Assembly: GCF_000970205.1 (NCBI RefSeq) | Contig: NZ_CP009512.1 | Span: 310,001-374,000 of the forward strand | Source of the DNA: Methanosarcina mazei S-6 | GTDB taxonomy: Archaea > Halobacteriota > Methanosarcinia > Methanosarcinales > Methanosarcinaceae | DNA length: 64,000 nt | Direction: 5' to 3' | Shown: piece after piece, positions 1 through 64,000 of the stretch | Layout: each line of letters begins with the position of its first letter | How positions within the stretch are numbered: position 1 is the stretch's first letter | The notes under the pieces: generated by a model | Database searches by the model: none | What the model was told of the DNA's origin: nothing | Seen by the model: only the letters and a program-made list of their open reading frames with translations | Translations under genes and position numbers: made by a program

Positions 1-377
1 CCGAATGCACTGCCTGCATCAAGCCCTCCAAGGGCGGTAAAGAACCTTTCAAGCGCCAGAAGGTACAGGAAAACAATTATGTTCCCCAACCCTCCGGCAG
101 GTTCGGGGACAAATACCAGAGGTACGAAAAGTGAGCAGACAAGAAGGGTTGAAAGGTTAAGGTACGGAGTAAACCGCATGACCCATGAAGAAACAGGGGA
201 ATACACCGTTTCTTTTTTCATGAGCTTTTTTAAGTCGTAATAGGCCTGAAAGAGCCCCGGCCCCTTTCTTCCCTGGGCATATGCCTTCACTTTCCGAATC
301 AGAGCCATGTATAGAGGGGCTGCCAGCAGGGCAAACAGGGGATTCAGGAGGGCGAAGAGCAGAAACGAGCTGTTCAT
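1..377 (-). CDS. HyfC/NuoH-like membrane subunit (partial)
   Basis: This is the N-terminal 125 residues or so of a membrane protein; the rest lies beyond the left edge. It begins with ATG and a hydrophobic helix, followed by RKGPGLFQAYYDLKKLMKKE, the cytoplasmic loop typical of hydrogenase-4 subunit C / formate hydrogenlyase subunit 4, a NuoH relative. In this family the subunit anchors the hydrophilic hydrogenase arm to the ion-pumping subunits. Its start codon overlaps the stop of the upstream HyfB-like gene as ATGA (374-377), which implies translational coupling in one operon. Family assignment is firm. Whether the complex is a true hydrogenase or a hydrogenase-related oxidoreductase cannot be told without the catalytic subunit. 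Confidence 0.8.
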   Translation of the reverse strand, partial: MNSSFLLFALLNPLFALLAAPLYMALIRKVKAYAQGRKGPGLFQAYYDLKKLMKKETVYSPVSSWVMRFTPYLNLSTLLVCSLFVPLVFVPEPAGGLGNIIVFLYLLALERFFTALGGLDAGSAF

Positions 378-2314
378 ACAAAGCCTCCGGTTGCTATAAT
401 TAGTACAATCACTGCAAGAAAGGCGTAAAGGACATAACTGTCAAGTTTTCCGTTCTGCAGTTTTGAAACATATTTTGAAAAAATATCAATTGCCCGCGCA
501 GGTGGGATGTAAAGGTATTCTTCAAAGAAGCGGAGCAGGCGTATTTCCACCTTTCCGTTCTTAAAGAGGCTTTCCTTTTCGTCGAAGTACTCGGGTCTGT
601 TCACAATCTTTGTCCTGTAAATACTTTTGAAGATCATTACAAGAGGCTCGGAAAAGCCTGCAGAGCTGTATTCCATATAAGGTGCAAGGGCCGGGATCCC
701 GCATCCCCATGTCTCGCTAATCCTTGCAGGGCCCGTTTCTTTTGAGCGGATTATTACGAAAAGGGCTGTGTATATCAACCCGAGAAGAATCCCCAGCAAG
801 AGAAGGTCCGGAAAATCGATTTTCCAGCCTGCGAGAGATAGAAGCTGCTTTGAAAACAACCCGCCCAGTATACAGAAAGCTGCCGGCACTGCAGGCCCTA
901 CAAGCATTGGTTTCTGGACTTCTTCTGCAAGCCTGCTCTTCTCAGAGCGCGGGATTGCAAGGCAGGTGATCCCGAAAAGTTTTACGAAAAGGGCAGCTGC
1001 AAGGGCTCCGGTAAGGGCAAAGCTTGAGAGGGCGATTATCAGAAATATGTTCAGTAGAGGGTCTGTTACGGCAAAAGACTGGAAGAAAGCCTGGTAAAGC
1101 AGGAGCTCGCCGGCAAAACCATTTGTTGGCGGCATGGCTGCAATGGATACCGAACCTATCAGGAAAAGGGCAGAGGTTACAGGCATGCTTTTTACAAGCC
1201 CTCCAAAGGCTTCGATTTTCCTCGTGCCTGTAGCATGGACCACCGAGCCTGCACAGAGGAAGAGCAGGCTTTTGAATACAGCATGGTTAAAGGCATGAAA
1301 ACAGGCCCCAGCAAGGCTTAAGAGGGCAAGGGATTCAAGCCCCTCAACTTTGAATACTGCATACAGCCCAATTCCTGTGAAAATAATTCCTATGTTTTCA
1401 ATGCTGCTGTAGGCGAGCATCCTTTTTATGTCATTTTCTTTAAGGGCATAGATTACCCCGAAAAGGGCTGAAATGCTGCCTGCTGTAAGGATAAGCACTC
1501 CCCACCAGAGTTCGGGAGCAGATACCGATAGCAGAAAACGCAGGAAGCCGTAAACTGCAACTTTCAGCATGACTCCTGACATCAGGGCTGAAACACTTGA
1601 AGGGGCTGCAGGGTGAGCATAGGGAAGCCATTTATGGAAAGGGACAAGCCCTGCCTTGACTCCAAATCCGATGAACAGAAAGATGAAAGGTAAAGCCAGA
1701 TCTGCTGCAGGGTATTCCAGAGGCCCGAAATCGGCAGAACCCGTCAGCCTGAAGAGGCTTATGAAGCCCACGAAAAGAAAAGCCGTACTTATATTGGTCA
1801 TTACAAAGTAGAAAAAGCCGGCTTTTTTATTCTCCTCGGAAGAGTAGTCATGCAGAACCAGGAGGAGAGAGGAAAGGGACATTATTTCCCAGAAAACCAG
1901 GAAACTTACCATATTGCCTGCAAGAATGACCATAAGCATGGCAAGGATGAAAAGATTTGTAAGGGATGCCTGAAGGCTTTTTCTGGCTTCGCTTTTAGCG
2001 TGTTCAACGTATTCTACCGAATATATTGAAACTCCGGGCACTACTGCTGCGATTAGCAGGATAAACCCGGCTGCAAGCCTGTCTGCGCTCAGGGTAAAAC
2101 CAGCGCCCGGAAGAAATCCGGTAACTGGAAAAACAGGCTCTGTTCTGGTGTAAAGAATTATGCCCGCAAAGCCCAGAAGCAGGATTGATGAGAGAAGAGA
2201 AAGACCAGAAGAAGCCTTTCTTATGTTTTTACTGCGATACAGGAGAGGGAGGACTGTTCCGGATACAAGGGCAGAGATTGCACCATACATTAAGGCTTCG
2301 AGCAATATATTCAC
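374..2314 (-). CDS. HyfB/NuoL-like proton-conducting membrane subunit
   Basis: A 646-residue polytopic protein of the NuoL/MrpD/HyfB antiporter-like family. It has the conserved core FGVKAGLVPFHKWLPYAH followed by SALMSGVMLK, and a second lysine-bearing helix near AFNHAVFKSLLFL. In this family these lysines and histidines form the proton path. The length and the long C-terminal tail after the last antiporter helices fit hydrogenase-4 component B. GTG at 2314 gives MNILLEALMYG, but the GAGG just before it is very close. A TTG three codons in (MLEALMYG) has better Shine-Dalgarno spacing. It is first in the visible operon and overlaps the HyfC-like gene by four bases. Confidence 0.85.
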   Translation of the reverse strand: MNILLEALMYGAISALVSGTVLPLLYRSKNIRKASSGLSLLSSILLLGFAGIILYTRTEPVFPVTGFLPGAGFTLSADRLAAGFILLIAAVVPGVSIYSVEYVEHAKSEARKSLQASLTNLFILAMLMVILAGNMVSFLVFWEIMSLSSLLLVLHDYSSEENKKAGFFYFVMTNISTAFLFVGFISLFRLTGSADFGPLEYPAADLALPFIFLFIGFGVKAGLVPFHKWLPYAHPAAPSSVSALMSGVMLKVAVYGFLRFLLSVSAPELWWGVLILTAGSISALFGVIYALKENDIKRMLAYSSIENIGIIFTGIGLYAVFKVEGLESLALLSLAGACFHAFNHAVFKSLLFLCAGSVVHATGTRKIEAFGGLVKSMPVTSALFLIGSVSIAAMPPTNGFAGELLLYQAFFQSFAVTDPLLNIFLIIALSSFALTGALAAALFVKLFGITCLAIPRSEKSRLAEEVQKPMLVGPAVPAAFCILGGLFSKQLLSLAGWKIDFPDLLLLGILLGLIYTALFVIIRSKETGPARISETWGCGIPALAPYMEYSSAGFSEPLVMIFKSIYRTKIVNRPEYFDEKESLFKNGKVEIRLLRFFEEYLYIPPARAIDIFSKYVSKLQNGKLDSYVLYAFLAVIVLIIATGGFV

Positions 2315-3149
2315 TCCTCAAACCCAGGTCTGGCAGCTGAAAGAAAAGCTGAAAACAGTTTTCCAGTTCGGGAAAAGAGTCCTGTTTTTTCAGTTCCTGT
2401 CCTGCCTAAAGCGGGACTTTTGAAACTGTCCTCTGCACATGAGATATCAGGGTTAGTTATGTAATTCGTATTGACATTCCACCGTAAATTTCATCCGGGA
2501 GGCTGCTTTTCCCGGGGACGTTTTTTGCCTAATACTCTCTCATATTATATAGGTTTACATTATAAAGTTTATTGCACCGATTACTAATTATTATTCATGA
2601 TATATATTTTTCTGGAAAAAAATCAATAAAGCTTTGAAAAAAGAATAAAAAATTCCCTGAAAGTAATAATCCGGCTGAAAGTAATAATCCGGCTTTTCTT
2701 TCCGTTTACGAAAAGAAAATGTCTGTCCCGATATTTTTAACCGGATTAATAAAATTTTGTTAATTAGAATGGTCTAACATTAATATTATGGTTTACTTCC
2801 AATATAGCTACTTCAAAACCTTTACATTTTGAAAATATTAATCTCAACTCAAAAAATTTCCGATCTAAATAATGTTTCCGGTATATTATCAGGAAATGAT
2901 TTTTCCATTTACTCTTTCTCACGGGTCAAGCATTTGAGTCAGGAATGTATAACATTTAAGTCAGAAATGTACAGCGTCAGGAATGCATATACTCCAGGAT
3001 AATTGAGGCATAGTCCGGCATGTTCTAATGCCCGGGTTCTCATACCTGCCGGTATGGGCTCTTTTTAAGTCCCCCTGGCGAACTTGCAACTATATCTACA
3101 GGTTTTTTCGTACCTGAGATAATTTTCTGCCTTATCTTTGCTCTTATCC
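2315..3149. other. Intergenic region with short direct repeats and one hairpin
   Basis: About 835 bases without a convincing gene. It holds the promoter of the HyfB-like operon. Two 18-bp direct repeats (GAAAGTAATAATCCGGCT) lie near 2658-2693. Related GTCAGGAATGTA-type repeats lie near 2938-2990. A hairpin, CATACC-TGCC-GGTATG (3041-3056), is followed by a T-run and could end a plus-strand transcript, although no upstream gene is visible. Confidence 0.5.
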
Positions 3150-3821
3150 TTATTCTTTCAAAACCCTGTAAACAAGGTGCACATATTTCTTTTCTACAAT
3201 CTCGTTTCTTGAAAGCTCCAGTTGAATCCCGCTTTTCTCAATGCCCCTGAAAAGGTTCGTCCCGCTTTTCCCAACAATTTCCGGAGTCAGGACCAAACTT
3301 ATTTCATCAACAAGTCCCTGTTCAAGTAAAATACTGTTTAATATCCCTCCGCTGTCTGAAACCACAAGTTTAAATCCGTATCTTTCACCTGCAATTTCAA
3401 GAGCCTGCCTAACATCCACACGTTCCGCCCCTGCCCGGATAAAATCATAATCTCTTTCCTTGAGGTAATTTATGTAAGATTCAGGGGTTTTCTCCGAGAC
3501 GAGTACGATTATGTCTTTACTATATTCTGAACGCCTGAATACGTGCATAAGCCCTTCGAGAGTCCCTCTTGAGTCTGCGATCATCCAGTAAGCCCTTGTA
3601 TCATCCGGATGGATATCAGGCTTTTTGAAGTCCTCTTTATCTTCAGGAGGTATCTTTTCGCAAAAAAATTGTGTCCCCACCTTTGCGGTATTTGACCCTA
3701 CTATCATGGCATCGGGTTCGTAACTGCCCAGGATCCCATAGTGAACATCAAGGTTTGCATCAAAACCAGTTGTTGAGCCGTCAAGGCTTATGCTGTTGTG
3801 TATAACCAGTCTGGGTAGCAT
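3150..3821 (-). CDS. RibD C-terminal / dihydrofolate reductase-like protein
   Basis: A 223-residue protein of the RibD_C fold (dihydrofolate reductase-like). It opens with VIHNSISLDGSTTGFD, the substrate/cofactor strand typical of this family, and has the NADPH-site segments MIVGSNTAKVG and VVSDSGGILNSILLEQGLVDE. The closest function in the family is reduction of diaminopyrimidine intermediates in riboflavin synthesis. However, the sequence differs from the usual archaeal ArfC N-terminus, so it may be a paralogue acting on another pyrimidine. The ATG at 3821 is preceded by a good GAGGTGA ribosome site. It stands alone, facing away from the ABC transporter genes. Confidence 0.7.
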   Translation of the reverse strand: MLPRLVIHNSISLDGSTTGFDANLDVHYGILGSYEPDAMIVGSNTAKVGTQFFCEKIPPEDKEDFKKPDIHPDDTRAYWMIADSRGTLEGLMHVFRRSEYSKDIIVLVSEKTPESYINYLKERDYDFIRAGAERVDVRQALEIAGERYGFKLVVSDSGGILNSILLEQGLVDEISLVLTPEIVGKSGTNLFRGIEKSGIQLELSRNEIVEKKYVHLVYRVLKE

Positions 3822-3931
3822 GTTTTCACCTCTTCCCCCAAATTAAAAGCATATATAGTTTAATTAAAGTTGTATTAACTTAAATCAAACATTCAATAAA
3901 CTTATTCTATCTTGGAATATATTTAATCTGG

Positions 3932-4843
3932 ATGCATGCTCTGGAATTTAAAGGCGTATCAAAGTCTTTTGCAGAAAAAAATGTCATCAGAGAGATCTCC
4001 TTTTCAGTCGAGAAGGGCGAAATCTTCGGGCTGCTGGGCCCTAACGGGGCTGGAAAAACAACCCTTATAAGACTGCTTCTTGACATTATAAAGCCGGATT
4101 CAGGCGAAATCCATGTTTTTGGGAGCTCTCTTACTGCTGCCGGAAAGGACAGGATAGGATACCTGCCAGAAGAACGGGGGCTTTACAAAAAAACAAAAAT
4201 TCTGGATATGCTTGTTTACCTTTCCCGGCTTAAAAATGTCCCTAAAAAAGAAGCTCAGGCAAATGCTGAAGAGCTTCTGAAATCCCTGGAACTTTATGAG
4301 CACAGGGAAAAGAGAATAGAAGAGCTTTCAAAAGGGATGCAGCAAAAAATTCAGTTCCTTTCTTCAATAATCCATGACCCTGAACTTATCATTCTTGATG
4401 AGCCTTTTTCAGGGCTTGATCCTGTGAGCACAAAAACCATTAAATCCAAAATTACCGAGTACAGAGACGCGGGCAGAACCGTCATACTCTCCACACATAT
4501 GATGGAGCAGGCGCAAAAACTATGCGACAGAATTCTTATGCTCAATAAAGGCCAGCAGGTTCTTTACGGTACTGTTGAAGTAATACGGAAAGAACATGGA
4601 AAAAACTCTTTGTTTGTTGAGTTTGCGGATAAAAGGAATTTAAGCGTTATTCGAGAAATTCCAGGCATCAAAAAAATTGCATGGCATGAGGGGCTGTTAG
4701 AGATTTTTCCTGAGGAAGGGATAAGCGCACAGGCGGTTCTTCAGGAGCTTGTTAAAAGGGCTGAGATACTTCGCTTTGAGCAGGCATTTCCTTCCCTTAA
4801 CGATATTTTTATTGAAACTGTGGAGAGTGCTTCCGGTGAGTAA
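3932..4843 (+). CDS. ABC-2 type exporter, ATP-binding protein
   Basis: A 303-residue ABC ATPase of the NatA/CcmA type. It shows a Walker A GPNGAGKTT near residues 37-45, the signature LSKGMQQK, a Walker B LIILDEP, and an H-loop in ILSTHMMEQ. A C-terminal extension of about 80 residues is typical for drug/sodium ABC-2 exporters. The partner permease follows with an 8-base overlap. No strong Shine-Dalgarno sequence precedes ATG 3932, and a TATA-like TTAAT tract lies close, so the mRNA may have a very short leader. The substrate cannot be deduced. Confidence 0.85.
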   Translation: MHALEFKGVSKSFAEKNVIREISFSVEKGEIFGLLGPNGAGKTTLIRLLLDIIKPDSGEIHVFGSSLTAAGKDRIGYLPEERGLYKKTKILDMLVYLSRLKNVPKKEAQANAEELLKSLELYEHREKRIEELSKGMQQKIQFLSSIIHDPELIILDEPFSGLDPVSTKTIKSKITEYRDAGRTVILSTHMMEQAQKLCDRILMLNKGQQVLYGTVEVIRKEHGKNSLFVEFADKRNLSVIREIPGIKKIAWHEGLLEIFPEEGISAQAVLQELVKRAEILRFEQAFPSLNDIFIETVESASGE

Positions 4844-6089
4844 GTTTTCCGGAAAAACCTTTATTGTTGCCAGGCACGAGTTTCTAAAAACTGTCAGGCG
4901 CAAAGAGTTTCTCTTCATGACCTTTGTTTTTCCTCTCCTCCTTGCCGGAATAGCAATCATTCCCTCCCTGCTTGTCAGTACAGCCACTGTCGAAGACCAG
5001 AGAGTAGGCTACATTGACATGACAGGTTCCTTCGAATTCCCGGAATCTTTTATCAGCGAAGGTTTCTCTGCAGGTCCTCTGGAAGCAAAACCCTTAACAA
5101 TAGAGTTAGTAAGGTATGAAGAGAACTCCGAAGCAAGGGAAGCCCTGCGGTCAGGCCGAATTTCTTCCTATATTATAGTCCCTGAAAATTTCCTTGAGAC
5201 CGGTGTGATTGAACTTTATTCCTCCAAAAAAGAAATGTCAGTTCCGGGGACTGAACTCTCGGCTGAGCTTTCGGATATAGCTATTGACTCTCTCCTGAAA
5301 GACAGAGTGAATGAGTCTGTGCTCCAGAGGGTCAAGGACCCCATCAACCTGAGGCTTTATAATATCGGGGACAACGGGGAGTCGTCAGAGCAGGGAATAG
5401 CTGAGATCCTGGCCAGCTTTGGCCTTCCTTTCCTTACCGGTTTTCTCCTTTTTTTCAGCATATTTACCGCGTCAGGCTATCTACTTCGCGGAGTTGCCGA
5501 AGAGAAGGAAAACAGGATTATGGAAGTTCTACTTTCTTCTGCTACCCCCACAGAACTTCTTACAGGAAAAATAATAGGGCTTGGCGCAGTCGGCCTTCTG
5601 CAGATTATTGTGTGGCTCTCTGTCATTGTTATCGGAGGCGGATATGCCCTCCCTGTAAGAGTGGATCCAATGATTCTTTTCCTTGCCCTTATCTATTTCC
5701 TGCTGGGCTTTCTCTTCTTTGCCAGCATGATGGCGGGAATCGGGGCAATAACAGGCTCTCTTCAGGAGAGCCAGCAGGTTGCAGGCATCTTCACATTTGC
5801 TGCTGCTTTCCCTCTAGTTTTCATGCAGCTCATACTTACAAATCCTGACAGCCCTGCTGCAGTTTTTCTCTCCCTTTTTCCATTTACATCTCCCGTAACT
5901 ATGCTTTCCAGAATCGCGGCTTCAGAAGTGCCTTTCTACCAGATCACAGCCAGCCTTTTCATCCTTTTTGTTTCTATTCACGTGGTAATTATAATTTCGA
6001 GCCGTTTATTCAGGATTTATTTACTCATGTACGGAAAAAGACCCGAAGTAAAAGAAATCCTGAAGAGCATCCGGGAAGCCGGGAGATGA
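4836..6089 (+). CDS. ABC-2 type exporter, permease (NatB-like)
   Basis: The permease partner of the preceding ATPase. I place the start at GTG 4836, inside the end of the ATPase gene. It has a GGAG 10 bases upstream, and the protein then begins SKFSGKTFIVARHEFLKTVRRKEF, the standard cytoplasmic N-terminus of NatB-type permeases. An earlier ATG at 4749 would translate the ATPase coding region in another frame. The layout is one membrane helix, a large extracellular domain (about residues 45-190), then five or six helices with EEKENRIMEVLLSS between the first two, as in ABC-2 permeases. It probably exports sodium or a drug-like compound; this is inferred from the family. Confidence 0.85.
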   Translation: MSKFSGKTFIVARHEFLKTVRRKEFLFMTFVFPLLLAGIAIIPSLLVSTATVEDQRVGYIDMTGSFEFPESFISEGFSAGPLEAKPLTIELVRYEENSEAREALRSGRISSYIIVPENFLETGVIELYSSKKEMSVPGTELSAELSDIAIDSLLKDRVNESVLQRVKDPINLRLYNIGDNGESSEQGIAEILASFGLPFLTGFLLFFSIFTASGYLLRGVAEEKENRIMEVLLSSATPTELLTGKIIGLGAVGLLQIIVWLSVIVIGGGYALPVRVDPMILFLALIYFLLGFLFFASMMAGIGAITGSLQESQQVAGIFTFAAAFPLVFMQLILTNPDSPAAVFLSLFPFTSPVTMLSRIAASEVPFYQITASLFILFVSIHVVIIISSRLFRIYLLMYGKRPEVKEILKSIREAGR

Positions 6090-6851
6090 AGGAGGACTAT
6101 TGAGGAAAGAAAAAGCTGACTTGAACAGCAGTCAGACTCCCAATTTAAATTAATGGGCCAGGTGCCTGCATCTCCGGTCTTATGACCTGTCTGTTTCCTG
6201 TTAGATGACCAGTTAAATATTCAAGATGGGTGAAAGGGTTTTTAGGGGCTAATCCGGGCATTCGATAATTATATTTCTTAACTGACTTAATAATCTATAA
6301 TTCTATCGCTGGGATTTTATATTATGAGTTACATAGTATTAATTGGTTCATAAGGGAAGTACTGTAAAATGGAGCAAATTCAGGACAGCCTGAAAACTGA
6401 TCCCGAAATCTACTTCATTGACGCGCAGGATGTAAGATGAAGCAAATTCAGGACGGCTTGAAAACCGATCTTGCAATATACTTCATTGATGCGTAAGCTG
6501 TAAAATGAGGTAAATTCAGGACAGTCTGAAAGCTGATCCCGTAATCCACTTCATGGATGCAGAATCCCTTTGAACCACCAAACTGCTCTTTTTACAATAT
6601 TCATCCCCATAAACTGCTTTTTTCTGGTCCTTTACATCGCTTTTCCTGATTTTCTTTCGTCTTACTCTCTTATTGCTTTTCTTCCCCTCTGCTGGCCTGA
6701 TTTTCTTTTCTCTTACTCCCCTCTTGCTTCTCTTTTTACTGCTTTTCTTTCCTCCCGGCTGGCCCGATTTATTACTACATTTATCTAAACAATTTGATTG
6801 GGAGAGTTAACGTCTCCCAATTTTCCTGTTCAAAATTTTTGTTCTGTGGGT
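6090..6851. other. Intergenic region, repeats and pyrimidine-rich tract
   Basis: About 760 bases between the exporter and the corrinoid-domain gene. The first half carries the 68-bp tandem repeat listed separately. The second half (about 6590-6780) is strongly pyrimidine-rich on the plus strand, with two loosely repeated blocks starting near CTGATTTTCTTT. It has an open frame for about 70 hydrophobic residues there, but this looks like a base-composition artefact. Confidence 0.5.
6364..6563 (+). repeat. 68-bp tandem repeat, three copies, with tiny ORFs
   Basis: Three copies start at 6364, 6432 and 6500 with an exact 68-base period and about 80 percent identity by eye. Copy 1 contains ATG followed by 22 sense codons and a stop (MEQIQDSLKTD...). 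Copy 2 contains a related 19-codon frame (MKQIQDGLKTD...). In copy 3 the frame closes after two codons. No clear ribosome site is present. Because the period is not a multiple of three, each copy restarts rather than extends the frame. Confidence 0.75.
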
Positions 6852-7400
6852 TTATCCATGGCAGCTTCCGCAATTTGTATTTTCATCAGCCGAAATATGG
6901 GTTTTCTGGGTGCTGCTGTTCAGGAGAGCCGATTTTGCTTTTAAGACCGCGTCTTCCGAACCTGAAGCGTAGATGTCAGCTCCTATCCGGTCAGCCCATT
7001 CCTGAGTTATCAGCGATCCCCCCACACCTGTTACGACTTTATCCCGTATTCCGGCATTTTTAAGCTGCTCTTCAATCTGTATCTGCCGGATCATGGTTGT
7101 GCTCATGGATGCCGAACTGAATACAAAATCTGCTTCGTGTTCTTTGGCGGCTTCAGCAAATCTTTCAGATGAGACTCCCTCTCCAAGGTTAATTACTTCA
7201 AAGCCCTCTTTTTCAAAAGCGGCTTCAATACTGTCCTTACCGTAAGTGTGGGAATCCCCTTCAACAGTAGCGATTACGACAGTTCCCACATTACCTCTCT
7301 CCTTTCCGCCCGGATCTCCGGCCGACACAGGGAATATGAATTGAGCAGCAACTATCCCCAGAATTAACAGGACCAGTAAACTCAATTTTTTAACGCACAT
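6852..7400 (-). CDS. Exported corrinoid-domain-like protein with C-terminal CxxCH
   Basis: A 182-residue protein. The chosen ATG at 7400 has a GGAG eight bases upstream and gives a clear signal peptide (KKLSLLVLLILGIVAAQF, cleavage near VSAG). The rest matches the cobalamin-binding domain of methanogen corrinoid proteins: GTVVIATVEGDSHTYGKD holds the D-x-H-x-x-G motif whose His is the lower cobalt ligand. SASMSTTM, VTGVGGSLITQEWADRIGADIYAS and the final helix also align. The usual N-terminal helical cap is missing. The last residues are NCGSCHG, a CxxCH motif that could bind haem c or a metal. It follows the NosD-like gene by 62 bases on the same strand, probably in one operon. Export of a corrinoid domain is unusual; function unknown. 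Confidence 0.8.
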   Translation of the reverse strand: MCVKKLSLLVLLILGIVAAQFIFPVSAGDPGGKERGNVGTVVIATVEGDSHTYGKDSIEAAFEKEGFEVINLGEGVSSERFAEAAKEHEADFVFSSASMSTTMIRQIQIEEQLKNAGIRDKVVTGVGGSLITQEWADRIGADIYASGSEDAVLKAKSALLNSSTQKTHISADENTNCGSCHG

Positions 7401-7462
7401 ATTTTTCTCTCCTTTCTTTCTCCAGATTTTTGACTTCCTTCTGACTTTTTCTTTCTCCGGAA

Positions 7463-9385
7463 TTACCTGTTCCTCCTGCACCTTTTTCCGCTCACATTTT
7501 CAAAATCTTCTGCGGTTTTTCCGGATATAAGGGGAAGATAATCACAGTTTGCTTCCGTTACATTGTAAGGCAGATCTGAAATCATATCCCCGTCCCCGTC
7601 AGAAGCTGTTTCTGAGAAACCGTTCCCTTGCGGGGAAACCCATAAATTTCCGCCAAGGTAAGGCCCCCCTGCAATATTCACACCAGCGATTTTCGAAATA
7701 TTCCAGCTGTTTGTTCCGAAGTCTTCAGCGTTCCGGCTGTTATTCAGGTAATTGTTGTAGATTATATTGAAGTCTGAACCTGTCCCATCTGTCCAGTTCA
7801 GGTTAAGAGAGATGCCGATATTATTTCCCAGTATCCTGTTTCCTGATATTGTATTGTTGCCGCAGCCTTCGGTATATAATCCATAGGAGCTGGCTGTGAT
7901 GGTATTATTGTTCAGGGTATTTTCTTCACTTGACCCGTAGAGGTAGATCCCTTCATAAGCCTCTGAAAGTATATTTCCTTCAAGGGTGTTGTTGCAGCTT
8001 GTATCCCCAAGGTCTACACAGCACCAGCTGCTTGAGCTAACAGTGTTTTCTTTAAGGACATTGTCTGTGCTTGTATCACACAGCCAGATTCCCGCCATGT
8101 TATTTGAAGCACTGTTATCTTCTACAGGGCAGTTCCTGCAGCTGCTCAAAATGAAAGCGTTTCCTTCATTAGAATTTACATCATTTCCCCTTAGAGCTGT
8201 CATGGAACAGTTTCCAAGATATATTCCATGTTCACAGTTTGAGATGCTGCATCCTTCAAGCAGAGAATTTTGACTATTATAGAGGTAAACCCCAAAACTG
8301 CTGTTTTCAAGACCCAGGTCTTTGAGGGTGATGTTTTCACAATTTATGCAGTATACAACTCCTGCACTGGAATTGGAGTCAAGTGTAAGGTCTGAAACTC
8401 CTGACAAATAATATATCGATTTCCCGTCTACCTTATTGCTTGTGTCGATGCTGTTATTCATTTCACCTGTGTAATGATAGGTGTAAGCCCCGAAATTTCT
8501 GCTGTTGCGGGACATTTTATTTTTTTGGAGTATATTGAAGCTTGAGTCGAGATAAATTCCCCAGTGGTTTGAATTAGCTTTGTTTCCTCTCAGGATGCTT
8601 CCGTTCGAGTTCCCGAGGTATATCCCGTACATTTCGTTTGAGTTTGCGGTATTCTTTTCAAGCAGGCTTTCCCCTGAGCCGGTAAGATAAATTCCGTAAA
8701 AATTATTCAATGTTTTTGAGCCAGATATACGGCAGCCGGATGAATCTTCCAGGTAGATGCCAACCGCTCCTTCAGATGCACAATTATTTTGAAGGGTATT
8801 GTTTTCGGACGAATTAAGATAAAATCCGTAATGCCTGTTCGATTTTGCTTTATTGTCTTTTATCAGGTTCCGTTCCGAACTTTCAAGCCAGATCCCATTG
8901 TCACTGCTTTCCAGGCGGTTATTTTTCAGGATATTTCCGTGTGAATTATTCAGCGCGATACTTCTCCAGTTTCCTGAAAAATAGTTGTTAGTGATATTGC
9001 TTTCAGAAACGCCGTCAAGGTAAATTCCATATGTGGAATTTGCCCCTTTTATAGAGAACCCGCTGATTTTTACAGAATCAGAAACAATGTGGAACGCAGG
9101 GGCTTCCGGGTCCAGAGCAGTGATTACGGTTTTTTCAGGGTTACGATTCGTGGAGCTTATTTCCAGTGATTTATTTACGAGTACGTTTTCACTGTACTGC
9201 CCTTTCTCAACAAGGATAATATCCCCTTCGTAAGCCGCATCTATTGCCTCCTGCAGATTTTCGTATGATCCTGTTCCTCCTTCTTTTACATAAAGAGTAG
9301 CTGAGGATGCGGAGCCTGATATAAGGATAAGCAGTGTGAAAACAGCAATAAGTACAAATATTCTCTTCCTTTTCAACAGTATCAT
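7463..9385 (-). CDS. Exported NosD-type parallel beta-helix protein
   Basis: A 640-residue surface or secreted protein. It has an N-terminal signal segment (about residues 8-29, ending SGSASSA), then LYVKEGGTGSYENLQEAIDAA, the usual opening of NosD/pectate-lyase-like repeat proteins. About twenty PbH1-type turns of 22-24 residues follow, rich in N-x-S/T and G-I-Y-L patterns. The end has the NosD-type SDGDGDMISDLPYN segment. Such proteins in Methanosarcina are thought to be envelope or carbohydrate-interacting proteins. It is transcribed ahead of the corrinoid-domain gene. ATG 9385 sits directly after GGGAG; a TTG three codons later has better spacing. Confidence 0.8.
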   Translation of the reverse strand: MILLKRKRIFVLIAVFTLLILISGSASSATLYVKEGGTGSYENLQEAIDAAYEGDIILVEKGQYSENVLVNKSLEISSTNRNPEKTVITALDPEAPAFHIVSDSVKISGFSIKGANSTYGIYLDGVSESNITNNYFSGNWRSIALNNSHGNILKNNRLESSDNGIWLESSERNLIKDNKAKSNRHYGFYLNSSENNTLQNNCASEGAVGIYLEDSSGCRISGSKTLNNFYGIYLTGSGESLLEKNTANSNEMYGIYLGNSNGSILRGNKANSNHWGIYLDSSFNILQKNKMSRNSRNFGAYTYHYTGEMNNSIDTSNKVDGKSIYYLSGVSDLTLDSNSSAGVVYCINCENITLKDLGLENSSFGVYLYNSQNSLLEGCSISNCEHGIYLGNCSMTALRGNDVNSNEGNAFILSSCRNCPVEDNSASNNMAGIWLCDTSTDNVLKENTVSSSSWCCVDLGDTSCNNTLEGNILSEAYEGIYLYGSSEENTLNNNTITASSYGLYTEGCGNNTISGNRILGNNIGISLNLNWTDGTGSDFNIIYNNYLNNSRNAEDFGTNSWNISKIAGVNIAGGPYLGGNLWVSPQGNGFSETASDGDGDMISDLPYNVTEANCDYLPLISGKTAEDFENVSGKRCRRNR

Positions 9386-10014
9386 CTCCCTGTAAATGAA
9401 CCCCGGTTTATCTCTCTCATAAAGTCTGAATAATGAATGCTGGATGAGTTTTTTCCGGGCAATCCCTGAAACTTGGGCAAACTTTACAGGATAGATAAGA
9501 AGGTCTCTGCACGACCAGTATTCAGGCTTTCACAGGACATGGCCAGATTAAAAATCCACCCGAGGGTTAATTCAAAAATATCCTGTATTCAGCTAACCCG
9601 GAAACAATCCTTAAACGGAGTTCATAGCTGATTTAAAAAAAGAGTTTTAATTTTATTATTTAGACCTGGTTATCTGGATAACAACTGTTATCTTTTACTG
9701 CCTGCTGGTATACTGCTTACTTTTTACTGTTGTACTGCTCACTTTTTACTGGTATATTGTTTGCTTTTTACTGGTATACTGCTTACTTTTTACTGGTATA
9801 CTGCTTACTTTTTACTGGTATACTGCTTACTTTTTACTGGTATACTGCTTACTTTTTACTGGTATACTGCTTACTTTTTACTGGTATATTGTTCGCTTTT
9901 TACTGGTATATTGTTCGCTTTTTACTGGTATACTGTTCACTTTTATGCTCACCGGGCTCTATTCGGTTTAAGGGAGCTGGAAACCCGGTTAAAATTTCAG
10001 GTTCAGCAGGTAGT
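9386..10014. other. Intergenic region upstream of the NosD-like gene
   Basis: About 630 bases. The part near 9400-9690 is ordinary AT-rich spacer that should contain the promoter of the NosD-like/corrinoid operon. The part near 9691-9941 is the 22-bp tandem array. No gene is credible here: long plus-strand frames across the array are open in all three frames only because the 22-base unit lacks stops. Confidence 0.6.
9720..9941. repeat. 22-bp tandem array, about ten copies
   Basis: The unit CTTTTTACTGGTATACTGCT plus two bases repeats at exact 22-base steps from 9720 to 9918, with a degenerate copy before it. Inner copies are identical and outer copies differ by one to four bases (ACTGTTGTACTGCTC; TATATTGTTCG). 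There are no spacers, so it is not a CRISPR. It lies just beyond the end of the sensor gene. Confidence 0.9.
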
Positions 10015-11586
10015 TCAGGACAGGTCTGCCTGGATACATACCGGGGCTATATGGCTTACCACCTGGAGGGCAATGCTCTCAAGGAAGTTGCGGATATTCC
10101 ATGGAATCTTATCCAGAGTATGGGAAGCAAAGTTCAGGCTGCCTATGATTTCGTTGCTATATTTTAAAGGAATTACCGCAACTGCTTTTATCCCCTCTTT
10201 TCTTGCAGCTTCAGCCATTTTATCCGAGTAAAAATCCATTGAATAGATAGGTTTTTCAGCCCAGACCTGTTTTGCTTCATTTGAGTCTGCTTTAAACCTG
10301 GAAACTTTTTCTTTGAATTCTGGAGAGATGCCGCGGGATTGAACAAGGTTTATCTGGTCCAGGAGTTCATCCCTGATATATACGCCTCCGGCATCTATCC
10401 CGTTTATTTGCAGGCAGGCATCAAGTACCATATTAAGAATGGCATGGAGATTCCATGTCGTGTTAAGTTTTGCTCCAAGTTCCCTCTGTATTTCAAGCAT
10501 TTTCTGGGCTTCTTTTCTTTCGGTAATATCCACAACCAGGCCCTGAAGATGAGTTGCTCTGCCTTCTTCGTCCCTCTGGACAAAGACTCTTTCTTCTACC
10601 CAGAGCATTCTTCCCTCTCCTGTATAAATCCTGTATTCAATGCCGAAAGAACCCTGCCCCTCAGCGATGCTGCGTTTAAGGGTTTCATTAACCTTATTAA
10701 TGTCATCTTTATGTATTATATCCCCGTACAGCACCTTTCCTGATATGAAATCTTCTACCTTATACCCTAACTGGGTCACATTCTCTGAAACATATTCTGC
10801 AGGCAGGTTCTCTTTGTTCTCCCATAAAAAAGCTATAGCCTGGCTGTTGTTGATTATGGTTCTCAGCATGCTCTGCATTTCAATCGATTTACTGAGCGCT
10901 TCTTCTTTTTCTTTGTCTTCAGTTATATCAAGCACAAGCCCCTGAATGTGAGTTATCTCGCCTTCTCTGTTCCTCTGAATAAATGCCCTTTCATTAACCC
11001 AGCGCACGTCTCCGGCTTTTGTGAATATCCTGTATCCCGTATTGAAGTCAACTTCCCCTCTGCGTATTCGTGTTTTAAGTTCCTCTTTCACTCTGTTCCT
11101 GTCTTCAGGATGGATGATATCCCCGTAAAGGAAATTGCCGGAAATAAAGTCCTCAACTGTATATCCAAACTTAACAACATTTTCCGAAACGAATTCTGCA
11201 GGCCACTTTTCTTCATTTCTCCATAGAAAAACAACAGCAGGGCTGTTATTTACCACAGTCCGGATTGTTTCCTGCATCTTGAGGACAGAGAGCAAATCCA
11301 CAATTCCTATTGCTGCAACAACTTTTCCATCTTCGGAGAAAATAGGGGAAACGGCTACATTCCTGCCAAGGTACGTACCTCCCTTTGGGACTCCACGCAC
11401 AGTTTTACCGGTCCTGAGTACCTCTTCGAGTACAGGTCCCGTATAGTCTCTATCAATTATTTTTCCGTTTTCCAGGCGAAGCCCTTTCCGCTTTAAACTG
11501 CGGATAGTGGTCGGGAGCCCTACAAGAGAATGTACTGCTACGGCTATTGCTTCAAGCTCTTCTGGTCCTGCATCTTCGGATATCAA
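10015..11586 (-). CDS. DUF2111-PAS-PAS-GAF sensory protein
   Basis: A 523-residue soluble sensor. Residues 1-105 (SEDAGPEELEAIAVAVHS...GGTYLGRN...SEDGKVVAAIGIVD) match DUF2111, a domain found in methanogens. Two near-identical PAS/PAC units follow (about 108-230 and 235-362), each with NNS..FLW, ENV..GY.VEDFISG and a PAC end HIQGLVLDITE / HLQGLVVDITE. A GAF domain fills 375-515. There is no histidine kinase or DNA-binding domain, so it must signal by protein contact or small-molecule binding. The PAS pair arose by internal duplication. The start is unclear: TTG 11586 is the only plausible codon, with no close ribosome site, and the frame stays open upstream without an ATG. Confidence 0.8.
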   Translation of the reverse strand: MISEDAGPEELEAIAVAVHSLVGLPTTIRSLKRKGLRLENGKIIDRDYTGPVLEEVLRTGKTVRGVPKGGTYLGRNVAVSPIFSEDGKVVAAIGIVDLLSVLKMQETIRTVVNNSPAVVFLWRNEEKWPAEFVSENVVKFGYTVEDFISGNFLYGDIIHPEDRNRVKEELKTRIRRGEVDFNTGYRIFTKAGDVRWVNERAFIQRNREGEITHIQGLVLDITEDKEKEEALSKSIEMQSMLRTIINNSQAIAFLWENKENLPAEYVSENVTQLGYKVEDFISGKVLYGDIIHKDDINKVNETLKRSIAEGQGSFGIEYRIYTGEGRMLWVEERVFVQRDEEGRATHLQGLVVDITERKEAQKMLEIQRELGAKLNTTWNLHAILNMVLDACLQINGIDAGGVYIRDELLDQINLVQSRGISPEFKEKVSRFKADSNEAKQVWAEKPIYSMDFYSDKMAEAARKEGIKAVAVIPLKYSNEIIGSLNFASHTLDKIPWNIRNFLESIALQVVSHIAPVCIQADLS

Positions 11587-11865
11587 AGAACTAATTCTTT
11601 CACCCCCGGAAAGATCCTGATGTTTGAATTGAAATATAAGAACTCTTGAACAGGAGAAGGCATCAAACTGAAAATCAGACTCGAGATTTTTATATTATAT
11701 CTCTTGAGATATATAGTCACTTTTCATTTATATAATTGAGATTTCTCAAACCTTTCCAGAGTATCTTTTCTAAGTGTACATGCAGGAATAGATCGGAAGA
11801 CACTGGATGAACTGAAAAAAAGGATTTTTTATAGATTTTTTTAATCCCTAACTGGAAAAATAGTA

Positions 11866-11938
11866 TAGTCCTGAGCGGATTCGAACCGCTGTCCCGGGCT
11901 CCAAAGGCCCGAAGGATTGACCACTACCCTACAGGACT
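11866..11938 (-). tRNA. tRNA-Gln (UUG anticodon)
   Basis: On the minus strand the acceptor AGTCCTG pairs with CAGGACT, the anticodon stem-loop is CGGGC-CTTTGGA-GCCCG (anticodon TTG), and the T arm is AGCGG-TTCGAAT-CCGCT. The discriminator is A and CCA is not encoded. The length is 73 bases. Confidence 0.95.
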
Positions 11939-12103
11939 GCGCATGAAAGCTTTTACTTATAGCTTAATTCATGTACTTAATTTTTGTGCCATCTCGGGAC
12001 TTTTTTGTGAATTTCCTGTAAAATATCAATCATATTAAAAATCATATACTGGCGTTGAAATTTTTCATATAGCAATCTTTTTTGTTTCAAAAAAATTTTT
12101 TGT

Positions 12104-12309
12104 ATAATTAATTTAAAGTATTTTACATTATTAGTATATTATGGAGCTGGAAATGAAAGGTATGGTCGAATAGAGAAGTGTTAGCGGATTGTAAAATAAT
12201 TGCCCGGAGTTATCGGGTCCTGCTCTGGAACATGTTTGATGGGAGCATTGTTCAGGGCGGCTGGTTGGGGAATACGGCAAAGGATCACGGTGGCACCGGG
12301 CTTCTTCTT
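12104..12309 (+). ncRNA. Candidate small RNA unit A (with promoter)
   Basis: First and most divergent of four related units. The conserved promoter block ATAATTAATTTAAAGTA (12104-12120) ends about 20 bases before a conserved start region GGAGCTGGAAATGAAAGG (near 12141). A G-rich stretch GGTTGGGGAA (12263-12272) stands where the other units have hairpin loops. The unit ends with CACCGGGCTTCTTCTT (12294-12309), a T-rich stop. No protein frame is convincing. The RNA call rests on its similarity to the three other units. Confidence 0.4.
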
Positions 12310-12608
12310 GTATTAAGCATTCTACTGGTTCTAAACATTTATTGGTTTAAGCATTTTATTGGTCTAAGCATTTTATTGGTTCTAATTTGTAATCAATTAA
12401 TTTTCAGTTAATTATATCCCGTATTGTTCCGTTTTTATGTTGTTTCAAAATTATTTCTTTATTATCTAATTCCAACAGAATATTATCTAATTCCAACAGA
12501 ATACTTTTTGCTACGTTTTTTAATTAAAAATTACAAATGCCGCATATTTTATTCTTACTTTAAAACTTTTAATGCAATAATATAATTTGCTGTAGGACAA
12601 TTTTTAAC
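12310..12608. other. Spacer with short AT-rich repeats
   Basis: Non-coding. It contains TAAGCATTTTATTGGT-like repeats (12316-12382) and a duplicated 17-mer TATTATCTAATTCCAAC (12461-12498). It leads into the next small RNA unit. Confidence 0.5.
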
Positions 12609-12806
12609 ATAATTAATTTAAAATAACTTACGTTATAATTATATGTTGCAGTTGGGAAGCAATACAGGATAAACCAATGTAATCTGCCACCAAAAAACTG
12701 CCTGGAGCCGCTGGTATTCTCTTTGAATCAATATGCTTGGGGGAGCATAATTTGAAGAGGCTGTGTTGGGGGATGCAGAAACTTATGCGGCATCCGGGCT
12801 TTTTTT
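12609..12806 (+). ncRNA. Candidate small RNA unit B (with promoter)
   Basis: The promoter block ATAATTAATTTAAAATAA lies at 12609-12626, with a predicted start near 12646 (GCAGTTGGGAAG). Two hairpins carry the same eight-base loop TTGGGGGA: TATGC/GCATA (12732-12749) and CTGTG/TGCAG with two G-U pairs (12761-12778). A 3' stem GATGC/GCATC followed by seven Ts (12800-12806) looks like a terminator. Predicted transcript about 160 bases. No open frame of useful length. Confidence 0.55.
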
Positions 12807-13033
12807 ACAACCTTTTTACTCTTTTTCACTAACCTTTTCACTAACTTTTTCAATCTCTGCTTTCAGGAGAAGTAACCTCTGAGTTGAAAAAGCAATATAT
12901 TCATCCGCTATTCTTTTAATTTGCCTTTTTTCTCAGAAAGTAATGGTATTGCAATAATATTTAATATTGAATCCTTTTCAGGCGCTGAATTGTTTCATAA
13001 TAAAATATATTTCGCTGCGAAACAATTTTTAAT

Positions 13034-13255
13034 ATAATTAATTTAAAATAATCAAGAGTTAATTATATATTTGCAACCGGGAGTGAACAGATCGAACGAA
13101 TGAGTAATGGATGTGAATAAGTACAGGAATTGAGAATCTCTCGAAAGCTTTGATCCTGTTCTTGACCTGTTCTTGACTTATGCTCGGGGGCGCATATCTC
13201 TGGAACAAATGTATCGAGGACTACAGCCGGAACAAATGCTTTCGGGATTTTTCTT
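13034..13255 (+). ncRNA. Candidate small RNA unit C (with promoter)
   Basis: The promoter block (13034-13051) matches that of unit B at nearly every base, including the preceding ACAATTTTTAA. The predicted start is near 13073 (GCAACCGGGAG). One hairpin is visible, TATGC/GCATA with loop TCGGGGGC (13179-13196), in the same position as the loops of units B and D. The end is CGGGATTTTTCTTAC (13243-13257). No protein frame is convincing. Confidence 0.5.
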
Positions 13256-13487
13256 ACTCTGTCTCTGATTAATTCCTTCTTTGATTTTCCTTTTCGCTTT
13301 CTCTATCTTATTTTTGTCCTTTCCCCTGATTTTTTATTTCCTTATCTTTTATATCAATAAACGTAAAACCCCTGAGTCCTTAGCCCGGTGGTAATTCACT
13401 TTCCTTATATCTTTAATCTCCTATCTGTAATCTTCTTTTGAAGTTTTCAATATGGAATTAATTTTTTTCTGAATGAAAAATTTGGAG

Positions 13488-13681
13488 TAATTAATTTGAA
13501 ATAGTAATGATATAATGTTATATTTGTGGAGTTGGGAAGTGAGACGGGTATTAAAATGGAACTGCTTGGGGGCAATTGATCATGCTTCTGATTCAATATG
13601 CTTGGGGGAGCATATCTTCGGGGCTTGCTATGTTGGGGGACATAGTAACTAAAGGGCAATAGTGCCTCTAAGCTTCTTCTT
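13488..13681 (+). ncRNA. Candidate small RNA unit D (with promoter)
   Basis: The promoter block TAATTAATTTGAAATA begins at 13488 and the predicted start is near 13526 (GTGGAGTTGGGAAG). It has the clearest set of loops: a weak TGC-TTGGGG-GCA (13563-13574), a perfect ATATGC/GCATAT around TTGGGGGA (13596-13615), and a perfect CTATG/CATAG around TTGGGGGA (13628-13645). A 3' hairpin GGCA-ATAG-TGCC precedes CTTCTTCTT. The stretch TTCAATATGCTTGGGGGAGC is shared almost exactly with unit B. It ends just beyond the stop of the HicB-like gene on the other strand. Confidence 0.55.
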
Positions 13682-13691
13682 ACAACACTTT

Positions 13692-13946
13692 TTACTTCGG
13701 TTTTTTATCTTCGGTTTTTTTATCTTCGGTTTTTTTTCCCTTTACTTTAAATTTAGTCAAAAAAGGACGCTTGACCGGAAGGTCAATCCCTTCTATTTCA
13801 ATATAGAGCTCAACTGCTTCCTTTAGATTTGACACTGCTTCTTCAATCGTTTTTCCCTGGCTTGATATGTCCAGTTCCAGGCATGAGGATATGTACCAGT
13901 CACCCTTTTTCTGCACCTTCGCAGTTAAAGTAAACGTTTCTGTCAT
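13692..13946 (-). CDS. Orphan HicB-like protein
   Basis: An 84-residue protein of the HicB antitoxin / UPF0150 fold: FTLTAKVQKKGDWYISSCLE followed by DISSQGKTIEEAVSNLKEAVELYIE. The C-terminus is a short lysine-rich repeat (KKTEDKKTEDKK) that comes from a tandem DNA repeat. It lacks both the C-terminal DNA-binding domain of full HicB proteins and any HicA toxin next door. An antitoxin role is therefore doubtful; it may be a free-standing small binding protein. Confidence 0.7.
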   Translation of the reverse strand: MTETFTLTAKVQKKGDWYISSCLELDISSQGKTIEEAVSNLKEAVELYIEIEGIDLPVKRPFLTKFKVKGKKTEDKKTEDKKPK

Positions 13947-14111
13947 AATTTGTAATACTTCGGGATTATGTTAAATATTTCGCAGTTGGTCCCCTGTATC
14001 TGTCAATTTGTACTGCATAAAGCCTTCTGTTCCGTATATTCTCTTCTCATGGCAGTATGACTAAAGGTTATACCTTAAAGAAAGCAACAACTATTGACCA
14101 CATTATAAGAA

Positions 14112-14123
14112 AATTATATATAC
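14112..14123 (+). promoter_or_regulatory. TATA box of the MC1 gene
   Basis: AATTATATATAC lies about 48 bases before the chosen ATG. This predicts a transcript start near 14145 and a leader of about 25 bases carrying the TGAGAG ribosome site. Confidence 0.5.
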
Positions 14124-14170
14124 TTTCAACTTAATCACTCTCTAATAATATACTTTGAGAGATGACCTTT

Positions 14171-14455
14171 ATGGCTGACACACGAAATTTTGTTTTGCGA
14201 GATGTAGATGGCACGGAACATGGAGTTTTCACTGGAAAACAGCCTCGTCAGGCTGCTTTGAAAGCTGCAAACAGAGGTAAAGGAACAAAATCAAAACCAG
14301 ATATTATCCGTCTAAGAGAGCGCGGGACAAAGAAGATTCACGTTTTCAAGGCATGGAAGCAGGTTGTCGCAGCTCCGAAAAACAAGCCTGAATGGATGCC
14401 GGATAAAATCAGCAAACCTTTTGTTAAGAAAGAAAAAATAGAAACAATCGAGTAA
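14171..14455 (+). CDS. Chromosomal protein MC1
   Basis: A 94-residue DNA-bending chromatin protein that is abundant in Methanosarcina. The sequence starts ADTRNFVLRDVDGTEHGVF and contains the core KQPRQAALKAANRG and IRLRERGTKKIHVFKAW, a near-perfect match to known MC1. I chose ATG 14171 over 14162 because family members start directly with M-(S/A)-x-TRNF and the TGAGAG ribosome site is well placed. It is monocistronic and flanked by two HicB-like genes on the other strand. Confidence 0.97.
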   Translation: MADTRNFVLRDVDGTEHGVFTGKQPRQAALKAANRGKGTKSKPDIIRLRERGTKKIHVFKAWKQVVAAPKNKPEWMPDKISKPFVKKEKIETIE

Positions 14456-14707
14456 AATACATTTTTCTTCATATACCCTGGAAAACCGGGGACATTTCAT
14501 TTTTTTCAAAGCCCACGAGCATCTTCTTTTCCCTGGATATTTTTAATACTTTTTTCTGGATATGTGGTGATTTTTTTCCAGTAGACTTTTCTTTCTAAAT
14601 TATCCGCTTCAAGCTTAAAATGGGATTCTGTATTTTATAAGCGCTATTTTTCAGAACCCGGGGAATTTTGAGCCAGATGACAAAACGTTTCTTAGTAAAA
14701 AAATTTC

Positions 14708-14899
14708 TTAGTAATATACAATTTTCGAAAATCCCCTGGGCAGTTCTTCCCCCAGGAATTGTTCAACTTCTTTTTTCAGGTTTGTAACCGCTTCTTCGAT
14801 ACTTTCCCCTCTACAGACAATATCCGCCTCCGGGCAGATTGAAATATAGGTGTTCTCTTCTTTCCGAATAGTCACAGAAAAAGGAAAGTAAATTGTCAT
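14708..14899 (-). CDS. Small orphan HicB-like protein
   Basis: A 63-residue HicB/UPF0150-type protein: FPFSVTIRKEENTYISICPE, then DIVCRGESIEEAVTNLKKEVEQFL. It is a relative of the gene at 13692-13946 with the same fold but a different tail. No HicA toxin is adjacent and there is no DNA-binding extension. The start ATG 14899 has no strong ribosome site. Confidence 0.65.
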   Translation of the reverse strand: MTIYFPFSVTIRKEENTYISICPEADIVCRGESIEEAVTNLKKEVEQFLGEELPRGFSKIVYY

Positions 14900-15056
14900 A
14901 CCTTGAAATATTATTCAGTTTATTTTAAACATTTCGAGTCTGACATTCCTTATGTCTATTTTCGCTGATCTTTTCTTTCTGTTCTCCTCTACAAGCGCAG
15001 GGATTTTATACTTGTACATGTATCACTCCCAAAGTTTATGTTAATAGAACTCTGGA

Positions 15057-16346
15057 ATGTATGTTAACAGGCTTGCGGGATTTATGGTAGCTGACTCTTT
15101 TGTATATTCTTTTGTATCTTCGCCCGACCTTTCTGTACTCGTCCTTCTCTGTGTCCTTCTGCTTACCGCTCTCAGGCAGGTCGGGTCTTTAAGGTTGCAG
15201 ATCTGGCAGGTCATGACCCTTGGAGCCATTTCTGTGCTGCTTCTCGGGGAAATTTCACCTCAGGAAGCTCTCAGGGCAATAAACATAGATGTGCTCCTTT
15301 TTCTTTTCGGGGCCTTTTGTGTGGGGGAAGCACTTAACAGGAGCGGATATCTTGCCTGGATAGGAGGCCGGATTGTTTCAAGGGCAAAAAATACGGACCA
15401 GCTCGTTTTACTGGTAATCTTCTCCACAGGTCTTCTCTCCGCAGTCCTTATGAATGACACCCTTGCTATAATGGGTACCCCGCTGGTTTTGCGTTTTTCA
15501 AGGAAATACGGCGTGTCTCCCAAACTCATGCTCTTTGCCCTGGCTTTCGGGATAACCACCGGGAGCGTCATGAGCCCTATAGGAAACCCCCAGAACCTCC
15601 TGATCGCAATTGACGGAAATCTTGACTCCCCCTTTGTGGTATTTTTAAGCTCCCTGGCCGTACCTACTATGATAAATCTTGTGCTTGTTTATGCCGTTCT
15701 TAAACTCTTTTTCAGCAGCGAATTTGGGAAACCAGCTCTGATACACACCGACGAGCTTATTTCAGATCCCGAACTTGCGGAAATATCAAAAAAGGCTCTT
15801 TTCCTTCTGCTGGCTCTTATTACATGTAAAATTCTTCTCGTAGAGTTCTTGCCTGCCTGGGATTTCAGTTTGAGCTGGATTGCCCTTTTCTCGGCTTCTC
15901 CCATACTGCTCAGCAAAAGGCGGACTGAAGTTGTAAAAAATATTGACTGGGCAACCCTGGTCTTCTTTGTTTCCATGTTCGTGCTCATGGAAAGCGTCTG
16001 GATTTCCGGAACCTGTCAGGGACTCCTGTACAGAATGTCTCCGCAGTTAGGCTCAGTTCCCACTATCCTTGCACTCAGCATAGGACTCAGCCAGCTTATT
16101 TCTAATGTTCCCTTTGTTGCGCTCTACCTCCCTGCAATGGGGAGCGGTGTTTCACAGGGGCAGTTGATGGCGCTCGCTGCCGGAAGTACAATTGCAGGGA
16201 ATCTTTTGATTCTTGGGGCTGCAAGCAACGTTATTATACTCCAGAATGCCGAAAAAGAAGGTGAAACTTTCTCTTTTATGGAATTCGCTAAAATAGGGCT
16301 TTTAATTTCATTTTTAAATGCTATTATTTACTTTATATTTCTTTAA
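15057..16346 (+). CDS. SLC13/ArsB-type anion permease
   Basis: A 429-residue membrane transporter with about 11 helices of the ArsB/NhaD/SLC13 ion-transporter superfamily. The two re-entrant halves are recognisable by MNDTLAIMGTPLVLRFS and SPIGNPQNLLIA in the first half, and by ISNVPFVALYLPAMG and GAASNVIILQNAEK in the second. The substrate is not clear from sequence: arsenite, phosphate-like anions, dicarboxylates and sodium/proton exchange all occur in the superfamily. No arsenic gene is adjacent. Translation could start at ATG 15057 or at ATG 15084. Confidence 0.8.
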   Translation: MYVNRLAGFMVADSFVYSFVSSPDLSVLVLLCVLLLTALRQVGSLRLQIWQVMTLGAISVLLLGEISPQEALRAINIDVLLFLFGAFCVGEALNRSGYLAWIGGRIVSRAKNTDQLVLLVIFSTGLLSAVLMNDTLAIMGTPLVLRFSRKYGVSPKLMLFALAFGITTGSVMSPIGNPQNLLIAIDGNLDSPFVVFLSSLAVPTMINLVLVYAVLKLFFSSEFGKPALIHTDELISDPELAEISKKALFLLLALITCKILLVEFLPAWDFSLSWIALFSASPILLSKRRTEVVKNIDWATLVFFVSMFVLMESVWISGTCQGLLYRMSPQLGSVPTILALSIGLSQLISNVPFVALYLPAMGSGVSQGQLMALAAGSTIAGNLLILGAASNVIILQNAEKEGETFSFMEFAKIGLLISFLNAIIYFIFL

Positions 16347-16536
16347 ACTTTAAAAGCAATTATATTTACTTAAATGAAGCAAGGAAATTCGTTTTAACTT
16401 GAAATGCTGTTTTAATACCTATTAATCCTTTAACTGCTCTATCCAGCTGACCCTTTGAGTATATAAATCTCCCTAACTGTCCGATAAACTTGATATACTG
16501 AAAGCACATACATTTTTTTCGGGAAGATATCTTATC

Positions 16537-18639
16537 ATGACCCAGAATAATATTGATTCTAATTCCAGGCGCAAACGCGCTAAAGGTGCCGTACAGACGA
16601 AAACCCTCGGGCCTGTTGAAGACCTTGAAACTCATGTCCGGTCCGACTGGTGGCAGACTCTTTTTAATTCTCTCTATCTCAAGACTGATGCCGATCTTCT
16701 GGATGACATTGAAGTTACAAAGAAAGAAGCTGATCTTGTTGTTTCTATCCTTGGGCTCAACCCTGAAGATGCTGTTCTTGACCTTTGCTGCGGACAGGGC
16801 AGGCATGTCCTGGAACTGGCAAGGAGAGGATTTCCAAATGTTGAAGGCTATGACAGATCCCAGTACCTCATCCGAAAAGCAAGGACAAGGGCTCAAAAGG
16901 AAAACCTGCAGGTCAGGTTCAGGGAGGGGGACGCAAGAAAGCTGCCTTATCCATCTGACACCTTTTCTGTGGTTACCATTCTCGGGAACAGCTTTGGATA
17001 CTTTGATTCCACTCTGCAGGACAGAAAAGTGCTCGAAGAAGTTTTCCGGGTACTGAAGCCAGGTGGGAGAGTCTTTATTGACGCTGTAGACGGGGACCAC
17101 ATTAGAAAGAATTTCCAGCCAAGATCATGGGAATGGCTGGACAGGAAGTATTTTGTATGTAGGGAAAGAGCCCTTTCTTCAGACTGTGAAAGGTTGATCT
17201 GCAGGGAGGTTATATGCCGTATTGATAGAGGGATAATTGCAGACCAGTTTTACGCTGAAAGGCTGTACAACAGGGAAAGCCTTTTTGAACTGCTTACGGC
17301 ATCAGGTTTTAGCAGCCCGACCTTCCACACAACCTTCAGCCCTGTCTCGACAGGCACTCAGGACGCAGGAATGATGGAAAAGAGAATTCTGCTTTCAGCC
17401 ACTGTTGAGAAAGCCTGGCCTTCCATGGAGTCTTCCGGTGCGGAAAGCAAAAAGCCCCTTAACGTTGTTGTGGTGCTTGGGGATCCAAGGAAAGAAGACC
17501 AGGTCAAGCCTGCCTGTGTATTTGACGATGATGATTTCGAAACCATTAACCGGATGAAGACGGCTCTTTCTGAAATTCCTTCTATAAAATTCACTTTCCT
17601 TGACAGACATGAAACCCTTTTCGAAGACCTCAGAAAGAAAGCAGGGAAAACCGACCTTGTACTCAACCTCTGCGATGAAGGTTTTTACAACGATCCTGTA
17701 AAAGAATTACACGTTCCTGCCATGTTTGAACAGCTTAATATCCCTTACACCGGCGCAGGTCCACAGTGCCTTGCCTACTGCTATGATAAATCTCTTGTAA
17801 GGGGAGTAGCTCGTGAGATGAGGATTCCTGTGGCAAAAGGGGTTCTCGTTACAGATGATTCTGATATCTCAAGGCTTTCTCTCTCTTTTCCCCTGCTCGT
17901 AAAACCCAATTCAGGAGATTCAAGTTTCGGGATCACACAGAAAAGCATAGTCCACAGCAGAGAGGAACTTCTTGACATCATGAAAGAAACACGGGAAAAA
18001 ATAGGGTCAGACAAGCCTCTCCTTCTGGAGGAATTCCTCCCTGGAAAAGACATCAGTGTAGGTATAATCGGAAACCCTCCTTCGTGCACCGTGCTGCCCA
18101 TTACGGAAGAAGATTATTCCGCAGTCCCGGGAGAACTGCCAAAGATTTGCGGGTATGAAGCCAAATGGCTCCCGGATTCTTCTTACTGGAAGATTAAATC
18201 CGTACCTGCGGACCTTCCTGAAAAGACCCAGAAGGAAGTCGTAAGGAGCTGCCTTGCTCTCTTTACAAGGCTGGGATGCCGTGATTATGCCCGCTTTGAT
18301 TGGAGGCTCGACGCTGAAGGCAGGCCAAGGCTCCTTGAGGTAAACCCCAACCCTGGATGGTGCTGGGACGGTCACCTTGCCAAAATGGCAGCTTATGCGA
18401 ACATCTCTTATTCCGGTATGCTTGCGGCAATTATTGGGGCTGCAAAGAAAAGATATGGTATCGGGCTGGGCGGCAAGGTTGTGCTTCAAACGAAGGCAGG
18501 CCAGTCCACAAGAAAAAGCCCGGCTGAATGTGCTGCGGAATTCGAGGAAGAAGTTGAGGCTAAAAGCTCAATTGAGCCCGGAAATGGCAGGAAGAGAAAT
18601 GTTTTCTCAAGCAATTCCGAAACTATAAAGGTTCTCTAA
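16537..18639 (+). CDS. Methyltransferase / Ddl-like ATP-grasp ligase fusion
   Basis: A 700-residue two-domain protein. Residues about 35-275 are a class I SAM-dependent methyltransferase, with motif I VLDLCCGQGRH (80-90), LGNSFGYF and VFRVLKPGGRVFID. Residues about 300-640 are an ATP-grasp ligase of the D-Ala-D-Ala ligase type, with LNLCDEGFYND, IPYTGAGPQCLAYCYDKS, the lysine strand LLVKPNSGDSSFG, LLEEFLPGKDISVG and the metal-binding LLEVNPNPGWCWDG. A low-complexity tail follows. Methanosarcina has no peptidoglycan, so it likely joins other amino acids or makes and methylates a small peptide-like product; this is inference. It is flanked by unrelated genes. Confidence 0.8.
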   Translation: MTQNNIDSNSRRKRAKGAVQTKTLGPVEDLETHVRSDWWQTLFNSLYLKTDADLLDDIEVTKKEADLVVSILGLNPEDAVLDLCCGQGRHVLELARRGFPNVEGYDRSQYLIRKARTRAQKENLQVRFREGDARKLPYPSDTFSVVTILGNSFGYFDSTLQDRKVLEEVFRVLKPGGRVFIDAVDGDHIRKNFQPRSWEWLDRKYFVCRERALSSDCERLICREVICRIDRGIIADQFYAERLYNRESLFELLTASGFSSPTFHTTFSPVSTGTQDAGMMEKRILLSATVEKAWPSMESSGAESKKPLNVVVVLGDPRKEDQVKPACVFDDDDFETINRMKTALSEIPSIKFTFLDRHETLFEDLRKKAGKTDLVLNLCDEGFYNDPVKELHVPAMFEQLNIPYTGAGPQCLAYCYDKSLVRGVAREMRIPVAKGVLVTDDSDISRLSLSFPLLVKPNSGDSSFGITQKSIVHSREELLDIMKETREKIGSDKPLLLEEFLPGKDISVGIIGNPPSCTVLPITEEDYSAVPGELPKICGYEAKWLPDSSYWKIKSVPADLPEKTQKEVVRSCLALFTRLGCRDYARFDWRLDAEGRPRLLEVNPNPGWCWDGHLAKMAAYANISYSGMLAAIIGAAKKRYGIGLGGKVVLQTKAGQSTRKSPAECAAEFEEEVEAKSSIEPGNGRKRNVFSSNSETIKVL

Positions 18640-18868
18640 GAGTAGAGGCTCTCTCATAGTGTATGGTTAAAACAATCAAAAATCGGTTAAAAAAATTTGA
18701 TTTGGAAATAAACCCGGATCAAATAAGTGGGTCTGAAAATTTGCCGGATCGGAGTATATCTGATCCACAAAAGACCGGAATTTTATACTCGAAAAATTGA
18801 ATAAAAAAACGGAACGCGAAAGACTAATTTTTTTCCTTCGCTTTCCTTTTCTTTTTACTCTGCGATGT
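18640..18868. other. Convergent spacer
   Basis: About 230 bases between two genes that point at each other. Only AT-rich sequence and T-runs near 18828-18860 are seen, which may end transcripts from both sides. Confidence 0.4.
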
Positions 18869-19963
18869 TTATTTTTGAATGATTATCGTCAGAATATCTT
18901 CGTCTTCCATGGCATGTTCAAGCCCCACTCTCTGACCGGGGTGTTTTGCAGACGAGCCCCATATCTGGGCATAGCGGAACTTCCTGCGGAAATCGCGGTG
19001 CAGCCTGTCGCAGATCTGGCCTATGTTCGTCCCGCTCATAACTATAAGGGGTTCTTCCATATCTGCCGGTTGCCCCTGAGGTTTCAGATATACTCGAATA
19101 AAGCCAAGGCGGTCGTAAATAGCATTCTTGAGTGTTTCGATATTTGTGCCTTCGTGGGCTGAGATAAAAATCGCGTCAGGGTACATTCTCCGGCATTCTT
19201 CTATCAGCTGGGGATACCCAAGGTCCACTTTGTTGACAGCAATTAAAGAACGGACATAACTCCTGTTTCCCAGAACTACATCTATAAGCTGGTCCACAGT
19301 GATATTTTCCCTTATGAGGACATGAGCATTATGGATTTTGTATTCGTCAAGCACGGCTTTTATAGTTTCTTCATTGAGGTCCAGCTCTATGGTTGAGTTT
19401 ATCTCGATGCCGCCCCTGTCTTTTCTTTTAATGCTGACGTCAGGAGGCACTTCATCCACGCGGATTCCTGCCTGGTAAAGTTCATCCATAAGCACTTCAT
19501 AGTGTTTTGGCTGGAAAACATCAAGCAAAAAGATGACCATATCAGAGTTACGGATGACCGATATAACTTCCTTCCCGCGACCGCGCCCTGAAGACGCGCC
19601 TTTTACAAGTCCGGGTACGTCAAGGAACTGGATTGTTGCACCTTTATGTTCAAGCACTCCGGGTACAACTGTAAGCGTGGTAAACTCGTATGCTCCTACC
19701 TCTGATTTTGCGCCTGTAACTTTGTTCAGAAGCGTAGATTTCCCCACTGACGGAAAGCCCACCAGAGTTACGGTACCGTCTCCCGATTTTTTGACCGAGT
19801 ATCCTTCTCCTCCACCCTTTGAGGAAGACTTCTTCTCAATTTCATCCCTCATGCGGGCTATCTTGGCTTTCAGCCTGCCTATGTGGTGGGAAGTTGCCTT
19901 ATTATACTGGGTCTTCCGGATTTCTTCTTCTACTTCCTGTATTTGCTCCTGTATGCTGCTCAT
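18869..19963 (-). CDS. DRG-family GTPase (OBG-like, TGS domain)
   Basis: A 364-residue developmentally regulated GTP-binding protein homologue, universal in archaea and eukaryotes and linked to ribosome function. It has an N-terminal coiled segment (1-45), then G1 GFPSVGKST near residue 69, G3 DVPGLV, G4 NKVD and G5 SAHEG. A C-terminal TGS domain (about 288-364) ends in GLEHAMEDEDILTIIIQK. The G domain is interrupted by the S5D2L-like insert typical of DRG proteins. It is single and full length; the ATG at 19963 begins MSSIQEQ. Confidence 0.92.
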   Translation of the reverse strand: MSSIQEQIQEVEEEIRKTQYNKATSHHIGRLKAKIARMRDEIEKKSSSKGGGEGYSVKKSGDGTVTLVGFPSVGKSTLLNKVTGAKSEVGAYEFTTLTVVPGVLEHKGATIQFLDVPGLVKGASSGRGRGKEVISVIRNSDMVIFLLDVFQPKHYEVLMDELYQAGIRVDEVPPDVSIKRKDRGGIEINSTIELDLNEETIKAVLDEYKIHNAHVLIRENITVDQLIDVVLGNRSYVRSLIAVNKVDLGYPQLIEECRRMYPDAIFISAHEGTNIETLKNAIYDRLGFIRVYLKPQGQPADMEEPLIVMSGTNIGQICDRLHRDFRRKFRYAQIWGSSAKHPGQRVGLEHAMEDEDILTIIIQK

Positions 19964-20341
19964 CTGAAACCTGCCGATTTCGGGACTGAAGAAATGATCT
20001 TATAGTGATTTTATATTTCGTGAAAAAGAAACCGCATCCAAACGGTCTCTAAAAACCTTTTTTGATCCAAAACAGATCCGTTATCTGGATATTTTATCCT
20101 GAATAGTTGGATGCAATATATATACCTATGGAATACTTTTATTGCCCCGGAATTTTTCATTGATAAAATTATTTATTAAAACTTACTGCTGCTAAAAGGG
20201 GTTTCCTAATTTATTCCCTGTTTAAAATTTGCTTTAGATTCCCGATTCCATAGTAGATTTATATTTATATCACTGAATAAGTATAATAATATTTAAACCT
20301 TATTGATATATCTTTCTGGTAATTATGGATAGCAGATGCCT
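19964..20341. other. Intergenic spacer
   Basis: About 380 AT-rich bases holding the promoter of the DRG gene (TATA-like TATATATACC near 20120 on the plus strand). No gene or strong structure is seen. Confidence 0.4.
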
Positions 20342-22276
20342 TTATCCATTATAAATAATCTCTCCTGTTCTCTCACATACCTGAAGCCCTGCAGGAAGTT
20401 TTGAGGCAAATTCTTTCGAGCCAAGGGTTTGAAGGAATTTTTGGACTTCAGGGGTGTCGAGGACCTCTTTTCTGATCAGAAAATCATATTCCTCTTCCGC
20501 AATTTTTATGAATTTTATGTCATTATTTTTCTCTGCACAGTTTCTTAAACCTACTCCTGCATCAGCTTTTCCTGAAAGAACCGCTTCGCAGACTGCAACT
20601 TCGGATTTTGCTCCTGAAGAGTATCCGTGTATCGAGTCTGTAAACTCTTTTTTGTTAATCTCCTTCTCTCCTGCCAGTTCCTCTATTTTCAAATCCAGGA
20701 GTGCCCTTATCCCGGACCCTCTGTTCCGGTTAATTAAATGCTTTCCTGGCAGGTCTTCAAGTCCCTTAATCGTGCTGTCCAGCCTGACAAGAAGCCCGAC
20801 TTCCCGCCTGTACCCCCTGACAAGTACAGCTTCTGAAAGCTCCATATTCTTCATTATCGGAATATTGTACAGAGCTTCTGCCTGTCCCTTTGATTTCGAG
20901 GGTAAGTTCACACCCGCAATATCTGCCGTCTTTGCTGCAATTGCGCTGAAACCCCCGCTTGAACCCGTATAAAGTGTCCTGAACCTTAGTCCGCTGAGGT
21001 CTTCCAGAACGTCAAGCCCTGGACAGAAACCTCCTGATATCTGGAGGTCCGGTTTTTCGACTTCTCCAAAAAGGGTCACTTCCACAGGCGTCCCGGACTC
21101 TATAAACTCTGTTTTCGGCGGAATTTCTATAAATCCATCTGCTCCGGAAAGGGAGGTTATGGCGCCTGAACCCCGGTCTGCAGGATAAACTCTTCCCCTG
21201 ACCATCCCAACCGGAAGGAGCTGCTGCCTGCCTTCGGAGCGCAGGTCAGTACCCATTATTCCTTTTTCCGTTTTCCTTGTCCCTGCTCCCGCTCCAAGGG
21301 ATTTTCTAAGCAGAGGAGCCACAAATTCATTGAAAATCATTAAAGCAGACGTGGGATTCCCCGGAAGCCCTATAATCGGAACGCTTTTTATGACGCCGAT
21401 GACAACAGGTTTTCCGGGTTTTATATTGACCCCATGGGCAAGGGTCTCTCCTGCTCTGTCTATTAGCCTGTACATCACGTCCCCTGATCCTGAGGACGTG
21501 CTCCCGGAAGTAAGGATCAGGGCACATTCGGAAATTGCAGTTTCAAGTACTTTTTCCATCAGGTTTTCGTCGTCTTTCACAATCCCGTAAAGAAGAGGGG
21601 AAGCTCCGCATTCCTTAACGCCTGCATACAGCGTATAAGAGTTTGCATCGTACACTTTTCCCTGAGTCAGGTTTTCTCCGGGACTTACAAGTTCGTCTCC
21701 TGTTGAGATTATCCCTATGGGCAGCCTGAGTACGGGGACTTCTTTTTTGCCTGTGGAAGCCAGAACCCCGATTTCTCTTGTGCCGAGTTTTCTGCCCCTG
21801 CGCAGGACTCTTTCCCCCTTCCGGATATCCGAACCTGCTTTCATTATATTTTCCCCTGCAGTTACAGCCCCGAGGACGGAGACAGTCTCGTTTTCTTCAT
21901 AAGTATACTCGACCATTACCACGGCATCAGCCCCTTCGGGAATCGGGGCACCTGTCGCAATCTCCACGGCTTCCCCTGCCGAAATCCTGAATTTTTCATC
22001 CGATCCTGCCGGGATATTTCCAAGGAGTTTAAGTTTTACGGGTACTTTTTCACTGCCTGCGTAGGTATCTTCTGCCCTGACAGCATAACCGTCCATAACC
22101 GCCCTTGGAAAAGGAGGGACATTAATTTCGGTAATTATATCCTCTGCAAGGGTTTTTCCATAAGCGTTTTCAAGGGCCAGATATTCCTTTTCCGGAGTGA
22201 CCTTAAGGCTGTTTATTATTTTCCGTGCTTCTTCTACAGAGACGAGTTCCCGAAATTCTTTACGTTTCATCAGCAT
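20342..22276 (-). CDS. moeA: MoeA fused to a periplasmic-binding-like domain
   Basis: A protein of about 645 residues. The N-terminal 400 residues are MoeA, the molybdopterin molybdenumtransferase that inserts Mo or W into the cofactor. Supporting motifs are PPFPRAVMDGYAV, TGAPIPEGADAVVMVE, GIISTGDELV, ILTSGSTSSGSGDV and GLPGNPTSALMIFNEF. The last 220 residues or so form a LysR-substrate/PBP-like domain (GFCPGLDVLEDL, VLVRGYRREVGLLVR, GSGIRALLDLKI, DAGVGLRNCAE), a fusion common in archaeal MoeA and thought to sense molybdate or tungstate. Methanosarcina needs Mo/W cofactor for formylmethanofuran dehydrogenase. I chose ATG 22276 (MLMKRKEF); 22270 is equally good, and 22336 lacks a ribosome site. 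Confidence 0.9.
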   Translation of the reverse strand: MLMKRKEFRELVSVEEARKIINSLKVTPEKEYLALENAYGKTLAEDIITEINVPPFPRAVMDGYAVRAEDTYAGSEKVPVKLKLLGNIPAGSDEKFRISAGEAVEIATGAPIPEGADAVVMVEYTYEENETVSVLGAVTAGENIMKAGSDIRKGERVLRRGRKLGTREIGVLASTGKKEVPVLRLPIGIISTGDELVSPGENLTQGKVYDANSYTLYAGVKECGASPLLYGIVKDDENLMEKVLETAISECALILTSGSTSSGSGDVMYRLIDRAGETLAHGVNIKPGKPVVIGVIKSVPIIGLPGNPTSALMIFNEFVAPLLRKSLGAGAGTRKTEKGIMGTDLRSEGRQQLLPVGMVRGRVYPADRGSGAITSLSGADGFIEIPPKTEFIESGTPVEVTLFGEVEKPDLQISGGFCPGLDVLEDLSGLRFRTLYTGSSGGFSAIAAKTADIAGVNLPSKSKGQAEALYNIPIMKNMELSEAVLVRGYRREVGLLVRLDSTIKGLEDLPGKHLINRNRGSGIRALLDLKIEELAGEKEINKKEFTDSIHGYSSGAKSEVAVCEAVLSGKADAGVGLRNCAEKNNDIKFIKIAEEEYDFLIRKEVLDTPEVQKFLQTLGSKEFASKLPAGLQVCERTGEIIYNG

Positions 22277-22742
22277 CAAACCCTGAGTCTTATCGGTTTT
22301 CAGATTGTTTTTTAACTTAATAGCGTTTCCCGGCATATGTCAACACTTTAAACATTAGAAGTCTCAACTAAAATACTCTCAACTAAAATACTCTCAACTA
22401 AAATACTCTCAACTAAAATACTCTCAACTAAAATACTCTCAACTAAAATACTCTCAACTAAAATACTCTCAACTAAAATACTCTCAACTAAAATACTCTC
22501 AACTAAAATACTCTCAACTAAAATATGTTTCAGCTAAAACACGTCTCGGCTAAATACGTCTTATACGAATAAATTCACTAAAATAGTTACATTAATTAAA
22601 ACAATTTTGCTAAAAAGGCAGATAATAAAGAAATTAGTAATAAAATCGATCAAAAAAGATTTTTAGCGGGAAAAACCCCGCAATTCTTGCATTTGCTTTA
22701 GTATTATTCTTTTCTCAAGCAAATTCTTTCATTCTGATTCTT
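22277..22742. other. Spacer between moeA and ilvE
   Basis: About 465 bases: the moeA upstream region, dominated by the 15-bp array, then AT-rich sequence to the end of ilvE. No gene is seen. Confidence 0.5.
22362..22526. repeat. 15-bp tandem array, eleven copies
   Basis: TCTCAACTAAAATAC is repeated eleven times in exact register from 22362 to 22526, with only the last base of the last copy changed. Two degenerate copies follow (GTTTCAGCTAAAACA, GTCTCGGCTAAATAC). There are no spacers. It lies directly upstream of moeA, so it may overlap the promoter or leader of that gene. Confidence 0.95.
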
Positions 22743-23621
22743 TTATTTATAAATAGGGGTGCCTGTACTGCGGGTTATTTTGTCAAAGGCTTCAACCATC
22801 TTCATTGTGAGAGGACCGGGTTTGCCATTACCGATGATTCTTCCGTCGAGCCTGGTGACCGGAGCAGATTCGGCTGCAGTCCCGGTAACGAAAATTTCGT
22901 CTGCCGTGTAGAGGTCAAAAAGGCCGAGGTTTGCTTCAATAACCTTGTATCCCATTTCATCCAGAAGCTCAATGGCTGTAGCTCTTGTGATGCCTTTTAA
23001 GTTGCTTATTGTGTGGGGAGTAAAGACCTTATCATTTTTGACGATAAAGATGTTGTCTCCAGAACCTTCGCACACAAAGCCGTTCTGGTCAAGGAATATG
23101 GCTTCATCTCCGCCTTTCTCATTTGCTTCTATCTTTGCAAGGATATTATTCAGGTAGTTCAGGGACTTGATGTTAGGGGACAGGGCATCAGGTGCATTCC
23201 TGCGGACGCAGACGCTGACTCCTGTAAGCCCGATTTCATAAAGGTTGCCGTACATGGCACCCCATCCCTGGGCGATAACAACAACGCACGGTTTTTCACA
23301 CTTGCGGGGGTCAAGCCCGAGATCTCCGACTCCTCTTGAGACGATAGGGCGGATGTAAGCGTCTTTGAGGTTATTTTTTCTCAGGGTCTCAAGGATTATT
23401 TCGGTCATCTCTTCTCTTGTAACGGGTATGTCCATTGCAATTGCTTTTGCTGAGTCAAAAAGCCTGTCAACATGTTCCTTTAACTTGAAAACACGTCCGT
23501 TATATGCCCTTATTCCTTCGAACACACCGTCCCCATAGAGGTAACCGTGATCATAAACCGAAACTTTGGCTTCGGATTTCGGGACAAATTTCCCGTCTAA
23601 ATAAATAAGTAACTCACTCAT
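22743..23621 (-). CDS. ilvE: Branched-chain amino acid aminotransferase
   Basis: A 292-residue PLP-dependent fold IV aminotransferase, the last step in valine, leucine and isoleucine synthesis. Diagnostic segments are [33 protein letters not shown], the catalytic lysine in [28 protein letters not shown] and [18 protein letters not shown]. The ATG at 23621 (MSELLIY) is preceded by GGATGA at ideal spacing, so I prefer it to the TTG two codons upstream. It stands alone. Confidence 0.95.
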
Positions 23622-23966
23622 TTGCAAATCATCCTTCTCGGTTTTTTTGCCTGTAAATTATTTAACCGGAGCTTTTGATCCAGTACGGCCTTTAATCTAC
23701 AGGCCAATAGCCCAATTTACTTTTTCAGTCTTTATTAGTATGTAAGCTCTGTGCAAAGATCACAAAAGAACTCTGAACTTTGAGAGAGTTACCATACTGG
23801 AAGTCTTATAAAACGCTCCAAGTGAAATGGGTATATGCTGATTATATATTACAATTCCGCTTCCACATAAATATTTTAAGATTTAATACAGCCCTAATTT
23901 ACATTTTCAGACAAAAGGCTTTTATCTTAGAAGGCTCATTTCGTATTCCGCAGTAGAAAAGCAAAC
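23622..23966. other. Divergent spacer upstream of ilvE and tRNA-Arg
   Basis: About 345 bases with AT-rich promoter-like sequence (TGATTATATATTAC near 23837-23850) and no gene. Confidence 0.4.
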
Positions 23967-24041
23967 AGGGCTCGTGGCTTAGCCAGGATATAGCGCTGGG
24001 CTTCTAACCCAGACGTCGGGGGTTCAAATCCCTTCGAGCCC
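23967..24041 (+). tRNA. tRNA-Arg (UCU anticodon)
   Basis: The acceptor GGGCTCG pairs with CGAGCCC, and the anticodon arm is CTGGG-CTTCTAA-CCCAG (anticodon TCT). The T arm is GGGGG-TTCAAAT-CCCTT with two G-U pairs, and the discriminator is G. CCA is not encoded. Confidence 0.95.
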
Positions 24042-24206
24042 GCTTTATTCTTCTTCTTTCAATTTACCTTTGACAAATAAACCTCGAATTTCTTCCCGGT
24101 TTTCTTATCTCTCCTGCTGAAATCCTCTTCTTTCTGTTTTCACCTTCATTATTTCTCGCTTTGTTTTCACCTTCAATATTTTGGCAGCTTTCTCCTGCAT
24201 AGCTTA

Positions 24207-25408
24207 GTGTCGCGTCAATCCTCAATAGTCGGATAAAGACGTGACAATTTTATCCTTGCATCATCTGTTGTAAATTGCCATTTAACCTTTGAATTTTTGT
24301 TGTTTCTGTAATTTTGCCATGCCAAAACTTCTTTTCTGACAAACTCGATGTTATCCATTCTCCTTTTTAAACATTGACCTGTAAGTACATTCAGTTCAAT
24401 CTCTGCCATGTTCAACCAGCTTCCATGTTTTGGCGTGTAGACGAACTCAAATCTGTCCCATAGCGCCTTTGCTTTTGGTGGTGGAAATGTTTCGTAGAGA
24501 GATCCAGGTATGTGCGTGTTTAGATTGTCCATTACTAACGTAATTTTATCTGCATTTTCATGTTGAACTTCTATTTCTTCGAGAAAATAAGCCCAATCTC
24601 TCTTTGTTTTTCTTTCAGTGATCTTTACCATTCTTTTCCCTGTCAACGGTTCACAGGCAAGGAATATATTGCACATTCCATTTCGCTTGTATTCATAATC
24701 GTACTTTTCTGGCTTCCCTGTTGAGCAGGGGATAGGGATCCGGGTTTCTGCAATCAGTTGTTTTGGGGATTCGTCCATACACACAACAGGATTTCGTGGA
24801 TCAAACGGACGTTTATAAACGTCCAGAACCATTTCCATATTCGCAACAAAGCTACTGTTTTGTTCTGGAGGAATTACCCATTGTTTCCTTTGCCAGGGTT
24901 TGATTTCGTTTTTTTAAAGTACGGCGTACTGTTTCGTGAGAAATTTCCTCGAAATAACCAAGTTCTACAGCCTTATCGGCTAATAATCTTAACGACCATC
25001 TTGCAAAACCTTCAGGGGGTTGACTGCAACTAAGGGCGACTAAATGGGCTTCAAGATCACCATCAACTTTTTTAGTATAAATGCGCTCGCTTTCTTTCCC
25101 GTTAAGGGCAACTTCAAGACCTTCTTCAACAAATCTCTTCTTAACACGGTCAATTTTTTTCATACTAATATTCAGGACACGTGAGATTTCTTCATTGGTT
25201 GAATGGCTAACATTCAATTCACTTTTATCGCAATTAAGCAAAATCAGAGCATTGAGAATTTGTTGAGAGTTATGTTTTCCCTTTGAAGCAAGTTCACAAA
25301 GAGATCTACGTTCATCTTCGGTAAGTGTCACAGTATATTTAATCATGAATGATACTTATGAAGATCATTCAATATAACGCTTAAGACTTTCCATCGGTGA
25401 CACGACAT
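24207..25408 (-). mobile_element. IS630-family insertion sequence
   Basis: An element of about 1.2 kb flanked by TA at both ends (24205-24206 and 25409-25410), the target duplicated by IS630/mariner elements. The ends form imperfect inverted repeats: GTGTCGCGTCA on the left against ATGTCGTGTCA (complement of the right end). The transposase gene fills almost the whole element. Confidence 0.8.
24215..25346 (-). pseudogene. IS630 transposase, split by a frameshift
   Basis: The gene is read in two frames. The first part (24852-25346) holds the helix-turn-helix region (NEEISRVLNISMKKIDRVKKR, SHETVRRTLKK). The second (from about 24913 down to 24215) holds the DDE domain, with the first Asp in VVCMDESPK, the second in VMDNLNTH, and the Glu in WLNMAEIELNVL. 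The frames join at a run of seven A (minus strand; 24909-24915). With six A the text would read straight through KKNEIKPWQRKQWVIPPEQ. It is either a one-base mutation or a site where slippage restores a full transposase. Confidence 0.85.
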
Positions 25409-25692
25409 TAGTCTCTTAAGGAAATGCTTAAGCAAGCATTTTTTAAAGCCACAGGGTTCAAAACAGGATTAAAAAGTGTTCTAAACAGGATTAAAAAGTG
25501 TTCTAAACAGGATTGAAAGTTCGAATAAATGAAAATAAATTAAAAAACAATTTGTCGGGTGTTAAAGAGACCTGAATTCCCTGTATAATCTCTCCCTGTC
25601 CCTGTATAATCTCTCCCTGTTATTCTCTTTGTTTGCAGGCGATTTTTTTCTTTAATTGCCTTTAATCTTTATTGCTTTAAGGATTTCAGACA
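25409..25692. other. Spacer with two small tandem repeats
   Basis: It contains a 22-bp unit (GTTCTAAACAGGATTAAAAA plus GT) three times at 25456-25520 and a 21-bp unit (CCCTGTATAATCTCTCCCTG plus T) twice at 25579-25620. No gene is seen. Confidence 0.7.
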
Positions 25693-26199
25693 TCATTTAA
25701 CATTATTTTCCTGAGGCATGATTATTGCCATAATAATGTATATCACGATTCCGGGCCCGATTCCGCTCAACAGGATAAAGAAAGCAAAGCCAAGCCTAAT
25801 AAGGGTTGGGTCAACACCGAAGTATTTTCCGAGCCCTCCGCAGACTCCAAAAACCATGCGGTCACTTTTGCTTCTTGTCAGGCGCTTCTTTGTATAGCCT
25901 GTGCTTTCCTCTTCTCGGGTTTCCCCTCCAGATCCTATATCTTCTTCCATAGTTCCTTCGGGTTTTTTCCATGATCTCTCTGTATATCCTGCTTCATGTT
26001 CTCCCGGAGCTTTGAATCCGCTTGAAGCTGGTTCTTCTCTTTCCTGGTATTCCGAATCCATAGTCGTGCCTTTTTCTTCCATTGTTTTCTCAGGCTTTTT
26101 CCAGGATTTTTCTGTGTAACCAGTTTCAAGTTCCCCCGGAGATTTGAAATCGCTTTCTTCAGGTTCCTTTTTTTCCTGGAATTCTGAATTTTCCTGCAT
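25693..26199 (-). CDS. PspC-domain membrane protein with repeated N-terminus
   Basis: A 168-residue protein. The C-terminal 60 residues are a PspC domain (KSDRMVFGVCGGLGKYFGVD, then one membrane helix LGFAFFILLSGIGPGIVIYI). This domain is found in phage-shock/envelope-stress proteins. The hydrophilic N-terminus is an imperfect duplication of about 45 residues, each half carrying GFKAPGEHEAGYTERSWKKP or a close variant. Role unknown; it probably sits in the membrane with the repeats in the cytoplasm. Confidence 0.75.
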   Translation of the reverse strand: MQENSEFQEKKEPEESDFKSPGELETGYTEKSWKKPEKTMEEKGTTMDSEYQEREEPASSGFKAPGEHEAGYTERSWKKPEGTMEEDIGSGGETREEESTGYTKKRLTRSKSDRMVFGVCGGLGKYFGVDPTLIRLGFAFFILLSGIGPGIVIYIIMAIIMPQENNVK

Positions 26200-26291
26200 A
26201 TTGTTTATTCTATTTAGGAGGATTTATATTATCTGGTACTTATTAATTCTTTAACTGTCCTTGCTAAGTTATTGCTGCTCTGCTTCTTTTT

Positions 26292-27659
26292 TCAGTGACA
26301 TTCGGTGCAGCCGCGCCCATGGTTCCTTCGGAAAATTCCGTACAGCATTAGAGGGAGAAGAAGGACCGCAAAACCGAGCTTAATACTCTCAGGGAGCATT
26401 TCTTCTGCACTTCCAAGGGTTGCAGTAACGCTTATTCCCAGTTTGAAGTAAAGCCAGTCAAGAAGGATTCCTGCTCCAATGGCACAGAGTGAGATTACTC
26501 CAACATAAAGGACTGCGGAACGTTTCCCCAGAAACCGGGCGACCATGGTTATGGTTGCCGCATTGGTTGCAGGTCCTGCAAGCAGGAAAACAAAAGCTGT
26601 GCCAGGACTCATCCCTTTGGCTACCAGGCTTGCTGCAAGAGGAGTTGAAGCGGTAGCGCAGATGTAAAGCGGGATGCCTATTACAAGCATGACCAGCATT
26701 GAACTGAAACCACCACCAAGGTATTCCTGGACCAGGGTTTCGGGAATAGCGTAGGAAATTATTCCTGCAAGCAGAATACCTATAAGCATCCATTTGGCAA
26801 TTTCTCCCGGAAGTTCTATGAAGGCATATTTCAGGCATTCCAGAATGTCTTCTTTTATGGACTTTTTAACCCTTTTGTCAGAGAACTGTTCTCTTTTCCC
26901 CTCTCCACAGTGTCCGCAGCCACATGAAGGGGTGTTATTTTCAGAAGCATGAATTGCAGGCGTAATTTTAAGATGTGAAGTCTCTCTTCCGGTCTCGGAC
27001 TTTAATTCCAGAGTTCCGGACTTTAAAGGCACAGTATTCTTGTCAGGATGTTTCTCTTTTCCCGTTTCTGTTGCTTCATGTGTTCCGCAGTTGCATGAAA
27101 CGGGACTGCATTTATCTCCGCTTACTGATACGCCAACAAGAGTTGAGACAGCAAGGATTTCAGCTTTCTTTCCGGCTTTCTCATTTTCACTTTTTCCGCT
27201 TTTTTCCGGATCCTCCCCTATCAGCAGGTTATCTGCAATCCCTGCAAGGATTGCGGTTGCAAGGGTCGCAAGCGGGCGAAAAACAGCCATCAGAGGGTCA
27301 AGGAGGGCGTACGTGATAGAAATAGAGTCCATTCCTGTCTGAGGAGTTGAAATCAGGAAGGAAAGGGTCGCACCCCGGTTTGCTCCTCTTTTCCTTATGG
27401 ACATTGCTGCCGGGATAACTCCGCAGGAGCAGAGAGGAAGGGGAAGCCCTGCCAGAGCGGCATTGATTACGGAACGGATTTTTCCTGCTGATGTTCCAAG
27501 ATATTCTACAATTTTCTGATCCGGCACAAGGACATTGAGGATGCCTGCGATTGCAAATCCGAAAATAAGGTAAGGAGCAGCTTCTACAAAGATTTCCCAT
27601 GAAGATATGAGGATGCCCGAAATCAGTTCCGGGATGGAACTGAATATATCAGTACTCAA
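26292..27659 (-). CDS. Metal permease (SO_0444/DUF318 family)
   Basis: A 455-residue permease with two four-to-five-helix halves containing LPLPLCSCGVIPAA and STPLAASLVAKGMSPG...LAGPATNAATI, the hallmark of the DUF318/YraQ/ArsP-like permeases. A central hydrophilic linker of about 120 residues is rich in Cys and His (CSPVSCNCGTHE; CGCGHCGEG), and the C-terminus ends GCTECH. Both suggest soft-metal binding. The likely function is efflux of copper, zinc or an arsenical across the membrane. It is cotranscribed with the preceding ArsR regulator (4-base ATGA overlap), which supports metal control. Confidence 0.8.
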   Translation of the reverse strand: MSTDIFSSIPELISGILISSWEIFVEAAPYLIFGFAIAGILNVLVPDQKIVEYLGTSAGKIRSVINAALAGLPLPLCSCGVIPAAMSIRKRGANRGATLSFLISTPQTGMDSISITYALLDPLMAVFRPLATLATAILAGIADNLLIGEDPEKSGKSENEKAGKKAEILAVSTLVGVSVSGDKCSPVSCNCGTHEATETGKEKHPDKNTVPLKSGTLELKSETGRETSHLKITPAIHASENNTPSCGCGHCGEGKREQFSDKRVKKSIKEDILECLKYAFIELPGEIAKWMLIGILLAGIISYAIPETLVQEYLGGGFSSMLVMLVIGIPLYICATASTPLAASLVAKGMSPGTAFVFLLAGPATNAATITMVARFLGKRSAVLYVGVISLCAIGAGILLDWLYFKLGISVTATLGSAEEMLPESIKLGFAVLLLPLMLYGIFRRNHGRGCTECH

Positions 27660-28003
27660 GCTTTTTCCTCCACGTGCTCAAGGCACATCTCGATAAGTGT
27701 GCGTACATGTTCATCTGCAATATAGTAAACTGTAAATTTTCCTTCCCTCCTGACCCTTACAAGGTCGAGCTGCCTGAGGGTCCTGAGCCCATGCGATACG
27801 GCAGACTGTGTGACTTCAAGTTCCTCTTCAAGTTCACAGACGCACATCTCTTTATGTCTGAGTAAAAAAAGTATTTTCAGGCGGGTATCCGATTGGAGCG
27901 CCTGAAATATTGCAGACATCCGTGTGATGATTTCCGCGTCGGGAACCTTTTGCATCAGGGTTTTTATCTGTTCAGTGCTTACTCGCTTGCACTTATTTTG
28001 CAT
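27656..28003 (-). CDS. ArsR/SmtB-family metal-responsive repressor
   Basis: A 115-residue winged-helix protein. LKILFLLRHKEMCVCELEEEL carries the CxC pair in the alpha-3 helix used by ArsR/CadC/SmtB sensors, followed by the recognition helix TQSAVSHGLRTLRQLDLV. The end EMCLEHVEEK may add a ligand. The gene precedes and overlaps the metal permease, so it most likely represses its own operon and is released by metal. A perfect palindrome lies just upstream of its start. Confidence 0.9.
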   Translation of the reverse strand: MQNKCKRVSTEQIKTLMQKVPDAEIITRMSAIFQALQSDTRLKILFLLRHKEMCVCELEEELEVTQSAVSHGLRTLRQLDLVRVRREGKFTVYYIADEHVRTLIEMCLEHVEEKA

Positions 28004-28009
28004 GATTAT

Positions 28010-28025
28010 ATGAACAAATGTTCAT
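28010..28025. promoter_or_regulatory. ArsR-type operator palindrome
   Basis: ATGAACA-AA-TGTTCAT is a perfect inverted repeat starting 7 bases upstream of the repressor start codon. It matches the TGAACA...TGTTCA pattern of ArsR/SmtB operators. Binding here would block transcription or initiation of the arsR-permease operon. Confidence 0.75.
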
Positions 28026-28110
28026 GTATTAATCCTTTTTTAAAACTTCTCAAATGCAGAATTTTAAGATAAGATATATCAAAATTTAATGTAAGATATC
28101 AAAATGTATC

Positions 28111-28884
28111 TTAGAGCACCAGCATGATAATTGCAAAAAGCCCCATAACTAAAAGGGATAGCCTGTCTCTTTTCCGCATCAAAAGCTCATGAATCGAAGT
28201 CCTGCAGGTCCCCTGGTATCCCCTGCTTTCCATTGCAAGGGAAAGTTCTTCCGCATCCCTGACCACTCCTCTTATCAGGGGAATTGTAAGTGCCGGAACA
28301 GACCTTAATGGGTTCTTCCCAAAATACATACCTCTTGAAGCCTGGGCAGCTTTTGTCCGCTCAACCCTATCAAAAAGAAGGGGGAGGAAAGCTATTGAGA
28401 GGTTCATCATTGTCGCAAGCTCATAGGAATTCACACCCAGCCAGCGGAGAGGCAGAGGGCGCAACATTCTCTCTATCCCGCAGGTGATTGCGGACGGGTC
28501 AGTGCTTGCTGTCATAAGGGCAGCAAAAAGCAGGAGAAGGATAAACCTTGCAGAAATCCTGATCCCGTTATAAAGCCCTTCAAGGGTGGGGCGCAGGACC
28601 CAGAAAGAAGCCAGCTCCTGTCCTTCCGTGAAGAAAAACTGTGCAAGGAAAATGAATATAATAAACAGAGCCATGGGCCTTACTGCCCGGAAAAAAACCT
28701 TTAGCGGAAGCCGGGAAAATGAAGCAAGGGCAATAAAAAAAGTGAAGAGGGTCCCTATTTCTAAAAAGCTTTCCGCCCTGAAAGCCAGGATGCCCAGCAG
28801 CATTACGGCTGCAAGTTTTGTTCTTGGATCAAGCTTATGCAGAAATGATTCTCCGGGCACATAACTGAAAACAGGTTCTTGCAT
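28111..28884 (-). CDS. ecfT: ECF transporter transmembrane subunit EcfT
   Basis: A CbiQ/BioN-type T component of about 257 residues. I chose ATG 28884 (MQEPVFSYVPGESFLHKLDPRTKLA) because it has a GAGGAG site and matches the family N-terminus. The longer frame upstream is lysine-rich and would run into the ATPase gene. The coupling motifs ASRGMYFGK and MESRGYQGT (the A-R-G helices that dock on the ATPases) are present. It is last in the bioY-ecfA-ecfA-ecfT set and therefore probably serves biotin uptake, although T components can be shared. Confidence 0.88.
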   Translation of the reverse strand: MQEPVFSYVPGESFLHKLDPRTKLAAVMLLGILAFRAESFLEIGTLFTFFIALASFSRLPLKVFFRAVRPMALFIIFIFLAQFFFTEGQELASFWVLRPTLEGLYNGIRISARFILLLLFAALMTASTDPSAITCGIERMLRPLPLRWLGVNSYELATMMNLSIAFLPLLFDRVERTKAAQASRGMYFGKNPLRSVPALTIPLIRGVVRDAEELSLAMESRGYQGTCRTSIHELLMRKRDRLSLLVMGLFAIIMLVL

Positions 28885-28954
28885 GCTCTTCTCTCCTCTT
28901 TTTTCTCCCTTGTTTCTTCTCACCTGTTTTACATTTTTCAGTATGTTTCTCCGG

Positions 28955-29818
28955 TTACTTTTTAGTCTGTTTTTCAGCTCTTTCTTTTTCAGCCTTTTCT
29001 TTTTCAATCATTGATTTTACACGCAATATCTCTTTAAGGGCTTCCTCAACAGTAAATACTGCAGGATTTACCTGTATGCCCCTGGAATGAAGTTCTCTCA
29101 TCATGGAAGCCACAGGAGGAAGAGGAACATTTTCAGTTTCCATGTACTCTTTTCTGCTCCCCTGAAAACTTATCCTTCCTTCCTTAATGAGTACTATTCT
29201 TTCCAGCAGAGGAAAAAACCCTTTGAGGTTATGGGTTACGGTTATAATTGTCGTCCCCTGCCCCTTTATTTTTTTGAGAGTCTCCAGAATCTCTTTTTTA
29301 CCGGCAGGGTCAAGCCCTGTTATCGGTTCGTCAAGCACAAGGTAGTCCGGCCTGAGTGCAAGGGCTCCTGCAAGTGCGACTCTCTGCATTTCTCCTCCGC
29401 TCAGACTCAGGGGGTCTCTGGACAGCATTGAACGTTCAAGAGATGCGGCTTCAAGGGCTTCAAAAACCCTTTCTTCAGTTTCTTTTCTGGAATATCCGAA
29501 ATTAAGAGGCCCGAATGCTATTTCTTCATATACTGTCCTGCAAAAGAGCTGGTCTGCAGGCTGCTGAAATACCATCCCTACCCTGCTTTTAACCTTTTTT
29601 GAAGAGGGGTCAAGCCCGTTAACTGTTATTCTTCCCGAATCCGGACGCAGAAGGCCGTTAAACAGCTTTATAAGAGTGGATTTCCCTGCACCTTTTTCTC
29701 CAAGTATCCCCACAAATTCCCCTTTTTCAATACGCAGGTTAACATCTTTTAAGGCTGCAATTTCAAGAGGGGTATTTCTGGAGTAGAAGACACTTATGTT
29801 TTCAAGAATAATCGGCAT
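28955..29818 (-). CDS. ECF transporter ATPase, second copy
   Basis: A 287-residue ABC ATPase of the energy-coupling-factor group, with Walker A GEKGAGKST, Q-loop VFQQPADQLFC, signature LSGGEMQR and Walker B YLVLDEP. The C-terminal EcfA domain is followed by a charged KEKAEKERAEK tail. The ATG at 29818 (MPIILENISVFYS) has a strong GGAGG site and lies inside the end of the preceding ATPase gene (25-base overlap). It forms a heterodimer with the neighbouring ATPase in known ECF systems. Confidence 0.88.
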   Translation of the reverse strand: MPIILENISVFYSRNTPLEIAALKDVNLRIEKGEFVGILGEKGAGKSTLIKLFNGLLRPDSGRITVNGLDPSSKKVKSRVGMVFQQPADQLFCRTVYEEIAFGPLNFGYSRKETEERVFEALEAASLERSMLSRDPLSLSGGEMQRVALAGALALRPDYLVLDEPITGLDPAGKKEILETLKKIKGQGTTIITVTHNLKGFFPLLERIVLIKEGRISFQGSRKEYMETENVPLPPVASMMRELHSRGIQVNPAVFTVEEALKEILRVKSMIEKEKAEKERAEKQTKK

Positions 29819-30618
29819 AGTTCCTCCGCAAAGCTGGAAGGGGAAGAGGTATTTTCCCATGAAATTTCGATTCCATGGTTTTTCAGCTGCTCTGCAAGTT
29901 CTATGAGGGAAGGTGGAGTAAGCCCCAGATCTTTAAGTAAAGGATCTGAGAGTACGTATTCAGGTTCTCCTTCAAGCACTATTCTCCCCCTGTCCATTAC
30001 TATGATCCTGTCTGCAACATGAAGTTCTTCCAGGTTATGTGTGGTATATACAATGGTCTTTCCTTTTTCATGAAGCTTTTTTATGCGCCTGAGGACAGCT
30101 TCTCCGGAATCAGGGTCAAGCATGGATGTTACTTCATCAAAAACAAGACATTCAGGCTCCATGGTAAGGACCCCTGCAAGAGCCACGCACTGACCCTGCC
30201 CTCCACTCAGGGACTTTGGGGAATGGTGCCTGTATTTCTCAAGTTTGATTTCTGCAAGGGCTCTATCCACCCTTTTGCGTATTTCCGCCGGGGGGAGGCA
30301 GAGGTTTTCAGGACCAAAAGCAAGGTCTTCTTCTACAGTCCTGCCAATAAACTGGGTTTCAGGGTTTTGAAATACGATTCCAACAATTTTCCTGACCTCC
30401 TGAAGCTTTGAAAAGTCTCCGGCGTCGATGCCCTTTACAATGACCTTTCCTTTCTGAGGTCTTCGGAGCCCATTAAGGTGGAGAGCAAGAGTGGATTTGC
30501 CGCTCCCGTTCCTCCCTATTATCCCCAGGTACTCCCCTTTTCTTATCGTCAGATTTATGTTTGTTAGAGCAGGGGTTCCATCAGGATAGCAGTAACTTAC
30601 GTTTTCGAGCCGGATCAT
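29794..30618 (-). CDS. ECF transporter ATPase, first copy
   Basis: A 274-residue ECF-type ABC ATPase. It shows Walker A GRNGSGKST, the ECF Q-loop VFQNPETQFIG, signature LSGGQGQC and Walker B CLVFDEVTSMLDP. The signature has Gly where LSGGQKQR is usual and Cys in place of Arg, a departure worth noting. The C-terminal domain ends in a hydrophobic helix. It is transcribed after bioY and before the second ATPase and EcfT. Confidence 0.88.
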   Translation of the reverse strand: MIRLENVSYCYPDGTPALTNINLTIRKGEYLGIIGRNGSGKSTLALHLNGLRRPQKGKVIVKGIDAGDFSKLQEVRKIVGIVFQNPETQFIGRTVEEDLAFGPENLCLPPAEIRKRVDRALAEIKLEKYRHHSPKSLSGGQGQCVALAGVLTMEPECLVFDEVTSMLDPDSGEAVLRRIKKLHEKGKTIVYTTHNLEELHVADRIIVMDRGRIVLEGEPEYVLSDPLLKDLGLTPPSLIELAEQLKNHGIEISWENTSSPSSFAEELCRLFLKT

Positions 30619-30703
30619 GTGGAATCGAGTTTACATATTTTTATTGATTGTATCAGATTCAATTAACTTCTAAATATTTCGCCGAGACATCCGGTCACAG
30701 TCT

Positions 30704-31267
30704 TTAAAGCTTATAGGTTGTAGCGATATATGCTGCAGCTGCGGTTTTCACTATTTCTCCCGGAATAAAGGGGATGGCTCCGAGGGCAAGTGCTGTCCCA
30801 AGACCGATTTCAGCAACCAGCATTAACTGGGTAACACCCAGGGCATATATAGTTAAAATTCCCGCACTCATATTGAGGGCATTAACTGCAAGCCCTGACT
30901 TTCCAGCCCTTTCTGCTTTTTCAGCGAGTTTGCCTGTAAAGTACGCAGCCACGATAAAACCGAAAATATATCCTCCTGTAGGTCCCAGGAGCACTCCCAG
31001 ACCTGAACTGCCTCCTGAAAAGACCGGAAGCCCTGCAACACCGAGAAGGGTATATACAACCATGCTCAGGCTCCCCCATTTACTCTTTAACATACTTCCT
31101 GCAAGCAAAACAAAAAAAACCTGCAGTGTGACAGGAACAGGAGAAAAAGGTATAGGGATCTGTATATAAGCTCCCACAGCAGTCAGGGCTGCAAAAAGGG
31201 ATGCAAAGACCATTTTCCGGAGTTCCGAGGTATGGGGTGGGTAAGAATTGTCATGTCTTATATGCAT
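30704..31267 (-). CDS. bioY: Biotin transporter substrate-binding subunit BioY
   Basis: A 187-residue S component with six helices. The biotin-family signatures IPIPFSPVPVTLQVFFVLLAG, GSSGLGVLLGPTGGYIFGF and GAIPFIPGEIVKTAAAAY are all clear. It is the first gene of the bioY-ecfA-ecfA-ecfT unit and leads a complete biotin uptake system. A BirA-like operator lies about 235 bases upstream, suggesting repression when biotin is plentiful. Confidence 0.95.
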   Translation of the reverse strand: MHIRHDNSYPPHTSELRKMVFASLFAALTAVGAYIQIPIPFSPVPVTLQVFFVLLAGSMLKSKWGSLSMVVYTLLGVAGLPVFSGGSSGLGVLLGPTGGYIFGFIVAAYFTGKLAEKAERAGKSGLAVNALNMSAGILTIYALGVTQLMLVAEIGLGTALALGAIPFIPGEIVKTAAAAYIATTYKL

Positions 31268-31706
31268 GCTTTTTCCTTTCTTGTTATTTTTTATTTACCC
31301 GTCTTCTTTTCAGGTCTCCCCGTTTTAATATCATTTGAGTTTTCCTTCCTGAAAAATCATCAGGTAAATCTTTCTTAAATATATTAATTGGACTGTGTGA
31401 TCATGATATATCGAGATCCTCCAGGTAGCAGTGATCGTATTGTTAACTCCAATCTTCATTAACTTTTGAATTAGAACGGGTTCTCGATAATCTAAAAAAC
31501 ATTGTTAACCTGGAGGAGGTACATGGTTTACATTTGATTTAAAACTTTCCAGAGAATTCGCTTCAGGACATCTGCTCTTATGATATGGCAGGCTTTCCAT
31601 GTTTGGAGCGATAATTAAATATATATCTTATGCCGGTATTATGGATACTTCACCTGGAATACAGTTTTACTATACTGTTTCATGCTGTGTTCTGGAAGTT
31701 CATTGT
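31268..31706. other. Upstream region of bioY
   Basis: About 440 bases. It contains a TATA-like AAATATATTAATT (31377-31389; promoter-like for bioY on the minus strand), the BirA-like operator (31502-31533), and a further TTGTTAAC half-site near 31440. The right part leads to tRNA-Arg. No gene is seen. Confidence 0.5.
31502..31533. promoter_or_regulatory. BirA-like biotin operator
   Basis: TTGTTAACC, 14 bases, then GGTTTACAT. This matches the known bacterial/archaeal BirA signal TTGTAAACC-N14..16-GGTTTACAA at 16 of 18 arm positions. It sits upstream of the only biotin-uptake operon in the window. Confidence 0.7.
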
Positions 31707-31781
31707 GGGCGCGTGGCCTAGCCCGGATATGGCGGCAGCCTCCTAAGCTGTAAATCGGGGGTTCAAATCCCTTCGCGCCCG
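31707..31781 (+). tRNA. tRNA-Arg (CCU anticodon)
   Basis: The acceptor GGGCGCG pairs with CGCGCCC, the anticodon arm is GCAGC-CTCCTAA-GCTGT (anticodon CCT), and the T arm GGGGG-TTCAAAT-CCCTT is the same as in the other tRNA-Arg of this window. The discriminator is G; CCA is not encoded. Confidence 0.95.
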
Positions 31782-32017
31782 CTAAAACCTATCTTTTCAT
31801 TTAAATATTATCTTTTATTTACTGTTCGTTTTTGTTTCAAATTTTTCCTTTTCATTTTACCGGTTTTGTATGTCTGCTTCCGCAGTCATGTCTCTTTAAT
31901 TGTGGAAAAATTTCTTATTTAGAAGTACAGTTATCTCCTATCTGCATTACAGCAAATGTTTAAGGTGCAGCGCACTTTCTATTTAAAATACAATTGCAGC
32001 TTCAGAGGACACAGAAA

Positions 32018-32473
32018 TTGATCAGAAAAGCCAGGATAAGTGATGTTGTTGAGATGAAACAGATCATCAACACTTACTCCAGGGAGGAGCTTATGCTTGC
32101 TCGCTCCCTGAGCGAGATGTATGAGAACATCAGGGACTATTACGTTTGTGAGATCGAAGGAGAAATTGTGGGATGCTGTGCCCTGCATGTAGTCTGGGAA
32201 GACCTTGCGGAAATTCTTGCTCTCGCCGTTAAACCTGATTGTGCAAGAAAAGGAGTGGGCACAAAGCTTGTCTCAGCCTGTCTTGAGGATGCAAAAAGCC
32301 TCGGCATGAAAGAAGTTTTTGCTCTTACCTATGTGCCCGGTTTTTTTGAAACCCTTGGCTTTAATATTGTTGACAAAAACAGCCTGCCCCGGAAAATCTG
32401 GTCAGGATGCATCAGGTGCCCCAAGTTCCCGGATTGTAATGAGATTGCCGTCCTTAAGTCAATCAAAGAATGA
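32018..32473 (+). CDS. GNAT acetyltransferase (ArgA-like)
   Basis: A 151-residue single-domain N-acetyltransferase. IRKARISDVVEMKQIINTY, AEILALAVKPDCARKGVGTKLVSACLE (the acetyl-CoA-binding R-x-x-G-x-G/A loop) and FALTYVPGFFETLGF are the family marks. It most resembles short ArgA-type N-acetylglutamate synthases, so a role in arginine synthesis is plausible but not proven. A CIRCPKFPDC motif near the C-terminus is unusual and may bind a metal. Translation probably starts at TTG 32018, which has AGAGGA at good spacing, rather than the TTG at 31994. Confidence 0.75.
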   Translation: MIRKARISDVVEMKQIINTYSREELMLARSLSEMYENIRDYYVCEIEGEIVGCCALHVVWEDLAEILALAVKPDCARKGVGTKLVSACLEDAKSLGMKEVFALTYVPGFFETLGFNIVDKNSLPRKIWSGCIRCPKFPDCNEIAVLKSIKE

Positions 32474-32640
32474 AAGATCCCGGGAGTTTTCAGGGAGTTT
32501 TGAGCTTTGCTCTTCCCGAAATCTTTATTTTTTATATTTTCTTTGCAGAACTCAGGTTCTATTTCGGCTTTGAATCGTTTTTATCCGTCTCTTCTCTGAC
32601 AGGCAAAAAACAAAAACTATTTATTCAGTAATTATTCTTT

Positions 32641-32654
32641 TTAGGTTGTCCTAA
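32641..32654. promoter_or_regulatory. DtxR/IdeR-like iron box
   Basis: TTAGG-TTGT-CCTAA, a perfect inverted repeat of the type bound by DtxR/MDR1-like iron regulators. It lies 46 bases before the start of the DtxR-like gene, about where RNA polymerase would sit, so iron-dependent autorepression of the dtxR-feoB unit is likely. Confidence 0.65.
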
Positions 32655-32700
32655 TTATCTGAGCCGATCAATTTCGGGCAGGCGCCGGTGCGCTGGCAGG

Positions 32701-33363
32701 ATGGTGTTAATGCATACGGATCGACTTGAAGAGTACCTTGAAACTATTCTTTACCTTATTACAAAAAACCAGAGCCCTGCTAAAACTAAACAAATTGCAG
32801 AAGAACTCAATGTGTCATCACCCAGTGTGACGGAAATGATTAAAAAGTTGCATTCAATGGGGTTTGTTGAATATAAACCTTATCAGGGGGTAGAATTGAC
32901 TGAAAAAGGGGCTGAAGAAGCTGTTCGGATTAAAAGGAAACACCAGGTGCTTGAAACTTTCCTGGCTGAAGTCCTTGATTTTGACCGGAGGGAAGCCCAT
33001 AAGGAAGCCTGTGAGCTTGAACATGCGGTATCGGATTCGGTTCTTGAGAGAATTTACGATTTCCTTGGAAACCCGGAGTACTGTCCTGACGGACACCCGA
33101 TAAATATTGATAAAAATAATTTGCAGCGAGAAGAAGCGTTCATTCCTCTGGATGAAATGAAAGAGGGAAGTTCAGGCACGGTTGCAAGAGTAACCCTTCC
33201 CAGAGAAACCAAAGAGCGTTTGACCTCCCTTGGTATTATAGCAGGAGAGGATATCGAAGTCCGGCGCAAGCAAAAACAGGGCTGTATTTCAGTCATGGCT
33301 GTCGGGTCCGAGATCGCCCTTGGAAGGGATGTAGCAAAAAAAATTTTCATCACTCCTAAATGA
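32701..33363 (+). CDS. DtxR-family iron-dependent regulator
   Basis: A 220-residue protein. An N-terminal winged helix (EEYLETILYLI; SSPSVTEMIKKLHSMGFVEY) is followed by the dimer/metal domain (VLETFLAEVLDF, EACELEHAVSD with metal ligands of the family). A C-terminal FeoA/SH3-like domain (about 145-220) has RLTSLGIIAGEDIEVRRK. It is full length. Start options are ATG 32701 and ATG 32710 (MHTDRLEEYLE). It is followed 60 bases later by feoB, and the iron box precedes it, so it most likely represses ferrous iron uptake when iron is sufficient. Confidence 0.9.
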   Translation: MVLMHTDRLEEYLETILYLITKNQSPAKTKQIAEELNVSSPSVTEMIKKLHSMGFVEYKPYQGVELTEKGAEEAVRIKRKHQVLETFLAEVLDFDRREAHKEACELEHAVSDSVLERIYDFLGNPEYCPDGHPINIDKNNLQREEAFIPLDEMKEGSSGTVARVTLPRETKERLTSLGIIAGEDIEVRRKQKQGCISVMAVGSEIALGRDVAKKIFITPK

Positions 33364-33423
33364 AAAGTCCTGTAAAAATGGATGATTCAGCTGTAACTGG
33401 AGTGGAGTGTAGTTGACGGAGAT

Positions 33424-35421
33424 GTGATAGAGATTTCCAGCTCATGCTGTAATTCCGGTGAGAGAGGTAAAAATGACCCCCTTTATGAAAGGATTCCTCC
33501 CTATGATTTGACACTTGCTTTTATAGGCAACCCGAGCGTTGGAAAAAGCGTTTTTTTTAGCAGGCTTACAGGCGTCGGGGTTGAAGTTTCCAACTATCCT
33601 GGCACAACTGTTTCGCTCAAACAGGGAACTGTAAAAGTAAACGACAGGACCATTGAAGTAGTAGACCTTCCCGGAATATACTCTCTGGGGGTTGCAAACG
33701 AAGATGAAAAGGTAACCAAGAGATTCCTTATTGAAAATTCTCCTGATGTTATTGTTAATGTCCTTGATGCAAGCCGGCTTGAGAGAAACCTCTATCTGAC
33801 CCTTCAGCTTCTGGAACTCGATATCCCTATGGTCATCGCCTTAAATCAGGTAGATCTTGCAGCCGAGCTTGGTATCCTTGTTGATACGGATAAACTCTCG
33901 GAACTTCTGGGCCTGCCCGTAGTCCCAACTGTTGCAACCTGGGGTGTGGGGCTTGACGATGTCGTGCTTGCGGCTCTTGAAGAAGCAAGAAAAGTCCAGA
34001 AGCACCACAGGGTAAGATACAGCCAGTGGATCCGTCAGGCTCTATCCGGGCTTGACCATGCTTTTCCGAATGTATCTCAAAGTGTTAAGATTGCAGCCCT
34101 GTTAAACGACGCGGAGTTTGTGGAACTCTGCTGCATGCCGCCTGAAGCAAATGCGATTCTTTCTTCTGCCAGGCGTTTGAGGCAGAATATTGAAATCGAT
34201 TACGGAATCTCAGTTCCTGACACGGTCGCAAGAGACCTTTACGGAGAGTCCGGATTTATTGTTGACACTGTGGTTTCAAGTTTTGAGCCTAAAAAAAGGT
34301 TCCGTGATAAAGTAGATAAAGTTCTTACTTCTCCTCACTTCGGAATAGCAGTCCTTATATCTGCTCTTCTGTTTACGTTTTTAATGGTCTTCAGGGTAGG
34401 GGGTTTTCTCGAAACCTGGATTGTTAACGACCTTTTCGAGCCTCATATAATCCAGCCCGTCGAGGAGATGACTCGTGATATGTCTCCCGTTGTCAGAAAC
34501 CTTATCGTCTATTCCCTGCGAGGTGTGGAAGCCGGATTCGCAATCGCAATCCCGTACATTGCAGTATTTTACGCGATTCTCTCCATATTCGAGGATTCGG
34601 GCTACCTGACAAGGGCAGCTTTTCTTCTGGACAATGTAACACATAAACTCGGGCTTCACGGGAGAGCTGTCATCCCTCTTGTTCTGGGGTTTGGCTGCAA
34701 TGTCCCGGCAATAATGGCTGTACATGCACTCGGTACAAAAAGGGAAAAGAGGATAGCTTCGATTCTTATCTCTCTTATTCCCTGCTCTGCAAGGACAGTT
34801 ATCATCCTTGGGCTTGTAGGGACCTTTGTTGGTTTCTGGCCTGCGGTTTCGATCTATGTGCTTGAGGTCATCATAATCGGAGCAATGGGCTGGATTCTTG
34901 GAAGAACTCTTCCGGGCCAGAGAAGCGGTTTCATTATGGAAATGACTCCTCTCAGGAAACCCGAACTCAAATCAACCCTCAGAAAGACCTGGATGAAAAG
35001 CCGTGAATTTTTATACATAGCTTTTCCGCTGCTGCTCGCAGGGAGTGCAGCCCTGGGAGTTGCCGATGCACTGGGACTTCTTTCTGTCTTCCAGGACTTC
35101 GTAGAGCCCATATCCGTAGGGCTTCTGGGACTTCCGGCTTTTGCCGCAACAGCTCTTGTCTTTGGGATTCTCAGAAAAGAAATGGCGCTTCAGATTCTTG
35201 CAGTACTGGCAGGCACAGCCAATTTTGCAGCAGTGATGACTCCGCTTCAGATGTATCAGTTTGCGGTGATCACTACGATTTATGTCCCTTGCGTGGCAAC
35301 GATTGCAGTACTGAAGCATGAACTCGGTACAAAGGATACAACTCTAATTGTCACCTTCACAATAGTCCTTGCTGTTGTAGTAGGTGTTTTGATCCGGATT
35401 TTCGGGCCTTTATTCCTTTAA
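33424..35421 (+). CDS. feoB: Ferrous iron transporter FeoB
   Basis: A 665-residue iron transporter. The N-terminal G domain has G1 GNPSVGKS (about 37-44), the G2 region NYPGTTV, G3 DLPGIYSL and G4 NQVD. A helical linker is followed by about eight to ten membrane helices containing two nucleoside-recognition (Gate) domains, with GFGCNVPAIMA and IPCSARTVIILG in the first and RKEMALQILAVLAG in the second. GTG 33424 follows a GGAG. The first residues carry a CC pair. No separate feoA gene is present; the FeoA-like domain sits on the upstream regulator. Confidence 0.95.
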   Translation: MIEISSSCCNSGERGKNDPLYERIPPYDLTLAFIGNPSVGKSVFFSRLTGVGVEVSNYPGTTVSLKQGTVKVNDRTIEVVDLPGIYSLGVANEDEKVTKRFLIENSPDVIVNVLDASRLERNLYLTLQLLELDIPMVIALNQVDLAAELGILVDTDKLSELLGLPVVPTVATWGVGLDDVVLAALEEARKVQKHHRVRYSQWIRQALSGLDHAFPNVSQSVKIAALLNDAEFVELCCMPPEANAILSSARRLRQNIEIDYGISVPDTVARDLYGESGFIVDTVVSSFEPKKRFRDKVDKVLTSPHFGIAVLISALLFTFLMVFRVGGFLETWIVNDLFEPHIIQPVEEMTRDMSPVVRNLIVYSLRGVEAGFAIAIPYIAVFYAILSIFEDSGYLTRAAFLLDNVTHKLGLHGRAVIPLVLGFGCNVPAIMAVHALGTKREKRIASILISLIPCSARTVIILGLVGTFVGFWPAVSIYVLEVIIIGAMGWILGRTLPGQRSGFIMEMTPLRKPELKSTLRKTWMKSREFLYIAFPLLLAGSAALGVADALGLLSVFQDFVEPISVGLLGLPAFAATALVFGILRKEMALQILAVLAGTANFAAVMTPLQMYQFAVITTIYVPCVATIAVLKHELGTKDTTLIVTFTIVLAVVVGVLIRIFGPLFL

Positions 35422-35597
35422 TTTTTCATTTTTTGTTCTTTTACTGTATTTTTTTCCTTATTCTAGCCTGTGATGCTGAATCAAATTTATGTGCCTTAAG
35501 CACAATTTTTATATATTAAAACTCTTCTTTATTCCTTTCTCTTTTATTCTTCTATTAACGTTAATTATTAATACTTTATACATCGTGTTTATTTCCG

Positions 35598-35840
35598 ATG
35601 ACTCGGATTACCGATCACTTACACAAAAACGTACTTAGTGTTATTATGGATATTTTCGAAATGGACCATTTCCGAGAGCCAGAGGTTGAAGAGGTTCAAC
35701 TTTTTCTCGAAAGCACCGGAACCCACGGTTCTATTGTTGACGAAACTGCTCTGGATATGGACTGCGGTACATCCCCCAAAATACAGGCAAGGCAAAGTGT
35801 ACTGCTCAATTTCGATGAACCTGTTCAGCCCATTAAGTAA
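35598..35840 (+). CDS. Small conserved-looking hypothetical protein
   Basis: An 80-residue acidic protein starting MTRITDHLHKNVLSVIMDIF. No family recognised. A TATA-like ATACTTTATACATC lies about 25 bases before the ATG, which would give a leaderless mRNA, common for small archaeal genes. Two cysteine-poor amphipathic halves, no signal peptide. Codon use looks like neighbouring genes rather than spacer, which supports a real gene. Confidence 0.5.
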   Translation: MTRITDHLHKNVLSVIMDIFEMDHFREPEVEEVQLFLESTGTHGSIVDETALDMDCGTSPKIQARQSVLLNFDEPVQPIK

Positions 35841-36642
35841 CACTTACCCCTGAGAAGTTCCATCCCCTATTGAAATCCAACTCTTTAACTCCTTTTGTTT
35901 TAGAGTTAGTTTTTGGGTTTCATTCTCTATTTTGTAAAATTCAGGACCTTGAGCCTTCTTCTATTTATCTAAAACAGTCTATATAAAACTGTCAGCCGTA
36001 CCTCTCCTTCCGGAATTTTCTTCTATATTATCCTCTATTATTCTCGATATGTGTTCTTCGTAATTCTCCTGAGCACAGGCCTGCACAGTAACGTCTATTT
36101 AATATTTTTTGTTTAAACTTTTTCGGAAAATATTTATTCTGCTTTTCTGTCCCTTTCTTTTGCAGAAAAATTATTTTTCTATGGAATACCCCTTCTCCCT
36201 GCCTGCAATATTATATCTCTTCATGTGAGATGCTTTAGTATGCATATAATTTTTCACAAAAAAACTTAATGATATGGATTTCTTCTCTTCTGGGTATTTT
36301 AGGGCTTCCTCTCCTGTTTTTAATAATCATGTTAATTTAGTCTTCTTTCTCCGGAAATTTTATATTTTATGCCCTGTTTTGATTCCTCTGTATGGTCTCT
36401 GTATTCGGTTTCAGAAAAGTTAATAAAGTTATCTTATTATAATATAATTTGAAGTAATCTGGAGGCCGCTGAATACTATCGATTACCATATATATATAAA
36501 GTAAGATTACATCTACTTTATACATATTATTTAAATTTCACTGACCAGATCAATCTAATTATATTATAATGAAGTTTCATGATAGCAATAATTTCCAGGC
36601 ATAAAAAACCCGGGACCCGAGTTTATTATTAGAGGTATTTTC
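35841..36642. other. Long AT-rich spacer before the condensin operon
   Basis: About 800 bases with many T-runs and no credible gene. TATA-like tracts (CCATATATATAAAGTAAG near 36487-36504, and TTATACATATTA near 36519) probably include the promoter of the smc operon. Confidence 0.5.
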
Positions 36643-37611
36643 ATGAGAACTGGACAGAGGGACATGCACAATACACCGCTTAAAAGGCGACTGTCAATTA
36701 CCTGCGAGGAGCTCGAAACTCTCAAAAAATCAATAAAGACTTCGGTTCTCAATGAGCTTCAGGCCGAAGTAGAAAATGGTTCTGGCCCTGATTCCTTTAA
36801 GGATCAAATTCTATCCGAAATAAGGGCTGAAATGAGGGGGCTATCCGACTCTGCATCTCTCAAGGCTTCAATCCTTGGTGACCTCAGGTCCGAATTAATT
36901 TCCGGTAGAAATGACGAATCCGAAGCTATTGATCGGAGAGTGAAAGAACTTGCTGGAATACAGGATGGGCTCGTCAGAGAACTGCTCGACCAGAAAATGC
37001 TTATAAAGAAACTGGAATCAGAAGTTGAAAGGCTTTCAAAAGCACTGGAAAGTAAGCAAAATCCTGTTACACACTCCTCTCCTTCTCCCTCTCTTCCTGT
37101 CCTTGAAGACCCCCTTGACCTTCCTCCTCTCTCCAGAAAACCAAAGCGTAAACTTGAGTTCCAAAAAGATGGTTCTTCCTCACATGAGAGGAGCGATTTC
37201 AGGGAAGCTTCCGCACCTCTCCCGGGTACAAACGCAAAAGTCCAGCTGAAAATAAAAGAGGTTGAACCAGGGGAGCTTGACAGGAAGGAGCCCGTCGAAA
37301 CAAAATGCGAATACATTATTGCCGAGAGTGGGGACCGAAAACGGTTTAGAGGCACTCTGAGGCAGTCAACCCCCGTAATTGAGGCTCCTGCGGGGCATTT
37401 ATTTCCCCCACGACCACCCGTTTCTTCAAGGTCCTGCCCTCCCGTGAAGGCAGATTCTGTGAAATCCCGGCCTGATGACGATTACAAATGTGAATACATC
37501 ATCGCCGAAAAGGCCCCTAAAAGGCATATAATTGAAGAGTCTGTAGACCTGAGAGACAGTGAGGACGCGGAACTCATTACCTGCAGCCGAAAAGATTCCA
37601 GGGCGAAATGA
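36643..37611 (+). CDS. Unknown coiled-coil protein upstream of smc
   Basis: A 322-residue hydrophilic protein not matching any family I know. Residues 20-150 are helical and probably coiled coil (CEELETLKKSIKTSVLNELQ; ELLDQKMLIKKLESEVERLS). A proline/serine-rich linker (150-220) follows. The C-terminal part has two copies of the motif KCEYIIAE (about residues 225 and 286), each followed by a basic stretch (SGDRKRFRG; KAPKRHI). A GAGG at good spacing supports ATG 36643. It lies 51 bases before smc on the same strand, so it is probably the first gene of the condensin operon and may work with SMC. Confidence 0.7.
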   Translation: MRTGQRDMHNTPLKRRLSITCEELETLKKSIKTSVLNELQAEVENGSGPDSFKDQILSEIRAEMRGLSDSASLKASILGDLRSELISGRNDESEAIDRRVKELAGIQDGLVRELLDQKMLIKKLESEVERLSKALESKQNPVTHSSPSPSLPVLEDPLDLPPLSRKPKRKLEFQKDGSSSHERSDFREASAPLPGTNAKVQLKIKEVEPGELDRKEPVETKCEYIIAESGDRKRFRGTLRQSTPVIEAPAGHLFPPRPPVSSRSCPPVKADSVKSRPDDDYKCEYIIAEKAPKRHIIEESVDLRDSEDAELITCSRKDSRAK

Positions 37612-37662
37612 GACTTAAAAAACGAAAGTTCCCTCAAAAACGCAAAACCTCAGAGGCATTCT

Positions 37663-40600
37663 GTGTACATAAAAGAGATTGAGTTCGTTAATTTCAAGTC
37701 CTTTGGAAAAAAAGTAAGGATTTCCTTTTACAATGACTTCACCACTATTTCCGGTCCAAACGGAAGTGGAAAGTCAAATATCATAGATGGGATTCTCTTT
37801 GCGCTCGGGCTCACAAGCTCAAGAACCTTAAGGGCTGAAAAACTTACTGACCTTATTTATAACGGGGATGAAGCAAAAAAACCGGATTTTGCCCAGGTTA
37901 CGATACGTTTTGACAATGCTGACCGCAAGCTGCCTTTAGAACTCGATGAGATTGAAGTCTCAAGAAAGGTCAGACGGACTAAAAATGCGTATTACAGCTA
38001 TTTTTACTTTAACGGGAAAGCCGTAAGCCTCGGAGAGATTCATTCCCAGCTTGCAAAGGCAGGGGTAACCCCTGAAGGCTATAACGTAGTAATGCAGGGG
38101 GATGTCACACAGATTATTTCCATGACCTCTGTGGAAAGGCGGAAGATTATTGACGAGATTGCCGGGGTTGCAGAATTTGACGAGCGCAAGCAAAAAGCAC
38201 TCGGTGAACTTGAAATCGTCAGGCAGCAGATAGAACGCGTTGATATTATCCTTGAAGAGGTGCGCACCCAGCTTGAAAAACTCTCGGGGGAGCGTGACCA
38301 GGCACTGAAATATCAGTCTCTTAAATCTGAAAAGGTTAAATTCGAAGGTTATGTCCTGCTCTCCAAACTCAAGGACGCAAGGACTGAACTGGAAAATGTG
38401 GATAAGGAACTGGCAGGAAAAGAAGAGCACCTCGAAAAAGTACAGGTACTGCTTAATGAAAGGGCTCAGGAACTGGAAGCCCTTGAAATAATCCTGGAAA
38501 ATCTCTCCCTTGAAATCCGGAAAAAAGGGGAAGACGAACAGCTTCAGGTCAAGAAGGAAATAGAAGAGACAAAAGGGGAAATCTCCCGCTGTGTTGACAG
38601 CATTGAGGTTTCGGAATCCGAGCTTGAAGAAGCTGACGCACGGCGCAGAAAAGCATTTGTTGATATTGACTCTACAAAGGGAAAGGTCCGGGAGCTCGAA
38701 GAGAAAATCGAAGCTGAAAACGTAAGGAAAGAAAGCATCTCAGCAGAAATTTCCGAAAGAAAAACCGAGCGCATGCTTCTTCAGAGCAGGATTGCTGATA
38801 TTGACGCAAAATTCGCAGCAACAAGGGACGAGCTCATGGTTGCCCGCAAAAAGCTCGAGGACGTTAAAAACGAAAAGAACGAGCTTATCCGGAATGAGGA
38901 CAGGCTTCTTGATGCCCTCAGGAGAAAGTCTTCGGAACTGCGCGAGATCGAGAATCAGATAAAGGACGCACAGGCTGCAGTTACTGCTTCGGACAGCGAT
39001 ACCCTTTCTGTCCAGTATGAAATAGAAAAACTTACAAGCAATCTTGAGTCTCTCATAAAAGACCGGGACGATATTGAGAGCAGCCATTTCAGGATCAAAG
39101 AAGACATTAAAAAACTTGAAAGCCGACTTCATGCCCTCCAGCAGGAATATGCGATTGCTGAGGCAAGGGTCCGGGCTTCGGAGCATGGGGGGGGTTACTC
39201 AAGAGCAGTAGAGATGGTAATCGGGGCTTCCAGGCAGGAAGAGCTCTTCGGAATCCACGGTACCATTGCCCAGCTGGGAAAAGTAGACCGCAGGTATGCG
39301 GCTGCCCTTGAGGTTGCTGCAGGGAACAGGATGCAGGCAGTTGTCGTGGATACTGATGCTGACGCGGCAGAAGCGATCGAATTCCTTAAACGGAAAAAAG
39401 GGGGCAGGGCTACTTTTCTTCCGCTTAATAAAATGAAGGATGCTAGAAGGCTTGAAAACCTGAATTATGAAAATGGGGTAATAGGGTACGCAATCGATCT
39501 TATAGAATTCGATCCTGATTTCGAGCCTGCTTTCTGGTATGTTTTTCAGGATACTCTTGTTATGGAAGACCTTGCCAGTGCCCGCCGCCTTATGGGCAGG
39601 GCAAGAATGGTAACCCTTGAAGGTGAACTCCTTGAAAAGAGCGGGGCAATGGTAGGAGGTTCTCTTTCTTCAAAATCAGGGATTTCTTTTGCAGCAGCGG
39701 AAAAAGACAAGCTCCTTGAACTTGCGGAGGAGATAAGGTCCCTTGATGCAAGCCGGAATGCGGCAATCAGCAAACAGGACAGCATTGAAAGCCATGTTTT
39801 TGAGCTTAGCAGGAAGATCCGTGACTGTGAGGCTACGATTTCCAGAAAAGAACTCGAACTTCAGGAGATTGCCGGCAGGGAAGCCAAACTCGCAGAACTC
39901 CTTGAAGCCAAACAGGCAGATCTGAAAACGATTGAAGAATCAAGGACCGAACTCAGGGCTGAAATGGACAGGGTAATTGCGGAAAAGACTGAAAAAGAAG
40001 GTATTGCGGCTGAACTTGAATCCCGGGTCGCAGAACTTGAAGCAAAGCTTGCAGATTCTCCTCTTCCCGAGATAAACAAAAAAGCGGATTTTGTGGATGA
40101 AGAGATCCGCAGGCTTGACGGCAGGATGAGGGATACCGAAGCCAGCCTGAATGCCCTGCAGCTTGAAAAAGAATACGCTGAACAGAAGATTAACGAAGCC
40201 AAGGAGCTTATAAAAGAACTCGATGAAAAGAAAGCTTCAAGGCGTGAAAGAGTAGATTCTCTTAAAGCAAAAATTACTGAACTTGAAGCTCAGCTTGAAG
40301 AAAAACGGAAACGTGAACTTCAGCTTTCAGATGAGCTTATAGGGCTTCAGAATGAGAGGGAGAAAGTTCAGGCAGAACACAGTGCTGTAAAGCGCAGGGT
40401 CAGCACAGCTGCAACAACCCTTGAAAAAGCAAAACAGCAGGTAATTACGCTCACAGCTACCAGGAGTGCACTTTTTGACCAGGAAAAACAGCTGGTTGAA
40501 GAGATCGAGAGAAGAGGAATTGAAGATACCTCAGAGGTTCCGAGCTACGAAACCGTTTACATGCGGATACAGGCAATAGAAGAAGCCATGCGCAGGCTTG

Positions 40601-41190
40601 AACCTGTAAATATGCGGGCAATTGACGAGTATAATGAGGTGGAATTCAGGCTTTCTGACCTTCAGGGCAAGCGTGATACTCTCTTCACTGAAAGGGAGCA
40701 GCTCCTTGAACGCATTGACCAGTACGAACAGCTCAAGCGGGATACCTTTATGGAGGCTTACATAAGCATAAATTCCAACTTCAAAGAGATCTTTTACGAA
40801 CTTTCTGACGGCATGGGCGAACTTCTGCTGGAAAACCCTGACGACCCCTTTGCCGGAGGAATGACCCTGAGAGCCCAGCCAAAAGAAAAGACCCTCCAGC
40901 GCATAGAAGCAATGTCCGGAGGAGAAAAGAGTCTTACTGCACTTGCTTTCATTTTTGCAATCCAGCAGTACCGACCTGCTCCTTTCTACGCTTTTGATGA
41001 GATTGACATGTTCCTTGACGGCTGGAATGTGGAGAGGGTCTCAAGGCGCGTAAAAACATCGGGCTCAAAGGTCCAGTTTATTGTTGTTTCTTTACGAAAG
41101 CCCATGATCCAGGCTGCAAGCCGGACAATAGGGGTTACTATGCAGGAGAATAATATCACGAGTATTACCGGAGTGAAGCTTAATGGCTGA
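37663..41190 (+). CDS. smc: Chromosome segregation protein SMC
   Basis: A 1175-residue SMC ATPase that folds and segregates DNA. The N-terminal head has Walker A GPNGSGKSN (31-39). Long coiled coils follow, and a hinge near residues 510-680 contains GIHGTIAQLGKVD and the glycine-rich AMVGGSLSSKSG. A second coil leads to the C-terminal head with signature MSGGEKSLTALAF and Walker B FYAFDEIDMFLDGWN. The D-loop end (MFLDGWN) differs from the common AALDDAN form. GTG 37663 has AGAGG upstream. It overlaps scpA by eight bases. Confidence 0.97.
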   Translation: MYIKEIEFVNFKSFGKKVRISFYNDFTTISGPNGSGKSNIIDGILFALGLTSSRTLRAEKLTDLIYNGDEAKKPDFAQVTIRFDNADRKLPLELDEIEVSRKVRRTKNAYYSYFYFNGKAVSLGEIHSQLAKAGVTPEGYNVVMQGDVTQIISMTSVERRKIIDEIAGVAEFDERKQKALGELEIVRQQIERVDIILEEVRTQLEKLSGERDQALKYQSLKSEKVKFEGYVLLSKLKDARTELENVDKELAGKEEHLEKVQVLLNERAQELEALEIILENLSLEIRKKGEDEQLQVKKEIEETKGEISRCVDSIEVSESELEEADARRRKAFVDIDSTKGKVRELEEKIEAENVRKESISAEISERKTERMLLQSRIADIDAKFAATRDELMVARKKLEDVKNEKNELIRNEDRLLDALRRKSSELREIENQIKDAQAAVTASDSDTLSVQYEIEKLTSNLESLIKDRDDIESSHFRIKEDIKKLESRLHALQQEYAIAEARVRASEHGGGYSRAVEMVIGASRQEELFGIHGTIAQLGKVDRRYAAALEVAAGNRMQAVVVDTDADAAEAIEFLKRKKGGRATFLPLNKMKDARRLENLNYENGVIGYAIDLIEFDPDFEPAFWYVFQDTLVMEDLASARRLMGRARMVTLEGELLEKSGAMVGGSLSSKSGISFAAAEKDKLLELAEEIRSLDASRNAAISKQDSIESHVFELSRKIRDCEATISRKELELQEIAGREAKLAELLEAKQADLKTIEESRTELRAEMDRVIAEKTEKEGIAAELESRVAELEAKLADSPLPEINKKADFVDEEIRRLDGRMRDTEASLNALQLEKEYAEQKINEAKELIKELDEKKASRRERVDSLKAKITELEAQLEEKRKRELQLSDELIGLQNEREKVQAEHSAVKRRVSTAATTLEKAKQQVITLTATRSALFDQEKQLVEEIERRGIEDTSEVPSYETVYMRIQAIEEAMRRLEPVNMRAIDEYNEVEFRLSDLQGKRDTLFTEREQLLERIDQYEQLKRDTFMEAYISINSNFKEIFYELSDGMGELLLENPDDPFAGGMTLRAQPKEKTLQRIEAMSGGEKSLTALAFIFAIQQYRPAPFYAFDEIDMFLDGWNVERVSRRVKTSGSKVQFIVVSLRKPMIQAASRTIGVTMQENNITSITGVKLNG

Positions 41191-42187
41191 AATTATTGAT
41201 AACTCGGCACTCGACATTTCCGGCCTTACTTCTCCCGAGGTCTGCGATTCCGGTGAGAAGGACTCTCTTTTTTCAGACCCTGAAACTTTCGGGCTTCCTA
41301 CAACTCTTTCTTATCTTGGCATTAACTGGGCTCTTCTTGACCTCTCGGAATTTAACACCTGTGAGCCTCTGGGCATTCTGGTCGAACTTGCAAAGGACGG
41401 AAAGATAGACCCCTGGGACATCGATGTTGTGCAGCTAACCGATAATTTCCTGCGCAGGATAGAAGAACTCCAGAAAATGGACCTCAGAATTTCTTCAAGG
41501 ACTCTCCTTTATTCAGCTATCCTCCTCCGCATGAAATCTTCAGTAATCATGGGGCCTGAAGAAGAGGAGGCAGAAGATTTTGACTCTGGCTTTTTCGATG
41601 ACGAAGAGCTTCCGGAGCCTGATGAGTTTCCGGTTCCGAAGCTACCTGTCCGCCGCCTTTCAACAAGGCCTGTTACATTGAATGAACTGATAGTGGAGCT
41701 CAAAAAAGCCGAAAAATCACTCTCAAGAAAAAACGAAAAAAGAGCCCGTCTGGCAGCAGAAGAACATGATATTCCTGATGCCCCTCTGGCTACCGGAGAT
41801 GTGCTCGGGATTGCCCATGACGAGGCTATCAGCTCGAGGCTGGCCTTAATCTGGGGCAGGCTTGTTGAGCTTTTTATGAAGCAGCCTGTTGCGGAATTTT
41901 CTGCCCTGACCCACATGAGTGAGGACAGGATAATGGATTACCTTTCCCTTCTCTTTCTTGCTTCAAGCAGGAAGATCTGGCTTTTCCAGGAGGAGCTTTT
42001 CGGAGAGTTACATATTTATCCCGGAGAGGATTCCGGTTTTCCCACAGAGAATAACCCTCCTCTTTTCCATCAGATAAAAAAGGGCTTAACAGAAGATGTT
42101 TCAGATCTCGAAGACGGCGTAAATCCTGAAGTCCTTTCCTGTGAACCGGAATATATAAATCCTGACTCTTCTGAAGAAGCACATTAA
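41183..42187 (+). CDS. scpA: Condensin kleisin subunit ScpA
   Basis: A 334-residue kleisin that bridges the SMC heads. The N-terminal domain has LSEFNTCEPLGILVELAK and GKIDPWDIDVVQLTDNFL. The middle is acidic (PEEEEAEDFDSGFFDDEELPE). The C-terminal winged helix contains AEFSALTHMSEDRIMDYLSLLFLA. It is longer than bacterial ScpA because of an N-terminal extension of about 50 residues and an acidic tail. It overlaps the end of smc and is followed by scpB 44 bases later. Confidence 0.93.
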   Translation: MAEIIDNSALDISGLTSPEVCDSGEKDSLFSDPETFGLPTTLSYLGINWALLDLSEFNTCEPLGILVELAKDGKIDPWDIDVVQLTDNFLRRIEELQKMDLRISSRTLLYSAILLRMKSSVIMGPEEEEAEDFDSGFFDDEELPEPDEFPVPKLPVRRLSTRPVTLNELIVELKKAEKSLSRKNEKRARLAAEEHDIPDAPLATGDVLGIAHDEAISSRLALIWGRLVELFMKQPVAEFSALTHMSEDRIMDYLSLLFLASSRKIWLFQEELFGELHIYPGEDSGFPTENNPPLFHQIKKGLTEDVSDLEDGVNPEVLSCEPEYINPDSSEEAH

Positions 42188-42231
42188 TTCCCTGAAAAAT
42201 AATTTTACTCTCTTTTCTGGTCGTGAAATTT

Positions 42232-43347
42232 ATGAGTGAGCTTGAAATTATCGAAGCGGCTCTTTTTGCTGCAGGCAGGGCAGTAAGCCTTGAAAAACTT
42301 ATGAAAATTACCGGGAAGCCGAAAAAAAATGTCTCTTCGGCAGTTCAGGAGCTGATGGGTGCTTATTCTTCCCGGAGGTCGGGTCTTGAAATCCTTGATC
42401 TTGGAGACCGCTATGTCATGCAGGTGAAGCCTGAGTATTCCGAACTCATGCGTGAGGTTGCCCCAAAAGAACTCTCAGCTCCCAAACTCCGGACTCTGTC
42501 CATGATTGCTTATCATCAGCCCCTTCTCCAGTCCGACCTCATTGAAATGAGAGGCAGTGGAGCTTATGACCACATAAAAGACCTGATTGAAAGAGGTTTT
42601 GTCGAGTCTGTTCCCTGTGGAAGGAGCAGGCAGCTTTCCACCACCCCTCTGTTTGCAGATTATTTCGGGCTCAAAAAGAACGATCCCAAAGCTATAAAAG
42701 AGAAAATTATCGAGTTATTGAGGGCTCAGGGCGGTCAGAGTGAGATCAACCTCTGGGTCGGGAAAAAGACCATTGCAGTGACTCCTATGTACGAGTCCCT
42801 TATGAAGATGTGCGGGATTAAAGATTATTTTGTTGTGAATGCTTACTGCCCTTCCAAAGAGGAAATTTCTCGCCTGCTTGAAGCTGATGTTCTTATAGTT
42901 ACTGCCGGTTACCTCGATACGGTAAAACAACACTGCGATGGTGAGATCCTTGAGGTCCGTTCGACAACCTTTGGAGACCTTATTGAGGCAGTTTCCTTAA
43001 TCTCTGAAGAACTTTCCGATGAAGTAGACCCTGAAGCTGTGGAAAACACTCTTCGGAAAATCAGGGGGACAAGAGAAAAATATGTAGCTTCAGCCATGCT
43101 CATTGAGAAGAAAGTAAAACCTGCAACTGATATGGTCTCAAAAATCGTCAATGATCTAAATATAAGGATTTCTACGGAAGGCATCCTTATAGCTCCTGAT
43201 TACGGGACTTCGGGCGAGGGAGTAAGTATCGGAAAAGGGGCTAAAATTCTGGTCCCCACCCACCGCAGTGTAGAGGGAGATCTTCTTGAGAGGGTATATA
43301 AAAAATATGACTCTATCATTGAAGGTTTAAAAAATTTTGAGGACTGA
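42232..43347 (+). CDS. scpB: Condensin subunit ScpB with long C-terminal extension
   Basis: Residues 1-185 or so match ScpB, two winged helices that bind ScpA (SELEIIEAALFAAGRAVSLE, LRTLSMIAYHQPLLQSDL, GRSRQLSTTPLFADYFGL). The remaining 190 residues are additional: VTPMYESLMKMCGIKDYFVV, DVLIVTAGYLDTVKQHCDGE, a charged helix TLRKIRGTREKYVASAMLIEK, and an end GTSGEGVSIGKGAKILVPT. The second half has no family I recognise. ATG 42232 (MSELEII) is preferred over the GTG three codons upstream. Full scpB is usually about 190-220 residues, so this is nearly double. Confidence 0.88.
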   Translation: MSELEIIEAALFAAGRAVSLEKLMKITGKPKKNVSSAVQELMGAYSSRRSGLEILDLGDRYVMQVKPEYSELMREVAPKELSAPKLRTLSMIAYHQPLLQSDLIEMRGSGAYDHIKDLIERGFVESVPCGRSRQLSTTPLFADYFGLKKNDPKAIKEKIIELLRAQGGQSEINLWVGKKTIAVTPMYESLMKMCGIKDYFVVNAYCPSKEEISRLLEADVLIVTAGYLDTVKQHCDGEILEVRSTTFGDLIEAVSLISEELSDEVDPEAVENTLRKIRGTREKYVASAMLIEKKVKPATDMVSKIVNDLNIRISTEGILIAPDYGTSGEGVSIGKGAKILVPTHRSVEGDLLERVYKKYDSIIEGLKNFED

Positions 43348-43426
43348 TCTCTTATAAAACCAGGTCGGAGGCCGTTTTCTTCTTTAATTTTTTTTATTAC
43401 AACGGGAGCGCAGAGGGTCACGAATA

Positions 43427-43446
43427 CCCCTTCCTTTAGGTAGGGG
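43427..43446. repeat. CCTTTAGG hairpin, short form
   Basis: CCCCTTCC-TTTA-GGTAGGGG, a hairpin with one mismatch. The loop TTTA and flanking CC/GG are shared with the longer hairpin 180 bases downstream. It resembles end hairpins of IS200/IS605-type elements, but no transposase is near. Confidence 0.6.
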
Positions 43447-43609
43447 ATGAAGTGAACCCTCGCCTCTTCGTTTTTCTCTTTAAATCTCTAAATCATAGCT
43501 TCCTTGTATAATAATCGTAAATCGGACCGGAAACCGAGGCAAATTTCAATCACTTATGTTCATGAAACCTTGTTAGAGGATGCTTAATTATCTGTCCCCG
43601 AGTAACCGG

Positions 43610-43659
43610 GCGGGCGGCCCGAAGCATACCCCATCCTTTAGGGTGGGGTGGCCGCCCGC
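43610..43659. repeat. Nested 50-bp palindrome
   Basis: Outer arms GCGGGCGGCC and GGCCGCCCGC pair perfectly. Inside them ACCCCATCC-TTTA-GGGTGGGGT forms a second stem with one G-T pair. The GC-rich block stands out from AT-rich surroundings. It could be a strong terminator, a mobile-element end or a replication/processing site. Confidence 0.8.
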
Positions 43660-43755
43660 AGTTTGATTTTACTGGCGCCTCTAATTTAAGCTTTTCTGTC
43701 GTATTTATATTCTTTATATATGGTATTTATATAGTATGCAGGGCATTTAACTATA

Positions 43756-43800
43756 GCTTTATATACTGGTTAGAGGATATTACTTTTGCTTTATATACTG
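43756..43800 (+). promoter_or_regulatory. Paired TATA-like elements of the first tbp gene
   Basis: GCTTTATATACTG occurs twice, at 43756-43768 and 43788-43800. The first predicts a transcript start near 43785. The second lies only 12 bases before the ATG, too close to direct a useful mRNA, so it would be in the leader. TBP binding there could block its own transcription. Confidence 0.5.
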
Positions 43801-43811
43801 AGGGTTGACTA

Positions 43812-44363
43812 ATGAGCGAATCTAGCATCAAAATCGAAAACGTGGTTGCATCCACCAAACTCGCTGAAGAGTTTGATTTAACTGTGATAGAATCCCAGTT
43901 CGAAGGGGCTGAGTATAACAAACAGAAGTTCCCTGGACTCGTCTACAGAGTCTCTGACCCTAAAGCCGCTTTTCTGGTATTTACTTCCGGAAAGGTTGTC
44001 TGCACAGGAGCAAAAAACGTTGCTGACGTGCACACAGTTATTGGCAACATGGCAAAAAAGCTGAACAGCATCGGGATCAAAACAATGGAAAACCCGCAGA
44101 TTACTGTTCAGAATATAGTCGCTTCAGCAGATCTGCACACCATTCTTAACCTCAATGCAATTGCAATCGGGCTTGGGCTTGAGAATATTGAATACGAACC
44201 CGAGCAGTTTCCTGGTCTTGTATACAGAATTGATGAGCCCAAAGTAGTTGTGCTTATCTTCAGCTCCGGAAAACTGGTAGTTACAGGCGGCAAGACGCCT
44301 GAAGATTGCGAGAGCGGCGTTGAAGTAGTCCGTCAGCAGCTCGACAATATGGGGCTTTTATAA
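43812..44363 (+). CDS. tbp: TATA-box-binding protein, copy 1
   Basis: A 183-residue TBP, the general factor that binds promoter TATA boxes. It shows the two saddle repeats: [20 protein letters not shown]...[27 protein letters not shown], then [20 protein letters not shown]...[27 protein letters not shown]. All four DNA-intercalating phenylalanine positions are kept. A GAGGG ribosome site is present. A nearly identical second copy follows 79 bases downstream in the same direction. Confidence 0.97.
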
Positions 44364-44442
44364 GAACCCTCAATCTATTAATTATATACCATTTTTCTGG
44401 AAATTAGGTAACTTACTGGCTTTATATGCTAAGGGTGGACAA

Positions 44443-44994
44443 ATGAGCGAATCTAGTATCAAGATCGAAAATGTGGTTGCATCCACCAAACTCGCTGAAG
44501 AATTCGACTTAACTGTTATCGAATCAGAGTTCGAAGGAGCAGAGTACAACAAGCAGAAGTTCCCCGGGCTCGTTTACAGGGTTTCAGATCCTAAAGCTGC
44601 ATTTCTGGTCTTTACTTCCGGCAAGGTTGTCTGTACAGGGACGAAAAATGTTGCCGATGTACACACAGTTGTAGGCAATTTGGCGAAAAAGCTGAACAGT
44701 ATAGGGATTAAGACCATAGAGGACCCTCAGATTACTGTCCAGAATATTGTTGCTTCCGCAGACCTGCATACTATTTTGAACCTTAATGCAATTGCAATAG
44801 GGCTTGGACTTGAAAACATTGAATACGAGCCTGAGCAGTTTCCTGGTCTTGTATACAGAATTGATGAGCCCAAAGTAGTTGTGCTTATCTTCAGCTCCGG
44901 AAAACTGGTAGTTGCAGGCGGTAAGAGCCCTGAAGATTGCGAGAGGAGCGTGGAAGTAGTCCGCCAGCAGCTCGACAGTATGGGTCTTTTATAA
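44443..44994 (+). CDS. tbp: TATA-box-binding protein, copy 2
   Basis: A 183-residue TBP differing from the first copy at about a dozen residues, mostly conservative (Q to E in VIESEFEG, M to L, N to D, and two changes in CERSVEVV). It has its own leader with a TATA-like TAATTATATACC (44377-44388) and a second GCTTTATATGCT (44419-44430) near the ATG, so separate expression is likely. Methanosarcina species carry several TBPs that are thought to serve different conditions. Confidence 0.96.
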
Positions 44995-45118
44995 AATCCT
45001 CAAACTTTTTATCTATTATATCCATTTTAATCTGCCTCATAAAGTACATGGGGAATACTAAAATAAAAACGGATTCTGCGGTATTCGTAGAGGCTCCGGC
45101 AAAGGATATGTGTGAAAC

Positions 45119-46036
45119 GTGAATAATGCAGATGTTTGCATCCTCATTCCTACACTTAACGAAGCTGCAACTATAGGGGAGCTCATTAAAGACTTTAAGA
45201 AAGAAGGCTTTTCCAATATTCTGGTAATAGATGGAAACAGCAGGGACGGAACAGCACAGATTGCAGAAGCTGAAGGCGCAAGAGTTGTCCTGCAGACCGG
45301 AAGGGGAAAGGGGCAGGCAATGATCCAGGCTTTTGGACTCATCGAATGCCCCTATGTAATAATGGTTGACGGGGACGGGACATATCTTGCAAAAGAAGCT
45401 CCTTTTCTTCTAAGGCCTGTTCTGGAAGGAACAGCCGACCATGTTATAGGCAACCGGCTGGAAAAATATTCTCGGGGCTCTTTTACAAAACTGAACCTGG
45501 TTGGCAACCGCCTGATAAATACGCTCTTTGACACCGTTTATGGGGTGCAGTTAAGGGATATCCTCTCAGGTTACCGTGCGTTCACGCTTGAGAGTATAAG
45601 GGAGCTTGAGCTTAATAAAACAGGATTTGAGATTGAGACCGAAATATCAGTAGAATGTGTCCTGAAAAAGCAGAGAGTCGAAGAGATTTCGATTACTTAT
45701 CTCCCCAGAAGTAAAAAAGGTGCAACCAAGCTAAACCCCGTAAAAGACGGAATAAGAATCGGTTCTACTATTTACAGGCTTGCAAAAGTTCATAACCCTA
45801 TGTTTTATTTTGGGATCATTGGTTTTGCCTTTATTATTGCAGGTCTGTTTACAGGAACCTATGTGGTAGTTGAGTGGTTCAAGGATATCACTCATGTTCT
45901 CCTTTCAGTTCTCACGGCCCTGTTTATTATATTCGGACTTCAGATGTTTATTTTCGGGATGCTCAGCGACCTTATAGTAACTCTTCACAGGCAAACGGTC
46001 AACCTGATCCAGGAAAGAAATAAGCAGAGAAAATGA
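45119..46036 (+). CDS. Membrane-anchored family 2 glycosyltransferase
   Basis: A 305-residue GT2 enzyme. The GT-A domain has CILIPTLNEAATIGELI, a nucleotide-sugar-binding VIDGNSRDGT, the metal site MVDGDGTYLA (DGD), and SGYRAFTLESI typical of dolichol-phosphate glycosyltransferases. Two C-terminal membrane helices (about 228-290) anchor it. It probably transfers a sugar to a lipid carrier for glycoprotein or glycolipid synthesis. GTG 45119 is the start. It stands alone. Confidence 0.88.
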   Translation: MNNADVCILIPTLNEAATIGELIKDFKKEGFSNILVIDGNSRDGTAQIAEAEGARVVLQTGRGKGQAMIQAFGLIECPYVIMVDGDGTYLAKEAPFLLRPVLEGTADHVIGNRLEKYSRGSFTKLNLVGNRLINTLFDTVYGVQLRDILSGYRAFTLESIRELELNKTGFEIETEISVECVLKKQRVEEISITYLPRSKKGATKLNPVKDGIRIGSTIYRLAKVHNPMFYFGIIGFAFIIAGLFTGTYVVVEWFKDITHVLLSVLTALFIIFGLQMFIFGMLSDLIVTLHRQTVNLIQERNKQRK

Positions 46037-46450
46037 TCGGGACCTTCTGGTCTTCTGGTCACCCCCAGATTCCTTTCATATACTTCTCAGATTTTATCAT
46101 ATGCTTTTTTTATTCCTGTCCGGGTCAATTTTTAACTTTTTTGTCATGCTATTTATCTTTATTTTTCAGAATAATTCTCAGGATAATTCTTGGTTTAAAT
46201 CAAGTTTACTTGTCTAAAACTCAGCCATACTTTCGGAATTCTTTATAAAAACCTTATTTTAATGCTGAACTTTATATTTTTCGATATCAAAAGAGGCTCA
46301 AGTAAAGTAAAGTTGTTTAAGATTAAAGTTTGTTTTTTAAATAGTGTTATATATAATTACTTTCCTTTTATGTTCTAACTCACAATCCCTTTACTTACAT
46401 ATGAACTCTGACGATAATCTCATTTACAAATGAAAGTTGAGGTAATAAAG
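46037..46450. other. Upstream region of thiC
   Basis: About 410 bases. TTATATATAATTAC (46346-46359) is a good TATA box that would start the mRNA near 46380, giving a leader of about 70 bases. No TPP riboswitch consensus (CUGAGA, ACCUGAUC) is visible in it. Confidence 0.5.
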
Positions 46451-47737
46451 ATGACAATTGTGGAAGATGCAAAAAAAGGAATTATCACCGAAGAGATGAA
46501 GATCGTCGCAAAGGATGAAGGACTTGACCCTGAATTCATCCGCCGCGGTATTGCAGCCGGAAGAATCGTTATCCCCACCTCTCCTTACAGGCAGGTAAAG
46601 CTCTGTGGACTCGGAGAAGGTCTGAGGACCAAAATCAACGCTTCTATCGGTGTATCTTCTGACATCGTTGACGACGAAATGGAAGTCAAGAAGGCAATCG
46701 CTGCCGAGAAGGCAGGTGCCGACACACTCATGGAACTGGGTACCGGTGGAGACTTCCTCGGGATCAGGAAAAAAGTAATTGACAGCATCTCCCTTTCTGT
46801 CGGGTCTGTTCCTCTCTACCAGGCTTTCATCGAAGCCGCAAGGAAGTACGGTTCAATTGTGCACATGACTGAAGACGAGCTCTTCAAGGCAACTGAAGAC
46901 CAGGCAAAGCTCGGGACCAACTTCATGGCAATCCACACAGGTGTAAACAACATCACCCTTGACAGGCTTAAAGCACACGGAAGGTATGGCGGTCTCTGCT
47001 CCCGCGGCGGTGCCTTCATGAGCGCTTGGATGATGCACAACGAAAAGGAAAACCCGCTTTACTCTCAGTTCGACTACCTTGTTGAGATCCTCAAGGAACA
47101 TGAAGTAGTTCTCTCAACCGGGAACGGGATGCGCGCAGGAGCAACCCACGACGCAACAGACCGCGCCCAGATTCAGGAACTGATCATCAACACAGAACTC
47201 GGCCAGAGAGCCCACGATGCAGGCCTGCAGGTCATCATCGAAGGTCCAGGTCACATCCCACTCGACCAGATCGAGACCAATGTCAAGATCATGAAGGAAA
47301 TGAGCGGTCACAAGCCCTTCTACATGCTCGGACCCCTCGCAACCGACATCGCCCCCGGCTACGACCACATCGTAACCGCAATCGGCGCATCCCTTTCAGC
47401 TTCCTATGGCTGTGACTTCCTCTGCTACGTGACCCCTGCAGAGCACCTTGCCCTCCCCAACATCGAAGATGTTATCACAGGTGTCAAGACCTCCAAGATC
47501 GCAGCTCACATAGGGGACATGGTAAAGTATCCTGAAAGAGCAAGACAGTGGGACCTTGACATGGGCCGTGCCAGGAGAGACCTGGACTGGGAAAAGATGT
47601 ACTCTCTCGCCCTGGACCCCGAACACGCCAGAGCAGTCAGGAACAGCAGGGCACCTGAAGACTCAGATGCATGCACAATGTGCGGAAACTTCTGCGCCCT
47701 CAAGATCGTTAACCAGAACTACAACCTTGCAAAATAA
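46451..47737 (+). CDS. thiC: Phosphomethylpyrimidine synthase ThiC
   Basis: A 428-residue radical SAM enzyme that converts aminoimidazole ribotide to the thiamine pyrimidine. Evidence: TLMELGTGGDFLGIRK, GGLCSRGGAFMSAWM, VIIEGPGHIPLDQIE, PFYMLGPLATDIAPGYDHI, and the C-terminal iron-sulfur motif CTMCGNFC (CxxCxxxxC-type). ATG 46451 follows GAGGTAA at ideal spacing; the ATG seven codons upstream lacks one. It is the short archaeal form. Codon use is strongly biased, suggesting high expression. A terminator hairpin follows. Confidence 0.95.
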   Translation: MTIVEDAKKGIITEEMKIVAKDEGLDPEFIRRGIAAGRIVIPTSPYRQVKLCGLGEGLRTKINASIGVSSDIVDDEMEVKKAIAAEKAGADTLMELGTGGDFLGIRKKVIDSISLSVGSVPLYQAFIEAARKYGSIVHMTEDELFKATEDQAKLGTNFMAIHTGVNNITLDRLKAHGRYGGLCSRGGAFMSAWMMHNEKENPLYSQFDYLVEILKEHEVVLSTGNGMRAGATHDATDRAQIQELIINTELGQRAHDAGLQVIIEGPGHIPLDQIETNVKIMKEMSGHKPFYMLGPLATDIAPGYDHIVTAIGASLSASYGCDFLCYVTPAEHLALPNIEDVITGVKTSKIAAHIGDMVKYPERARQWDLDMGRARRDLDWEKMYSLALDPEHARAVRNSRAPEDSDACTMCGNFCALKIVNQNYNLAK

Positions 47738-47749
47738 ACTTAAAAAAAT

Positions 47750-47777
47750 AAAGTAAGGCTTTAGAGCTTTACTTTTT
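47750..47777 (+). terminator. Terminator-like hairpin after thiC
   Basis: AAAGTAAGGCT-TTAG-AGCTTTACTTT forms an 11-bp stem with one mismatch and is followed by Ts, 13 bases after the thiC stop. Confidence 0.6.
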
Positions 47778-47874
47778 CACCTTTTCTTTTATCCTCATAT
47801 TTTCGATTTTTATTCTGTTTTTCCCTATTTTTTCCGTGTTCCGATGAATTCACTATTCTGGAATTATGCCGAAT

Positions 47875-49011
47875 TTATTTCTTTACCACCATTGATTCAG
47901 CAATTTTCAAAAGCTTGTTTTTTTCCAGGGAAGAGGTCATGGTCAGGTTAACGTTTTCAAGCTTCCAGTTCAACAGGTTCAAATCCCTTGTTGAAACATA
48001 TTTTCCTTCGGTTCCACTGATTAAAACTTCTTAGGCAGGATCCATGATTGCAGCATCCTGGGTTTGGCTTCCTTCATATACGGTTTCTGTAATAATTATG
48101 CTGTTTTCTCCATATTTGTAAGTCAGGGAGACCGTTTCGTAAGCCTTACCTTCTGGAGATGTTTTATCTGTTTTGTAGACTATAGCATGGCTGAATTCAT
48201 AACTTTCTGGCAGGTACTCCGGGATCAGGATTTCAAACCCGACACGTTCCTCAGCTTCTTTAAGGCTTAATTCTCCAGAAGGATTCAATTCTCCGTGTTC
48301 CACGGTCTCTATTGTTTCAATGGTCTGTACGGTTGCTCCTTCCGGGATTTTGAATACAAACTCAGAATCCGGAATTCCGGTGTTTACTTTCAGGTCCCGG
48401 ATTTCTACTTTTGAAATCAGCGTCTTATTGCTCTCACTGCTATCGTACATTTCGTATCCGAGGAACATCCAGGTTTCTTTGTCTATCCAGACTTTCATGC
48501 TGTATTCAGGGACCTGTTCTCCTGTCTTTTTCGGAGTCGCTTCTAGCAGGTAAGCTTTTTTCCTTCCTTCAACTTCCTCTGTCCCGAGCATAGATAGGTT
48601 CGTATCGTTAAGGGCGATTTTTACGAGTAAAAGATAGTCATTTTCGTTTAACTCCGGGGTATCGGGAATTTTTGTTTTCATAACTGTGTTTGTCCCAGGG
48701 ATATAAGTCCACCTGAATTCTCCATCAGAGAGCACAAGTGTCTCTTCTTCCTTTCCCGGCTCTTTTATGAAATTTTTCATCATGTGCGGTTTTTTGTATA
48801 TGGAGTTAAACTCATTTTCTACAACCTGTTTCCCTATATAGGAGGTCATATGCATCGTGTACGAATAATCCTGAATGCTGCCCTGTTTTTCCATCATCCG
48901 GGATACAATCTCTTCAGCGCTCAGCTCTCTTTCCGTGCAGCCCGATGTGAAAAGGGCCAGAATTACGAGGACCAGCAAGAATAGCACTTTCTTTGTTACC
49001 ATATTCCTCAC
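47875..49011 (-). pseudogene. LolA-like/DUF4367 lipoprotein with premature TAA
   Basis: The readable first part (48031-49011, 326 residues) is a lipoprotein: signal LVLVILALFTSGC with the lipobox Cys, a LolA/RseB-like beta domain (about 30-225, QDYSYTMHMTSYIG...DKETWMFLGYEMYD), then a DUF4367-type domain (GFEILIPEYLPESYEF). An in-frame TAA at 48031 interrupts it, but the frame continues in register for 51 more sense codons (EVLISGTEGKYVSTRDLNLL...) to a TAA at 47875. The upstream neighbour shows the same layout, so the extension is real coding sequence. GAA to TAA is the simplest cause. Confidence 0.75.
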
Positions 49012-49046
49012 CTTTTTCCAGCTTTAACTGCTATTAAACGGGTTTT

Positions 49047-50136
49047 TTAGGTATCCTCCCGTATGGACTCCGCAATTCTCAGCATTTCATCTTGCTCCAG
49101 GGAAGAGGTAAGGCTCAGGTGAATTTCCCCTATCTCTCACCTCAGGATCTTCATGTCCCCTAAGGCAAAGTACTTCCCTTCTTTCTCTTGAATGTCAACG
49201 TCTTCTGCAGAGTCCATGATTGCAGCGTCCGGGGTCTGGCCTTCATATACAGTTTCTGAAAGGTAAATGGTATCTCCCTCCTCGTTTTCGTATGTTAGGG
49301 AAACCGTCTCGAATGCCTCCCCTTCGGGGGCTATCCAGCTGTTGTTGGAGACCATCGAATAGTTGAAGGCATACCTTTCGGGGAGGTATTCCGGAACCAG
49401 AATTTCAAATCCTGCAGCTTCTCTAGCTTCTTCAAGGTTCGAACGAGTCGAGGTCCACGGTCTTTAAGGTTGCCCCTTCCGGCACCTCGAATACAAACTC
49501 GGAGTCCGGGATCCCTGTATTAATTTTCAGGTCGAGGATCTCGAGCTCTATCACCAGGTCTCCATCGCTGTTATACATTTCATACCTTAGAGGCATCCAG
49601 GTTTCTTTGTCCACCCAGAGTTTCATCTCATCTACAAGCTGTATTCCTTCTCCTTCCTCTTTCGGGCTAGTCTTAAGCAGGTATGCGGGCCTTCCTTCGA
49701 TTTCCTCCATACCAAGTAGGGAGACCTCCGTTTCGTTCAGTAACTCGCTAATAATCCCTACGTAATCTATCTCCCCCAGTACCGGAGTATTCGGCATTTC
49801 CATTTTTATGACCGTATTTGTTTTCGGGTCATATGTCCACATAAATTCTCCATCCGAAATTGCGATGGTGCCTGCTTCTTCTTCAGGTTCTATTGCAATT
49901 GCTTTTGATTTGTTCGGTTTCTTTTGCAGGACTCGGGTCTCGCTTTCCTGTGTCTCTTCTCCAAAGTATGAAGTCATCTGCATCGTATACGAATAATCCT
50001 GGATGCTGTCTTCTTTTTCCTGTATCTGTTCTGCAATTTTTTCCGCGCTGAGTTCCTCGGTACAGCCCGATACAAAAAGGGCCGGAAACAGCAGGATCAG
50101 CAATGTAAGTGTTGTAAGTGTTTTCCGGGTTTTCAT
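49047..50136 (-). pseudogene. LolA-like/DUF4367 lipoprotein paralogue, broken twice
   Basis: A paralogue of the downstream lipoprotein. 49432-50136 encodes signal LLILLFPALFVSGC and the LolA-like domain (QDYSYTMQMTSYFG...DKETWMPLRYEMYN). Near 49435-49445 a deletion shifts the frame; the next frame reads NLEEAREAAGFEILVPEYLP and continues through the DUF4367 domain. A second lesion, an in-frame TGA at 49137, is followed by 29 more sense codons (EIGEIHLSLTSSLEQDEM...). The gene is dead unless expressed as fragments. The two paralogues are in tandem, 36 bases apart. Confidence 0.75.
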
Positions 50137-51104
50137 TTTCTCACCACTTTATTTCCAGGGGTTTTCCGAATTCTTCTCTCCAAGGTTGAATCCTGCCTCT
50201 CTCATTCAGAGACCAAGACCTGTGATGAAACTTGAGGCATGAAACTTGAGTCAATCTGCCCTTCTGCGTCAGGATACCTGTTCAGTGTCTGTCAGGTTTT
50301 CAGGGAATAGTATTTCCCGAAATCTCTGGTTTTTACCCTGTTTGCCCTGGCCATCCCAATCAGAGTTTCTTCGATGTTCAAACTGTGTTTCACCTTCCGG
50401 GAGGGACATAAGTAAACGTCTGGATGTTGACTATTTATAGCTTACTGTCTCCTGAACTTTTGGAACCCTTTATCCTGAAGATTTTCATTTTGTGGTAAGA
50501 ATTTTGGAGCTTTTTTCAGAATTGTTTGATGACCCGGCCATAAAAGATATATGGAATAACGTTAAAATCTGTTTTCGGATATGAATATCTGTTAAATAGT
50601 ATAAAAATAAATAATATAGTCAGATAATATATTATTAAATATGGGAACAGAATGAGATCTATATCTAAGAGAAAGCAACTTAAAAATAATATAGAAATTA
50701 TGCTTCTTTAGAAAGGTTCCAGAAAACTGCTGTGGACCTTCGACAATATAAATTCGATAAGAATCCTGCAGCTTGTGTAGCTCGGAATCAGGAATGTCCA
50801 TGTTTGTTTTCATGAATCTATTTGGAATTTTTGTAAGAGTTCTGTACATGTCCGATTTCCTGCACATAACCTCAAATTTCCTTTCGAGGGCTTTCCCTTC
50901 AAAAAATAAGTCCGAGTGTTGTAATGAATAATATCCAGTGTTGCTCTTTTTTGTCGTATCTGTCCTACGTCGAAATCCCTGAGCAAAAATTTCTTTAGTG
51001 CCTCGTAAGGGGCAGGTTAGTGAATAAACATTTCTACCATTAGCCATAGAATTTGTTCTACTATTAATCATAGAATTATCTGTAATCGAGAGGAGAAAAT
51101 AGAA
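50137..51104. other. Long spacer upstream of ogt
   Basis: About 970 bases. The left part is the promoter side of the decayed lipoprotein gene. In 50592-51060 the minus strand is open for about 150 codons (with RKFEVMCRKSDMYRTLTK and PDSELHKLQDSYRIYIVEGP), but I recognise no family, the frame runs into ogt, and composition is AT-rich. It may be a gene remnant. Confidence 0.4.
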
Positions 51105-51581
51105 ATGTATTATCACATAATCAAATCCCCTATCTACCCAATTCTTCTCGCAGGAGATGAAAAAGGGCTGAAACATCTTATTTTCTTGAAAGACGAAAGA
51201 AAAGCTAAAATCCCCAATGACTGGGTAGAAAATAAAGATTTTTTCAGGGAAGTCTCTAACCAGCTTGAAGCTTATTTTTCGGGAAAACTCAAGACTTTTG
51301 ATGTAAAGCTGGCTCCGCAAGGAACTGAATTCCAGAAATCCGTCTGGAAAGCTTTATGTGAAATCCCTTGTGGAGAGACCCGAACTTACGGGGAGATCGC
51401 AAAAAGAATTCAGAACCCGAAGGCTTACAGGGCTGTCGGGCTTGCAAACAACAGGAATCCGATTGCAATAATTGTGCCCTGCCACAGGGTTATCGGGGCG
51501 AATGGAAAACTTACGGGCTACGCGAGCGGGCTGGATATAAAAGAGTTTCTACTAAAACTTGAAGAAAACAATTTGAAATAA
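51105..51581 (+). CDS. ogt: Methylated-DNA-protein cysteine methyltransferase
   Basis: A 158-residue DNA repair protein that removes alkyl groups from O6-alkylguanine by self-methylation. The active site IIVPCHRVIGANGKLTGYASGL holds the acceptor Cys in PCHRV. The helix-turn-helix AYRAVGLANNRNPI and the conserved TEFQKSVWKALCEIPCGETRTYGEIA are present. It is full length with a GAGGAG ribosome site before ATG 51105. Confidence 0.95.
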   Translation: MYYHIIKSPIYPILLAGDEKGLKHLIFLKDERKAKIPNDWVENKDFFREVSNQLEAYFSGKLKTFDVKLAPQGTEFQKSVWKALCEIPCGETRTYGEIAKRIQNPKAYRAVGLANNRNPIAIIVPCHRVIGANGKLTGYASGLDIKEFLLKLEENNLK

Positions 51582-51597
51582 GAGAATTACATAAATT

Positions 51598-51789
51598 TTA
51601 TTTAAGTTCTCTGCAACACCTATCCAGTTCTCTTTGAATACTGTCAATTTTTTCTAATTGCTCTCTTTGAATGCTGTAAATTTTTTCCAATTTATATACC
51701 ATTATCAAAAACAACAATGGTATTATAATATAGAATATTATCCCAAAAATAGCTCCAAGGATAACTATTACTTCGCTAACCCCTATCAT
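51598..51789 (-). CDS. Small membrane protein with coiled-coil tail
   Basis: A 63-residue protein: one membrane helix (residues 5-32, VIVILGAIFGIIFYIIIPLL) followed by a coiled tail with a repeated unit (YSIQREQLEKI / DSIQRELDR) that comes from a 33-bp DNA repeat. No family recognised. It resembles small two-part membrane proteins often found in archaea. No clear ribosome site. It converges on ogt with 16 bases between stops. Confidence 0.5.
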   Translation of the reverse strand: MIGVSEVIVILGAIFGIIFYIIIPLLFLIMVYKLEKIYSIQREQLEKIDSIQRELDRCCRELK

Positions 51790-51866
51790 CGTTAAAAACC
51801 CTTTAATTTATTATGATTTTTCACCTATTTGTAACTTTGCAAAAATAAATAAAAGGAGATCCCAGT

Positions 51867-52610
51867 ATGGAGCTCAAAGACAAGATCGAGAATTTTATCA
51901 AAGAAGCCGCCGTAAACCCTGGTACTGAGATTCGATATCGTGAACCTCTCGTAGGCTACGCTTCAGCCAGAGATCCAATTTTTGAGGAAATGAAGAAAAT
52001 CATTGGCTCTCATCACCTGCACCCAAAAGAGATCTTTCCCGAAGCAAAAACGGTTGTCTCGTTTTTCCTGCCGTTTGAAAAAGAACTTGTAAAGCTGAAC
52101 TGGAAATCTCAGGGACCTGTAAAGGAATGGATTCAGGCTAAAGGAGAAACAGACCGTCTGATAGGAGAAATCAGTGAGAGACTGATTGTTGAGCTGGCAA
52201 AAAACGGCATAGAAGCAGTTGTGCCTTCAATTGTTTTTGATTACAAAAATAAGGGTTTTGCTGTTACATGGTCCCATAAAAGTGCAGCTTACGCTGCCGG
52301 GCTGGGCACTTTCGGTGTCCACCAAATGCTGATCACGAAAGCCGGATGTGCTGGCCGTTTCGGGACAATACTGATTTCTGCAGAGATCCCTCCTACTCAA
52401 CGTCCGGCTGAAGAATTCTGCCGTTACAAAAAAGGAGAAAAATGTCTTGTCTGTGTGGACAGGTGTCCGGCTGGTGCCATTAACATAAAAGGGGTAGACA
52501 CAGAGAAGTGTTTCAGGCTGCTTCAGGAAAACGCAAAGGCTTTTCCGGAGCTTAACCAGCTTGCCTGCGGAAAATGCGCAACCGGACCCTGTGCTCTCAG
52601 GTCTCGCTGA
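51867..52610 (+). CDS. QueG-like iron-sulfur protein
   Basis: A 247-residue protein related to the epoxyqueuosine reductase (QueG) family but shorter. FPEAKTVVSFFLPF and AAYAAGLGTFGVHQMLITKAGCAGRFGTI correspond to the cobalamin-binding core. One ferredoxin-like motif, CLVCVDRCPAGAI with a later Cys, binds a [4Fe-4S] cluster, and CGKCATGPC near the C-terminus adds more cysteines. Archaea do not make queuosine, so the substrate must differ. AGGAGAT gives a strong ribosome site for ATG 51867. Confidence 0.75.
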   Translation: MELKDKIENFIKEAAVNPGTEIRYREPLVGYASARDPIFEEMKKIIGSHHLHPKEIFPEAKTVVSFFLPFEKELVKLNWKSQGPVKEWIQAKGETDRLIGEISERLIVELAKNGIEAVVPSIVFDYKNKGFAVTWSHKSAAYAAGLGTFGVHQMLITKAGCAGRFGTILISAEIPPTQRPAEEFCRYKKGEKCLVCVDRCPAGAINIKGVDTEKCFRLLQENAKAFPELNQLACGKCATGPCALRSR

Positions 52611-52712
52611 AACAAACTAAATTCTTTTTTTTTCTGCGAATTTAGCGATTTTAATTATTTCGTTTTTTCGAGATGTTAGGGTCCAATGTTAAATTTCCTT
52701 CAAGTAGATTGC

Positions 52713-53228
52713 TTATATCGCTGTTATCGAATTATTCTCCGAGATATTCTGATATACATTTATCCCCAGGTAGACGCCTCTATAAGGCGTGCAGAGATCT
52801 CCTTCAACTATGTTTTTCTCGCCTTCCTTGTAGAGCGAAAATCCAAGCATCATATTCGTTCCTTCAAATGGTGGGGTTATGGTAACTGCTTTTTCCCATG
52901 TTGCGTTGTCCCTGAGACTTATATACTGCTTATCAGGAGGTAAAGGCAGAGGCGTGTTTTCAAGCTTAACCTCCATTGTATAATTGACAGGTTTCTGCTC
53001 ATGGTTTACAATTCCAACTATTACGGTTCCATTCCCTCCAAGAACGTAATCTACTGGATAGTTGTCGGCTTTTCCTTCAGGCCCCAGGATATAAAATTCT
53101 GTGTAAGGTTCCTTTAAAGACTCTCCTGTTTTTTCGTTGTTCATTTTTTCCCCGCACCCGGATGCGAGAATAGAAAGACTGATGAAAATCAGTATGAGTA
53201 TTATTTTTGTATACTTCATTTTCTCCAC
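52713..53228 (-). CDS. DUF1616-like lipoprotein
   Basis: A 171-residue lipoprotein: signal IILILIFISLSILASGCGEK with lipobox LASGC, then one DUF1616-type beta domain (TEFYILGPEGKADNYPVDY, GTVIVGIVNHEQKPVNYTME, YRGVYLGINV). Such domains are frequent in Methanosarcina surface proteins; function unknown. Starts at GTG 53228 or ATG 53219, both near AAGTGTGGAG. Confidence 0.75.
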   Translation of the reverse strand: MEKMKYTKIILILIFISLSILASGCGEKMNNEKTGESLKEPYTEFYILGPEGKADNYPVDYVLGGNGTVIVGIVNHEQKPVNYTMEVKLENTPLPLPPDKQYISLRDNATWEKAVTITPPFEGTNMMLGFSLYKEGEKNIVEGDLCTPYRGVYLGINVYQNISENNSITAI

Positions 53229-53341
53229 ACTTCTTCTATTTTCCTTCTATATTTTTCAATGTTTGACTGTATCTCCTCACATCTTATTATTATTTTTCAA
53301 TTCAACATAGCCTGAAATAGCAAAAAAGCCGAATAATATGT

Positions 53342-54130
53342 ATGTCTATAATTTCCCTTACCACCGATTTTGGAGGCCTCTACCCCGCAGCCATGAAAGC
53401 CGTCATTCTTGGAATTAACCCCGAAGCGCAGATCGTTGATGTAACCCATTCTATCCGGCAGGCAAGTATCAGAGAGGGCGCCTTTGCACTGTACTCGCTT
53501 GTCCCTTATTTCCCGGCTAAAAGCGTGCACGTGGGAGTTGTCGACCCCGGAGTGGGGACTTCCCGCCGTGCCCTTGCCCTGAAAGCAGGTCCGGAAGGTG
53601 AAGAACAGTTTTTTGTTGGTCCTGATAACGGGCTTATGATCCCTGCAGCCCGCCGCCTTGGAGATATGGAAGTTTATGAGATCACAAACAGGGAAATAAT
53701 GCTTAATTCGGAAATTTCTGCAACTTTTCACGGCAGGGACATTTTTGCACCTGTAGGGGCCAGACTCTCTAAAGGTATGCCAATCGAGACTGTTGGGAAT
53801 AGAGTTTCGGATTTTGTAAACCTGGATTTCGAAAATTATGGGGTTGATGGGCAATTTCTTGTAGGGGAAGTCGTTTATACTGATAATTTCGGGAATGTGA
53901 TTACAAATATCCCTGAGGATGCGGTCCTGAAGTTCCGTACTTTCGGCTCACAGGTGGAAGTTAACGGCAGAAAAGTCTTTTTTGTTCAGACCTATGGTTT
54001 TGTAGGGCAGGGAGATGCGCTTATTCTTATTGGCAGTCATGGCTTTCTGGAAATTGCAATTAACAAAGGTAATGCGGCTCTGCAGTTCGGACTCAGAAGT
54101 GGAGATACTGTGACAATAAAGGTCCTTTGA
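53342..54130 (+). CDS. SAM hydroxide adenosyltransferase (DUF62)
   Basis: A 262-residue member of the DUF62 / SAM hydrolase family, which splits S-adenosylmethionine with water into adenosine and methionine. Marks are ISLTTDFGG at the N-terminus (catalytic Asp), VDVTHSIRQASIREGAF, HVGVVDPGVGTSRRAL, FVGPDNGLM, TFHGRDIFAP and GEVVYTDNFGNVITNI. It is full length and monocistronic. The family is widely conserved in archaea and probably controls SAM levels. Confidence 0.92.
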   Translation: MSIISLTTDFGGLYPAAMKAVILGINPEAQIVDVTHSIRQASIREGAFALYSLVPYFPAKSVHVGVVDPGVGTSRRALALKAGPEGEEQFFVGPDNGLMIPAARRLGDMEVYEITNREIMLNSEISATFHGRDIFAPVGARLSKGMPIETVGNRVSDFVNLDFENYGVDGQFLVGEVVYTDNFGNVITNIPEDAVLKFRTFGSQVEVNGRKVFFVQTYGFVGQGDALILIGSHGFLEIAINKGNAALQFGLRSGDTVTIKVL

Positions 54131-54298
54131 AAAAAAGCCGTCATTTATGCGGGTTAAGGGCATAGAAAAGCGGAGAGTAAGGGAAATACCTTATCCTTCG
54201 TTTTTTAATGTGCTAATCCGTGATACTTCGAGCCAGCTTGGTCAGAACTTGAATTTAAGATATTCAGCTTCCTCCGGTGCAGGCTAAGCAATTAGTAT

Positions 54299-54738
54299 TT
54301 ACAGTTCTCTTTTTAGATAAATCATGTCAACAAGCTGTTTCCCATTTTTATATATTGGATGGTCATAATTGTCAGTAAAAAATTCCTGATACGATGCGAC
54401 TCCGTAAAACCACAACTCTTATAAAAATTTAGAGTTACAGGGCTGTTTCCTGTTCCGACAAGAATAGTTCTGAAATCTGGATAGAAGGAGAACAGAAACT
54501 TTATCAGAGCTTTTCCATAGCCTTTTCGCTGACAATCAGGCTGAACCGCGATGTTTTTTAGTTCGTAAATACCGTTTGATTCTTTTGTAACCACGCATTC
54601 AGCTTTTACCCCATTGTCATTCAGAACAAACATTTCGCCACGCTCGAGATATTTATCTACCATGTCTTCCTGCTCGTCCGCCAGCAATAGCAGATCTATA
54701 TATTCTTTTTTACTTCCTGTAACTTTTATGATTTCCAT
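54299..54738 (-). pseudogene. GNAT acetyltransferase with a homopolymer frameshift
   Basis: The first 115 residues or so are a GNAT domain ([60 protein letters not shown]). At a run of six A (54377-54382; T on the coding strand) the frame is lost and the remainder reads [15 protein letters not shown]. With one more T it would read [20 protein letters not shown] and end LKREL, the expected family end, at 54299. It is a one-base lesion, or a sequencing error, or a slippage site. Confidence 0.8.
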
Positions 54739-55499
54739 GTCAGGTACCCCTCAAGTCCGTATTTATATCGCTAAATTAACAACCCGATTATAGCCTGGAC
54801 TCGATTATAGTTTAGTAATCGCAAGAGGACAAGCAATAACTGTCCTCTACTGAATTATTCCAGGTATATCACAAATCCAAACCCCTTGCCAACAGTCCCA
54901 GCCTGTAATGAATGATTCGGATTATACACGTTTACGTCCATAAATAATTCCAGTGTATTTCAACTCCTCCCTTCAAACGTAGGGTGAAGTTGTCATTTCA
55001 GTGCTAGAAACTGCAAGTCGGCGAGCCGCATCAGGGGTGATCCAGGTCTCAGCAACGGGGGAGACCCAGGTATCCGCGGCAGCAACCCTGGCTTCCGTCT
55101 TCTGAGGGAATTGTAACCACTTCCTACTTTCCCGCTTTACCACTCAAGTTAATAATTGAAGTACAGTTGGATTCCAAAAGATGAAGCTCGAAGGCTTGAA
55201 GCGTGCGAAGTCGCCGAGCTTGAAATGTAAATGCCTCTACTTTAAAAAATAGTTACGTTTTTTCTGGCAATGAAACACTTTTGATTTCTCTACATATATT
55301 CTCATGCTAGTGGTTCAATGTACTTCTTAAGTGTCAATTTCTGAGTTCTACACTTGGAAAAGCCATTTGCTTCGCAAACGTGACCAGACACGTTTGATAC
55401 GATATTCCGGTTGCCCTGTTTTTCGTTCCTTACTTATCCACACATCGGTTTTAAGTCCTCTTGAGGGAGCGAAGCGACCGAAAAGGACACCGTGCTCCC
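54739..55499. other. Spacer with a GC-rich block and a decayed frame
   Basis: About 760 bases. In 54930-55150 the minus strand reads as a decayed gene tail, VVKRESRKWLQFPQKTEARV...WITPDAARRLAV...TTSPYV-stop-REELKYTGIIYGRKRV-stop. The GC-rich block 55010-55110 lies inside it. GCTCG...CGAGC near 55189-55222 forms a weak hairpin. I cannot name the source gene. Confidence 0.4.
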
Positions 55500-55571
55500 G
55501 AAGCGGAACTCGGGTGCCGAAGCGGAACTCGGGTGCCGAAGCGGAACTCGGGTGCCGAAGCGGAACTCGGG
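55500..55571. repeat. 19-bp tandem repeat, nearly four copies
   Basis: GAAGCGGAACTCGGGTGCC starts at 55500, 55519, 55538 and 55557, with the last copy cut after 15 bases. It ends three bases before the stop of the radical SAM gene. Upstream lies GAGGGAGCGAAGCGACCGAA, a GC-rich relative of the unit. Confidence 0.9.
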
Positions 55572-55573
55572 CA

Positions 55574-56569
55574 TCACATCCATTCGTAATGCATTAAAAC
55601 TTCAGGATTGAAACTCTGCATTAAACTGTTTTCCGTATATCCAAAAAAGAGGCAGCCTTTACAGTTTTCTACGATCTCTTCCCTGCGCTGCGCAGAGTTC
55701 TTCCATACCTTTTCAAAACCGTCTTTCATAACGTTTCCAAGAGGTTCCTGATGCACACGGCAGGTCTCGGCAGTTCCGTCATGCGTAACGTTAATAATAA
55801 TGCCACTTGCTCTGCATTTGTAATCCTTTTTTTCGTCCCTGACCATCCCCAGGTAGGTCTTGGAATTGATTATGGGGTAGCCCTTTTCTTTCATCTCGAT
55901 TATGAGGTTAACGGTGCTGCGGAACTTTTCCTTATCCCTGATTCCTATTTCTTCCCATATTTCCCGGCTGATTCCGGGGAACTCATGTACTGGTTCAAAA
56001 GAAATTTTCACACCCAGTTTTTCTGCAAGCAAAATAAGGGTTTCAATATCATCAAGGTTCTTTCCTGTGAGCACGCAGTTCATCAGGATCGGGTTTTTCT
56101 GCTTCTGGAGTTTTCTTACCTCAATAGCTTTTTTCAAGCCTTTCAGAAGGGTTCCGAAATCCATTTTCCTGATTTCTTTATAGCTTTCTGTCCCGTCTAC
56201 TGAAACCGAAAGGTAGTCCACATTCTCAAGCTCTTCCACTCTTTCGTAAAGAAGCTTCCCGTTCGTGACCATGGAAGTAACCATCCCGAGTTCCTTTGCG
56301 CGAGCCATTATGAGGGGCAGGTCCTTTCTGAGGAGAGGTTCCGTGGTCCAGGCATTGTAAACTCCGATTCCAAATTTTTTTGCATCATTGAGCAGCCTGA
56401 AGACCTCGTCTCTGGACGGTTCTTTTCCGGGTTCTTTCCTCCAGTATTCACAGAACTTGCAGCGCATATTACAATTAGCATTTACGCCGTGAGAGAGGAC
56501 AAAAGGGCGTTTTTTGATTCTTATTTGCCAGAGTGCTCTTGAAGCAAGGATGGGATCAAATCGGGACAT
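55574..56569 (-). CDS. Radical SAM protein with C-terminal Cys-rich domain
   Basis: A 331-residue radical SAM enzyme. The cluster motif CNMRCKFC (CX3CX2C) is near residue 34, followed by YNAWTTEPLLRKDLP and SMVTNGKLLYERVEEL. The C-terminus has four or five spaced cysteines (YKCRASGI, AETCRVHQEPLGNV, VENCKGCLFFGY), like a SPASM/twitch domain that binds extra clusters. Such proteins modify peptides or make cofactors; the substrate is unknown. I start at ATG 56569 (MSRFDPILASRALWQ). The frame continues upstream into a HicB remnant. Confidence 0.8.
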   Translation of the reverse strand: MSRFDPILASRALWQIRIKKRPFVLSHGVNANCNMRCKFCEYWRKEPGKEPSRDEVFRLLNDAKKFGIGVYNAWTTEPLLRKDLPLIMARAKELGMVTSMVTNGKLLYERVEELENVDYLSVSVDGTESYKEIRKMDFGTLLKGLKKAIEVRKLQKQKNPILMNCVLTGKNLDDIETLILLAEKLGVKISFEPVHEFPGISREIWEEIGIRDKEKFRSTVNLIIEMKEKGYPIINSKTYLGMVRDEKKDYKCRASGIIINVTHDGTAETCRVHQEPLGNVMKDGFEKVWKNSAQRREEIVENCKGCLFFGYTENSLMQSFNPEVLMHYEWM

Positions 56570-56632
56570 AACAATCGCGTTTTGTTTTTCTAAAAAGAAA
56601 TTCGGGTAAAAATGGAAAAGGGGGTCATTAAT

Positions 56633-56731
56633 ATCTCCATAGCTATAGCACCCTTTCAGTTCGGGAACAGTTCCTATGTAGATTCCATCTTCATCCTTTT
56701 CGATCAACACGACAAATTTTTGCTTGTCGTA
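56633..56731 (-). pseudogene. HicB remnant joined to the radical SAM frame
   Basis: KFVVLIEKDEDGIYIGTVPE and the next few residues (LKGCYSYGD) are the N-terminal half of a HicB antitoxin-like protein. After GD, where HicB would continue with its helix, the text changes to INDPLFHFYPNFFLEKQN and leads in frame into the radical SAM gene. The hicB 5' end also seems frameshifted (ATG AAG CAG in another frame). Confidence 0.6.
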
Positions 56732-56995
56732 TTGACTGCTTCATACTCTCTATCTTATTCTATAAATAGGTAAATATGATTTTGAAGATGTGTAGGGAAT
56801 CTGTGGAGACTTATGGTGTGAGTTCCATCAGTTAACTTTAGAACCAGGGTTGAATTATAATGTTAATCAGAGATATAAAATTGAGAAATAAGTCCGTGCA
56901 GATTTAATAATTATTTTTAGTATGTAACAATTATTGCAAAGTTTTGCAGTCCAAAAAAAAGAGAGCCCGCCCTGAGGCGAGCTGAGATATTGAAA

Positions 56996-57310
56996 TTATC
57001 CGAAAAGGGCACCGAGTCCGGCCATCCCGTCTTCTTCGGCATGGTCTTCTTCTTCCTCTTCAGGCTCTTCGGCAGGAGCTTCTGCTGCTGCGGGTGCGGC
57101 TGCTGCGGGTGCGGCTGCTGCTGCAGGGGCTGCAAATGCTGCCTTTGCGATAGCTTCTTCGATGTCCACGCCTTCAAGGGCTGCGACAAGGGCCTTTGCC
57201 CTGGCTTCGTTCACTTCGATACCAGCTGCCTGAAGAACGGCAGTGATTGCTTCTTCGGTAATTGCTTTACCAGCGTTGTGCAATAAGAGAGCTGCATATA
57301 TGTATTCCAT
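56996..57310 (-). CDS. rpl12: Ribosomal protein L12 (P1-type)
   Basis: The 104-residue acidic stalk protein that recruits elongation factors. N-terminal dimer helices ([20 protein letters not shown]), an alanine/proline hinge, and the acidic tail [21 protein letters not shown] shared with L10. It is last of the L11-L1-L10-L12 series; the gap to L10 is 42 bases. Confidence 0.97.
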
Positions 57311-57352
57311 CGTTAATCACCTAACTTTGTATTAGCGTAAATGTAAATCTGT

Positions 57353-58396
57353 TTATCCGAAAAGGGCACCGAGTCCGGCCATTCCATCTTCTTCGGCATG
57401 GTCCTCTTCTTCCTCTTCAGGTTCTTCTTCCTTCTTTTCTTCTTCTGCGGCAGGAGCTGCTACTGTGGCTGCTGCGGCTGCGCTTGCGGCTGCCCCAAGA
57501 ACTTCTCTCAGGTCGTCGTCCACGGCATTTGCGTCCTTTTCTGCGGCTTCGGATGCAACGGATGTCATCTGAACATGGGCTTTTGCCAGCAAGGAGTCCA
57601 TGACTCCAGGTTCAAGGATAACAGCATTGACACCAAGGCTCTTTGATTCTGCATAGGCTTTTGCCAGCAGGGTGCCGATTGTTGCGCCTGTCGGGTATGC
57701 TGTGTTGACCGAGAGGTTGAAAGCGTTCTGAGCTGCCCTGATAATGTCAGAGAAGTACTTGCTTTCATCAACTGCAAGGAGTTCAGGCTCGTAAATTGTC
57801 CCGTCATCGTAGGCGGCTCTAAGGTCAAGCCCGACGATAAGCGGGTATATTTCCAGCTTTGAAAGCATGGTAGCGAGTTTCTGAGGGACTGCCTCGCCTG
57901 CTTTACAGACAACCTTTGTTTCCTTTACTGCCACCTTTCCGGCATCGATTGAAGCGGGAATTCCTGCACTCTGGAGTTCACCCAGAATCGGACCGGGCGG
58001 AAAACTGGTGGGCCCCTTCTGGACAATTATGTCCTCTGGAGCTATTGCGCCTGCTTTAATCGGAGAAGGAGTCTTTGTCTGCTCAAGCAGTTTGTAAAGC
58101 TTGAAGGGACTTTCATTGGTAAATATCAGAGCGGTCTGATTGTCCAGATACCTGGTCATTTCGGGAATAGATTCCCCAAGCTGGTTTAAAGCACGCTCTG
58201 TGAGGGTGTTCCTGGAGACTTTGAGCACCGCAACGTCCTTAAGGTCCCGGCGGATCTTCTGGATCTTGGTTGCGAGGATGCCTTCGATCCGAACCATCCC
58301 GAAAACTTTGTGAGACTGGATGAGCTCCTTAATATTTTCAATTTCATCCTTTTTCCACTGCGGGATGTGCTCGGTGTGATGCCTTTCTTCTGCCAT
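57353..58396 (-). CDS. rpl10: Ribosomal protein L10 (P0)
   Basis: A 347-residue stalk base protein. N-terminal RNA-binding domain (QWKKDEIENIKELIQSHKV, VLKVSRNTLTERAL), an archaeal insertion domain, helices that bind L12 dimers, and the acidic tail [21 protein letters not shown]. The ATG directly follows the L1 stop codon, so translation is coupled. Confidence 0.97.
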   Translation of the reverse strand: MAEERHHTEHIPQWKKDEIENIKELIQSHKVFGMVRIEGILATKIQKIRRDLKDVAVLKVSRNTLTERALNQLGESIPEMTRYLDNQTALIFTNESPFKLYKLLEQTKTPSPIKAGAIAPEDIIVQKGPTSFPPGPILGELQSAGIPASIDAGKVAVKETKVVCKAGEAVPQKLATMLSKLEIYPLIVGLDLRAAYDDGTIYEPELLAVDESKYFSDIIRAAQNAFNLSVNTAYPTGATIGTLLAKAYAESKSLGVNAVILEPGVMDSLLAKAHVQMTSVASEAAEKDANAVDDDLREVLGAAASAAAAATVAAPAAEEEKKEEEPEEEEEDHAEEDGMAGLGALFG

Positions 58397-59038
58397 TTAC
58401 ACCACCCTCTCTGATTTTCCCATGGTTGTCGTGACATAGACCGATCTCAGGTTGTGCTTGCCCTTATCGAGGACACGCTCAAGCCTGGACATAATAGTCT
58501 CTATGTTTTCGGAAAGGTCGTCAGGGTTCATGTTCCTTCTGCCGACAGCCACGTGGAAGGTAAGTCTGTCTTTTGACCTGAGCTTGACTGCGTTTTGCTT
58601 GCTCTGAATCAGTTCACCGATGTCCTTGTTCGGCATGAGCGGGATAGGCATCTTGCCTCTGGGTCCCAGAACAATACCAAGGTTCTTACCGATAATCGGC
58701 ATGAACTGAGTTTCTGCAATAAAAAGGTCGCATTCGTTTGCAAGAACTCTGGCTTTATTTTTGTCAGCAGCCAGCTCTTCGAGCTCAACGTCAGAAATAA
58801 CATACGCAGCACCGGCAGCCTTTGCTCTCAGGCCAACGTCACCCTTTGCAAAAACGCCGATCTTCAGCTCTTTTCCGAGCCCGTGCGGAAGAATTACTTC
58901 TTCATCGACTCTGTTCTTTGGTTGGTTCATGTCAAGGTTCTTTAAGTTAATCGCCAGATCCACGCTTTCCGAGAAATTACGCTTTGGCGATTCCTCAATT
59001 ACTTTCTTGACAGCTTCCAGTATAGTTCTTTCTACCAT
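58397..59038 (-). CDS. rpl1: Ribosomal protein L1
   Basis: A 213-residue L1-stalk protein: RNFSESVDLAINLKNLDMNQ, ANECDLFIAETQFMPIIGK, LGPRGKMPIPLMPNKDI. It begins at ATG 59038 with the strong site GGGGAGG. It abuts rpl10. In methanogens L1 represses its own operon by binding its mRNA; the structured leader just upstream is a candidate site. Confidence 0.97.
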   Translation of the reverse strand: MVERTILEAVKKVIEESPKRNFSESVDLAINLKNLDMNQPKNRVDEEVILPHGLGKELKIGVFAKGDVGLRAKAAGAAYVISDVELEELAADKNKARVLANECDLFIAETQFMPIIGKNLGIVLGPRGKMPIPLMPNKDIGELIQSKQNAVKLRSKDRLTFHVAVGRRNMNPDDLSENIETIMSRLERVLDKGKHNLRSVYVTTTMGKSERVV

Positions 59039-59279
59039 CTTGTTCCTCCCCGTAGTGTTTGAACTTCATGTCCAGACAGCCTTTCCGGCTTACTACGGTG
59101 GTCGTAGGGGGCTCCCCTTTCCGGGTCCTGTTACTCTCAACAGTAAGCCACCAATAACATCCTCTTAGTTATTCTAATCGAAAACTGTTCAAGGCTCTTG
59201 TGCTATTAGTGGTATCCAATTTAAAACTATTGGTGTACAGCCAGATCCCGGATTTAAAAGGTGGGAGGAGATAAAAGGC
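59039..59279 (-). promoter_or_regulatory. Structured leader of the L1-L10-L12 mRNA
   Basis: A 241-base gap between L11 and L1. The part nearest L1 holds hairpins: CTACG-ACCAC-CGTAG (59093-59107), GGGGAGCCCC (near 59107-59116), CTGTT-GAGAGT-AACAG (59128-59143), and GCC-GGAAA-GGC near 59079-59089. The compact GC-rich folding in an otherwise AT-rich spacer suggests a regulatory leader, perhaps the L1 binding site; this is inference. Confidence 0.4.
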
Positions 59280-59765
59280 TTACCACGCCTCGTTTGCAAG
59301 CAAATCGTCAAATTTGCCTTCATCGAGTGCTTTCTGGCAGTCCTTTGCCTTCATTCCCTCTACATTCACGCCCATAGGGACACAGGTGCCCATGACCTCT
59401 TTCATTGTAGCTTTGAGGTCGTAAGAAAGTACGTCTTCCTTTTTCATACGGGCGATCTTTGCAACCTGAGGGATTGTCAGGTTTCCAACAACCTCACTTC
59501 CTGCATTTCCAGACCCTTTCTGGATCCCAAGCTCTTTCATGACCAGGGATGCAGTCGGTGGGGTACCTACCTCGATTTCGACGTTTTTCTTGTCGTCAAC
59601 AATTACTTTCACAGGGACCTGCATTCCATTGTAGTCCCTTGTTTTTTCGTTGATCTTTTCGACCACTTCTTTTATGTTAACCCCGAGCGGACCAAGTGCC
59701 GGACCTAATGGTGGTCCGGGATTCGCTTTTCCTCCGGGGACAAGTGCTTCAACAATACTTGTCAT
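59280..59765 (-). CDS. rpl11: Ribosomal protein L11
   Basis: A 161-residue protein of the GTPase-associated centre: ALVPGGKANPGPPLGPALGP, GVNIKEVVEKINEKTRDYNG, TPPTASLVMKELGIQKGSGN. ATG 59765 follows GGTGAGA. It lies after nusG with a gap of 120 bases. Confidence 0.97.
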   Translation of the reverse strand: MTSIVEALVPGGKANPGPPLGPALGPLGVNIKEVVEKINEKTRDYNGMQVPVKVIVDDKKNVEIEVGTPPTASLVMKELGIQKGSGNAGSEVVGNLTIPQVAKIARMKKEDVLSYDLKATMKEVMGTCVPMGVNVEGMKAKDCQKALDEGKFDDLLANEAW

Positions 59766-59885
59766 CTGAGTCTCACCGGTTTTTATAAGTATGAATTTTG
59801 TAGATCTGTTTCAATCCACTCTGAGTGCTGGTGATTTTTATTTATTAATAAGCTTGAATTTTCAGTATTCCCTACTGATCCGGGC

Positions 59886-60344
59886 TTATTCGTTCTCTTT
59901 TTTGAGTATTCTTACGGTGTCGCCACGAATCGTAATCGGGATCGGGACCACAGCATCGAAGAGTTCAACAGTAATTTCCTCGTGCCCTTCATCAACCCTT
60001 TTAACACGGGCTTTCTCTCCCTTAAAGGGTCCGGAGGTAACCTCAATTATAGCCCCTTCTTTGATTCCGGTAACCACTGGTTTTGGCTTGAGGAAATGTT
60101 CGATTTCCGAGATTGAAGAACTCCCCTTAACAAGGGCTCTTGCATGCGGGATTGTCTGGATTGCCAGTTCAACAATTCCTGATTTTGGAGCCTCTACAAG
60201 GACATATCCTTTAAGCTCGTCAGGAGCCAGAATTGCCCTTATATCCAGCTTTTCCTTTTTTGCAACCCTGGCAAGTGTCATTGCAACAGACCTTTCCTGG
60301 TTTGCTGTGGTTTTGATTACAAATATCTGGGAATCCTCACTCAT
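59886..60344 (-). CDS. nusG: Transcription elongation factor Spt5/NusG
   Basis: A 152-residue archaeal Spt5: NGN domain (SEDSQIFVIKTTANQERSVA, VLVEAPKSGIVELAIQTIPH) and a KOW domain (GAIIEVTSGPFKGEKARV). It binds RNA polymerase and aids elongation. I start at ATG 60344 because it forms an ATGA overlap with the secE stop; the upstream codons lie inside secE. Confidence 0.95.
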   Translation of the reverse strand: MSEDSQIFVIKTTANQERSVAMTLARVAKKEKLDIRAILAPDELKGYVLVEAPKSGIVELAIQTIPHARALVKGSSSISEIEHFLKPKPVVTGIKEGAIIEVTSGPFKGEKARVKRVDEGHEEITVELFDAVVPIPITIRGDTVRILKKENE

Positions 60345-60556
60345 TTGGCCACCCACTGGGGCAACATTGTCAGCAGTACATATATTATAAATCCAACTGC
60401 GCCCACAGCCAGAATCCCGGCACCTGCAACTTTGGCAATGGTCAAGAACTCTTCCCTGGACGGTTTTTTAGTAAGTTTCAGGACCCTCAGGTGTGCCCGA
60501 ATTGCCTGACCAACGCTTTTTGTAGTTATATTCGGTTCTAAGGCGGATTCTACCAA
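60341..60556 (-). CDS. secE: Protein translocase subunit SecE
   Basis: A 71-residue single-helix subunit of the Sec translocon: amphipathic helix (RAHLRVLKLTKKPSREEFLTI) then a membrane helix (AGAGILAVGAVGFIIYVLLT). The start is TTG 60556 with GGATGTGA six bases upstream. It is coupled to nusG, the usual archaeal order. Confidence 0.93.
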   Translation of the reverse strand: MVESALEPNITTKSVGQAIRAHLRVLKLTKKPSREEFLTIAKVAGAGILAVGAVGFIIYVLLTMLPQWVAK

Positions 60557-60980
60557 TTAATTCACATCCAGGTTTTATGTACATATTTAATTTTATCTGG
60601 AATTTCGCGCACAGTTCTTCTTCTTTATGGTATATACCCGAATATGCTTTTTATCTCGCAGAATTCGGATTTTACTTTTCAGGAAGAACGGGCGGATTAT
60701 ATTATTGATTCCTATTATATGAAGATATCACTGGCACGATCTATTATACATCTCAAATTTTAGACGCAGGATTATTTTTCATATAAAACCCCTAATCGTG
60801 TCAGCAAAAATTTTCTTTTTTTGGTGCCGAATTGTATCGGCATCATACTGCATTTACCATAAAAATAGTTTTCGATTGGATTTATATTTCTACGTTCCTT
60901 CTTTTTAGCTTAAGAGGAGGAAAACAGTATTTTTCTCCAACCGAACGTTTTTATCCATTTTTACTTTTTCATCTCTCTGA
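60557..60980. other. Spacer between ftsZ and secE
   Basis: About 425 AT-rich bases with the promoter of the secE-nusG-ribosomal series (TATA-like tracts near 60715). No gene or strong repeat is seen. Confidence 0.4.
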
Positions 60981-62123
60981 TCACTCTACGAAGTCAATTC
61001 CGTACTTATATGTGATGTCCTTATCGTTTCCGTGCCCATATATCTGAGCGGAGGTAACTCCTGTAACCACTATCATTGTACGTACTGTCTTTTCGAGATC
61101 CGGATCAACCTGGGCACCCCAGATAAGGCGAGCATTGCTGTCTATGCGGCTGTAGACTTCCTGTACCACAGATTCTGCTTCAGAAATGGTCATGTCAGGA
61201 CCTCCAACCACGTTAACGAGGGCAGAGGTTGCACCGGATATGTCCACATCAAGGAGCGGGCTGCGCAGTGCTTTCTGGACTGATTCGACAGCTTTGTTTT
61301 CACCGTCAGATTCTCCAAGTCCTATCATAGCAACGCCTCCGTTCTGCATTACAGTCCTTATATCTGCAAAGTCAAGGTTAACAAGCCCGGGCTTTGTGAT
61401 AAGTTCGGTTATACCTTTTACAGCTCTCATAAGGACTTCGTCAGAGACCTTAAAGGCAGCCTGCAGAGGAAGCTTCGGGACTACTTCAATCAGCTTATCG
61501 TTTGGGACAACTATTACCGTATCGGCTACGTCTCTCAGGCGCTCGAGGCCTGCTTCGGCATTTGTCCTCCTGACATGCCCTTCCACGCTAAACGGAAGAG
61601 TCACAACTGCAATAGTAAGGGCGCCTGAATCTCTGGCTGCCTCAGCAACTATTGGTGCAGATCCTGTCCCTGTTCCTCCTCCAAGACCCGCGGTGATAAA
61701 AACCATATCCGAGCCCTGGACGATCTTGTTAATCTCATCAATACTCTCGATTGCTGCATCTTCTCCGATCTGGGGGAGACTGCCGGCTCCAAGCCCTCGG
61801 GTTTTCTTTTTCCCGATGAGAATCTTTTTGCCGGAGCGTATATGAAGAAGGTGCTGAGCGTCAGTGTTTATGGCAACAAGGTCTGCTCCCTGGATACCTT
61901 CGCCCATCATTCTCTGTATACTGTTTGAACCGCCGCCTCCGCAACCTACCACTTTGATAGTTGTTTTGAGGCTTCTCAGTATTTCTTCAAGTTCAGCGTC
62001 CACTTCTATGTTTTCATCAGAGTAATCCGAATTTGAGTTATTTCCCTGCCCACCACGTCCTTCCAGGGCAGATCGAGCAAGGGCTTCTTCCACAATGGAT
62101 CTCATGCTACTGTTTTCCTCCAT
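60981..62123 (-). CDS. ftsZ: Cell division protein FtsZ
   Basis: A 380-residue tubulin-like GTPase that forms the division ring. [23 protein letters not shown], the GTP-binding [32 protein letters not shown] and the T7 loop [15 protein letters not shown] are all present. There is an acidic N-terminal extension of about 45 residues. The start could be ATG 62123 or ATG 62105 (MRSIVEE), the latter with GGAGG ahead. It precedes secE on the same strand. Confidence 0.97.
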
Positions 62124-62649
62124 TCTGCTGGGGTGATCATTTGATGAATTGTATTAACTATAAGTATGTTACAACACGGAAAAAATTATTTTAACCATCA
62201 CATATACAGTTTCCAATTTAATAGTTTTCCTTTTCTAGTTTTTGAAATTATACTATATATGTTTAATAATTTTATTAATGTTGTCCTATCTTCAGGTCTG
62301 AAGCTGGATTTTTCAGTCCTGAAATTGTCTGGTATTTCTTTTTCTTCAAAATTTTCTTCAAAATTCTCTTTATTCACATAACCTTCTTTAATATCTTCTT
62401 TAATATCTTCTTTAACATCTTCTTTAATTTCTTTGTCTCAAATGTATATTTTTTTATTTTTTATATTTTTTTGAGGCTGGTTCCTGTATTTTTATCTTTC
62501 CCTTTTTTTCTGATTTTTTCCATGTTGTTCTTAATTTTACTCCCAGCCGAGCTTATTCACAGCCGCCCCATGTCAGTTTTTCTCCTTTTTTCTAATACTC
62601 TTTGCCAGAATTTTCTTTTTGAATCCGGTAAAACCAGTTATATTTTCAG
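62124..62649. other. Upstream region of ftsZ with small repeats
   Basis: About 525 AT-rich bases. TTCTTTAATATC is repeated four times (62384-62431), and a TTCTTCAAAATT-type repeat lies near 62341-62367. The candidate small frame is listed separately. Confidence 0.5.
62198..62377 (-). CDS. Possible 59-residue protein upstream of ftsZ
   Basis: Read from GTG 62377 (AAGGTT four bases upstream) the frame gives a charged N-terminus (NKENFEENFEEKEIPDNF) and a basic, hydrophobic C-terminus (TTLIKLLNIYSIISKTRKGK). The frame is open further back through repeats whose lengths (12 and 15 bases) are multiples of three, as expected for coding repeats. Composition is AT-rich and no family is recognised. 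Confidence 0.25.
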   Translation of the reverse strand: MNKENFEENFEEKEIPDNFRTEKSSFRPEDRTTLIKLLNIYSIISKTRKGKLLNWKLYM

Positions 62650-63240
62650 TTACGCCTTTCCTCTGGATTCTCCCAGAGTTATGCCGGTTGCAATCAGATG
62701 GGCGACTCTGAGAGGCTCAGGAATGCTGCTTCTTATTGAAGTGAGACGGATGATCTTTTCTACGTTTTTTGCCCCTATCCCGGCTTTCTGAATATAAATA
62801 GGAGTCCCATTCCTTCCAGTAATCAGTTTTTCTATTTTTCCGGCTTTTTTTATTATTTTCCAGCGTTCCTCTCCGTCCGAGAAATGCTTCAGAGCAGATC
62901 GGATTTTTTCAAAATCTGGACAGGAACGCATTATCACAATAACCGGAAGCCCTGTTTCTCTGTAGAGTTCCTCTATATCGACAACGTTAAAGCCTCCATA
63001 AGTAATCCCATCAAGCATGATAACCCTGAGCTGGTTGTGATGCCTGCTGTTTTTTATCATTGTGACCATCACCTCTGTAGCGTCAAGCCCGTCTCTGGTA
63101 ATCTCAGAGCGCAGGACTCCATCTATCCAGTCCCCTCCCCTAAAAACAGTCCCAACTATCATTACCTTTTCATTAAGAAGTGCAGAATCATCTATGCCCA
63201 GAATTCGGATTTCGGGTTTTACATGAAAATCTGAATCCAC
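62650..63240 (-). CDS. DUF99 (UPF0215) protein
   Basis: A 196-residue protein of the DUF99 family: RILGIDDSALLNEKVMIVGT, VFRGGDWIDGVLRSEITRDG, VIMLDGITYGGFNVVDIEEL, LPVIVIMRSCPDF. The conserved Asp residues suggest a nuclease-like fold related to endonuclease V, but the activity is not established. It is full length. It lies between PAN and ftsZ on the same strand. Confidence 0.88.
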   Translation of the reverse strand: MDSDFHVKPEIRILGIDDSALLNEKVMIVGTVFRGGDWIDGVLRSEITRDGLDATEVMVTMIKNSRHHNQLRVIMLDGITYGGFNVVDIEELYRETGLPVIVIMRSCPDFEKIRSALKHFSDGEERWKIIKKAGKIEKLITGRNGTPIYIQKAGIGAKNVEKIIRLTSIRSSIPEPLRVAHLIATGITLGESRGKA

Positions 63241-63375
63241 AGCTACCTGTATGTCTGAATTCTAAAAATAGTTTGCCGGTTTCCCGTGAAGCCGCTTTAA
63301 GCAAAAATCAAAGGGAAACTGGAGTTTTCCGGAAAATAGGTGCCTTTAAAAGGCTTTTTTTCATTAGCCGGATTT

Positions 63376-64000
63376 TTACACGAACATGGTTTCCGGAAGG
63401 TTGGAAGGCATCATCTTCTGCGTATCCGCAGCCATGGACACCTTTTCCACTGCTTCGAGGAACTCTTCCATCTCAACCAGTTCCTTATCTCTTCTGACCG
63501 CGAACATGCCTGCTTCGGTAGCTATAGCTTTCAGGTCTGCCCCGCTCATTCCTTCGGTAGCTTTTGCAAGCTTTTTGAAATCGATGTCTTCTGCAAGAGT
63601 CATCTTTTCGCAATGGATTTTAAGGATTTTTCCCCTGGCTTCGATACCGGGCATGGGAACATGGACAAGCCTATCAAAACGGCCTGGCCTGAGAATTGCA
63701 GGGTCAAGGACGTCCGGTCTGTTTGTTGCTGCAATAATCCTGATGTTTTTCCTCTTGTCAAAACCATCCATTTCTGCAAGAAGCTGCATCAAAGTTCTCT
63801 GAACCTCTCTATCTGCGCCAGTTGTCTCGTTTAAACGCCTTGCAGCTATCGAATCCAGTTCATCGATAAAAATGATACTGGGAGCTTTTTTCCGTGCCAT
63901 CTCGAAGATTTCCCTGACCAGCTTGGACCCGTCCCCTATGTACTTCTGCACCAGTTCAGAACCAACAACTCTGATAAATGTAGCATTGGTCCTGTGGGCT
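63376..64000 (-). CDS. pan: Proteasome-activating nucleotidase PAN (partial)
   Basis: The C-terminal 207 residues of an AAA ATPase; the start is beyond the right edge. Walker [19 protein letters not shown]-type [18 protein letters not shown] (here DREVQ), sensor 1 [10 protein letters not shown], Arg fingers [15 protein letters not shown] and the end MFV-type HbYX-like motif (ETMFV) that opens the 20S proteasome gate. The last residues deviate a little from HbYX (hydrophobic-Tyr-any). PAN unfolds proteins for the proteasome. Confidence 0.92.

Follow-up and report, generated by a model that had tools for sequence, protein, structure and literature searches.

Introduction

Corrinoid-binding Rossmann domains of the MttC-type family are known as parts of cytoplasmic enzymes, and the methanogens that use them have a high need for cobalt. 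MttC itself (PDB 7xcn; TIGR02370) is cytoplasmic, carries an N-terminal helical cap and has a Leu in its SxL motif. The corrinoid proteins named in the excerpted text of an M. mazei proteome paper are likewise cytoplasmic only, and no description of the exported corrinoid protein was found in the open-licence papers searched. Extracytoplasmic handling of tetrapyrroles is described from other organisms. Bacteroides has surface B12-binding proteins, BtuG (PMC6143338) and DUF4465 proteins (PMC13398666). In the hmu operon of Bacteroidota, genes for a hemophore, a receptor and HmuS are accompanied by those for a hypothetical protein and for MotA/ExbB and DUF2149 proteins (PMC10434189; PMC12583661). 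In the haem utilisation system hmuYRSTUV, HmuY is the hemophore and HmuS, known from Bacteroides, the haem de-chelatase, and the authors of the HmuS study describe the role of archaeal homologues as unclear (PMC12583661). Two CobN-like BtuS proteins of Methanosarcina barkeri change with the iron and sulphur source (PMC10846266). Finally, the monohaem cytochromes c of Methanosarcina, described by Kletzin et al. (2015, PMC4429474), are exported proteins with a single CxxCH in organisms that carry ccm genes; three monohaem candidates are listed there for M. mazei.

The gene analysed here lies in a window of 64,000 nucleotides of Methanosarcina mazei S-6 (NZ_CP009512.1, positions 310,001 to 374,000), to which all coordinates refer unless a locus is named. 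A preliminary description had proposed an extracytoplasmic cobamide-binding or redox protein, perhaps a corrinoid scavenger, or an electron carrier if haem c attaches at its C-terminal CxxCH. The signal peptide, DxHxxG motif, GG segment and C-terminal CGSCHG on which that proposal rested were all found as described; the departure at the SxL position, which reads SAS, and the restriction of the CxxCH to 4 of the 11 intact copies had gone unmentioned.

Results

A predicted signal peptide precedes half of an MttC-type protein

The putative exported corrinoid-binding protein (182 amino acids; 6852..7400, minus strand) was delimited from its open reading frame, a PF02310 match, its orthologues and a comparison of start sites. 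Its ATG at 7400 follows a Shine–Dalgarno sequence, AGGAGAG (7407..7413, minus strand), and comparison of upstream sequences placed AGGAGA or a near form before the corresponding ATG in the orthologues, so that the alternative longer reading, a GTG-start ORF of 209 amino acids, is unneeded. The N-terminus, MCVKKLSLLVLLILGIVAAQFIFPVSA-GD, combines a basic start, a strongly hydrophobic core (Kyte–Doolittle maximum 2.53 in a 19-residue window) and an end at VSA-GD. From sequence and hydropathy it is predicted to be a typical Sec signal peptide, found in 11/11 copies and comprising residues 1–28 (7317..7400, minus strand) with cleavage probably after VSA. A lipoprotein was rejected: several orthologues have a Cys after the signal peptide, but its position is not fixed and it is absent from the window copy. 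Neither a cobalamin riboswitch nor any other Rfam element was detected, the window containing tRNAs only and four related loci nothing. Downstream of the cassette, at 6362–6560, a 68-bp unit is repeated in tandem (2.9 copies with 78% matches).

Residues 40–148 (6957..7283, minus strand) match the B12-binding domain PF02310 (7.5e-22; 77.9 bits against a gathering cut-off of 32.1). The closest solved structure is that of MttC (7xcn; 1e-36), with ~50–57% identity over 120–130 residues and an alignment confined to the C-terminal half of MttC. The corrinoid protein model TIGR02370 (MttC/MtbC) scored 115 bits, under its curated cut-off of 215.3, which bears out the earlier remark that this is not a standard family. 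Because the model matched from position 80 on, leaving positions 1–79 unmatched, the helical cap is absent, and the signal peptide stands in its place. By sequence, the domain is thus MttC, the trimethylamine corrinoid protein, reduced to its C-terminal half, with a predicted signal peptide replacing the cap. An AlphaFold model built from three sequences (pLDDT 56) was too poor for a fold search.

The residues expected to surround the cobalt were compared in an alignment of 11 exported and 32 cytoplasmic domains. The lower cobalt-ligand motif DxHxxG is represented by D49-S-H51-T-Y-G54 (7239..7256, minus strand), whose Asp and His occur in 11/11 exported and 32/32 cytoplasmic sequences, and the GG motif by G127-G128 (7017..7022, minus strand). 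As in MttC, the DxH and GG motifs are accompanied by the Thr of the ligand triad; Asp49, His51, Thr102 and Gly127-Gly128 do not vary among the 11 exported copies, and we take them to be the equivalents of Asp757, His759, Ser810 and Gly833-834 of methionine synthase (the ligand triad and GG motif). In 17 alignment columns the exported clade is uniform and has a residue that none of the cytoplasmic domains shares. Three replacements common to 11/11 exported and found in 0/32 cytoplasmic sequences are Leu to Ser98 at the SxL position (S96-A-S98; 7107..7115, minus strand), Tyr or Phe for the Ile before Gly54, and Ser for the residue after GG; a Thr also takes the place of Ser or Asp within DxHxxG. 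The Ser of SxL has become Phe in five exported copies and the Gly of DxHxxG Val in two. The alignment thus indicates a retained cobalt ligand and a remodelled nucleotide side. This would fit either weaker binding or a change of ligand, to another cobamide or to an incomplete corrinoid, alternatives between which sequence does not decide.

The same substitutions raise the prospect that corrinoid binding is altered or lost. If lost, the protein would be a recycled Rossmann-type domain that the beta-helix protein encoded beside it would use as a module for structure or for binding, a reading that we hold to be unlikely but worth serious weighing. It accords with the 17 clade-exclusive columns, several of which belong to the pocket for the nucleotide (SxL to SxS, GGA to GGS), with the aromatic residue before Gly54 and with the missing cap, but it leaves the unvarying Asp, His, triad Thr and both glycines unaccounted for, and the low dN/dS and the abundance of cobalt and tetrapyrrole genes in the neighbourhood, both reported below, also weigh against it.

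Occurrence and evolution in Methanosarcina

Genome searches recovered an intact gene in 11 of 31 Methanosarcina genomes, that of the window included, and a decayed copy in one more. The other 10 intact orthologues share 64–75% overall identity with the window copy, and both the signal peptide and DSH are kept throughout (11/11), so that neither of the losses named in the preliminary description as counting against it, that of the motif His or of the signal peptide, was encountered. The extracytoplasmic location and cobamide-binding fold then proposed are upheld at the level of prediction, with an origin from a methylamine corrinoid protein now added. Among 112 Methanosarcinaceae genomes no orthologue was found outside Methanosarcina, and the weakest exported copy (328 bits) is well separated from the best cytoplasmic relative (165 bits). 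A scan for close relatives across 84,980 genomes yielded only two loci, both in Methanosarcina, and one response regulator, a spurious match.

In a tree of the 11 exported copies and the 32 cytoplasmic corrinoid domains, the exported copies form a single clade (100/100 support) on a long stem nested among MttC sequences, and the exported form appears to have a single origin, within Methanosarcina, in the half of MttC that binds cobalamin. Median pairwise dN/dS was 0.12 for the domain, 0.27 for the signal peptide and 0.52 for the tail; the exported clade is under purifying selection. A chance ORF is excluded by the orthologues, with their conserved signal peptide and DSH, and by the dN/dS of the domain. 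N-glycosylation sequons occur in all copies, mostly outside the domain (the G001 linker alone has six NxS), and agree with the predicted extracytoplasmic location. The decayed copy is that of G007, in which the ATG and the core of the domain are gone and CGGCHG is retained at the end.

Genes adjoining the corrinoid gene

Directly upstream, 62 bases away on the same strand and probably in the same operon, lies the gene for a secreted NosD-like right-handed beta-helix protein of 640 amino acids (7463..9385, minus strand). The two genes are adjacent in every intact locus, full-length beta-helix orthologues (at least 74% identity) occur in exactly the same 11 genomes as the exported corrinoid domain, and both genes are broken in G007 (L055 4960–6140). 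The pair is therefore passed on and lost as a unit, which can happen with adjacent genes. It encodes no transporter. A 22-bp tandem repeat (10.9 copies; 9705–9944) just upstream of the beta-helix gene overlaps probably spurious ORFs at 9730–10231, and a DUF2111-PAS-PAS-GAF sensor protein (10015–11586) adjoins the cassette in the genomes whose copies bear CxxCH.

In seven genomes (G002, G003, G004, G005, G006, G012 and G028) the pair adjoins a CobN-like gene, intact or truncated, directly upstream or downstream. The encoded CobN-like proteins have a predicted signal peptide wherever the start could be read, and a membrane anchor and basic tail where they could be read to the end. In G006 the pair has a CobN-like gene on either side; two further such genes follow downstream, and DUF2162, MotA/ExbB and DUF2149 genes lie upstream. 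A truncated CobN-like copy (~167 matching residues) lies upstream of the pair in G003 and G004, an ORF in G028 shares their start, and G002 combines a truncated copy with another CobN-like gene downstream. The truncated exported CobN-like genes, in three genomes (L052 8158–8811, L053 2230–2805 and L089 7575–8231), all match the first 167 residues only and could be either a remnant that has been conserved or the gene of a short protein. The exported CobN-like proteins score slightly higher with HmuS than with CobN (507 against 482 bits; 452 against 434 bits). For the cytoplasmic CobN of the same genome the order is reversed by a wide margin, with 575 bits for CobN against 348 for HmuS. The gene cbiM is on the same stretch as the pair in five genomes (G002, G003, G004, G005 and G028), that of G005 also containing cbiN, cbiQ and cbiO-type genes. 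Since cobalt transport genes are nearby, corrinoid or cobalt, rather than haem, is suggested as what is handled. The idea of a scavenger, raised in the preliminary description, gains in this way from the HmuS/CobN-like exported chelatase genes and cobalt transport genes next to the gene in seven related genomes.

This linkage is not general. No CobN-like gene is near the pair in G001, G009, G010 or the window's genome, and other Methanosarcina have large CobN-like genes and lack the exported corrinoid protein. Within the window's genome, ~650 kb of the circle separate the cassette and the exported CobN-like genes. That genome encodes two exported, anchored CobN/HmuS-like proteins (L085 6448–18993; C1 near 3.80 Mb). 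An ExbB-like ORF and a DUF2149 gene are close to them, so that this archaeon has an hmu-like module.

The C-terminal CxxCH motif

The window copy ends in C177-G-S-C-H181 (6858..6872, minus strand) followed by G182; the motif is a candidate haem c site identified from comparison of the tails and of Ccm genes. CxxCH is found in 4/11 intact copies (CGSCHG in G000 and G001, CGSCHR in G009, CGNCHR in G010) and in the decayed G007 copy. The tails of G002–G006 and G028 read CKSYQR, CKSLNV, CKNP or CKKP or have no Cys, and the G012 protein stops before the tail. CcmE and CcmC/F-type proteins are encoded in 5/5 genomes with CxxCH, one of them with the decayed copy, and in 0/7 genomes without it. Within the CxxCH clade the Cys and His codons vary silently only, with no replacement. 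Because the motif tracks Ccm and its codons change silently, the candidate haem c site is supported as real. The four intact CxxCH copies form one clade (95/90), so that the pattern represents one gain (or a few losses) and not repeated evidence; the value of p = 1/792 obtained by ignoring phylogeny is accordingly no valid probability. Of the features that mark a c-type cytochrome, a CxxCH in a predicted exported protein and a genome with Ccm were found, and conservation among homologues was not. The earlier suggestion of haem c gains indirect support, for one clade, from the exact match with CcmE and CcmC/F, as a single evolutionary contrast: attachment of haem c to the tail is plausible in the window's protein and is no trait of the family. 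As most orthologues lack CxxCH, haem would be an addition and not the core.

The tail also invites a reading in which the protein is a corrinoid and haem c redox protein that passes electrons between tail haem and cobalt, as a carrier or a corrinoid reductase on a surface cytochrome chain. The confinement of CxxCH to the Ccm-positive copies and its unreplaced codons speak for this possibility, which we nonetheless regard as improbable: in seven genomes selection maintains the protein although it has no CxxCH, so that haem is unneeded for its core function, a single haem site sits at the very last residues with no second axial ligand identified, and the contrast is one event.

Discussion

The locus presents a known corrinoid fold that, on its sequence, is newly exported and has a new partner and a new gene context. 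A domain of B12-binding type with a signal peptide, its pairing with a beta-helix protein and the HmuS-like neighbours in related species suggest capture of corrinoid or cobalt outside the cell. The explanation that we favour, at about even confidence, is an exported, MttC-derived corrinoid capture or carrier protein that acts with the beta-helix protein and feeds cobalt or corrinoid acquisition. In that scheme the signal peptide in place of the helical cap would take the domain beyond the membrane, where it would bind a corrinoid with His51 as lower cobalt ligand in a pocket altered on the nucleotide side, and the co-encoded beta-helix protein would assist in capture or carrying. HmuS-like chelatases anchored at the surface would probably receive the corrinoid and may strip it of its cobalt, and acquisition of cobalt or of corrinoid would be supplied in this way. 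Where c-type cytochromes are made, as in the species of the window, the C-terminal CxxCH probably receives haem c as well, which could shift the redox state of the cobalt or tie the protein to a surface cytochrome chain. A fuller version, a complete surface salvage route with a corrinophore, the beta-helix protein, cobalt stripping by HmuS-like proteins and uptake by CbiMNQO, and with corrinoid and covalent haem c together on the protein in cytochrome c-making species, is put forward as a doubtful extension. That the protein still transfers methyl groups, now outside the cell, is very improbable and is set aside: its nearest relatives do so, but it has no cap domain, no corrinoid methyltransferase gene was noticed in the neighbourhoods, and we know of no coenzyme M methyltransferase outside the membrane.

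Capture by an exported corrinoid protein would set this locus beside several described systems, from each of which it differs. In comparison with MttC, the exported protein has a signal peptide, lacks the cap, and has an altered pocket and a Cys-bearing tail. With hmuYRSTUV of Bacteroidota (PMC12583661) it shares a predicted extracytoplasmic tetrapyrrole-binding protein, which in seven related genomes has HmuS-like chelatase genes close by and in G006 also MotA/ExbB-like and DUF2149 genes. Its binding fold, however, is the B12-binding Rossmann fold, unrelated to HmuY (a domain search gave no match of the exported protein to the HmuY family), Methanosarcina has no outer membrane or TonB receptor, and the genes are unlinked in the window's genome. 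BtuG and the DUF4465 proteins, compared by description only, do the job proposed here but belong to other families and organisms. Unlike the monohaem cytochromes c of Methanosarcina, the protein carries its CxxCH on a corrinoid fold, at the very end of the chain, and most of its orthologues lack the motif.

The match between CxxCH and Ccm makes a direct genetic test possible in Methanosarcina acetivorans, for which ccm deletion mutants exist (PMC9084895). The neighbourhoods described here offer a lead on the role of the many archaeal HmuS/CobN homologues that has been stated to be unclear (PMC12583661), and a predicted exported version of an MttC-type domain, maintained under selection, points to extracytoplasmic corrinoid handling in methanogens.
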